DNA of 33,060 nucleotides from a virus. The stretch is from positions 1 to 33,060 of IMG/VR virus record IMGVR_UViG_3300005613_000247; one strand, written 5' to 3'. The translations under genes and the position numbers were made by a program. Positions 1 through 33,060 of the stretch are shown here, piece after piece. Position 1 is the first letter of the stretch. Each line of letters starts with the position of its first letter. Under the pieces are notes generated by a model. It worked only from the letters and a program-made list of their open reading frames with translations, did no database searches and was not told the DNA's origin.

Positions 1-27
1 TAATGTAGATAAAGTTAAATTAGTCAT
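1..27 (-). CDS. 5' fragment of small membrane protein gene (cut by window edge)
   Basis: The reverse strand reads the start codon (27-25) and the first nine codons, MTNLTLSTL, identical to the start of the complete gene at 31446-31613. The rest lies off the left edge, i.e. in the right-hand copy if the molecule is circular. Confidence 0.75.
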
Positions 28-72
28 TTTAGTTCCCCTTAAATTAAGCAATAATTATTCATTTATATGCAC

Positions 73-100
73 ATTATAACGCCATAACGTCAAATGTCAA
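73..100 (-). promoter_or_regulatory. Leftward sigma70-type promoter (copy 1)
   Basis: On the minus strand TTGACA (100-95) and TATAAT (78-73) are separated by 16 bases, and an A-run lies upstream of the -35. Both hexamers are full consensus. It would drive the leftward small-gene operon beginning at 27 here (31613 in the right-hand copy). The same -35 / 16-base / -10 design recurs at 26784-26811 and 29560-29587. Confidence 0.75.
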
Positions 101-138
101 GCTTTTTTTAAAATAAATTTATAAAAAATTAAAAATAA

Positions 139-167
139 TTGCTTAATTATATAGGATGTTCTATTAT
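139..167 (+). promoter_or_regulatory. Rightward promoter of the late operon (copy 1)
   Basis: TTGCTT (139-144), 17-base spacer, TATTAT (162-167). Predicted start of transcription is about 174, exactly where the 5' strand of the long stem 175-185/267-277 begins. Both hexamers are unchanged in the right-hand copy (31725-31753). It faces away from the leftward promoter at 73-100, so the 60-170 region is a divergent control region. Confidence 0.55.
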
Positions 168-173
168 AGTAGG

Positions 174-299
174 TGCGGGCAGAGATTTTTGTATTGTTGC
201 GCTATGACGTTCTGATGGAAATTTGCGCGAAGGTCTATCAGATATCAGAATGTGTAATATTGGCGGTTTCTGTCCGCTTATTAATAAAAAGGAGGAAAA
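174..299 (+). promoter_or_regulatory. Structured 5' leader RNA before the late operon (copy 1)
   Basis: In RNA, 175-185 (GCGGGCAGAGA) can pair with 267-277 (TTTCTGTCCGC), 11 pairs with two G-U. An inner stem joins 207-216 and 244-253 (10 pairs, one G-U). A competing short hairpin 263-266/274-277 (GCGG/CCGC) uses the same 3' strand, so two exclusive states are possible just 11 bases before the ribosome site (AAAGGAGG, 288-295). The outer stem is identical in the right-hand copy while the apical loop is diverged. It matches no riboswitch class I recognise. Function (translation control, mRNA protection) is inference. Confidence 0.5.
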
Positions 300-515
300 A
301 TGAAGGCTATACTTGAATTTGATTTGCCAGCAGATAACGAAAACTTTTATGGAGCAGGTAAGGCACTGGTTTTTTGGCTTTGTCTAAGTGAGTTTGAAGA
401 ATATTTAGAAGAAAATGTAAGTACAAATGAATATAATTATATTGATAAAATACATAATGCTTTTTTGGATATACTAGAAGATCATAATGTAACATTGAAC
501 GAATATAGTAAATAA
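300..515 (+). CDS. Small hypothetical phage protein, 71 aa
   Basis: First gene behind the leader; ATG follows AAAGGAGGAAAA. The start MKAILEFDLP resembles a common family of short phage proteins that begin MKA(I/T)LEF(D/N)LPED, of unknown function. It is acidic and probably helical, with no membrane segment. In the right-hand copy (32629-32697) the same start leads to only 22 residues because 346-529 is absent. Just downstream, 530-611 resembles a decayed continuation of a related gene (an open stretch LTNSLKYVIDSRLRRNK in another frame). The real gene and start are well supported; no function can be given. Confidence 0.7.
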   Translation: MKAILEFDLPADNENFYGAGKALVFWLCLSEFEEYLEENVSTNEYNYIDKIHNAFLDILEDHNVTLNEYSK

Positions 516-529
516 GAAGGGATATCAGT

Positions 530-611
530 TATAATTTGTTCTACATGGGACATTAAAAAACTTGACAAATTCTCTAAAATATGTAATAGATTCAAGGTTA
601 AGGAGGAATAA
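530..611 (+). pseudogene. Probable remnant of a second MKAILEF-type gene
   Basis: This stretch has no start or full reading frame, but pieces look coding in two frames: YNLFYMGH before a stop and LTNSLKYVIDSRLRRNK after it. In the right-hand copy the first piece is fused in frame to the MKAILEFDLP start. It ends in the ribosome site (AAGGAGGAATAA) of the next gene. Best read as scar tissue of a gene related to 300-515. Confidence 0.35.
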
Positions 612-1084
612 GTGAATAAAGAAGAAGATATAAAACTTGAAAATATTTTTTTTATAACTCAAGGAGATATTGAGGCGGCAAAAATTGGTGTTCCTTACGA
701 ATGTAAAGATAATGTTTATAGTACATTTACAGAAGCTGTAGAAGCTGCGTGTGATAAAGATGCTTACATAGCTAGTAAACATAATTGGAGCATCTATAAA
801 GGTGGTTTTGCTGAAGAAGCTGAAAAAGATATAAAACTTGATGAGTCTGATGAGAAACATGAACTAGAAGAAGAGCCTGCTAATAATCAATGTTTTATAA
901 AAATAAACGCTAATCTGGATAAATCTAAATTGCCTTCGGGGTTTCAGCGCTTGAAATTAAAGCCAATAAAGTAGATGTGTTTTTAGATATAAATGAGATT
1001 ATTGATAAAAAGCCTAATATATTATGGCAACGGATAAAAAAACTATTTAAAGTATTTAATAGGCGGATTTATACGGAAAAATAA
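612..1084 (+). pseudogene. Acidic hypothetical protein, frameshifted in this copy
   Basis: GTG start at 612 behind AAGGAGGAATAA. The frame as read stops at 974 (120 aa, ending LKPIK). The right-hand copy (32753-33025) shows the intended end: there the run at 32878-32882 is GGGGG, here 938-941 is GGGG. Adding one G restores a frame that continues to TAA at 1082-1084 with the same C-terminus (…KKLFKVFNR). Compared with the right copy this one also has 201 extra in-frame bases between 15-bp direct repeats at 626-640 and 827-841. The protein is rich in Glu and Asp and has no recognised domain. The frameshift may be real or a homopolymer error. Confidence 0.7.
626..841 (+). repeat. 15-bp direct repeats flanking a 201-bp segment
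   Basis: AGATATAAAACTTGA occurs at 626-640 and again at 827-841. The distance, 201 bases, is a multiple of three. The right-hand copy of the region contains only one such unit (with two changes), as expected from deletion between the repeats or from a gain of the segment in this copy. Confidence 0.75.
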
Positions 1085-1097
1085 CGGAATAAAGAAA

Positions 1098-1583
1098 ATG
1101 GAAAATAAAGAGAAAATAGTAACAGGCAGCTCTAAAAATGCAGTTGCAATTATAGACAATAGAGACGATAAAGGTAGGTTCAAAAAAGGAAATACGTGGG
1201 GTTCTGTAAAATCTCGACCAGTCAAACAATCGCTTATCATGAAACAGTTCATGACAACTGATGAATTTCTATCTCTTAATAGAAAAGCTTATGAACTAGC
1301 ATTGGCTGGCGATACTAAAATGCTAGAATTATATATTAAGCCGCTTCTTCCTAATCGCTCTGATGCTGTTATTTATTGTGATGGCTGGGACAAAGGAACA
1401 ACTCAGGAAAGATTGCAAGCTATTATAGATCATGTGAATGCCGGAGTTCTTACGCCAGCAGAGGGAGAAAGGCTATCTAATATTGTAGACAAGTATACTC
1501 GGAGCGTAGAGATGATAGAACTGTCTAATAAGATAGATGCTTTGATAGAAGAAAAAGAAAAAAGGGAGCAAGAGAATGTGTGA
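1098..1583 (+). CDS. Terminase small subunit (likely)
   Basis: 161 aa, directly before the large terminase and its small neighbours, the usual place of the DNA-recognition subunit of the packaging motor. Residues about 24-35 (DKGRFKKGNTWG) match the GRFxKGxxxNP-like start of a family of phage small terminases and related proteins. The C-terminal half is helical and charged (ERLSNIVDKYTRSVEMIELSNKIDALIEE), fitting oligomerisation. In P22 the pac site lies in this gene; whether it does here cannot be told. The last bases (ATGTGTGA) overlap the start of the next gene. The window's right edge stops 22 bases into the second copy of this gene. Confidence 0.7.
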   Translation: MENKEKIVTGSSKNAVAIIDNRDDKGRFKKGNTWGSVKSRPVKQSLIMKQFMTTDEFLSLNRKAYELALAGDTKMLELYIKPLLPNRSDAVIYCDGWDKGTTQERLQAIIDHVNAGVLTPAEGERLSNIVDKYTRSVEMIELSNKIDALIEEKEKREQENV

Positions 1584-1740
1584 TGAGAAAAATAGTAAGC
1601 CTTTTAAATTAAAGCGACGTACAAAACTCAATGATGATATAATAGAGGTTATTGAGCGTAGACATAAAATGTTAGAAGAGAAAATGGAAGAAATAAAAGC
1701 ATTAATTGAGGAGATGAAAATAAACGAACATTTGTGGTAA
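1576..1740 (+). CDS. Small hypothetical protein, 54 aa
   Basis: ATG overlaps the stop of the small terminase (ATGTGTGA), a sign of translational coupling; GGGAGCAAGAG lies upstream. The product starts MCDEKNSKPF, has a basic patch (KLKRRTK) and then a likely coiled coil (IERRHKMLEEKMEEIKALI). The next gene but one starts with almost the same bases (ATGTGTGATGA), so the two starts may share ancestry. Function unknown. Confidence 0.55.
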   Translation: MCDEKNSKPFKLKRRTKLNDDIIEVIERRHKMLEEKMEEIKALIEEMKINEHLW

Positions 1741-1759
1741 TCGCAAAAGGAGAACAATA

Positions 1760-1894
1760 ATGTGTGATGAAGAAATTAGAAAAGTCATAAAAAGAGCTAT
1801 CGAAGATGTTAATGAGATATTAGATAAGTACGGAGCAGAAAAAATACATGACACTACTCAAGATTTTTTAATAACTACTTTAGTTAAAGGTTAA
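1760..1894 (+). CDS. Small hypothetical protein, 44 aa
   Basis: ATG follows AAAGGAGAACAATA. It starts MCDEEIRKVI, echoing the MCDE start of the gene at 1576-1740, and is mainly helical and acidic. It lies in the tight run of tiny genes between the two terminase subunits. No family recognised. Confidence 0.5.
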   Translation: MCDEEIRKVIKRAIEDVNEILDKYGAEKIHDTTQDFLITTLVKG

Positions 1895-1907
1895 ATGGAA
1901 AATAAGA

Positions 1908-2078
1908 ATGTTAATTAATCGTTACAGAATAGTAAATGGAAGAAAAGAATATTATCATTTTGAAACAGAATTTAAAGCATGCAAAAATGATAAGAAAAAG
2001 TTTACCGAGTTAGCTAAAGAAGAAAAAAAGTGGTGGGAATCAAGATTTGATAACGTAAGGAAGGTATCAGATGACTAA
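1908..2078 (+). CDS. Small basic hypothetical protein, 56 aa
   Basis: ATG at 1908; the stop (2076-2078) overlaps the start of the large terminase, so the genes are probably coupled. The product is rich in Lys, Arg and aromatic residues (RYRIVNGRKEYYHFE; KKWWESRFDNVRK), which could suit nucleic-acid binding, but no domain is recognised. The upstream ribosome site is weak (no clear GGAGG). Confidence 0.45.
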   Translation: MLINRYRIVNGRKEYYHFETEFKACKNDKKKFTELAKEEKKWWESRFDNVRKVSDD

Positions 2079-3627
2079 AACCTTATCTCAACTACAAGTT
2101 CATACCAAATCTTTAGCAAAATATTATTCCAGCGAAAAAGAAATCCATTTCATACTTAATGATGATTATTCATCCTCTGTTGCAGGCCGTTCTAAGTCAT
2201 ACAAACCCAATAAAACAGCTAAGGCATTCCATGCATCAACTGATCTAATTAAAACGATTATGGGGCCTTTCAGGTCCGGGAAATCAGTAATGAGCTGTCA
2301 TGAGATAATATATCAAACTTGTCGCATGCCTAAATGCCATGATGGTGTTCGAAGAGCTAGATGGATTATAGTTCGAAATACGATTGGACGTTTAGAGACA
2401 ACGACTGTAAATACGTGGCTTCAATGGTTTTCTAGGCTTCCATGCATATCTAAGCGTAAAAAACCTGTTCTAACTTATACTTATAGATTGAATGACGGTA
2501 ACGGAATTATAGAGCTTGAGATATTATTTATGGGTTTAGATCGTGAAGATCAGAGAGATGCTCTTGAGTCATTAGAAGTTACAGGCGCATATTTCAATGA
2601 GGTTCAGCATATTCCGTATGGCATATTCTCACACATGACTGCTCGGGTTGGTCAATATCCTGCTAAATGGCAGATAGATAAACCTTTTTGGGGTGGAATT
2701 ATCTCTGATACTAACCCTCCTGATACTGATCATTGGTTATACAATTATTTCGAAGTAGATAAGATCGAAGGAACAACTTTATTCAGGCAGCCTCCGGGAT
2801 TAATTAAGGATGAGAATAATCAGTGGAAAGACAATCCAGAAGCAGATAATGTCGAAAATCTCAAAGATGATTACTATTATGACTATGCCAGACAGAATAA
2901 GTTTAGAGAAGAGATCATAAAGGTTTATTGCCGAGGTGAATGGGGCATTGTTGTTAAAGGTAAGCATGTCTTTGATGAATACAATGATGATGTTCATAGT
3001 ATAGATGAAATTCCTTTGTTAAAAGAAGAGACTATATATTTATGCTGGGATTTCGGTTTAACTCCTGCTTGTTTGATTATGCAATTTAGAGATGATGGTC
3101 AATTAAGATGTATTAAAGAGTTTACGACTGAACGTATGTTTATACGAGAATTAGCTCGAGATGTAGTTAAACCATTTATAGATATGAATTATGGTGGATG
3201 TCCCGTTATTTCTGTTGGTGATCCGTCTGGAGATGCCGGTGGTGGAGCTTCAGAAGCTGCAATAAGTGCAATGGAGATATTAAAAGAAGAGGGTATAGAT
3301 ACACAACAAGCACGTACGAATGTTTTATTACCTAGGCTCGAATCTGTAAAATATTTCTTGACAAGATTAATTTCGGGTGAGCCGGCCTTCTTGCTTTCTC
3401 GCGCACATTGCCCTATACTCCGCAAGAGCATGAACGGTTATTATTATTACAAGCGTATGCGTGTGATTGGTGATGAATCTTACAGAGATGTTCCCAACAA
3501 AAACCATCCGTTTAGTGATATTGCTGATTGTTTACAATACGGGGCAATGGAAGGTTATCAAGTGAATAAAGCACCTCCTGTTTCTGAAGATAAACCGTAC
3601 TATAAACCGCAAAGCTCTTGGTTATAA
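2071..3627 (+). CDS. Terminase large subunit (packaging ATPase/nuclease)
   Basis: 518 aa, the motor that drives DNA into the prohead and cuts it. N-terminal ATPase: Walker A MGPFRSGKS at about residues 64-72, Walker B-type strand TGAYFNEV at 171-178 with the catalytic Glu, and coupling motif SDTNPP at 212-217. C-terminal RNase H-like nuclease: acidic positions in LCWDFG (about 324-329), GDPSGD (383-388) and FSDIADC (about 490). Length and layout fit P22-type (gp2-like) large terminases. RBS AAGGAAGG upstream; the start overlaps the previous small gene. Headful packaging is expected from the P22-like set, and would fit a circular map. Confidence 0.93.
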   Translation: MTKTLSQLQVHTKSLAKYYSSEKEIHFILNDDYSSSVAGRSKSYKPNKTAKAFHASTDLIKTIMGPFRSGKSVMSCHEIIYQTCRMPKCHDGVRRARWIIVRNTIGRLETTTVNTWLQWFSRLPCISKRKKPVLTYTYRLNDGNGIIELEILFMGLDREDQRDALESLEVTGAYFNEVQHIPYGIFSHMTARVGQYPAKWQIDKPFWGGIISDTNPPDTDHWLYNYFEVDKIEGTTLFRQPPGLIKDENNQWKDNPEADNVENLKDDYYYDYARQNKFREEIIKVYCRGEWGIVVKGKHVFDEYNDDVHSIDEIPLLKEETIYLCWDFGLTPACLIMQFRDDGQLRCIKEFTTERMFIRELARDVVKPFIDMNYGGCPVISVGDPSGDAGGGASEAAISAMEILKEEGIDTQQARTNVLLPRLESVKYFLTRLISGEPAFLLSRAHCPILRKSMNGYYYYKRMRVIGDESYRDVPNKNHPFSDIADCLQYGAMEGYQVNKAPPVSEDKPYYKPQSSWL

Positions 3628-3641
3628 ATGAGGGAAAAAAG

Positions 3642-5744
3642 ATGAAATACGACAGTAAAGAAGATAGAGAGATTTTAAAAGAAATTAAAAATGATATAGC
3701 GGTATGGTTTGATTATTTTAGCGATAATATAACTAGATATCGGGAAGAAGTTGAGTTCGTTGTTAAGGGTAAGCAATGGGAGCCAACTGTAGCAGCAGAA
3801 TATAAAAATTTAGGAAAGCCTTGTCTAACGATAAATAAACTTTATTCATATATTCAGCAGATAGCAGGTGAAAACAGGGCTAATACAGCTGATTTAAAAG
3901 TTAGATCAATTGCGAATGTAAGTGATGAAACGCTTGAATTGCATGAAAATTTATTAAGATCAATTGCTTATGATTCAAATGCTACAATTGCTTATCAGAG
4001 CGCATCAGAATGTGCTTTGTTGGGTTATGGAGTATTAGGAATTAGTATTGACTATGAAAATGCAAGAAGTTTTAATCAGAAGCCAGCAGTAGAAGCAATA
4101 AAAGACCCTACAACGGCTTTTTTCGACGCAACAGCTGAAGACGTAACAAAATCAGACGGTGACGTTTGCGGGAAATGGACTATATTAAATCGTGATGAGT
4201 TCGAAGCTAAATGGCCGAAAGCAGAAATTCTAAACAACGGAAAAACAGGTGTATCATTATTTGATAGAGTTGATATTGGGGGAGGTATTTTTAAAGATAT
4301 AAAAAAAGATCAAGTTGTTGTTGCTGATGTTTGGAAAAAGAAGTGGAAAAAGAAAAAAATAGTGCAATTAAGTAATAAAGAAGTAGTTGATGCTAATGAA
4401 GCTGATGAAATCATAGCAGCATATTATGTTCAATACGCAACAGATCAGTACGGTAATTATGTTGATAATTTTAGACCACTCGAGATAATTGATGAAAGAT
4501 ACGCTGACGATTATACTATTAATCATTATAAGATTTGTAAGTCTGAAATTTTAGAAAAGACTGAATGGCCATCTAAAATTATGCCGCTGGTTTTCATGGA
4601 TGGCAATTCTTTTATTATAGATGGTAAGCAAACTACTAAAGCTTTTACACAGTTTGCTAGAAGTTCTCAAGAATATTATAACTTTTTAAAGAGTGAAATT
4701 TGTCATTATATTAAAAGCGGACGTAAAGAACAGTGGATTGGTGATCCGGAATGTGTGGCTGGCAATACTGAAGTTTGGGCAAACCCTGATAGAGTTCAAG
4801 GAATTTTGACTGCTAAAACTATTCCTGGTAAACAATACCCTACTAAAGTTCAGTCTTTGGAAGTTCCTTCATCTTTAATTAATCAACAAATGTATATCGA
4901 TACTGAAATCCATACTATTCTAGGTATTTTTCAATCTACACGAGGAGATGTAGGAAATGAGATTAGTGGAGTTGCTGTTGCTAATAAAATAAGACAAGGC
5001 CAAAGCAGTTCATATATATATAGAAATAATTGTAATAGAGCAATTCAGCAAATAGGCAAGGCTCTCTTATCTTTATTTCCGTCACTTTACGATACTGAAA
5101 GAACAGTTTTTGTTACTGATGGCGATAAGCAGACAAAGAGCATTATTATTAATGAGGGTAAAAGTTATGGTATAAAGGCTGGTGAGCCTGGTTTTGAAGA
5201 AGGTAAGAATAGTATTTCTGCTGAAGAGTTTGACGTTGAAATTGAAGCTGGTTCTTCATATGCGCTTCAAAAACAAGAAAATATTGTTTCAATGAAAGAT
5301 GCTATGCAAGTCTATCCGGATGCTAGACCTTATTTAATTTCTGATTATATTAAGAATTTGGATTTACCGAATGCACTTCAACTATCAAAAACACTTTATG
5401 ATGCTTTGGTTCCTGAAGAGATAAAGGCTAAAATAGAAAAAAGGCCGCCCAAACAGCAGCGGCAACCTAATCCTATGATGATGGCTCAGATGCAGAACTT
5501 ACAAGCTGACACTCAGAAAAAGCAATCAGAAGCAATTAAAAATCAATCTCAGGCGATGAAGAATCAAGCTGACACTCAGATTGAGGGTATTGCTACTATA
5601 GATAGTTTGATGAATTCACATATGGACCGAACGCATGAGAATGCCAGATTAGATATGCAAAATAGAAAGATAGACGCTGAGATGTATAAAGCTCAAACTG
5701 AGCTTATAGATAAGATGATAACTACTACAGAAAAAGGAGTATGA
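3642..5744 (+). CDS. Portal protein, P22 gp1-like
   Basis: 700 aa from ATG 3642 (GAGGGAAAAAAG upstream); a TTG 24 bases earlier is possible but has no better ribosome site. The size is close to P22 portal (725 aa). It forms the dodecameric ring at the head vertex through which DNA enters and leaves. The N-terminal KGKQWEP…LGKPCLTINKL…AGENRAN is typical of P22-like portals. The C-terminus (about 600-700) is Gln/Met-rich and helical (QAMKNQADTQIEGIATI…), matching the long C-terminal barrel of P22 portal. The stop TGA (5742-5744) is followed in the same frame by a further open stretch (see 5757-5936). Confidence 0.93.
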   Translation: MKYDSKEDREILKEIKNDIAVWFDYFSDNITRYREEVEFVVKGKQWEPTVAAEYKNLGKPCLTINKLYSYIQQIAGENRANTADLKVRSIANVSDETLELHENLLRSIAYDSNATIAYQSASECALLGYGVLGISIDYENARSFNQKPAVEAIKDPTTAFFDATAEDVTKSDGDVCGKWTILNRDEFEAKWPKAEILNNGKTGVSLFDRVDIGGGIFKDIKKDQVVVADVWKKKWKKKKIVQLSNKEVVDANEADEIIAAYYVQYATDQYGNYVDNFRPLEIIDERYADDYTINHYKICKSEILEKTEWPSKIMPLVFMDGNSFIIDGKQTTKAFTQFARSSQEYYNFLKSEICHYIKSGRKEQWIGDPECVAGNTEVWANPDRVQGILTAKTIPGKQYPTKVQSLEVPSSLINQQMYIDTEIHTILGIFQSTRGDVGNEISGVAVANKIRQGQSSSYIYRNNCNRAIQQIGKALLSLFPSLYDTERTVFVTDGDKQTKSIIINEGKSYGIKAGEPGFEEGKNSISAEEFDVEIEAGSSYALQKQENIVSMKDAMQVYPDARPYLISDYIKNLDLPNALQLSKTLYDALVPEEIKAKIEKRPPKQQRQPNPMMMAQMQNLQADTQKKQSEAIKNQSQAMKNQADTQIEGIATIDSLMNSHMDRTHENARLDMQNRKIDAEMYKAQTELIDKMITTTEKGV

Positions 5745-5756
5745 TTTATTAATATA

Positions 5757-5936
5757 TTGCTATATAATAAGAAAGGTGAAAAATGGAGCGCAACTCCTGA
5801 AGAATATGAAGCTGTGACAAAATATCACGGGTGGAGTAGAGTTTTTCAATCTGATGGATGGAGTACACAACCTCCTTTTAAAATTAAAGTCAGGCTTATT
5901 AGAGATAAACTCTTAAAAACATTAAAAAGGAGATAG
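5757..5936 (+). CDS. Small hypothetical protein with uncertain start (frame problem)
   Basis: An open frame reading LLYNKKGEKWSATPEEYEAV…GWSTQPPFKIKVRLIRDKLL runs in the same frame as the portal gene, directly after its TGA. It has no ATG; TTG at 5757 or ATT at 5748 are the only nearby starts. A good ribosome site (AAAAAGGAG) stands 5' of ATG 5741, which stops after three codons (MIY). Removing one T from the TTT at 5745-5747 would join that ATG to this frame (MIINILLYNKKGEKW…). So this is either a frameshifted gene, a sequencing error, or a portal read-through tail. The coding character of the segment is good. Confidence 0.5.
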   Translation: MLYNKKGEKWSATPEEYEAVTKYHGWSRVFQSDGWSTQPPFKIKVRLIRDKLLKTLKRR

Positions 5937-5940
5937 AATC

Positions 5941-6084
5941 ATGAGCAGAAAAAAACATTGGTACGGAAAAGATGACATTTCTAGTGAGGAATTTGAAGAA
6001 CTTCTTATCGGAGAAGACGAAAGCATGAAAACTAAAGCACGATATGATATTGATCGTGTTGATCGATTAAAGCAAGAAGAATAG
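5941..6084 (+). CDS. Small hypothetical protein, 47 aa
   Basis: ATG follows AAAAAGGAGATAGAATC, the RBS overlapping the end of the previous frame. The product is charged (MSRKKHWYGKDDISSEEFEELLIGED…) with no membrane segment or known domain. It is the last rightward gene before the opposite-strand recombinase cassette; the two reading frames end only two bases apart. Confidence 0.55.
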   Translation: MSRKKHWYGKDDISSEEFEELLIGEDESMKTKARYDIDRVDRLKQEE

Positions 6085-6086
6085 AT

Positions 6087-6641
6087 TTATTGTTTAAGTG
6101 CTAAATAATTGTAAAAGGTTTGTTTACTTATGTTATACATTGCACAAAGTTCTTTAATGGTGCTTGATTTCTTTTCATATAATTCTATTAATCTATCTAC
6201 TTGCTTATCATTCAATAATTTAGGCCTGCCTCCATAAAGACCTCTTTTACGTGCAGCTTTTAGTCCTGCTTGTGTTCTTTCTACAATTATATCGTGCTCA
6301 AATTCTGCCAATGCACCAAAGATATGAAATATTAATTTCCCGGAGCTTGTTGTAGTATCAATATTTTCTTGTAAGCTTTTAAATCCGATTTGCTTATTAT
6401 TTAATAATTGAATAGTTTTTATCAGGTGTGTAATTGAACGTCCTAATCTATCGAGCTTCCATACAACAATAGCATCATTTTTACGTACATAATTCATAGC
6501 TTTGTCAAGACCCAATCTTTCTTCTTTTTTGCCATTAGCAACATCACTGTATATTTTCTCGCAGCCATCTTTTTTTAAAGCGTCTATTTGTAGATTTAGA
6601 CTTTGATCACTTGTCGAAACTCTTGCGTATCCTATTTTCAT
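6087..6641 (-). CDS. Serine recombinase, resolvase/invertase family
   Basis: 184 aa, the full usual size of small serine recombinases (Tn3 resolvase, Hin/Gin/Pin). It cuts and rejoins DNA at paired sites through a 5' phosphoserine link. Catalytic features: YARVSTSDQ with Ser9, and VVWKLDRLGRS at 59-69 with the conserved Arg pair. The N-terminal domain is followed by the long E helix (LAEFEHDIIVERTQAG) and a C-terminal HTH (about 140-180, STIKELCAMYNISKQTFYNYL). It lies backwards inside the late operon, with the neighbour at 6638-7006 overlapping its start and their own promoter at 7036-7064. No flanking invertible tail segment is obvious. Role could be resolution of multimers, site-specific integration of the cassette, or inversion; undecided. 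Confidence 0.92.
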   Translation of the reverse strand: MKIGYARVSTSDQSLNLQIDALKKDGCEKIYSDVANGKKEERLGLDKAMNYVRKNDAIVVWKLDRLGRSITHLIKTIQLLNNKQIGFKSLQENIDTTTSSGKLIFHIFGALAEFEHDIIVERTQAGLKAARKRGLYGGRPKLLNDKQVDRLIELYEKKSSTIKELCAMYNISKQTFYNYLALKQ

Positions 6642-7006
6642 GATATGTCTCCTTTGTTTTCATTCATTTCTTCTAAGGTATAATTCCCACCGATATCATC
6701 TGTAATAAGTTTTTTAATTTTTCTATTATGGAAATGAGGTTTTCTAAATGGTGTTTGTACTTCCCACCATTCAGAGCCATCATATTCGTCACGCCACATT
6801 TTCTGACCGTCTGAAAACACAATTATTAGATCTATAGCCACCTCCGCAATTCCATAGCTATTATCATATCCCTTAGATGCCATAACTTTAAATTCATCCC
6901 ATGAACAGCTATGCCCGCTTTCTTCACTTCCTATAAAGATTATATCTTCAATTACATGTCCGCTTTCATATATCTTTGCAGTTGTTTCTTCTAGCAAAGT
7001 AATCAT
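6638..7006 (-). CDS. Conserved hypothetical phage protein, 122 aa
   Basis: Start ATG 7006 behind GGGAGATTAATA. Its end overlaps the recombinase start by 4 bases, so the two form one operon. Motif EYDGSEWWEVQTP (about residues 75-87) together with GYDNSYGIAEVAIDLIIVFSDG resembles a widespread short phage protein family of unknown role (pattern 'dLvivf.dg..l.R.EYDGsEwWe'), from memory and not searched. No catalytic site is evident. Being co-transcribed with the recombinase it may be passive cargo or an accessory factor. Confidence 0.7.
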   Translation of the reverse strand: MITLLEETTAKIYESGHVIEDIIFIGSEESGHSCSWDEFKVMASKGYDNSYGIAEVAIDLIIVFSDGQKMWRDEYDGSEWWEVQTPFRKPHFHNRKIKKLITDDIGGNYTLEEMNENKGDIS

Positions 7007-7035
7007 TATTAATCTCCCTTGTTTTAAAAAAACGC

Positions 7036-7064
7036 ATAATACAATAACTCAGTAATTAATTCAA
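7036..7064 (-). promoter_or_regulatory. Leftward promoter of the recombinase cassette
   Basis: On the minus strand TTGAAT (7064-7059), 17-base spacer, TATTAT (7041-7036). It points to the 122-aa gene and recombinase and lets the cassette be expressed independently of the opposite-facing late operon. Confidence 0.6.
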
Positions 7065-7151
7065 GTTAATTTACTTTGTTTATTAGATGGGTTTTTTTAC
7101 TTAAAATAATCAATATTTGAGGATGTTTTTATTATGTTCGTAAAAGGAAAG

Positions 7152-7165
7152 AAAACGATCGTTTT
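7152..7165. repeat. 14-bp perfect palindrome AAAACGATCGTTTT
   Basis: Fully self-complementary, followed by further T residues on the plus strand. With only four loop bases and a five-pair stem it is a poor terminator. Its position between the cassette promoter and the scaffold promoter makes it a candidate recombinase crossover site (central AT) or operator. Not proven by sequence. Confidence 0.5.
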
Positions 7166-7221
7166 TTAGACACATATATTATTTATCATTTAACACATAT
7201 GAAAAAACATATAATATTTAG

Positions 7222-7250
7222 TTGACATTATTCTAATAAAACCCTAAGCT
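7222..7250 (+). promoter_or_regulatory. Rightward promoter ahead of scaffold and coat genes
   Basis: TTGACA (7222-7227), 17-base spacer, TAAGCT (7245-7250; TA and final T match). Predicted transcription start is about 7257, just before the hairpin at 7263-7300. It would restore or boost expression of the head genes downstream of the opposite-strand cassette. The -35 is perfect and the -10 weak. Confidence 0.5.
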
Positions 7251-7262
7251 TGCACACGTATA

Positions 7263-7300
7263 CTCTTATATGAAATATAAACCAATATTTCATATAAGAG
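7263..7300 (+). promoter_or_regulatory. Perfect 16-bp stem-loop in the scaffold mRNA leader
   Basis: CTCTTATATGAAATAT (7263-7278) and its exact complement (7285-7300) flank a 6-base loop. No T-run follows on either strand, so it is not a standard terminator. As RNA it would sit within about six bases of the predicted 5' end, where such stems are known to protect mRNA. It could instead be a recombinase or repressor site. Confidence 0.7.
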
Positions 7301-7374
7301 GTCTTTCACAGCAGAGATATTAGCTGGTAAGGCGAATATGTAGCCATAAATGCATAGTAGGAAAAGGAGATATA

Positions 7375-8160
7375 ATGTCAGAAGTAACCGATATAGCTCC
7401 GGAAGGACAAGAAGAAGTTATAACTGAAGCATTAGATGAAAATATATCTAATGATGAAGACACGGAGATTGAAACTCCGGACGAAGATGAAAAGAAAGAC
7501 AAAGATAAAACATCAGAAGAATCTGAGGAGATAGAAGCTCTTAAAGATGCTCCTGATTGGGTCGACAAAGAGAAATGGCTAAAAGATCGCCTTTATAGGC
7601 AAGATCGTAAGCATAAAAGAGAGCTTGATGAACTCGCTCGGGCAAGTGAAGTTAAAACGAGGCAAGAAAAGGCTCAATTTAATGAAGTTTTGACCGAAGA
7701 ACAGAAACAAGAGATTCAACGTCGTGAAATAGAGATGCAGAATCTACAGTTTCAGGTTCATGAAACTGTTAAAGAGCAAGAATTTGCAAAAAAAATGCAG
7801 GAAAAGGCTGTTGAGATCGAAGATTTTTCCGAAAATATTCTTCAATTAGGAAATAGCGGAAATTTCAGTGATACAATGCTTTTAGCGGCTAAAAATTCTC
7901 CTAATGGCCCAGATATTCTTTATCATCTATCAAAAAATCAAAAAGAAGCTGCACGTATCTCCAGGTTGCCACTTGAACAACAGGTGAGGGAAATGTATTT
8001 GACTGAAGCTGGAATATTAAATCGTATCAATGCTGTTAAGTCATCTGCACCACCTCCATTGAGTAAAACAAAGGCAATCCCTAAATCAAAAGCAATAAGT
8101 TCTCGTGATGAACGTTTTGCACAAGCAAAACAAGCATTACAAGACAGTTATAAAGGGTAA
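7375..8160 (+). CDS. Scaffolding protein
   Basis: 261 aa, in the P22 position between portal and coat. It guides prohead assembly inside the shell and then leaves. The N-terminal 60 residues are very acidic (Asp/Glu runs with Ser/Thr). The middle is a charged, Gln-rich coiled coil (about 95-150). The C-terminus is basic (LSKTKAIPKSKAISSRDERFAQAKQAL), as in P22 gp8 where a basic C-terminal helix-turn-helix binds coat. No sequence signature is decisive, so the call rests on composition, size and order. RBS AAAAGGAGATATA. Confidence 0.8.
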   Translation: MSEVTDIAPEGQEEVITEALDENISNDEDTEIETPDEDEKKDKDKTSEESEEIEALKDAPDWVDKEKWLKDRLYRQDRKHKRELDELARASEVKTRQEKAQFNEVLTEEQKQEIQRREIEMQNLQFQVHETVKEQEFAKKMQEKAVEIEDFSENILQLGNSGNFSDTMLLAAKNSPNGPDILYHLSKNQKEAARISRLPLEQQVREMYLTEAGILNRINAVKSSAPPPLSKTKAIPKSKAISSRDERFAQAKQALQDSYKG

Positions 8161-8229
8161 TTTTAGTGCTTTTATAATAAGTCACTGAAATTATTTAATT
8201 TTCTTGATTTACTATGGAGGTAATATAAA

Positions 8230-9477
8230 ATGGCTAATGAAATCATAACCAGTACGCTGCTCTCTGAAGAGGTAGCGGCTCAATTCAGTGTTAGTAATAG
8301 TTTTCTAGCAACTGCAAATAGAAAATATGACGGTATGTTCCAAGAAAGGACATATAAACCTGGTCAAACAATCAACATTAGATTAGATAATCAACATGTT
8401 GTCCAACGAGGTAATAGTGCAACTGCAACTGAGCTTAAAGAGACCTGGATGCCGCTGCAATTACAACAATTATTCACTGTATACGAAGAATATGACACTA
8501 TAGATTTAACTGTATCATTAGGATATGAAAATTGGAAAAAGAGCGTTCTTAAAGGTATGGTTAATAATATTATATCTCAAATCAATGCAGCTATTGCTGC
8601 TGATGCTAAAAATAGTGTCTATTTAACAACTGGAACACCAGGAACAGCACTTAATACTTTTGGTGCTATTAATAATCCTGGAATAGTTTTGGGTAAGAAC
8701 GGAGTGCAATTCGGCACAGGCTGGAATCATGCTATGACTTTTGAAGATGCTGGAGCATTAAAAGATGCTTTATCAAATTCGTTCAATACTACGATTAATA
8801 ATGAAATCAATCGATATTCACAATTAGGTCATTTATCGTATTTTGATATATATGAAGAATCCAGTATTGATAGACATCAATCTTATATAGGTGATTATGG
8901 TGCTCCCGTAATAAACGGTGCAGTAACTTCAGGAAGCACTCTTGTAGCTGCTGGATTTACTGGTTCTATTACTGATATTTTGAGGAAAGGTGACACAATC
9001 ACAATTACTCATCCTACTGCACAACCTTATTTTGTTAATAGGGTAACTAAAGTTAGTACTGGGCAGCCAGTGCAATTCGTAGTGACTGCCGATGTAACTT
9101 CAACTGCTGGTGGTGCTGCTACTATTCCTGTAGGTCCGGAAATTAATATATCTGCTGATGATCCTAATCAGAATATATCTGCTGAAATTCCAGATGGAGC
9201 AGTTATTAAAGTTACTCGTAAAGGAACTGTAGCTGATGGAGAGGATGGATTATCTAATATTAACTTAGCATATTCATCTAGTGGATTATTTGCAGTATGT
9301 CCACCTCTTGAGCTTCTACGAGGTGGTGACAGTGATCATTACACTGACCCTGAAACAGGATGGTCTGTTCGTGTAACACTTGATGGTGAAACTGGTGAGA
9401 GCAAGAACGTAATTAGAATTGACGTTCTTTGTGGCTGGAAGTGGGATCCAACTCAGACTGTTAGGAATGTATCCTAA
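8230..9477 (+). CDS. Major capsid protein, P22 gp5-like
   Basis: 415 aa (P22 coat 430). Forms the icosahedral shell with an HK97 fold. The start MANEIITSTLLSEEVAAQF with NRKYDGMFQERTYKPGQTINIR is typical of the P22 coat family. A central part (about 235-335, rich in Gly, Thr and beta-type sequence, ILRKGDTITITHPT…) corresponds to the inserted telokin-like I-domain of P22 coat. A strong RBS (TGGAGGTAATATAAA) and a terminator just after the gene fit very high expression. Confidence 0.93.
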   Translation: MANEIITSTLLSEEVAAQFSVSNSFLATANRKYDGMFQERTYKPGQTINIRLDNQHVVQRGNSATATELKETWMPLQLQQLFTVYEEYDTIDLTVSLGYENWKKSVLKGMVNNIISQINAAIAADAKNSVYLTTGTPGTALNTFGAINNPGIVLGKNGVQFGTGWNHAMTFEDAGALKDALSNSFNTTINNEINRYSQLGHLSYFDIYEESSIDRHQSYIGDYGAPVINGAVTSGSTLVAAGFTGSITDILRKGDTITITHPTAQPYFVNRVTKVSTGQPVQFVVTADVTSTAGGAATIPVGPEINISADDPNQNISAEIPDGAVIKVTRKGTVADGEDGLSNINLAYSSSGLFAVCPPLELLRGGDSDHYTDPETGWSVRVTLDGETGESKNVIRIDVLCGWKWDPTQTVRNVS

Positions 9478-9486
9478 ATAATCCTT

Positions 9487-9520
9487 AAGGAGGGGGTTAT
9501 TTCTCCCTCCTTTTATTTGT
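9487..9520 (+). terminator. Rho-independent terminator after the coat gene
   Basis: Stem AAGGAGGG (9487-9494) pairs with CCCTCCTT (9505-9512) around a 10-base loop and is followed by TTTTATTTG. It lies just after the coat stop, so it would raise the ratio of scaffold/coat transcript to the downstream tail genes, with read-through supplying the latter. Confidence 0.75.
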
Positions 9521-9539
9521 ATTATTTTAGGAGGATAAG

Positions 9540-10283
9540 ATGGCTATACCAAAATATCGGACTGTTAACGATATAATAAAAAAAGCATACAGAATAATAA
9601 ATGTCAAAACTGATGATCGGAGTTTAACTGGCGATCAAGTTACTGAAGGATTGTATTCTCTTAATGTTTTACTTGATGAATTATCTGGTAATGAAACATA
9701 TGTCCCATTATTTAGTGAAGTTGAATTGACTTTAACTCCAGGAGAAAGAGACGTTGTTTTTTCCAAGCATTATCCAGCTACTGCAATTAATATTACGAAA
9801 CTTTTGCATGTTTCTATAATTGAAAATGATACTTTATATCCAGTTGATATTTTAAGCGACACTTTATATTTTGAAGGAACTTCTCTTACAGCTACAGGCC
9901 GTCCTACGAAATGTTATTTTTCTAATAGAATGGTACCGGATGTAATACCTCATCGATTAATGGAATCAGTAATTACGTTTTATAGAATACCTGATAAAGC
10001 ATATACCTGTTCAATTAAGGCAAAAATGAATATTACAACACAAGCTTTAAATACTGAAATTGATAATATTCCGCCATATATGATATTTTATTTAGAAAAT
10101 GCTTTAGCTAGAATGTTGCATCGCAACTATCCAGCAAGTAAGTGGGATAAAATAGATGAATCATATTATAAGCAGAGCAGAGATGACATTATTGCAAGTA
10201 ATGCAAAAAATTTAGATATGCAAACTACATCTATATTTCGATCAGGTGGATATACATACACTAATTTATCATCATTGAGTTAA
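9540..10283 (+). CDS. Tail accessory / DNA stabilisation protein, P22 gp4-like
   Basis: 247 aa, first gene after coat, the position of P22 gene 4. The N-terminal NDIIKKAYRIINVKTDDRSLTGDQVTEGLYSLNVLLDELSG is typical of the gp4-like head-completion family, which forms a ring under the portal and closes the head after packaging. P22 gp4 is shorter (166 aa); longer versions are common in other podoviruses. No lysozyme-like residues can be asserted. RBS TAGGAGGATAAG. Confidence 0.85.
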   Translation: MAIPKYRTVNDIIKKAYRIINVKTDDRSLTGDQVTEGLYSLNVLLDELSGNETYVPLFSEVELTLTPGERDVVFSKHYPATAINITKLLHVSIIENDTLYPVDILSDTLYFEGTSLTATGRPTKCYFSNRMVPDVIPHRLMESVITFYRIPDKAYTCSIKAKMNITTQALNTEIDNIPPYMIFYLENALARMLHRNYPASKWDKIDESYYKQSRDDIIASNAKNLDMQTTSIFRSGGYTYTNLSSLS

Positions 10284-10286
10284 TTT

Positions 10287-11723
10287 ATGAGTACTTTGAA
10301 GACAGTAAATTTAGATATCGTAGGAGATTATGCTCGTCATGGTTATGATGAGTTTGATCCTAAACGTACTCTAAACATGTATGCTGTTGTTGATCCTCAA
10401 GGAAAGAACAAAAAATCTTTATTTACACGTCCAGGTTTGAAAGAAGTTAAAACATTAGTAAGGCGTGGTCGAGGATCAGGACGAGGAAGAGCGGCGCATG
10501 TTTTTGATAATAAAGTATTTATTGTTATTGATGATAAAATATATTCATTAGATGCATCGTTAAATATTGTCAATCTTGGAGAAATTCTAACGGATAGAGG
10601 ATATGTAGGAATTGAAGACAATGGGACAGAGCTAGTCTTCGTAGACGGGAAAGGTGGTTGGGTTTATAGTAAAGATACTGGTGTATTAACTAAAATAACA
10701 GCCCTTGGTTTCCTAGATAATCCTATAGATGTCACTGTTCTAGCCGAAAGATTTATTGTATGTCAGGCTGAAAGTGATTCATGGGGAATTTCAGGAATAA
10801 ATGATGCTAATTCATGGGATACATTAGATAGAGCTAAGTTAACAGCATATCCCGACATATTTACAGGATTAGGACGCTTAAGAGGTCTGTTATATCTCTT
10901 TGGGCAGCGTTCTGTTGAAGTTTGGTACGATTCTGGTCAGGCATTTCCTTTTAGCCAGCAGTCTGTACAGACATTAGATTATGGATGTGCTTCAGCTGGA
11001 AGTATTGCTATAAATTTTGAACATGCTATTTGGCTTGCTCGATATTATAACGGTCAGGTTTCTATTGTAATGACGACTGGTGGCGAACCTACAAAAATCA
11101 GTACAACTGCTATAGAAGAAGAATTAGCTTTATATAAAAGTCCAGAAGATTCGAGTGCGTACATCTTCAAGAACAGGATTGGATATATATTCTATGTCAT
11201 TAATTTTACTGAAGATAATAGGACTTGGATGTATTGTCTGACAACACAATCGTGGTCTCAATTATCATATAAAGATGAAGACAGATGGTTACCTGAGGCA
11301 TATTTTTATTATAACGATAAACATTATGTTTTACCTTATAACGCAAATTCTATTATGGAGCTATCTGATCAAATTTATGATGATGATGGAACTTCTATTC
11401 GGAAAATGCGTGAAGTTGGTGTGTTTTCAGTGCCGAATTATAAAAATCATCTTTTACATGAGCTATGGTTTGATGTGAAAACTGGTGTAGGTCATGAATC
11501 TGGTAATGATGATGATCCACTTCTTAGATTAGAAGTTTCTAGAGATGGTGGTATTACTTATGGGAATCAGCTAAGTCAACCTATGGGTAAGATTGGAAAA
11601 AGAAAGACTGAAGTAAGGTTTTTTAATTTAGGAATTAGTGCAGATACAACGTTTAGAATTGAAAATTATAATAAAATTCCATTAGTCTTATTAGGATGTT
11701 CATTGACTGTAGGGGTTCAATAA
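10287..11723 (+). CDS. Packaged DNA stabilisation protein, P22 gp10-like
   Basis: 478 aa, close to P22 gp10 (472 aa). It forms the beta-propeller hexamer of the tail tube hub between gp4 and the tail needle and fibres. Visible markers: DPKRTLNMYAVVDP at the N-terminus, YLFGQRSVEVWYDSG near 205-220, followed by QQSVQTLDYGCASAGSI, then WLARYYNG, all in the usual order of this family. Starts 3 bases after the gp4-like stop. Overlaps the next ATG (TAATG). Confidence 0.9.
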   Translation: MSTLKTVNLDIVGDYARHGYDEFDPKRTLNMYAVVDPQGKNKKSLFTRPGLKEVKTLVRRGRGSGRGRAAHVFDNKVFIVIDDKIYSLDASLNIVNLGEILTDRGYVGIEDNGTELVFVDGKGGWVYSKDTGVLTKITALGFLDNPIDVTVLAERFIVCQAESDSWGISGINDANSWDTLDRAKLTAYPDIFTGLGRLRGLLYLFGQRSVEVWYDSGQAFPFSQQSVQTLDYGCASAGSIAINFEHAIWLARYYNGQVSIVMTTGGEPTKISTTAIEEELALYKSPEDSSAYIFKNRIGYIFYVINFTEDNRTWMYCLTTQSWSQLSYKDEDRWLPEAYFYYNDKHYVLPYNANSIMELSDQIYDDDGTSIRKMREVGVFSVPNYKNHLLHELWFDVKTGVGHESGNDDDPLLRLEVSRDGGITYGNQLSQPMGKIGKRKTEVRFFNLGISADTTFRIENYNKIPLVLLGCSLTVGVQ

Positions 11724-12136
11724 TGCTTGAAAAACAGCCATATGACAATGTAGCAGGAAAATATTCTGTTAATCAGAATTGGAGCAGGTGGTTCGAGCTG
11801 GCTACAACTGCTATTAACTTCTCTACTACACCGTCAGATACACTTATTTTGGCTGCATCTGATCAAATAAGGATTAATACAGGAATTATGAGAATTGAAG
11901 GTGCTAGTGCTGGAACTACAACATTGACATCTGATCCTCAAATTACAGCAGGAGAAGATGGTCAATCATTAACTGTCGAAGGAATGAGCGATACGAATAA
12001 AGTTAAGCTTGTTGATGGTAATGGACTTCAATTAGCTGGCGGAGCTGATTATGAGATGGGTGAAGGAGATGTAATATCATTTCATTATAATGAAATACGA
12101 AATGTTTGGATTGAGAATAGTAGAAGTAATAATTAA
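11723..12136 (+). CDS. Small virion/tail-fibre-type protein, 137 aa
   Basis: ATG 11723 overlaps the gp10 stop (TAATG); a start 27 bases further upstream lies inside gp10 and is unlikely. The sequence is beta-rich. Its end (VKLVDGNGLQLAGGADYEMGEGDVISFHY…WIENSRSNN) is like the small C-terminal knob motifs that close phage tail fibres (pattern 'GDG..L.LG…W.E.SRS.N'). The place is that of P22 gp26 (tail needle) but the long coiled coil of gp26 is missing, so the function is not settled: needle-tip or head-decoration protein. Confidence 0.55.
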   Translation: MLEKQPYDNVAGKYSVNQNWSRWFELATTAINFSTTPSDTLILAASDQIRINTGIMRIEGASAGTTTLTSDPQITAGEDGQSLTVEGMSDTNKVKLVDGNGLQLAGGADYEMGEGDVISFHYNEIRNVWIENSRSNN

Positions 12137-12148
12137 AGGAGAACAGAT

Positions 12149-12832
12149 ATGTTTGCAGCATTAGCACCAGTAGCGGGACAAGTTGCCGGAATTGAAGGTA
12201 GTTTACTTGGTAAGTATTTAGGTGGGCAAGGTGATTTTTCCGGAGGTGGAGAGAAAACTTTACAAAGTGCTCAAGATTATATTCAACAGATGGGTCAACA
12301 AGCGATCGGCCAATTAGCACCATATCAACAGGCAGGTTATGGTGGATTGCAACAATATATGCAAGCTTTGCAACCGTATGCCGACCCTTCTCAAATGTAT
12401 TCACAGATTATGGGTGGATATCAAACGTCCCCAGCAGCTCAATTTCAGCAACAGGAAGGTCTGAAGCAATTACAGAATGCTATGGAATCTAGGGGTATGG
12501 CTGGATCAGGACAAGAAATGAAGGATGTCTTAGGTTATTCTCAAGGTTTAGCATCACAAGATATGCAGCAATATTTACAGAATATTCTAGGTATGGGTCA
12601 GACATATTTAGGTGGTGAGGCTGGATTAGGCCAGATTGGATTAGGTGCTGCTGGTCAGATGGGTCAATTTGGACTTACAAGCGCAGGACAGTATGGAAAT
12701 CTAGCTGCACAATTAGCAAACGTTCAAGCTCAAGCTGAAGCTCAAAAAGAAGCATCAGAAAGTGGTTTAGCTGGGATGCTTGGAGGGGCTTCAAGTGGCT
12801 TAGCAGGGGCTGCATTAGGTGCATTTTTATAA
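12149..12832 (+). CDS. Injection (DNA transfer) protein, P22 gp7-like position
   Basis: 227 aa, same size as P22 gp7 (229 aa) and the first of three injection-protein genes. Very rich in Gln, Gly and Ala. Contains a repeated QM/GQM/LGQ pattern (about 140-185) and a glycine-zipper end (GLAGMLGGASSGLAGAALGAFL), suggesting membrane insertion during DNA entry. The pattern AAQFQQQEGLKQLQNAMESRGMAGSG is common in podovirus internal proteins. RBS AAAGGAGAACAGAT. Confidence 0.75.
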   Translation: MFAALAPVAGQVAGIEGSLLGKYLGGQGDFSGGGEKTLQSAQDYIQQMGQQAIGQLAPYQQAGYGGLQQYMQALQPYADPSQMYSQIMGGYQTSPAAQFQQQEGLKQLQNAMESRGMAGSGQEMKDVLGYSQGLASQDMQQYLQNILGMGQTYLGGEAGLGQIGLGAAGQMGQFGLTSAGQYGNLAAQLANVQAQAEAQKEASESGLAGMLGGASSGLAGAALGAFL

Positions 12833-12844
12833 AGGAGAAAGATT

Positions 12845-14083
12845 ATGGTAGCATTTGATCCACGAGCATTCGCACAAGGTGTTTCCGGAGCTAAGAGTTT
12901 ATTAGAGGCTCCATACACTGCTCCTATGGCTCAAGCTCAGCTAGCTCAATTGAAAGCACAAACTGCATTATCACAAGCTAGAGCACAAGATCCTTTGTTA
13001 GGCCAAGGAAGCGGTCTTACAGGAGGTCCTGCACTTGCATTAGGTAGGGCACGTATTAGAAGCCTAATGACAGGTCAACCTTTACAGGTTACACAAGAAG
13101 ATTGGCAAGCTGGAGAATCTTATAGAAAAGCGCAAACTCAAAGCCTACAACAAAGAGGAATATGGGCTTATACGCCGATGTCCTCTAAATTACAAATGTT
13201 AAAAGTAGCTCAAGAAAGAGCAGCTGCTGGTGATCGAAGTCTGTTAGATTCAATATTGCCTCAGATGACCCCTCAGGAACAGCAACAATTAAATGTGAAA
13301 ACTGATACAGGTCAACAATTAACACCTGGTCAATCACCAGAAACTGGTGTACAGACACCACAGACAGTTCAACATCCATTAGTAGCAGCTATGACTGGCA
13401 CACCAGTTATACAAGCTCAGGTTCCTACTGAGGATCAACAACAATTTGGTGAGATGGCCGCACAAACAGGAAGTGAATTAGAAAAAGAGACTTCTGATGC
13501 AATGGCAAGAAATAGGGTTTCAGCTACGGCTTCAATTTTATCTGAAATAAGAGGTGTGGATATATCTCCAATTATGCATTATTCAGGTCCTAAAGGAGCT
13601 GCATTATATAGAGCTGATCAAATTGCTAATGCTACCGGAACTCTTACAGGAGATAGAAAACAAATATTTAATGATTATCAGACTTTTAGAAAAGAAATGC
13701 ATAAATTTATTACAGATACCTTAAGGCAAGCTATGGCTACTTCTGTTAGAGAAGGATATGTAGAAAAATATGTAGCTGATGCTGTAGCAAATATGAGCCA
13801 AGGGATTGATAATGTTTTAGATAACAATCCTGAACTTGCACTGCAACGATGGAATAAATTAATAGAATATTTACAGCATTATCATGATGGTTATTACGCT
13901 CAAGTTAAAGGCGGAATAGCTGGTAAAGAAAAATTTGAAGCAGGATATAAACGAGGAACAGCTTTATTAATTCCGAACATTCCTGGTTCTACACAAGAAA
14001 ATATAGATCATACAGCTAAACAGCTTGGAATATCTACAGACGAAGTAATACGAAGATTAAAGCAAAAGCATGGAGTAACATAA
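12845..14083 (+). CDS. Injection protein, P22 gp20-like position
   Basis: 412 aa, Gln/Ala-rich and mostly helical. The N-terminus (AQAQLAQLKAQTALSQARAQDPLLG) is a pattern seen in internal or ejection proteins. The middle is disordered and Gln/Thr/Pro-rich (about 130-200). Assignment rests on order (gp7-gp20-gp16 type) and composition. RBS AAAGGAGAAAGATT; the stop overlaps the next start. Confidence 0.65.
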   Translation: MVAFDPRAFAQGVSGAKSLLEAPYTAPMAQAQLAQLKAQTALSQARAQDPLLGQGSGLTGGPALALGRARIRSLMTGQPLQVTQEDWQAGESYRKAQTQSLQQRGIWAYTPMSSKLQMLKVAQERAAAGDRSLLDSILPQMTPQEQQQLNVKTDTGQQLTPGQSPETGVQTPQTVQHPLVAAMTGTPVIQAQVPTEDQQQFGEMAAQTGSELEKETSDAMARNRVSATASILSEIRGVDISPIMHYSGPKGAALYRADQIANATGTLTGDRKQIFNDYQTFRKEMHKFITDTLRQAMATSVREGYVEKYVADAVANMSQGIDNVLDNNPELALQRWNKLIEYLQHYHDGYYAQVKGGIAGKEKFEAGYKRGTALLIPNIPGSTQENIDHTAKQLGISTDEVIRRLKQKHGVT

Positions 14084-15897
14084 TGCCTAAAATGTTATTA
14101 ACAGAAGAAGATTTAAAACAGCCTGCTCCAGCAGAAGTTGGGCCTGTTAATTTATTAGTTGAACAAAAAGCTTCAGAAGCAGTATTACCTCCTCAACATC
14201 CTTTATTGCAAGCTTTAGGAGGGGTTGGTAAAGCAGCTGTAGCAGTTCCAGCAGCAGCAGGACAAGAATTAGCCCAACAATTAGCCAATTTAGCTACAGG
14301 TGCTATTAACATTCCTCGAAGAATTGTAGGAGCACAACCTTTAGCTCCATCTCAAGTTCCAGAAGCTCCTGGACGTCGAACATTACCAGGACGTGTTGGT
14401 GGAGTGCTTGGAGATATTCTTGGTTATGGCGGGACAGCTGCTGCTATGGGTCCTCTCGGCCTTGCAGAGTCGTTAACTCCATTAGGTGAACAGGCAGCAA
14501 TAGGTGGAGTATACGGCGCAACACAAGCTCCAGAGGAGCCTGGAAAAGGTGCTATCGTAGGAGGGCTTGCTGGTGCTGGATTACATGTAGCAGGAAAAGG
14601 CTTAGGAAAATTAGCACAAGCTGCGGCTAAAAGAGCAGAAGTTGTTTATCCTCGCGCTAAGGCTTCATTAGATGATATGTTAACTAAATTACGAGGGTCT
14701 AGCAGTAAGGAAACATCTGCGCAAGATATTTATAATCGAGCAGCTCAACATTTTGAGGAATTGAAGGGTACCGATAAGAAAGGAGAAGAGACTATAACAC
14801 AAAAATGGATAAATCCTGATGATAGTGTTAGAGCAGCTTATGAAAAACCTATGGAAATGGCTCAAGAGCAAGAATTAAAAATTAATAAACAGCCTTACTT
14901 GGATGCATTAAAACCTCTTAAAGAACAAGAAATAAAAAGAGAAGGACTTTTTGAGGGTGGGAAAAAATTAGATGAAGATCGAATGAAAGCAAAAGAATAC
15001 CTTGATCAATTTTTAGGCCTTCATATTCCTACGTTTGAACACGTCGATGAAGCTAAAAGGATGTTAAATCAAGATATTAGGCGTTTTAAAAGAGGTGATT
15101 TAAGATTAGAAATTGCTTCAAAAGCAAAACAAGGTTTAAGGGACTCAGTCAGAAAGTCTAGTATAGACTCAGTAGATGAAAAAATAAGCAAACTAACCTC
15201 TGAAAATAAAGAAGCAAACGCAGAAAAAATTGAGTCCCTTAAAAAACAGAAAGGTTCCATATCTGATGCTTGGGAAAAAGCAGATCAAAAATACAAAGAA
15301 CAACAAATACCGTTTATGGAGACTCCTGGAGGCAAAGAAAAATCATCTCCTTTTTACGCCAGATATGAGAAAGGTACACCTACTTCTGGAATGGTCGAGG
15401 AATATTTACGTCCTGGTAAACAAAAAGATCAATTTGAATTAGTTAATAATTTAATGCACATGATGCCTGATGAAGAATCTAAGAATCTTGTTACCTATCA
15501 TCATTTCAGAAATGAAGAAGGTAATCCAGATGCATTTATAAAAAAATATATGAAACTTGGTGAAAATCAGAAAAATATTCTATTTAACGAAAAGGATAAA
15601 GAGCAATTAGATAATCTTTCTAAATTACATGAAAGTAATCCTGATTTATTTAAAGAGCCTGCTAAAAAAGGAGGATTGGGATCAATGCTTGGGACTGGGC
15701 GACAAGCTTTAGGAGCAGGTGGAATTATAGCAGGTCATCCGGCAGCAGGTGCGGCTATATTAGGTTATCCACTTCTTAAAAGATTAGGATTAGGAGCTAT
15801 AGGTCGTGCGGCAGAGACTGGAGCTGCTACGGCATTATCGCCAACAACAAGGGCACTCATTATGAGTCAATATTTAAAAGAAAGGGGAAATAAATAA
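14083..15897 (+). CDS. Injection protein, P22 gp16-like position
   Basis: 604 aa (P22 gp16 609 aa). Three parts are visible: an Ala/Gly-rich hydrophobic N-terminal region (about 45-170) with helices able to cross a membrane; a highly charged, Lys/Glu-rich helical middle (about 195-450); and a second Gly/Ala-rich hydrophobic end (about 535-595). This layout suits a protein stored in the head and threaded into the cell envelope with the DNA. Start overlaps the previous stop (TAATG), stop is adjacent to the next ATG (TAATGG). No lytic transglycosylase motif seen. Confidence 0.7.
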   Translation: MPKMLLTEEDLKQPAPAEVGPVNLLVEQKASEAVLPPQHPLLQALGGVGKAAVAVPAAAGQELAQQLANLATGAINIPRRIVGAQPLAPSQVPEAPGRRTLPGRVGGVLGDILGYGGTAAAMGPLGLAESLTPLGEQAAIGGVYGATQAPEEPGKGAIVGGLAGAGLHVAGKGLGKLAQAAAKRAEVVYPRAKASLDDMLTKLRGSSSKETSAQDIYNRAAQHFEELKGTDKKGEETITQKWINPDDSVRAAYEKPMEMAQEQELKINKQPYLDALKPLKEQEIKREGLFEGGKKLDEDRMKAKEYLDQFLGLHIPTFEHVDEAKRMLNQDIRRFKRGDLRLEIASKAKQGLRDSVRKSSIDSVDEKISKLTSENKEANAEKIESLKKQKGSISDAWEKADQKYKEQQIPFMETPGGKEKSSPFYARYEKGTPTSGMVEEYLRPGKQKDQFELVNNLMHMMPDEESKNLVTYHHFRNEEGNPDAFIKKYMKLGENQKNILFNEKDKEQLDNLSKLHESNPDLFKEPAKKGGLGSMLGTGRQALGAGGIIAGHPAAGAAILGYPLLKRLGLGAIGRAAETGAATALSPTTRALIMSQYLKERGNK

Positions 15898-18248
15898 TGG
15901 CAACTGTAAGTTATAGTTTAGAACCAAAATGTATAGATTATTATTGTGATCAAAATGGTCTCCCTTTAATTGCCGGGACCGTACAATGGTCGAAAGCAAC
16001 TGATCATGATACACGAAAAGCAGTATATGAAACAGATGTTATTACACCTCCTGCAACAACGCCTCCTGCATATGATAATCCTCATACTTTAGATTCTGCC
16101 GGATCAATGTCAGCACCTTATTATGCAGATGATGAACCATATTATATAGAAGTAAGAGCTTCTGATACGACATTGATTAAAAGTTTTGATAATTATCCAT
16201 CATCAGCTGGAGAGGGTCCACCGGTAGTTACTGAATTTGATCCTACTAATTATTTATTAAATCCGCAGTTTAGATTTCATTATCAAGAAGAATATACAAA
16301 TGAAGATCTTGATAGTACTAACTTAGTTCTTATTGCTGCTGATAATTGGAATTTTAAACGAAATAATACTAGTGCAACGAATACATTGACATTCAATGAA
16401 TTTGTTTTAGGTCAGACTAACGTTCCTGAAAATCCTAAATATTATTTAAGATATGCATGTACAGCAATTGGAGGTGGTGGTGAAACGCGAAAAGATATTA
16501 TTCACCGCATAAAAGGAGTTGAAACCTTATCCGGTGAAACAGTAACAATAAATATTAGAGCTAGAAGTTCTACGAATTCTCAAATTCAAATTTTAGTTAG
16601 GCAAGGTTTTGGAACAGGCGGAACTCCGAGTGAAGCTGTAGAAACATTAACTTTAGAGCAATTAACTACTGATTGGGAAGAATATACAATAACTTTAGTA
16701 ATTCCAAGTGTAAGCGGGAAAACTTTAGGAACTAATGATAATGATCATCTTGAAATTGGTATACGTTTACCATTAGATATTATTAGCGAAGTTGATATAA
16801 CTAATATGCAGATGAATAAAGGAGATGAATTATTAGAATTTAATTATAAAACATATGAAATGTCTGAAGTTGAGAAAAAAGCTATAGAACTCCCAAATCT
16901 TACTAATGATGATATACATTTGCCTCTTTGGGTTGATACTGATCATTCATATGCGATTGCAGATCATGTTGTAGGCACTCTTCTAACATCAGCAACTCCT
17001 GATACATCCATAAAAGGATATTTACTTTGTAGCGGAAATGAATATAAAGCCGCAGATTACATTCCAGGAACTGATGGTAAACTCACCTATAGAAGATTAT
17101 TTAATAAGATAGGGAATATTTATGGTAGCGGTCTAGATGGATTCTTTTGTTATACCTTAGGAGGATCAGCAACAGATACATGTATCTGTAGAAATTCTAA
17201 TAGTGGAGCAGTTACAAATTGGAGTGATAATGATACTGGATTTTCCTTTTCTACTTATATAAATGGTACAGATACTCCAGAAATGGGTACTACATGGCAT
17301 TCGGTAAATATAATTAGAGTAACTAATAAATCAAATGGTAATGTTACAGATGCAACTGCTGGTACTGCGCATGTGAGTATTTCTATTGTGCAACAGGGAA
17401 CTGCTTCTTTACCTGAAATAACAGATGTTACAGTTACTTCAGACAGCTGGAGTGGTGGTGAATATTTTACAATTCATGGTACTTCTACTTCATTTTATGT
17501 ATGGTTTAGAGTTAATGGTGTAGGTTCTGATCCAGCACCAGGAGGTACAGGATTACGAGTTGATATTACTCCTGGATCAGACCCTGTTAGTGCAAAAGAA
17601 CAAATAGCATATGCAATTTTAGAAGTATTAAAAGGTGCCGAATTTACCCAAATAACATGTAATGCAGCATCAACATTGAGTGGCGGTGAGTATTTTAATT
17701 TTTATGGGCGTTTAGAAAATAGATATATGTGGTACGAAGTTGCAGGAAACGGAACAGATCCAACACCTGGTGGTAAATTAGGCTCTAAGATTGAGCTTGA
17801 CGGAACGGAAACAGCAGCCCAAGTTGCAGCTATAACTACTGATATGCTTAATTCTATATATTTTAATGTTCCTAATTACGACGGTCTCTTTTTAAGAGCT
17901 TCTGATTTTCATGGTACTGTTGATCCTGATCGTGTATCACGTATACCTAATCATGCTTTCGGATGGGGGAAAGCTGTAGGAACTAAGCAACATAATGCAT
18001 TTGAAACACATGATCACGTAGCGCGAGTATGGGGAGGAACTGCTTCACGTCAAGGAGATTGTTATTCAATCGGCCGAAATGATAGTGAAGGTTGTTATGT
18101 TATTGGAGGATTGTCTAATAATACTGGACCAGGTTGGCGAACTACTTTTGCAAGAAGTGGTAACCAAATTATTGATATTGAAAATACAGGTGAATCAAGT
18201 GAAACTAGAACTGAAAATATATATGTTTATGTGTTTATTAAATACTAA
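15897..18248 (+). CDS. Tail fibre / receptor-binding protein with collar-type C-terminus
   Basis: 783 aa. N-terminal 110 residues (MATVSYSLEPKCIDYYCDQNGLPLIAGTV…) are a typical fibre base of the 'FxDxNGxPLAGG' kind. Residues about 120-310 look like a jelly-roll carbohydrate-binding domain (YLLNPQFRFHY…ADNWNFKRN…LRYACTAI…). From about 371 a tail-collar fold begins (GYLLCSGNEYK…YRRLFNKIGNIYG) and ends with NVPNYDGLFLRA…HNAFETHDH. Inserted within the collar are two related segments (about 514-580 and 590-650), each with SGGEYF, Y-W-x-V and GxDPxPGG. It probably contacts the receptor. Confidence 0.75.
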   Translation: MATVSYSLEPKCIDYYCDQNGLPLIAGTVQWSKATDHDTRKAVYETDVITPPATTPPAYDNPHTLDSAGSMSAPYYADDEPYYIEVRASDTTLIKSFDNYPSSAGEGPPVVTEFDPTNYLLNPQFRFHYQEEYTNEDLDSTNLVLIAADNWNFKRNNTSATNTLTFNEFVLGQTNVPENPKYYLRYACTAIGGGGETRKDIIHRIKGVETLSGETVTINIRARSSTNSQIQILVRQGFGTGGTPSEAVETLTLEQLTTDWEEYTITLVIPSVSGKTLGTNDNDHLEIGIRLPLDIISEVDITNMQMNKGDELLEFNYKTYEMSEVEKKAIELPNLTNDDIHLPLWVDTDHSYAIADHVVGTLLTSATPDTSIKGYLLCSGNEYKAADYIPGTDGKLTYRRLFNKIGNIYGSGLDGFFCYTLGGSATDTCICRNSNSGAVTNWSDNDTGFSFSTYINGTDTPEMGTTWHSVNIIRVTNKSNGNVTDATAGTAHVSISIVQQGTASLPEITDVTVTSDSWSGGEYFTIHGTSTSFYVWFRVNGVGSDPAPGGTGLRVDITPGSDPVSAKEQIAYAILEVLKGAEFTQITCNAASTLSGGEYFNFYGRLENRYMWYEVAGNGTDPTPGGKLGSKIELDGTETAAQVAAITTDMLNSIYFNVPNYDGLFLRASDFHGTVDPDRVSRIPNHAFGWGKAVGTKQHNAFETHDHVARVWGGTASRQGDCYSIGRNDSEGCYVIGGLSNNTGPGWRTTFARSGNQIIDIENTGESSETRTENIYVYVFIKY

Positions 18249-18259
18249 GGAGAGAGAAG

Positions 18260-18580
18260 ATGAGTTATACAAAAAATCAAGTGAATCCAAATGCCCCCTG
18301 CAATGAGGTTTCTATAGTTTCCAAGGCTGGATGGGAAGTTAATTATGATACTGCATTGACTGGAGATGTAGAGCTTCCGAATTATGTGAGTATGCTTCAT
18401 ATTGGAGGTGGTGGACATCTTATTGTCGAAGATGTAGATGGAACTCCACATCCATATTGGGGATTATTAGATGGGGATTGGGTGCCAGTTATAACAAAAA
18501 AGATTTTATATCAAGCTACTATTAATGGACAGCTTAGAACTACAACAACAACTTATGTAACCGCTCATGGTGGGCAATAG
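18260..18580 (+). CDS. Small tail/spike-base-like protein, 106 aa
   Basis: Start behind AAGGAGAGAGAAG, between the two fibre/spike genes. The core (VSMLHIGGGGHLIVEDVDGT…GLLDGDWVPVITKKIL) resembles the short 'spike base' proteins found beside phage and GTA spikes, with pattern 'lyvG.gGdl.v…dG.…..G..lPv..krv'. The likeness is from memory and partial. A Thr run follows near the end. Likely a virion part linked to the spike. Confidence 0.45.
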   Translation: MSYTKNQVNPNAPCNEVSIVSKAGWEVNYDTALTGDVELPNYVSMLHIGGGGHLIVEDVDGTPHPYWGLLDGDWVPVITKKILYQATINGQLRTTTTTYVTAHGGQ

Positions 18581-18589
18581 GAAAATTAA

Positions 18590-18754
18590 ATGAACAATAC
18601 TATGCATACTATGCTTCAAACAATGATTTTCTGGCGTAACTGTTTAGAGAAAGGTGGATCATCTCCTGTATATAATTATTATTGGACGTCAACTCAAGAT
18701 GAGGGTTATGACATATGGGAAGACGAATTCGGAGAGAAGTGGACAACACAGTAA
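18590..18754 (+). CDS. Small hypothetical protein, 54 aa
   Basis: ATG 18590 follows AATAGGAAAATTAA. It has Met-rich N-terminal residues (MNNTMHTMLQTM) and an aromatic acidic C-terminus (GYDIWEDEFGEKWTTQ). It fills the gap between the spike-base-like gene and the tailspike with short spacers on both sides. No family recognised. Confidence 0.45.
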   Translation: MNNTMHTMLQTMIFWRNCLEKGGSSPVYNYYWTSTQDEGYDIWEDEFGEKWTTQ

Positions 18755-18775
18755 ATAAAGATAGGAGAATTTAAA

Positions 18776-21376
18776 ATGGCTATTTTACAACATAAAATTA
18801 TTCAAAGACCAGTTGCGGATGTGACAGCTTTAAAAGCACTAGATGTAACCCTTTATGCTGATGGGGAAATAATTACAGTAAAAACAAAAGGGATATATCG
18901 TTATGATCCGTTATCTACTGCCACACCAGACGATGATGAGGTTGTACTGCCTTCAGCAGGGCCAGGAAGATGGTTTAGAATGACAGACGCAGAGATTGCT
19001 AAGCACACTGAAAATTTTACTGATCTTGGCGATGTATCTTCTGTTTTTTTTACAGTTCCAGATGCTTTTGTGCAAAATAATGGAACTCCTGATGGATTAA
19101 TTGAAAGTACTATTACAGCCAGTGGTGGAGCTGTAAGTGGGATTACTAGTCTTACATATCCTACAGGCGGGACTATGACTGCGACAACTGGTAATTTATC
19201 TTTAATTACTAATGATGGCAATATTATTTTAAATCCAAATGAGCCTGGAACAATAAAATTTGGCGGAACTGTAGATACACAAGGATGGAGTATAACAACT
19301 ACTAGTGGAACTATTGGATTTTTTGGTAGTAATACTGGTGGTGATATTAATATTGCCACAGCAAATGGTGGCAATATTAATATTCATGCCCAACTTGGAG
19401 CTGGGAATGGAGTACTTAATCTTGGACAAAATATTGATGATAAAACTTATGTAAATACTTTTAAAATGCCAACTGCTGATGGAACTCCAGGGCAAGCTAT
19501 AATAACTGATGGTTCAAAAGGTTGGTCTTTTGCGACAGTTGGTGGAAGTTTGCCTGATCAAACTAATACATATTATGTTGGTAAAAACGGTAACAATTCT
19601 AATGATGGCCTACAGCTTGGCGAACCTAAATTAACTTTGACAAGTGCTAATACTGCTGCTGGATCAACAACATCTAAATTCTATATAACAGATATTGGCA
19701 CCTATACTGGCGATAGTTTTACAACTATTACTGATAGTGTTTATGATTGTAGAGGAGCTATATTTAGTAATTCAAATATATATATAAAAGCAGGCGTATC
19801 ATTTTCTTGTCATAAATTTCTTGTAACTTCTGGTGATGGAATAGAAAAATTTTTCGATATTGGTGATCCGTCATATTTTAATGCAAATATTGTAAGTAAT
19901 AGTGGCTCTGGACGCGCAATATTTCATGTAGGAAATGATGCTAATATTCAATATTATAATATAGGTCTTTTATTACATAGTTCTAGTAATTCTTGTGTAA
20001 CACATCAATTAGGAAGTGCTTATTTTGATATAGATGAAGTACGTACTACAGGAACGGCAACTGGTAATGTATTTAATTGTAGCGGTGGCACAACAACAAA
20101 AACTTATGTGCATATTAAAAAATTAGATGCTTCTGGAATGAATAGTTCTACACCTGCTTTTGTAGTTTCTGGATCAGTTCTTTATTTAGAAGTTGATGAA
20201 GTTATTGGTGTTTCTAGTACTTATGATTTATTTAGCATTTCAAGTAATGGAATAGTTTATTTTAACGGTAAAAAAATAACTAATGCTGTAGTGGATGTTT
20301 CGACTGGAGATGTTAAATATTATAATTTAGATACAGCTTTAATGAATTTTAATCCGCCAAAGAATTTATTGGTCTCTGGTGATTTTTCTAAAATTCCTTT
20401 ATGGGTTATGGGAGATGGTCTGGAAGCAACTAGCGATACTAGTCCAGTAACACCGTCGTTTTTGATATTAAGTAGTACTCTTATTAATGCAGAAAGAGAT
20501 GCCGGAAATGAAAATGAATTAGTTTTAGAGCTTGCAGGTCCGGGTTATTTAGGCGGATATGAGCCTCTTTATGAAGAAGAATTTTTAACTTATCTTACAG
20601 AACTAAAGGCAGCAGGAGAGACTTTATCTGTAGGAATGTACGGGAGAGCTATCGGCATAACGAATATTAGAATGAATCTGATACAGTGGGTTCCAACTGC
20701 CGATAATGATTGCTTACAAGATCCGGTATCTACTTGGAGTTCAACTCCAACATTATCATCTGACTCAACGGGAGCTTGGTCTTATGTGACAACTTCAGGA
20801 AATCTTAGTATAAGCGGTACCAATTCAGTTATTAAATGGGAAAATATTGATTTATCATCATTTAATACTTCAGCAACTAGATTAGGACTATTAATTAGAA
20901 CTACAAATTCTGAAAGCACTAGTGATAAGTTGTTTGTTAAAAAACTTGCGATGCATCGTGGATATAAATTTGTAGGATTCGAAGATCGTAATGAGGTTGA
21001 GAAAACTCAAACTAGAATTGCATGTTCTTATAATAATAATATTGTTATAGGAACAAGTACTCAGATGCCTAGTGCAATATATTCAAATTATGGACATGAG
21101 TTTTTAAATGGTCAAGAGTATATGGTCCACTTTGCGCATTTTAATTATAATACAACTTTGATTGATATTCCTGCTGCTGCTGATGCTAATTCTTACAATC
21201 CATCAAATGGAACTGCTGGAGAAGTTGAATTTATAAGTAGTGGAGCATATTCTATAGAGACTATAGATGCTTTAAGCCAGCATTCAATTTCGATAGAAGC
21301 GCATCCAGACGATGGAGAAGGGTGGGAAGACAATTTCAAAATGCATGTTGTAGTGTGGCCTAAACCTTATCAATAA
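18776..21376 (+). CDS. Tailspike / tail fibre with beta-helix, 866 aa
   Basis: N-terminal about 80 residues form a head-binding or adaptor part (ILQHKIIQRPVADVTALKALDVTLYADGEI…GPGRWFR). Then a Gly/Thr/Asn-rich repeat region (about 120-260), the segment YYVGKNGNNSNDGL…P at about 265-285 that typically opens a right-handed beta-helix, and the helix itself (about 285-520). From about 525 a jelly-roll-type module follows (NLLVSGDFSKIPLWVMGDG…) like that in the fibre at 15897-18248. Expected to be the surface-polysaccharide binding or degrading protein; catalytic residues cannot be assigned. RBS ATAGGAGAATTTAAA. Confidence 0.8.
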   Translation: MAILQHKIIQRPVADVTALKALDVTLYADGEIITVKTKGIYRYDPLSTATPDDDEVVLPSAGPGRWFRMTDAEIAKHTENFTDLGDVSSVFFTVPDAFVQNNGTPDGLIESTITASGGAVSGITSLTYPTGGTMTATTGNLSLITNDGNIILNPNEPGTIKFGGTVDTQGWSITTTSGTIGFFGSNTGGDINIATANGGNINIHAQLGAGNGVLNLGQNIDDKTYVNTFKMPTADGTPGQAIITDGSKGWSFATVGGSLPDQTNTYYVGKNGNNSNDGLQLGEPKLTLTSANTAAGSTTSKFYITDIGTYTGDSFTTITDSVYDCRGAIFSNSNIYIKAGVSFSCHKFLVTSGDGIEKFFDIGDPSYFNANIVSNSGSGRAIFHVGNDANIQYYNIGLLLHSSSNSCVTHQLGSAYFDIDEVRTTGTATGNVFNCSGGTTTKTYVHIKKLDASGMNSSTPAFVVSGSVLYLEVDEVIGVSSTYDLFSISSNGIVYFNGKKITNAVVDVSTGDVKYYNLDTALMNFNPPKNLLVSGDFSKIPLWVMGDGLEATSDTSPVTPSFLILSSTLINAERDAGNENELVLELAGPGYLGGYEPLYEEEFLTYLTELKAAGETLSVGMYGRAIGITNIRMNLIQWVPTADNDCLQDPVSTWSSTPTLSSDSTGAWSYVTTSGNLSISGTNSVIKWENIDLSSFNTSATRLGLLIRTTNSESTSDKLFVKKLAMHRGYKFVGFEDRNEVEKTQTRIACSYNNNIVIGTSTQMPSAIYSNYGHEFLNGQEYMVHFAHFNYNTTLIDIPAAADANSYNPSNGTAGEVEFISSGAYSIETIDALSQHSISIEAHPDDGEGWEDNFKMHVVVWPKPYQ

Positions 21377-21390
21377 AGGAGAATAAATAA

Positions 21391-21762
21391 ATGAATGACA
21401 AACAAATAGCTTTAGTTAGACTTAGAGCTAAATTTAGACGAGTGACGAAAGGTGGAGTTATAGTTGGAGCTAATACTTTTAAAAGTAAGACCGAGCATAT
21501 TAGTTATGTGAGTGGTATTTTGACTAATTATCTAACAGGTGTTAATACAGGCACATTCGAATATAGAAATATGGAAGGGGTTAAAAAGTCTTTAACTGAA
21601 GCTGAATTCAAAGAGATTTTACATTCGATCCAAGAATTATATGCTCTAGCATTTGATCGTAATGAGGAATTGTTGGCAGCGATTGAAGCAGCACAAGATC
21701 CACTATCTGTAGATTTAGAATCTGGGTGGCCTACAGTGCCTTACCAACTTCGCATGATCTAA
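21391..21762 (+). CDS. DUF4376-like tail-associated protein, 123 aa
   Basis: Behind AAAGGAGAATAAATAA, after the tailspike. The pattern KSKTEHISYVSGILTNYLTGV…FEYRNMEGVKKSLTEAEFKEILHSIQ…DRNEELLAAIEAAQDP…DLESGWP matches DUF4376, a short helical domain at the end of tail-fibre assembly or tail proteins. The ending past GWP is unusual (TVPYQLRMI). A second open frame overlaps its end (21726-21839). Probably a fibre chaperone or accessory. Confidence 0.65.
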   Translation: MNDKQIALVRLRAKFRRVTKGGVIVGANTFKSKTEHISYVSGILTNYLTGVNTGTFEYRNMEGVKKSLTEAEFKEILHSIQELYALAFDRNEELLAAIEAAQDPLSVDLESGWPTVPYQLRMI

Positions 21763-21839
21763 TTATAGCTTTATTAGGTTTTGGGGCTTATAGATCTTTT
21801 GAGAAGATAAAAGGTGTTGCGCGTAATAGTTTAAAATAG
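21726..21839 (+). pseudogene. Possible holin remnant, one membrane segment, 37 codons
   Basis: In the frame shifted from the preceding gene, GTG at 21726 leads into LPTSHDLIIALLGFGAYRSFEKIKGVARNSLK. This looks like the last membrane helix and cytoplasmic tail (SFEKIKGVA) of multi-TM phage holins, and it stands right before the endopeptidase. There is no ribosome site and the earlier membrane helices are missing. It may be a truncated holin, or a true tiny one-helix protein. Confidence 0.3.
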
Positions 21840-21848
21840 GAATGAAAT

Positions 21849-22247
21849 ATGTATTATTTCAGTAAATCATCAAAAGAAAGATTAGAAACTTGCCACCCTT
21901 TAATTCAGGATTGGTTGAATGAAATTATTAAATGGAGAGATTGTACAGTAGCTTGGGGACATAGAGGAGAAGATGAACAAAACGAAATGTTTGCTAGCGG
22001 ATTAAGTAGATGCAAATATCCCGAGAGTAAACATAATACGGATCCTTCTCTTGCGGTTGATGTATATCCGTATGTAAATGGCCGTATGGTCAATGGTAGT
22101 TATGATGAAGATGATATTTTAATTGATAGATTTATAGGTTTTGCACAAGCAGTTGCTGCACTTCGTGGGATTCCTATTAAATCAGCCAGTGAATGGAAAG
22201 GTTTTATTGGGGATTTAGGACACTGGGAATTATATAAGGATGTTTAA
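21849..22247 (+). CDS. Endolysin, M15-family peptidase
   Basis: 132 aa. Zn-dependent L-alanyl-D-glutamate/D-Ala carboxypeptidase-type fold that cuts peptidoglycan cross-bridges. Motifs: GHRGEDEQNEMFASGLS (about 38-53), SKHN with His62, SLAVDVYPY with Asp71 and DLGHWEL with His125, giving the three Zn ligands. No signal peptide, so it needs a holin or comparable release. It overlaps the next gene by 8 bases. Confidence 0.88.
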   Translation: MYYFSKSSKERLETCHPLIQDWLNEIIKWRDCTVAWGHRGEDEQNEMFASGLSRCKYPESKHNTDPSLAVDVYPYVNGRMVNGSYDEDDILIDRFIGFAQAVAALRGIPIKSASEWKGFIGDLGHWELYKDV

Positions 22248-22698
22248 ATTAAATATTGATAATTTAGTACCAATATCAAAATTAAGACATCGAAGTGTAA
22301 TAAATAATGGGAAATATGTAGCTTATACGCCAAAAAAAACAGCGCAATATGAGGAAATAATTAGATGGCATGCTATAAAAGAAATGGGCAATAGAGTACC
22401 TTTTGATGCTGCTGTTGTTATTGTTGTTATTTTTTGTTTTAGTCCTCCTAAGAGCTGGACTAGAAAAAAGAAAGAAGAAGTAATTTCTAACCATTCTTTT
22501 CATGCCGTTAAACCGGATGTGGATAATTTATTAAAAGCTGTAAAAGATGCTCTTAATGGAATTGTCTATAAAGATGATAAATTAGTATGTCAAGCTATTG
22601 TTTCTAAACAATATGCTCAAATACCTAGCATACATATTTTAGTAGAAAAAGCAGAAGAAATGCATTACAATAAAATATTGGAAGAACTAATAATATAA
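22240..22698 (+). CDS. rusA: RusA-family Holliday junction resolvase
   Basis: 152 aa. A Mg-dependent homodimeric nuclease that cuts four-way DNA junctions. Signature KPDVDNLLKAVKDALNGIVYKDD (given by positions 91-113) carries the catalytic acids Asp93, Asp95 and Asp112/113, corresponding to the three Asp of E. coli RusA. It starts inside the endolysin gene. The late, lysis-flanked position suggests a job on branched replicative DNA before packaging rather than in early recombination, where the Bet operon lies. Confidence 0.88.
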   Translation: MFKLNIDNLVPISKLRHRSVINNGKYVAYTPKKTAQYEEIIRWHAIKEMGNRVPFDAAVVIVVIFCFSPPKSWTRKKKEEVISNHSFHAVKPDVDNLLKAVKDALNGIVYKDDKLVCQAIVSKQYAQIPSIHILVEKAEEMHYNKILEELII

Positions 22699-22710
22699 CA
22701 GGGAGGATAT

Positions 22711-23211
22711 ATGGCCTCATTAAAAGACAGCATTAGATTAAACCTAATTTCAGAAGGTGATCTTTTAGCGGTTTCTCGCAATAGTTTTTTTTCTAGAATG
22801 ATTAGATTATGGACTAAAGAGACTTATAGTCATGTTGCAATTATTTATAAAATAAAAGATGATATTGTAACGGTAGTAGAATCGTTCGAAGGGAAGGGTG
22901 TACGTCTTTTACCTATTAATAAACTACTCCCTGCACATGTTTTCGGCATAGATGGAAAACTATTTCCTGATACACGAAATTTTATCGAGACTAAATTAGG
23001 AGAAAAATATTCATGGTATGATTGCATAAGAGCAGCATTTGGTTTAAAACCTAAAAAAGATAATAGATGGCAATGCGCTGAATTTGCAAATGCAGTTATT
23101 CGTATGGATGGTATTGAGTTAGATGAAACTGCTATTACTCCTGGAAGTCTTGTGAAAGAAGTTCTAAAAAAAGGTTCTGGACGTTCGGTCTATATCGACA
23201 GACTTCGGTGA
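22711..23211 (+). CDS. YiiX/NlpC-P60-like permuted cysteine hydrolase
   Basis: 166 aa, behind AGGGAGGATAT. Circularly permuted papain-like fold: the His motif YSHVAIIYK (His41) comes first, an acidic VVESFEGKGV lies near 56-65, and the nucleophile sits in RWQCAEFANAV (Cys122). Relatives (YiiX/YebB-like, orthopoxvirus G6R-like) act on amide or acyl bonds. Next to the endolysin it may be a second cell-wall enzyme or modify lipid-linked substrates. No signal peptide seen. Confidence 0.8.
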   Translation: MASLKDSIRLNLISEGDLLAVSRNSFFSRMIRLWTKETYSHVAIIYKIKDDIVTVVESFEGKGVRLLPINKLLPAHVFGIDGKLFPDTRNFIETKLGEKYSWYDCIRAAFGLKPKKDNRWQCAEFANAVIRMDGIELDETAITPGSLVKEVLKKGSGRSVYIDRLR

Positions 23212-23217
23212 TGCCTA

Positions 23218-23427
23218 ATGAGCGCAGAAGCTGTTGTAAGAGAGATAACAGGAATATTATCTGGCATCTTGCTAGCCGGAGGGTTAGTCTCAGTCCTGGT
23301 TAAAAGATACTTTGTAAAAATAGACTTTATTGAATCCAAATTAGAAAAATTAATTGAATTAACTGCTGAAGTAGAAGGTATAAAAGAAGATATACGAGAG
23401 ATTAAGAATGATTTAAGAAATAGATAA
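23218..23427 (+). CDS. Small membrane protein with coiled coil (holin or spanin candidate)
   Basis: 69 aa. One membrane helix near the N-terminus (about 10-30, ITGILSGILLAGGLVSVLV) then a basic KRYF and a Glu/Lys heptad-like helix (SKLEKLIELTAEVEGIKEDIREI). This suits an inner-membrane spanin or a one-helix holin-type lysis protein. A short frame with a hydrophobic signal-like start (GTG 23437) follows it directly but lacks a clear lipobox, so an Rz/Rz1 pair is not shown. Last gene of the late operon. Start 7 bases after the previous stop. Confidence 0.6.
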   Translation: MSAEAVVREITGILSGILLAGGLVSVLVKRYFVKIDFIESKLEKLIELTAEVEGIKEDIREIKNDLRNR

Positions 23428-23474
23428 AAGGTTCAGGTGGATAGGATTTTCACCTATATTTTCACTTATCTTTT

Positions 23475-23518
23475 GCTATTTACTCCTTGTAGTTATGCGG
23501 CTACTAAATGTAAATAGC
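23475..23518. terminator. Nested stem-loop between the converging operons (possible terminator)
   Basis: GCTATTTAC (23475-23483) pairs with GTAAATAGC (23510-23518), and inside it GTAG (23489-23492) with CTAC (23501-23504). It lies in the 121-base gap between the end of the late operon and the end of the leftward operon. There is no strong T-run straight after it on either strand (TTTT is 5' on the plus strand, i.e. AAAA in reverse sense next to the stem reads TTTT for neither transcript fully), so termination is plausible but not certain. Confidence 0.4.
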
Positions 23519-23548
23519 GGGGATGGTAAATAAGTACTGTATTATTTT

Positions 23549-23728
23549 TTATACTACCACCTGTTTTTTGTTTATTATACGAATTATTTGTTTAAAAGCC
23601 AATCGTAAAACTGTTCTTTTTTCCTGTTGATGTTCTTTAGTTTGTGATATAATAACTGCCTTTTCGAAAAGATGTCTTAAGACTGCTTTTATATCGTTCT
23701 GTTGTTGCTCTTCAAATCTAGTTATCAT
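23549..23728 (-). CDS. Small basic hypothetical protein, 59 aa
   Basis: ATG at 23728, two bases after the stop of the upstream gene on the same strand, with GAAGATTAAAA as a weak ribosome site. The product (MITRFEEQQQNDIKAVLRHLFEKAV…KQIIRIINKKQVVV) is helical and Lys/Arg-rich. It is the last gene of the leftward recombination operon. No family recognised. Confidence 0.5.
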   Translation of the reverse strand: MITRFEEQQQNDIKAVLRHLFEKAVIISQTKEHQQEKRTVLRLAFKQIIRIINKKQVVV

Positions 23729-23730
23729 TT

Positions 23731-24039
23731 TTAATCTTCTTTAGCATCATCAATAAATTGATTAATAAATAACAAATCATTTTTATCATTTCTCTCTATC
23801 AAAAAAGAATGCATAGGATGCTGACAGAGATGTGCAATGTCTGTTAAAAGACAAATGTTGCCTCTATTACAACTTTCAACCTCAGCAGGATCATCATTGA
23901 GAACACAAAAACTTTTTATTTTATACAATAATGACTCAACTATCATTTCCATCTCTTCTTTTGTTAATAATACTGTTGCACTTTCAATTTCCATTTTTAA
24001 TCTCCAATATAAAAATTCTTCTAATGTTCCTGATGTCAT
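23731..24039 (-). CDS. Hypothetical protein, 102 aa
   Basis: Start overlaps the RNA ligase stop (TAATG), so translation is probably coupled. Mostly helical and acidic (TLEEFLYWRLKMEIESATVLLTKEEMEMIVESLLYKIKS) with four Cys spread through the second half (CVLNDD…ESCNRGNICLL…HLCQH), not in a clear zinc-finger spacing. Function unknown; possibly works with the ligase because of the coupling. Confidence 0.6.
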   Translation of the reverse strand: MTSGTLEEFLYWRLKMEIESATVLLTKEEMEMIVESLLYKIKSFCVLNDDPAEVESCNRGNICLLTDIAHLCQHPMHSFLIERNDKNDLLFINQFIDDAKED

Positions 24040-24689
24040 TAAACTTCCTGTAATTCTTTTTCAAAATAATCGCGATGCTTTATTTTTACGCGTACTTTTT
24101 TGCCGTGTTCATTTAAAAACGGAAAAGTTCCAACCAGACCTTCGGCATAGAAATTTCCGAATTGTGAAGGCATTCCTTTTTTTACTAGTTCGTATGCTTC
24201 CATTAAAGTTATTTCACCTATTATCGGAACTATAGGAATTTTACTCTGAAGTGAAAAGGCCTTCGTATCAGCATATGGTATATATTTTTTTGCATCATTA
24301 TCATATACATCGAACAAGATAAAAGATTTATTATTTCTATATTTTCCACCTTTATTAATGCCTGGTCCGTATCCTTCGCCATAAAATACAACATTACTAG
24401 TTTGAACTTTTTTAAACATTTCTTTAATAATCATAACAATATCAGGCGGTAATTGTGCCTTATCAGTTCTCCCTCTAATTTCCATTTCACCATTTTCATC
24501 GAAAATAACACGGATGTTCATCCCATCAATTTTTTCAGTAAAAATCCATTTATAATCTTTTAAATATTCAAACTCATCGCATGAAAATTCAGTAGTACGG
24601 CACTTAGTTTCTTGATCAAATTTAAACAGATTTAATATTTTAGGATATTTTTTAATTACTTGCCTCTTAAAACGGAATATCATCATCAA
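24039..24689 (-). CDS. RNA ligase, Rnl2-like nucleotidyltransferase
   Basis: 216 aa. Joins 3'-OH and 5'-phosphate ends after self-adenylation. All five nucleotidyltransferase motifs are visible: I EKIDG (Lys53), Ia RGRTDK (72-77), III FYGEGYG (102-108), IIIa SFILFDVYD (122-130), IV AEGLVG (182-187) and V VRVKIKH (199-205). There is no OB-fold or C-terminal Rnl2 helical domain, so it is a minimal catalytic version. Start ATG 24689 lies inside the end of the SSB-like gene and has a poor ribosome site, so an internal start is possible. It sits in an operon with annealing and ssDNA-binding proteins. Confidence 0.88.
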   Translation of the reverse strand: MMMIFRFKRQVIKKYPKILNLFKFDQETKCRTTEFSCDEFEYLKDYKWIFTEKIDGMNIRVIFDENGEMEIRGRTDKAQLPPDIVMIIKEMFKKVQTSNVVFYGEGYGPGINKGGKYRNNKSFILFDVYDNDAKKYIPYADTKAFSLQSKIPIVPIIGEITLMEAYELVKKGMPSQFGNFYAEGLVGTFPFLNEHGKKVRVKIKHRDYFEKELQEV

Positions 24690-25170
24690 TTTCTGATGAT
24701 TTCATTGGATCAGGAAGCTTATTATTGTCTATTTCTTTTATAATCCTTTCAGCAGTATTATCATTAAGCGGTCCTGATGGTTTATATCCAGTTATTGTAT
24801 TATATTTTGTATTATTTTCATCAATACCAATTTCAAGAACAATAGTTTTATTTATAAGATCATCAGTATTCAATTGCTTATAAGATGTTCCTTGCTTGTA
24901 TGTTCCTGTTAGACAAGCTACCTTAGTTAATTGCTTTCTAGCAATTTCTGTAGCGACTTGATTAGGATGATTTACACAATAATTCTTAAATATTTTACGT
25001 CTGGAATAGGGTCCTTCCATTATAGTAAACTCTATTTTAACCATAGTATGACCGCCTCTAGCTTCAGCTGCTTCAACTGAATCTATAGAGGCGATATACT
25101 CGCCTGGCTCTATTGGTTTGAAATCACTCTCGATATCTTTCATATCAAATCCTAAATTTATAATGGTCAT
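24667..25170 (-). CDS. DUF669-type single-strand DNA-binding protein
   Basis: 167 aa. The pattern DFKPIEPGEYIASIDSVEAAEARGGHTMVKIEFTI…GRRKIFKNYCVNHPN-like order (here YSRRKIFKNYCVNHP) is typical of DUF669 phage proteins, which behave as SSBs beside annealing recombinases. The C-terminal tip DDDIPF copies the acidic DDDIPF tail of bacterial SSB, used to recruit partner proteins. Located between the small gene at 25167 and the RNA ligase, overlapping both. Confidence 0.82.
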   Translation of the reverse strand: MTIINLGFDMKDIESDFKPIEPGEYIASIDSVEAAEARGGHTMVKIEFTIMEGPYSRRKIFKNYCVNHPNQVATEIARKQLTKVACLTGTYKQGTSYKQLNTDDLINKTIVLEIGIDENNTKYNTITGYKPSGPLNDNTAERIIKEIDNNKLPDPMKSSEIDDDIPF

Positions 25171-25478
25171 TTTGTTTCCTCCTCATTGTGTTTTGCAAGG
25201 TAATCATGCATCATTATATCAACATATATTATATCCCACCCTGGGTCTACAAATGGTTTAATATTTCTTAAAGATAACATATCACTTACAAGTAAGAGCG
25301 TTGCCGTTATTTGAGTCGTGGACATTTGGGAACATATAATCTCTGCCATTCCTTCATCATGAATTGCAAGATGAAGGTTATCATAATGTTTATAAATATT
25401 CATAGCTTTTTCTTGTTCTTTTTTGGGTAAAGAATTAATAAATTCTTTCATTAAACTTTCTTTTAATGGTTCTGTCAT
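25167..25478 (-). CDS. Hypothetical protein between Bet and SSB, 103 aa
   Basis: Start behind AGGAGGAAACAAA; overlaps both neighbours by 4 bases. Helical, with IICSQMSTTQITATLLLVSDML in the middle and a His/Asp-containing end (GWDIIYVDIMMHDYL). It stands where many phages encode the recombination exonuclease, but it is far too short for YqaJ or lambda-exo types and shows no nuclease motif. Function unknown. Confidence 0.65.
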   Translation of the reverse strand: MTEPLKESLMKEFINSLPKKEQEKAMNIYKHYDNLHLAIHDEGMAEIICSQMSTTQITATLLLVSDMLSLRNIKPFVDPGWDIIYVDIMMHDYLAKHNEEETK

Positions 25479-26296
25479 TTTGTTTCCTCCTTAGGTAAAT
25501 TATTTTCCCACATATGATCTCGAGCTTCATTCAATTTTTCCTGAATCTCTTTTATTGTATTGTCCCAACTTTTTGAGTCGTATTGTATAGCCCTGATTCC
25601 AGCTTCCTTAGTTATTCTATCTAATGCTTCCATGTAAACCCCATCATTATTGCATTTTTCAAGGTAATTATACCATTTCTTTCTTTCTTCGTCGTTAAAA
25701 CAATTATTTTGAAGAGCTTCAAATATTTCTTTTTTAAGTTTTTCAGTATTATTATCAATTGACAAAGGTTGTTGTTCCTGCTCCATTTCTTCTGAAGTAA
25801 CAAGTCCTGAAATACTAAACGCTCGCTTTAAAGCAAAAACTTCAGCTACTTTTATTAACATAGCACTTGGATATTCTTTCCAAATAGGATTAGATTTTTT
25901 TGCTCCATATTCTTTGAATTTTACTTCAGCTTTAAAACTATGTGACATATCTTTTCTCCAAACTTCACAAATAGCCTTAACAGGATTGCCGTTATCATCA
26001 TCAACAGTATAGCTGCTGATACCGTCAAATTGTCCACTATCATGCGCTATTTTTAAATAACCGTCACGGCTAGTAAATATAATTGGAGCATCATTTGACC
26101 TATACTTTATAAACCATATTTGTTTAGCTAAAGGATCAAGGTCATATTTTTTAGCAAGATGTAAAAACATTTGTAGCTCATCATCTGTCGAATTTTTTGC
26201 GACGGTTTTTTTTACTAATTCTATCTGTTCAGGAGTAAAACTATTTATTCCCGCAAAAGATTTATCAGTTTCTTTTTTTTCTATTTTAGTACTCAT
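25475..26296 (-). CDS. bet: Bet-type single-strand annealing recombinase
   Basis: 273 aa, similar to lambda Bet (261 aa). Anneals complementary ssDNA during phage recombination. Core order ELQMFLHLAKKYDLDPLAKQIWFIKY, IIFTSRDGYLKIA, GNPVKAICEVWRKD, FKEYGAKK…W.…PSAMLIKVAEVFALKRAF is that of the Redbeta/RecT (Bet) family. Strong RBS AAAGGAGGAAATAAA. The variable C-terminus (after about 170) is acidic and helical. No exonuclease partner is visible in the genome. Confidence 0.9.
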   Translation of the reverse strand: MSTKIEKKETDKSFAGINSFTPEQIELVKKTVAKNSTDDELQMFLHLAKKYDLDPLAKQIWFIKYRSNDAPIIFTSRDGYLKIAHDSGQFDGISSYTVDDDNGNPVKAICEVWRKDMSHSFKAEVKFKEYGAKKSNPIWKEYPSAMLIKVAEVFALKRAFSISGLVTSEEMEQEQQPLSIDNNTEKLKKEIFEALQNNCFNDEERKKWYNYLEKCNNDGVYMEALDRITKEAGIRAIQYDSKSWDNTIKEIQEKLNEARDHMWENNLPKEETK

Positions 26297-26535
26297 TTTA
26301 TTTCCTCCTTTCTTTTTATGTAACCTATAATTCTATTCCATTCCGCACAAAGTCTGTGGATTTCATATTCTAAGTCATATAATATTTTATTGTATTTTTT
26401 TAAAAATCCTTTATTATTAATTTCTCTCAGTATATTAAATAGATTACTTATAGAATTATCTAATTGTATTATACTATCATCAAATATTGATAGATTTTGA
26501 CAACGTTTGCAAATTTCCTTGTAGTATTCATCCAT
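26293..26535 (-). CDS. Hypothetical protein, 80 aa
   Basis: Start behind AAGGAGGAAATAA; overlaps the bet start by 4 bases. Helical, with Cys in MDEYYKEICKRCQN and a basic end (WNRIIGYIKRKEEIK). Early gene of the leftward operon. No family recognised. Confidence 0.6.
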   Translation of the reverse strand: MDEYYKEICKRCQNLSIFDDSIIQLDNSISNLFNILREINNKGFLKKYNKILYDLEYEIHRLCAEWNRIIGYIKRKEEIK

Positions 26536-26546
26536 TTATTTCCTCC

Positions 26547-26747
26547 TTATTGTAATAACTCTTGTTTTGCGCTTTCATTAACTTTGATATTTTTATAATA
26601 CGAATCCAAAATTGATGGTGTTTTATCCATTGCAACAGCTACAACCATTGATTCTGGATAAAATTGAGACAATATGTTTATTGTTTCATTCATACGTTTT
26701 TCATATTCTTTGCTGATATTAGCAATTGATTCTGTTAGAGTTTCCAT
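26547..26747 (-). CDS. Hypothetical protein, 66 aa, first gene of leftward operon
   Basis: Start behind CAGGAGGAAGAAA, about 30 bases after the predicted transcription start of the promoter at 26784-26811. Helical (METLTESIANISKEYEKRMNETINILSQF), no known domain. Confidence 0.6.
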   Translation of the reverse strand: METLTESIANISKEYEKRMNETINILSQFYPESMVVAVAMDKTPSILDSYYKNIKVNESAKQELLQ

Positions 26748-26783
26748 TTTCTTCCTCCTGATTTTTAATTAACCTCGACGACC

Positions 26784-26811
26784 ATTATAGTTTATTTCGT
26801 TTAGGCGTCAA
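26784..26811 (-). promoter_or_regulatory. Leftward promoter of the recombination operon
   Basis: On the minus strand TTGACG (26811-26806), 16-base spacer, TATAAT (26789-26784), with an A-run upstream. Same design as the promoters at 73-100 and 29560-29587. It lies in the divergent gap to the XRE regulator, so the regulator may control it, although no clear inverted-repeat operator is seen. Confidence 0.75.
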
Positions 26812-26904
26812 GTATTTTTTTAAATTTATTTTATATTATTTTTAATTTTTTATGATAATATAGTGGGCCAATCTATAAATTTTGTCAAATTAAAGGAGGT
26901 GGAA

Positions 26905-27189
26905 ATGGCAAAAAATCAATATAATATTATTTCAAATTTACGTAAATATAGACATTTAGCAGGTTTAACTTTAATGCAACTTGCTGAACTGACTGGTTTT
27001 ACGATAACTAGTTTAAGTCAATGGGAAAAAGGTGATAGAGTTCCCAATATATCTAATGCTATAATTATAATTAATATTCTTAATGAAATATTATGTGAAA
27101 TGAAAAAGACTGGTTTTCCTGTAAAACCTGGTTTAACTTTAGATAGTATCTGGGAAATTAAAAATAATACCGAGGTTGAAACTCAATAA
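26905..27189 (+). CDS. XRE-family transcriptional regulator (Cro/CI-like)
   Basis: 94 aa from ATG 26905, behind the very strong TAAAGGAGGTGGAA; an ATG 42 bases upstream lacks such a site. HTH at about 10-60: ISNLRKYRHLAGLTLMQLAELTGFTITSLSQWEKGDRVPNISNA. No peptidase (S24) domain, so more like Cro or a simple repressor. It is divergent from the recombination operon and starts the replication operon. It may reflect a decision switch, but no integrase accompanies it. Confidence 0.85.
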   Translation: MAKNQYNIISNLRKYRHLAGLTLMQLAELTGFTITSLSQWEKGDRVPNISNAIIIINILNEILCEMKKTGFPVKPGLTLDSIWEIKNNTEVETQ

Positions 27190-27204
27190 AAACAGGAGGT
27201 TAGA

Positions 27205-28107
27205 GTGTCAAGATATATTTGTTTACATAGAACTATTTGGAATGATGATAAATTTCCATTTCTCAACACAGATACCCAAATAGTTGTGTTTCATTTGTTC
27301 ACTACTTATTACGGAAATCCTCTTGGTCTTTTTAAGGCATCCACAGGAGCTTTAGCAGATGAAATTCGATGGAAGAGAAAAAGGTACGAGGATGCCATCC
27401 GGGATGCCATCTCGTATGGCATCCTCGATGCCTGCGAGAAGCATCAAATGGTCTACATAAAAAACTTCTTAAAGTACAATCCGCCAACTTCTCCAAAATC
27501 TTATAAGAAATGGAACACTATGATAAAGTCTCTTCCAGAGTGCAGATTAAAAAATCAATGGTATCAAGACTTTACAGAAAATAAACATGGCATCTCAGAT
27601 GGCATCTGGCATGCCATCCTCGATGCCATCTCGATACCATCGGGGATGGGACCCCCGATCCAGGAACAGGAACAGGAACAGTATCAGGAGAAGGAAAAAG
27701 AAAATGTAAAAAGAAAAAATCATGCCATCCCAGATGCCAAAAATTCTCTCCCCATTGTTGAGCAAACAAGTTGCTCAACCCCCCAATCAATAAAAATAAT
27801 TTTTGAGTATTGGAAAGAGATTTTAGATCATCCAAAAGCCATACTTGACAACAAGCGAAAAAGTTTGATACGAAATGCTTTGAAATTGTACAAAGGCGAT
27901 CCTGAGCCTTTAAAACAAGCTATTTTGGGATGTTCAAAGTCAAAATGGCATATGGGAAATCACCCTAAAAATCATAAAAAAGTTGATGATCTTGGTTTGA
28001 TTTTACGTGATGCTAGCTACATTGAAAAATTCATGCATATTGCCGAACATCCGGAAAATTCGAAATCAATTGATGATGTGATTGTTGATGAAATAACAGG
28101 TACTTAG
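27205..28107 (+). CDS. Phage replication initiation protein (O-like), contains origin iterons
   Basis: 300 aa, GTG start behind CAGGAGGTTAGA. N-terminal winged-helix-type region (about 1-95: WNDDKFPFLNTDTQIVVFHLFTTYYGN…FKASTGALADEIRWKRKRYEDAI) is that of phage initiators. A low-complexity middle (about 125-190, QEQEQEQYQEKEKE) follows, then the C-terminal domain (about 195-290: IFEYWKEILDHPKAILDNKRKSLIRNAL…GCSKSKWHMG…DDLGLILRDASYIEKFM) typical of these proteins. The gene carries GATGSCATC repeats at 12-bp phase, as lambda O carries its origin. Confidence 0.82.
   Translation: MSRYICLHRTIWNDDKFPFLNTDTQIVVFHLFTTYYGNPLGLFKASTGALADEIRWKRKRYEDAIRDAISYGILDACEKHQMVYIKNFLKYNPPTSPKSYKKWNTMIKSLPECRLKNQWYQDFTENKHGISDGIWHAILDAISIPSGMGPPIQEQEQEQYQEKEKENVKRKNHAIPDAKNSLPIVEQTSCSTPQSIKIIFEYWKEILDHPKAILDNKRKSLIRNALKLYKGDPEPLKQAILGCSKSKWHMGNHPKNHKKVDDLGLILRDASYIEKFMHIAEHPENSKSIDDVIVDEITGT
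27391..27432. repeat. Iteron cluster 1 in the initiator gene
   Basis: GATGCCATC at 27391 and 27403, the opposite orientation ATGGCATC at 27416, and a half unit GATGCC at 27427. The units are in a 12-base phase. The 9-mer GATGSCATC is itself a palindrome around its central base. Confidence 0.8.
27587..27641. repeat. Iteron cluster 2 in the initiator gene
   Basis: ATGGCATC at 27587 and 27599, ATGCCATC at 27611, GATGCCATC at 27622, and a variant GATACCATC at 27633, again at 12-base steps (last step 11). Two units read in each orientation, so the cluster is roughly symmetric around 27608. Confidence 0.8.
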
Positions 28108-28108
28108 A

Positions 28109-28609
28109 ATGGAAAAGGATATCGAAACAGCAAAAGAATTTACCAGGCAAATGAATCGATTAGCAAAGCTTTTAGGCAAAAATTTTGAGAATTCGATTCA
28201 TGGAGATGAGGAAAAATTGCAGGTTTATCGCGAATATTGGAATTTCTTAGAAATTTACGAATTGGATGTTGTTAGAAAAGCAATTTCTGAATGTTTACAA
28301 CAAGATACGTTCTGGCCTAAGCCTGCGAGATTAATCAAATTGTGCGAAAAAGAATTATCTCGACGACATCAAGAAATGGCAAAACTTGAAATAATTCAAC
28401 GAGATATGAATTATGATTCTAAAGAAGCCTACGAAAAATGGCTGCAAGAAGTCGATCCTGAACAATTCGAATCTTACCAAGCTAACAAATTAAAAGTTGT
28501 AGATAGAAAAACCTACTTCAAATGGTTGCAAGAAACCAATCCTGAATTCAAAGCTATCCAAGCTAAAAAATTAAGAACTGCAAAGAAAAAACAAAATACG
28601 CTTCATTAA
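28109..28609 (+). CDS. Possible helicase loader / replication accessory protein
   Basis: 166 aa, one base after the initiator stop. Helical N-terminal domain (YREYWNFLEIYELDVVRKAISECLQQDTFWPKPARLIKLCEKE) resembles the small N-terminal fold of helicase loaders/inhibitors such as G39P and similar phage proteins placed after the initiator. The C-terminal part repeats a KWLQEVDPEQFESYQANKLK / KWLQETNPEFKAIQAKKLR unit. No ATPase motif. Assignment is by position and partial likeness. Confidence 0.5.
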   Translation: MEKDIETAKEFTRQMNRLAKLLGKNFENSIHGDEEKLQVYREYWNFLEIYELDVVRKAISECLQQDTFWPKPARLIKLCEKELSRRHQEMAKLEIIQRDMNYDSKEAYEKWLQEVDPEQFESYQANKLKVVDRKTYFKWLQETNPEFKAIQAKKLRTAKKKQNTLH

Positions 28610-28703
28610 TAATGATTCTGGGCAATCCTATGGGGGTACACGCTATGATCTTTCTTTAGTAATACGATTGGTGGGTTGAAAAATTAATTTAATGAGGGGC
28701 TTC

Positions 28704-28994
28704 TTAGATGGATTTAAATGGATTGGTGTTTTTTTCCAGTTTGGCTAATTTTTTTGATTGTTCTTTTATGGTTTTATCATAATCAAACTCAAACTCGATA
28801 GGACGTTCTAGCTGTTCAGTTTTTAAATCAATAACTGTTCCATCATAAAACCTAATAAGCTTTTCAATTTTTCCGTTTTTCATGTATGAAATAAAAATAG
28901 GAGGAGCATATTTAGTGCTTATTGTACCAGTCTTAAGCCAATATCGCACGGCAATTTTTTCGGTGTGAATTTTTAAAAGATCATTATTCTCCAT
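28704..28994 (-). CDS. Hypothetical protein, 96 aa
   Basis: Start behind TAAGGATATAACTA. The N-terminal half is beta-type (IAVRYWLKTGTISTKYAPPIFISYMKNGKIEKLIRFYDGTVID), the C-terminal half a charged helix (KTIKEQSKKLAKLEKN). Last gene of the leftward small-gene operon, converging with the replication operon across a 94-base gap without a clear terminator. Unknown function. Confidence 0.6.
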   Translation of the reverse strand: MENNDLLKIHTEKIAVRYWLKTGTISTKYAPPIFISYMKNGKIEKLIRFYDGTVIDLKTEQLERPIEFEFDYDKTIKEQSKKLAKLEKNTNPFKSI

Positions 28995-29005
28995 TAGTTA
29001 TATCC

Positions 29006-29191
29006 TTAGCCAATTTTATTTATGAAAATAGGGGGCTGTACATCTGGAAGTACTTGCCCAGGAATTGTTATACTGTACAAAGTACCATCAACGTCCATTG
29101 TGTAATTTTGAAAATCCATGACATCTGCCTTTGATGGCGTTATAACGAAACTAAATATGAGTGAAAATATGAGTGCTAAAGATTTAATCAT
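29006..29191 (-). CDS. Small secreted protein with signal peptide, 61 aa
   Basis: Chosen start ATG 29191, directly after the stop of the HTH gene (TAATAATG); an ATG at 29203 overlaps that gene. Typical Sec signal: MIKSLALIFSLIFSFVITPSKA, cleavage likely after Ala22. The mature part is about 39 residues (DVMDFQNYTMDVDGTLYSITIPGQ…). No lipobox. An exported early phage peptide suggests a periplasmic or envelope role such as superinfection exclusion, but that is inference. Confidence 0.6.
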   Translation of the reverse strand: MIKSLALIFSLIFSFVITPSKADVMDFQNYTMDVDGTLYSITIPGQVLPDVQPPIFINKIG

Positions 29192-29193
29192 TA

Positions 29194-29382
29194 TTATTTC
29201 CATCTTTCAGATTGTTTCCAGCTTCTTTTGAATATATCTAGGAAACTTTTATCTATAAGCCAATCTCGACCAAATTTACGTGACGGTATAAATCCTTGTT
29301 GGCACAAAGATTGAATTCTTCTCTGTGATTTTCCTATTTCTTTGGCAACTTCTGTTGTTGTTAAATAATTCTTATATGACAT
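29194..29382 (-). CDS. Excisionase-type HTH DNA-binding protein, 62 aa
   Basis: HTH_17/MerR-like winged helix: YLTTTEVAKEIGKSQRRIQSLCQQGFIPSRKFGRDWLIDKSFLDIF. First gene after the long structured leader at 29412-29555. Start ATG 29382 behind AAAGAGGTTATAG. Without an integrase it is more likely a regulator than a true excisionase. Confidence 0.8.
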   Translation of the reverse strand: MSYKNYLTTTEVAKEIGKSQRRIQSLCQQGFIPSRKFGRDWLIDKSFLDIFKRSWKQSERWK

Positions 29383-29411
29383 CTATAACCTCTTTAATTT
29401 GTGTATTTAAC

Positions 29412-29555
29412 CGGCTTGTGAAAAGCGTGAAATTGTCAGGGAACGAAAGAAAATCACAAGCCGATTTAAAAAAGTTAGCAGATAAATAGCTATCGTTAAG
29501 GAATCATGCATGAAAATTGTGTTGTTTTTTTGCATTACAATTTATCTGCTAACTT
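29412..29555 (-). ncRNA. Candidate leader or small RNA with two long hairpins
   Basis: On the minus strand a 16-bp perfect stem (29555-29540 with 29487-29472) encloses 52 bases and is followed by TTTTTT (29473-29468), like a terminator or attenuator. A second stem, CGGCTTGTGA type, joins 29463-29454 with 29421-29412 (10 pairs, extendable to 13 with one G-U). The predicted promoter at 29560-29587 would start the RNA at about the first base of the first stem. Only this strand has the T-run. It may be a short RNA of about 85 bases, an attenuator for the HTH gene, or both. Confidence 0.45.
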
Positions 29556-29557
29556 GA

Positions 29558-29704
29558 TTATTCTACAATATCCCAATCTGATGTCAAGTCTTTTTTTTCG
29601 TCTTGACGAAATATTTGGGGAAAAAAAAGGCTATAGAAATATTCTTCTGAACTTTGTTCGGCCCATTGTTGGGCTGTATTGTCCATTTCTATTAATTCAT
29701 TCAT
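29558..29704 (-). CDS. Small acidic hypothetical protein, 48 aa
   Basis: ATG 29704 behind GAGGAGAAAACTA. Product MNELIEMDNTAQQWAEQSSEEYFYSLFFPQIF…DWDIVE, acidic and aromatic. The start overlaps the end of a preceding frame (TGA within ATGAATGA). Its 3' end overlaps the promoter-like sequence at 29560-29587. No family recognised. Confidence 0.5.
   Translation of the reverse strand: MNELIEMDNTAQQWAEQSSEEYFYSLFFPQIFRQDEKKDLTSDWDIVE
29560..29587 (-). promoter_or_regulatory. Leftward promoter inside the end of the 48-aa gene
   Basis: On the minus strand TTGACA (29587-29582), 16-base spacer, TAGAAT (29565-29560), with an A-rich run upstream. Third member of the same promoter type in the genome. 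It overlaps coding sequence, which lowers certainty, but it is placed precisely to start the hairpin RNA and the HTH gene. Confidence 0.5.
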
Positions 29705-29914
29705 TAGTTTTCTCCTCTAGATTATTGGCCTCTTTTGATCTTTTAAAAAAATCTCTTATAGTTTCTTCTTTAAACGAAAAAGTGGCTAGGTATGTTATAC
29801 TTAGTGTTTTTTTTTAGCATCTAAATCAGTAATATGGGTGATAGGCATTAATCCATACTCTATGCATAAATTTTCTAATTTATTTAAAAAAGATAAATCG
29901 GTACTTTTTGTCAT
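29696..29914 (-). pseudogene. Small gene broken at a homopolymer, 37 aa as read
   Basis: ATG 29914 (overlapping the previous stop, TAATG; GAGGATAAATTATA upstream) reads MTKSTDLSFLNKLENLCIEYGLMPITHITDLDAKKKH and stops at 29801. The stop follows a run of nine A (minus strand). With ten A the frame would continue as TLSITYLATFSFKEETIRDFFKRSKEANNLEEKTNE and end in the TGA that overlaps the next gene's start, giving a protein of about 72 residues with perfect gene spacing. So the gene is either broken, phase-variable, or mis-sequenced. Confidence 0.5.
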
Positions 29915-30186
29915 TATAATTTATCCTCAAAATTTATAAAATATGTAAATTCAGTTAATGGGTATTCATGTTTATATATATCTAAATGAAATAATTCCAA
30001 TAATTCATCTACTGAGCTATTTTTTAATACTATATAATCAGATAGATCTTCGATATCAGTTCTTATATATCGTAAAATATGTTTTTTGATCTCTTCTGGA
30101 CTCCTTGAATTAAGTCCACAAGTACTAAAACTTGGAACAGGGTCTTCAAAATCCGTTATATCTTTATCTATAATTGAATAATACAT
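29914..30186 (-). CDS. Hypothetical protein, 90 aa
   Basis: Start behind AAGGAGGAATAAAAAT. Acidic (MYYSIIDKDITDFEDPVPSFSTCGLNSRSPEEIKKHILRYI…SSVDELLELFHLDIYKHEYPLTEFTYF). No domain recognised. Part of the leftward small-gene operon and coupled to the next gene by TAATG. Confidence 0.6.
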   Translation of the reverse strand: MYYSIIDKDITDFEDPVPSFSTCGLNSRSPEEIKKHILRYIRTDIEDLSDYIVLKNSSVDELLELFHLDIYKHEYPLTEFTYFINFEDKL

Positions 30187-30257
30187 ATTTTTATTCCTCC
30201 TTTTTTAATTTATATCCTTTAAAGATTATAGTCCCACTTAGATCAGTCCATCTTAGA

Positions 30258-30464
30258 TTAACCCCCCTTTAAAATTAAAAATATAAAATAACCACCTATG
30301 AAAGCTAGACCAAAAAGAGTTATTCCTAATGTCCAGCAAGCGGTTCCTTCTAGTTTGTTTATTATCACTTGTCTTTTGTTAATAGGGATGTTCTTGTATT
30401 TATTGTGCAAATATGGATATATAACTATAGCTATTGCTATTAATGATGTTATTAAAAAATACAT
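30258..30464 (-). CDS. Small membrane protein with two TM helices, 68 aa
   Basis: MYFLITSLIAIAIVIYPYLH (1-20) and a second helix WTLGITLFGLAFIGGYFIFLIL (about 44-65) flank a basic loop (NKYKNIPINKRQVIINK). Hairpin topology. RBS AAAGGAGTATTTAA. Early expression suggests host takeover or superinfection blocking rather than lysis; unproven. Confidence 0.6.
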   Translation of the reverse strand: MYFLITSLIAIAIVIYPYLHNKYKNIPINKRQVIINKLEGTACWTLGITLFGLAFIGGYFIFLILKGG

Positions 30465-30476
30465 TTAAATACTCCT

Positions 30477-30692
30477 TTATTGGCCTAATTCTTCATTAAA
30501 AATTAATTGTACAAATTCTGATATTTTAAGATCATATTTACAAAGTAGATCAGTTAATTCTTGTGTAAAAGAATCATGAAGTTTAATTTGTAAACATTTT
30601 AATTCTTGATCAGAAAATGATTTAGATTGACTATCTTTGCCATCTAAAATATCTATAATTTCATTTATTTCTTCTTCTTCTAAAATACACAT
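30477..30692 (-). CDS. Hypothetical acidic protein, 71 aa
   Basis: Start overlaps the stop of the gene at 30692-30802 (TAATG), with ATAGGAGATAA upstream. Helical and acidic at the front (MCILEEEEINEIIDILDG), with a later helix (LDSFTQELTDLLCKYDLKISEFVQLI, in part) that recalls ribbon-helix-helix or HTH-like ends but is not diagnostic. Confidence 0.6.
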   Translation of the reverse strand: MCILEEEEINEIIDILDGKDSQSKSFSDQELKCLQIKLHDSFTQELTDLLCKYDLKISEFVQLIFNEELGQ

Positions 30693-30802
30693 TATTTATC
30701 TCCTATGTTTTTATCAATCCATTTTTTTAATTGAATATTAGTAATTTTTGTTGAATTATGGTTTATTTCTTGTATATCTTTATTGTTTATGATTGGTGGC
30801 AA
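30692..30802 (-). CDS. Tiny hypothetical protein, 36 aa, TTG start
   Basis: TTG at 30802 stands 7 bases after the excellent AAGGAGGATAAACG; no ATG is available. Product MPPIINNKDIQEINHNSTKITNIQLKKWIDKNIGDK. It overlaps the end of the upstream gene by 16 bases and is coupled to the next by TAATG. The ribosome site decides the call. Confidence 0.5.
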   Translation of the reverse strand: MPPIINNKDIQEINHNSTKITNIQLKKWIDKNIGDK

Positions 30803-30957
30803 CGTTTATCCTCCTTATTTTCTTTTGTTTCTAGTGCTAGTACAGTAATTTTCTTTTCTAATTCGTCTATTTTATGACTTAACATTACTATGCGCATCCA
30901 GGCTAATACACATACTATTAATGCTCCACACGGGGAGAATTGTACAAGATTAATCAT
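30787..30957 (-). CDS. Small membrane protein with coiled coil, 56 aa
   Basis: ATG 30957 overlaps the previous stop (ATGA). One membrane helix (about 8-27, SPCGALIVCVLAWMRIVML) followed by a Lys/Glu heptad helix (SHKIDELEKKITVLALETKENK). Layout like the small membrane protein at 23218-23427 but without sequence likeness. Function unknown. Confidence 0.5.
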   Translation of the reverse strand: MINLVQFSPCGALIVCVLAWMRIVMLSHKIDELEKKITVLALETKENKEDKRCHQS

Positions 30958-31043
30958 TGATTTATTCTCTCTTTTTTTATGTCTTTACCATTTAATAAGT
31001 AAGCATCAAATGCTTCTCTTAATAAAAAATCATATGTTTTCAT
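30954..31043 (-). CDS. Tiny hypothetical protein, 29 aa
   Basis: ATG 31043 behind AAAGGACACATAAA. Product MKTYDFLLREAFDAYLLNGKDIKKERINQ, helical; its stop overlaps the next start. Small but fits the tight, overlapping pattern of this operon. Confidence 0.4.
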   Translation of the reverse strand: MKTYDFLLREAFDAYLLNGKDIKKERINQ

Positions 31044-31055
31044 TTTATGTGTCCT

Positions 31056-31280
31056 TTATTTTTTCCTTTTGTATCGTGGGCATTTTCCATCTTTTGCTGA
31101 ATAAACAGCATTGTTAAATGGAAAGTCATTATCCCATGTTTGTGTACATTTGTATAAATCATAGAAATATATTAATCTTTCTTCAGTTTGAAAATTACAT
31201 TCGGTTTGAATTTCTGCAAAACAGCAGGTCTCACAGCTTCTTCGTTTAGCTTTTCTCTTAAATAAATTAAATAGTTTCAT
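31056..31280 (-). CDS. Cys-rich small protein A, 74 aa (tandem paralogue)
   Basis: Basic start KLFNLFKRKAKRRSCETCCFAE, then single Cys positions and an end CTQTWDNDF…DGKCPRYKRKK. Cysteines are paired CxxCC near the N-terminus and CP-x-YK at the C-terminus, suiting one metal site. The gene just upstream (31277-31492) has the same plan, so they are likely a duplicated pair. Start overlaps the upstream stop by 4 bases. Confidence 0.6.
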   Translation of the reverse strand: MKLFNLFKRKAKRRSCETCCFAEIQTECNFQTEERLIYFYDLYKCTQTWDNDFPFNNAVYSAKDGKCPRYKRKK

Positions 31281-31492
31281 TGTTTTTCCTCGTCTTTTTT
31301 ATACCAGGGACATTTTATCCCTTTATTTAAACAGTCTACCATTTTTATAAATTCTGCAAAAGATGGACTATTTGATTCCGTATATGTGCATGAAAAATAT
31401 TTAATTTCTTTTTTTCTAAAAAAACAACTTTCACAGTAGCGTTGTTTAAATTTTCTTTTGAACGGCTTGATCTTCATTATCGTTTTGCTCAA
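31277..31492 (-). CDS. Cys-rich small protein B, 71 aa (tandem paralogue)
   Basis: Reads (M)SKTIMKIKPFKRKFKQRYCESCFFRKKEI…SCTYTESNSPSF…CLNKGIKCPWYKKDEEKQ. Shares with protein A the basic patch, RxCExC-FF/CF motif and G-x-KCP-x-YK end. The listed start is TTG 31492; ATG 31477 (MKIKPF…, 66 aa) is equally possible. Neither has a strong ribosome site; both lie inside the upstream gene, so coupling is likely. Probable zinc-ribbon-like host-interaction protein. Confidence 0.55.
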   Translation of the reverse strand: MSKTIMKIKPFKRKFKQRYCESCFFRKKEIKYFSCTYTESNSPSFAEFIKMVDCLNKGIKCPWYKKDEEKQ

Positions 31493-31613
31493 TTTTTGCA
31501 GCTATGTAAAGAGATATAATTATACCTGTTATCCAAGTGCTTATAATAGCTATTAATAATGTTCCTATCAATGAGCATGTTGGATATAATGTAGATAAAG
31601 TTAAATTAGTCAT
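31446..31613 (-). CDS. Small membrane protein, 55 aa, first gene of leftward operon
   Basis: ATG 31613 behind TTTAAGGGGAACTAAA; a start further upstream lacks such a site. One long or two short membrane helices (about 8-45, LYPTCSLIGTLLIAIISTWITGIIISLYIAAKI) and an acidic tail (EQNDNEDQAVQKKI). About 40 bases after the predicted start of transcription of the promoter at 31659-31686. The first nine codons are repeated at the left edge (1-27). Confidence 0.65.
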   Translation of the reverse strand: MTNLTLSTLYPTCSLIGTLLIAIISTWITGIIISLYIAAKIEQNDNEDQAVQKKI

Positions 31614-31658
31614 TTTAGTTCCCCTTAAATTAAGCAATAATTATTCATTTATATGCAC

Positions 31659-31686
31659 ATTATAACGCCATAACGTCAAATGTCAA
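31659..31686 (-). promoter_or_regulatory. Leftward promoter of the early small-gene operon (copy 2)
   Basis: Same as 73-100: minus-strand TTGACA (31686-31681), 16-base spacer, TATAAT (31664-31659). Here the complete operon lies downstream, starting with the membrane protein gene at 31613. Confidence 0.75.
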
Positions 31687-31724
31687 GCTTTTTTTAAAAT
31701 AAATTTATACAAAATTAAAAATAA

Positions 31725-31753
31725 TTGCTTAATTATATGGAATGTTCTATTAT
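31725..31753 (+). promoter_or_regulatory. Rightward promoter (copy 2), here ahead of the methyltransferase
   Basis: TTGCTT (31725-31730), 17-base spacer, TATTAT (31748-31753), same as 139-167. Two base changes in the spacer relative to the left copy. Confidence 0.55.
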
Positions 31754-31759
31754 AGTAGG

Positions 31760-31881
31760 TGCGGGCAGAGATTTTTGTATTGTTGCGCTATGACGTTCTG
31801 ATGTAAGGTCGCGCGAATGTCTAGAAGATATCAGAATATGTAATATTGGCGGTTTCTGTCCGCTTATTAATAAAAAGGAGG
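31760..31881 (+). promoter_or_regulatory. Structured leader RNA (copy 2)
   Basis: The outer stem 31761-31771/31853-31863 is base-for-base the same as in copy 1. The apical loop carries seven substitutions in 27 bases versus copy 1 but keeps the self-complementary GCGC core (here TCGCGCGA). One inner-stem pair is lost (G to A at the equivalent of 252). Leads into a gene remnant and the methyltransferase rather than the 71-aa gene. The 31614-31935 interval otherwise has no intact gene. Confidence 0.5.
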
Positions 31882-31961
31882 ATATAACTGCTTATGAAAA
31901 TCCAACAAACGAGAAATTAGTTAAGGAGATGAAAGATGGAACATATACCATTTCCAAATAA
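31881..31961 (+). pseudogene. 3' remnant of an unknown gene fused to the leader
   Basis: An open frame without a start codon reads DITAYENPTNEKLVKEMKDGTYTISK and stops at 31961, overlapping the methyltransferase start. The match with the left copy ends right where it begins, so it marks a recombination junction that brought in the tail of another gene. Confidence 0.45.
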
Positions 31962-32478
31962 GAAGTATCAGATTATATATGCCGACCCGCCGTGGAGTTA
32001 TAGGGACAAAGCCTTGGCTGGTAATCGTGGTGCAGGATGTAAGTATCAAGTTCAAGAAAAAGAATGGATAGATGACTTACCTGTTTCAGGCATAGCAGAT
32101 AAAGACTGTATTCTTTTCTTGTGGGTTACAATGCCAAGACTAAACGAGTGTTGGGAACTTATAGAAAAATGGGGGTTTGAGTATAAAACAGTTGCTTTTA
32201 CTTGGGTTAAAAGAAACAAAAAAAGCAATAGTTGGTTTTGGGGCATGGGTAGTTGGACAAGGGCGAACGCAGAGCTGTGCTTGATTGCAACTAAAGGAAA
32301 ACCCAAAAGAATAAATGCAGGCGTTCATTCCGTGATAGACACATCTATTGAAGGGCACAGTAAAAAGCCCGATGAAGTAAAAAGAAGGATTATTAATTTG
32401 GTAGGTGATTTGCCACGAATAGAGTTATTTGCCAGACAAAAGACTGATGGCTGGGATGTTTGGGGCAATGAAGTATGA
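31936..32478 (+). CDS. MT-A70-family DNA adenine N6-methyltransferase
   Basis: 180 aa, behind TTAAGGAGATGAAAG. Catalytic motif ADPPWSY at about 16-22 (DPPW, the MT-A70 hallmark), then LFLWVTMPRLNECWELIEKWGFEYKTVAFTWVK and GSWTRANAELCLIATKGKP, and the end KPDEVKRRIINLVGDLPRIELFARQKTDGWDVWGNEV typical of phage and plasmid members. Uses S-adenosylmethionine to make N6-methyladenine, probably shielding phage DNA from restriction. Present only in the right-hand version of the repeat, flanked by gene scraps, so acquired as mobile cargo behind the late promoter. Confidence 0.9.
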   Translation: MEHIPFPNKKYQIIYADPPWSYRDKALAGNRGAGCKYQVQEKEWIDDLPVSGIADKDCILFLWVTMPRLNECWELIEKWGFEYKTVAFTWVKRNKKSNSWFWGMGSWTRANAELCLIATKGKPKRINAGVHSVIDTSIEGHSKKPDEVKRRIINLVGDLPRIELFARQKTDGWDVWGNEV

Positions 32479-32552
32479 AAATCTATAAAATCACCGAAGC
32501 AAGCGAATATCTTGGGGTGTCAATCAATTTATTCCGCCCGTTTTTACGGTAG
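32475..32552 (+). pseudogene. Truncated HTH (excisionase-like) gene, 25 codons
   Basis: ATG overlaps the methyltransferase stop (ATGA). MKIYKITEASEYLGVSINLFRPFLR is the first half of an HTH_17-type domain (pattern 'ykI.EaAeyLGVs..TLrrWdr') and then stops. Downstream, another frame stays open (PPVFTVEEAAERRKIRLKM…) up to the next gene's start, like the end of a second protein. Both look like pieces joined at recombination points. Confidence 0.6.
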
Positions 32553-32632
32553 AAGAGGCGGCAGAAAGAAGAAAAATACGGCTGAAAATGAGCCTAACGA
32601 ATCTAATGGAATTTAAAAAGGAGGAAAAATGA
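32534..32632 (+). pseudogene. 3' remnant of another unknown gene
   Basis: Open frame PPVFTVEEAAERRKIRLKMSLTNLMEF then KKEEK and TGA, without a start. The last codons run through the ribosome site AAAAAGGAGGAAAAATG of the next gene, where similarity to the left copy resumes. Confidence 0.35.
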
Positions 32633-32697
32633 AGGCTATACTTGAATTTGATTTGCCGGAAGATAACGAATATAATTTGTTCTACATGGGACATTAA
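32629..32697 (+). pseudogene. Shortened copy of the MKAILEF gene, 22 codons
   Basis: MKAILEFDLPEDNEYNLFYMGH, then stop. Equivalent to the start of the gene at 300-515 joined to the segment found at 530 in the left copy; the 184 bases between are missing. Followed by an open piece LTNALKYAIDSRLRRNK in another frame, suggesting the ancestor was longer and a small frame error or decay occurred here too. Confidence 0.5.
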
Positions 32698-32752
32698 AAA
32701 ACTTGACAAATGCCCTTAAATATGCAATAGATTCAAGGTTAAGGAGGAATAA

Positions 32753-33025
32753 GTGAATAAAAAAGAAGATATAAATTTTGATGAGTCTGATGAGAAACAT
32801 GAACTAGAAGAAGAGCCTGCTAATAATCAATGTTTTATAAAAATAAACGCTGATCTGGATAAATCTAAATTGCCTTCGGGGGTTTCAGCACTTGAAATTA
32901 AAGCCAATAAAGTAGATGTGTTTTTAGATATAAATGAGATTATTGATAAAAAGCCTAATATATTATGGCAACGGATAAAAAAACTATTTAAAGTATTTAA
33001 TAGGCCGATTTATACGGAAAAATAG
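32753..33025 (+). CDS. Acidic hypothetical protein, intact copy, 90 aa
   Basis: GTG start behind AAGGAGGAATAA. Reads MNKKEDINFDESDEKHELEEEPANNQ…SGVSALEIKANKVDVFLDINEIIDKKPNILWQRIKKLFKVFNRPIYTEK. It is the unbroken counterpart of the frameshifted gene at 612-1084 and lacks that copy's 67-codon central segment. The C-terminal half (VDVFLDINEIIDKKPNILWQRIKKLFK) is probably helical and basic. Immediately precedes the second copy of the small terminase start. Function unknown. Confidence 0.65.
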   Translation: MNKKEDINFDESDEKHELEEEPANNQCFIKINADLDKSKLPSGVSALEIKANKVDVFLDINEIIDKKPNILWQRIKKLFKVFNRPIYTEK

Positions 33026-33038
33026 CGGAATAAAGAAA

Positions 33039-33060
33039 ATGGAAAATAAAGAGAAAATAG
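33039..33060 (+). CDS. 5' fragment of small terminase gene (cut by window edge)
   Basis: ATG and the next codons (MENKEKI) are identical to 1098-1119. The window ends here; continuation is the gene at 1098-1583 if the molecule is circular. Confidence 0.8.

What the first reader, a model, noticed from the sequence alone, without database searches (positions are those of the whole stretch)
174..299. Structured leader RNA with possible two-state switch before the late operon
A long stem (175-185/267-277) starts about at the predicted transcript 5' end and closes a domain with an inner stem (207-216/244-253). A short hairpin (263-266/274-277) competes for the same 3' strand next to the ribosome site. 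The outer stem is fully conserved between the two copies. It fits no riboswitch class I know; it could sense a ligand or protein, or protect the late mRNA.
Basis: partly seen in the sequence, partly recalled or inferred. Interest (0 to 1): 0.7.

Follow-up and report, generated by a model that had tools for sequence, protein, structure and literature searches.

The report
Lineage-specific hairpin after conserved phage promoters
The predicted start of a phage's structural-gene messenger RNA folds into a strong hairpin, but two related phages keep the promoters and the first half of that leader while lacking the other half, so it looks like a lineage-specific mRNA cap on an older promoter/operator region rather than a new RNA switch.

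Summary
The hairpin is real. Window 175-277 folds at -41.6 kcal/mol (z -4.6 to -5.9) and begins at the predicted start site of a rightward promoter (TTGCTT-17-TATTAT). It is a sense-strand RNA feature: for this copy the minus-strand RNA and the DNA fold give only z -1.5 and -1.2. The second copy (31761-31863) keeps the 13-bp outer stem but is the same locus in an overlapping contig end, so its agreement says little.

The interpretation mostly fails. The two relatives found in IMG/VR keep the divergent promoter pair and the first ~40 leader nucleotides, yet both lack window ~217-278, the whole 3' half, and their leaders do not fold. The 5' arm is therefore conserved without a pairing partner. 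The proposed alternative hairpin is 9-12 kcal/mol worse, so no two-state switch is supported.

What is conserved is a bidirectional control region. A near-palindrome, CGYYATRRCG, lies inside the perfect leftward promoter and again at about +27 of the rightward transcript, 120-121 bp apart in all three genomes (0.08 sites per genome expected by chance): probably an operator pair. The hairpin is lineage-specific and most likely protects or insulates the mRNA's 5' end. That function is inferred, not shown.

The parts
175..277 (+). 5'-terminal leader hairpin (outer stem 175-187/265-277)
   Evidence: RNA fold -41.6 kcal/mol, z -4.6/-5.9; minus strand and DNA folds weak
139..167 (+). rightward promoter, TTGCTT (139-144) 17 nt TATTAT (162-167); start predicted at about 173-175
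   Evidence: read from sequence; conserved in both relatives
73..100 (-). leftward (early-side) promoter, perfect TTGACA-16-TATAAT
   Evidence: 12 of 12 consensus bases; conserved in both relatives
80..89 (.). near-palindrome O1 (CGCCATAACG) inside the spacer of the leftward promoter
200..209 (.). near-palindrome O2 (CGCTATGACG) about +27 of the rightward transcript, inside the 5' half of the hairpin, 120 bp from O1
173..213 (+). conserved leader segment, shared with G002 (36 of 41 bases) and partly with G001, which both lack the hairpin
217..278 (+). lineage-specific 3' half of the hairpin, absent from G001 and G002
   Evidence: alignment A4
291..296 (+). ribosome-binding site GGAGGA region (AGGAGG), outside the hairpin
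300..515 (+). first cistron, 71 aa, no family match; start of the operon leading to the likely small terminase (1098-1583, unassigned by Pfam/PHROGs), large terminase (2071) and portal
31761..31863 (+). second (allelic) copy of the hairpin at the other contig end; outer stem identical, 8 changes clustered in the apical part
31666..31675 (.). O1 in the second copy
31786..31795 (.). O2 in the second copy
31936..32478 (+). MT-A70 family methyltransferase as first cistron in the second copy, between the same leader and the 71-aa ORF's start

Best explanation
The region is a phage divergent promoter/operator module: a leftward consensus promoter and a rightward promoter for the terminase/structural operon, each carrying one copy of a near-palindromic operator (CGYYATRRCG) 120 bp apart. 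A phage regulator probably binds both sites, within the leftward promoter and as a roadblock or loop partner at about +27 of the rightward transcript. In the window's lineage a ~62-nt segment after the downstream operator is complementary to the first part of the transcript, so the rightward mRNA starts with a long hairpin leaving 0-2 unpaired 5' nucleotides. Most likely that hairpin works as a 5'-terminal stem-loop: it hinders 5'-end-dependent decay (RppH/RNase E type) and keeps the leader from pairing with the ribosome site or with whichever first gene sits behind it. Shown: the fold, its strand specificity, the indel, the promoter and operator-motif conservation. Inferred: start site, regulator binding, stabilising or insulating effect.
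For: Fold and z-scores. Strand-specific RNA structure held through G-U pairs: minus-strand RNA z -1.5, DNA z -1.2. The promoter pair and leader to about +40 are conserved in G001 and G002 while the 3' half is missing. The leader is 36/41 identical to G002 against 64% at third codon positions of the terminase gene. CGYYATRRCG occurs 5, 3 and 3 times in G000, G001 and G002; the promoter pair is spaced 120, 120 and 121 bp; shuffles give 0.08 sites per genome and no such pair in 300; the reversed control pattern gives 0, 1, 0. No terminator-like site in 1-700. RppH and RNase E need single-stranded 5' ends, which explains the known stabilising effect of 5' structures (PMC3997798). The same leader precedes different first genes in the two window copies.
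Against: No transcript or start-site data. The 5' stabiliser reading rests on position and energy alone, and the hairpin is absent from relatives that presumably express the same operon. Only two relatives were found, and the window's two copies are nearly one sequence, so there is no covariation test. The host is unknown, so an RNase E/RppH type decay pathway is assumed. No regulator was identified for the operator.
Confidence: 0.52

Rival explanations
1. The hairpin is a nascent-RNA transcription factor, like HK022 put RNA or a Q-type late leader: it loads on RNA polymerase just after the promoter and makes it resistant to terminators in the long structural operon.
For: It lies immediately downstream of a promoter, as putL does (PMC9378689), in front of a very long operon. 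G002 has a -10-like TATATT in the initially transcribed region.
Against: Missing from both relatives. One long hairpin rather than two stem-loops of ~70 nt. No terminator-like site follows in 1-700.
Confidence: 0.1
2. A ligand- or protein-sensing switch (riboswitch or autoregulatory leader).
For: Stable structure near a ribosome site; the tip varies between the two copies.
Against: Alternative state 9-12 kcal/mol worse; ribosome site not inside the hairpin; no Rfam match; 3' half absent from relatives.
Confidence: 0.05
3. RNase III processing site: the long duplex is cut, giving a defined processed 5' end for the structural mRNA.
For: Long duplex of more than 30 pairs in copy 1.
Against: Interrupted helix, weaker in copy 2, absent in relatives.
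Confidence: 0.13
4. A neutral by-product: a chance or inverted-duplication insertion after the operator, with no function of its own.
For: Present only in this lineage; the apical part is scrambled between the two copies.
Against: All four imperfect outer-stem positions are G-U rather than mismatches, and the structure is specific to the sense strand; inverted-duplication similarity at DNA level is not significant.
Confidence: 0.2

Closest known systems
5'-terminal stabilising stem-loops of bacterial mRNAs (papA and similar; Belasco work cited in PMC3997798)
   Same: stem begins at or within about 2 nt of the predicted 5' end; ribosome site lies outside the stem
   Different: much longer hairpin; no half-life data; host decay machinery unknown
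Divergent phage or plasmid promoter regions with paired operators (lambda OL/OR type, from general knowledge; pLS20 looping switch, PMC4207663, seen as title/abstract only)
   Same: back-to-back promoters with the same near-palindrome at each
   Different: one site per promoter, the second one downstream of the start; regulator not identified; site does not match a motif known to me
HK022 put RNA (PMC9378689)
   Same: structured RNA directly after a phage promoter
   Different: single long hairpin instead of two stem-loops; lineage-specific; no terminator nearby

Membership tests
Riboswitch / sensing leader | conserved aptamer in homologous leaders | tested here: not met
   3' half absent from G001 and G002; no Rfam match
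Riboswitch / sensing leader | two mutually exclusive structures of comparable energy affecting the ribosome site or a terminator | tested here: not met
   alternative 9-12 kcal/mol worse; no terminator-like site
5' stabilising stem-loop | stem starts within 0-3 nt of the 5' end | tested here: inconclusive
   met for the predicted start 173-175; start site not mapped
5' stabilising stem-loop | increases mRNA half-life | not testable with these tools
   needs an experiment
HK022-type put RNA | about 70 nt, two stem-loops | tested here: not met
   single ~103-nt hairpin against the description in PMC9378689
HK022-type put RNA | terminator read-through | not testable with these tools
   needs an in vitro transcription assay
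Divergent promoters with paired operators | same palindromic motif at both promoters, rare elsewhere, conserved in spacing | tested here: met
   120, 120, 121 bp in three genomes; 0.08 sites per genome by chance; one further site at 29138 lies in coding sequence
Divergent promoters with paired operators | bound by a regulator that controls both promoters | not testable with these tools
   candidates only: HTH_3 protein 26863-27189, HTH_17 protein 29194-29382

The most novel reading that the evidence does not exclude
The hairpin is a lineage-specific nascent-RNA element of an undescribed class that modifies RNA polymerase or protects the structural-operon mRNA, whose 5' half doubles as the downstream operator DNA of a looping divergent switch, so that one stretch works as DNA operator and as RNA.
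Probability: 0.07. Interest if true: 0.6.

Novelty: new member of a known kind. Interest (0 to 1): 0.3.

Why it matters
It turns an apparent orphan riboswitch into two testable and more ordinary things: a conserved two-operator divergent promoter in an uncultured P22-like phage group, and a gain or loss of a 5' hairpin on the structural-operon mRNA. It also shows that agreement between two overlapping contig ends is not evolutionary conservation.

Tried and rejected
Rfam scan: none. DNA-pattern scans of IMG/VR for each arm gave the relative G002 (5' arm) and otherwise chance hits inside unrelated genes (L004, L005, L033). The promoter-motif scans gave the two relatives plus loci without the divergent arrangement (L034; L017-L020, L022, L024-L026). 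Portal and small-terminase searches of IMG/VR gave the same two relatives, plus two distant portal matches (L029, L030) whose leaders I did not compare. Bacterial genomes gave no portal relative, and a promoter-motif scan there gave two hits in MAGs that I did not examine. Intrinsic terminator: none found. Inverted-duplication origin of the 3' half: not significant at DNA level. Covariance model not built: only two near-identical hairpins exist, so it would have no power. Third motif copy at 29138: inside a conserved coding sequence, so not counted as an operator.

Full report
What is there. The window is an IMG/VR phage record of 33,060 bases with a P22-like portal and related packaging/head genes. 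Its two ends overlap: 1-296 and 31587-31882 are 96% identical, with further stretches at 91-98%. Both relatives contain this locus once. I read the two copies as two versions of one locus in a permuted genome, so agreement between them is weak evidence.

The hairpin. As RNA, 174-299 folds at -41.6 kcal/mol with z -4.6; 174-278 gives z -5.9 and the second copy z -2.6. The outer stem 175-187/265-277 has 13 pairs, four of them G-U. Because of the G-U pairs the structure is much stronger on the sense RNA: minus-strand RNA z -1.5 (copy 1) and -1.9 (copy 2), DNA z -1.2 and -1.0. In a scan of 3,296 windows of the genome it ranks among the ten or so strongest places. The predicted promoter TTGCTT-17-TATTAT puts the start at 173-175, at the foot of the stem. 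Its inner stem is 6.2 kcal/mol worse than the best fold of copy 1, and its competing short hairpin is 9-12 kcal/mol worse, so a two-state switch is not supported.

Relatives. Searches with the terminase, portal and small-terminase proteins and with DNA patterns found two close relatives in IMG/VR: G001 (3300017963_000161) and G002 (3300042534_000692). Both keep the whole region from the leftward promoter through the rightward promoter to about +40 of the transcript, and then go to the ribosome site: window ~217-278 is absent. Their leaders fold no better than shuffles. The first 41 leader bases are 36/41 identical between window and G002, while third codon positions of the terminase gene are 64% identical; G001's leader is more diverged. 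So the 5' arm is conserved without a partner strand, for another reason than this hairpin. Whether the 3' half was gained here or lost in the other two cannot be told from three genomes.

What is conserved. The leftward promoter is a perfect TTGACA-16-TATAAT. Its spacer contains the near-palindrome CGCCATAACG; the same motif (CGYYATRRCG) recurs in the leader at 200-209. It occurs 5 times in the window (two per copy, plus 29138 inside a coding sequence) and 3 times in each relative. The promoter pair is spaced 120, 120 and 121 bp; shuffles give 0.08 sites per genome and never such a pair in 300, and the reversed control pattern gives 0, 1 and 0. The motif was chosen after seeing these sites, so the shuffle figure flatters it somewhat; the equal spacing in three genomes is the stronger point, tempered by their overall relatedness. 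This looks like an operator pair of a divergent switch. The third site is at the homologous place in coding sequence in all three genomes and may reflect protein conservation. Candidate regulators are an HTH_3 protein (26863-27189) and an HTH_17 protein (29194-29382); no binding was tested.

What the hairpin probably does. It starts at the predicted 5' end, leaves the ribosome site outside the stem, is sense-strand specific, and is kept in both window copies although the first gene behind it differs (71-aa ORF versus an MT-A70 methyltransferase). RppH and RNase E depend on single-stranded 5' ends, which accounts for stabilisation by 5' structures (PMC3997798). A 5'-terminal stabilising or insulating stem is therefore the most likely role, about 0.5 for the whole account. 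RNase III processing, a put-like RNA (PMC9378689) and no function at all are the rivals. The host is unknown and no decay pathway was tested.

Gene order. In window and G001 the rightward promoter leads into the small terminase (my assignment by position; no family match), large terminase and portal. In G002 the block from the large terminase to the lysis genes is inverted relative to the promoter/early block, with breakpoints between small and large terminase and at about window 23505-23514. There the leader precedes small ORFs and the small terminase only. 'Late-operon leader' is thus not a constant property, unless the G002 contig is misassembled.

Verdict. A real but lineage-specific RNA hairpin on an older promoter/operator module; not a riboswitch by any test made here. 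New member of a known kind; interest 0.3.

Noticed in passing
window 1-1119 and 31587-33060: Contig ends overlap with 91-98% identity and an indel: the second version has an MT-A70 methyltransferase (31936-32478) inserted between leader and 71-aa ORF, with the ribosome-site sequence repeated. G001 has yet another first gene there: a likely hot spot for gene exchange.
   Followed up: partly
L007, L008, L032 (G002) against window 1583-2071 and 23505-23514: In G002 the whole late block (large terminase to lysis genes) is inverted relative to the promoter/early block.
   Followed up: partly
window 27378-27740: Cluster of direct and inverted repeats (GATGCCATC units) inside the gene of a DnaD/O-like replication protein (27205-28107); strongest folds of the genome. 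Possibly origin iterons.
   Followed up: partly
window 6087-6641, minus strand: Serine recombinase (resolvase family), ~60% identical to plasmid resolvases, 90% DNA identity in G001; no match in the corresponding stretch of G002.
   Followed up: partly
window 29138-29147: Perfect palindrome CGTTATAACG, a third copy of the operator-like motif, inside a small coding sequence; present at the homologous place in both relatives (CGCTATAACG/CGTTATAACG).
   Followed up: partly
window 24039-24689, minus strand: RNA ligase family protein in the early-side recombination cluster (RecT, DUF669/SSB).
   Followed up: no
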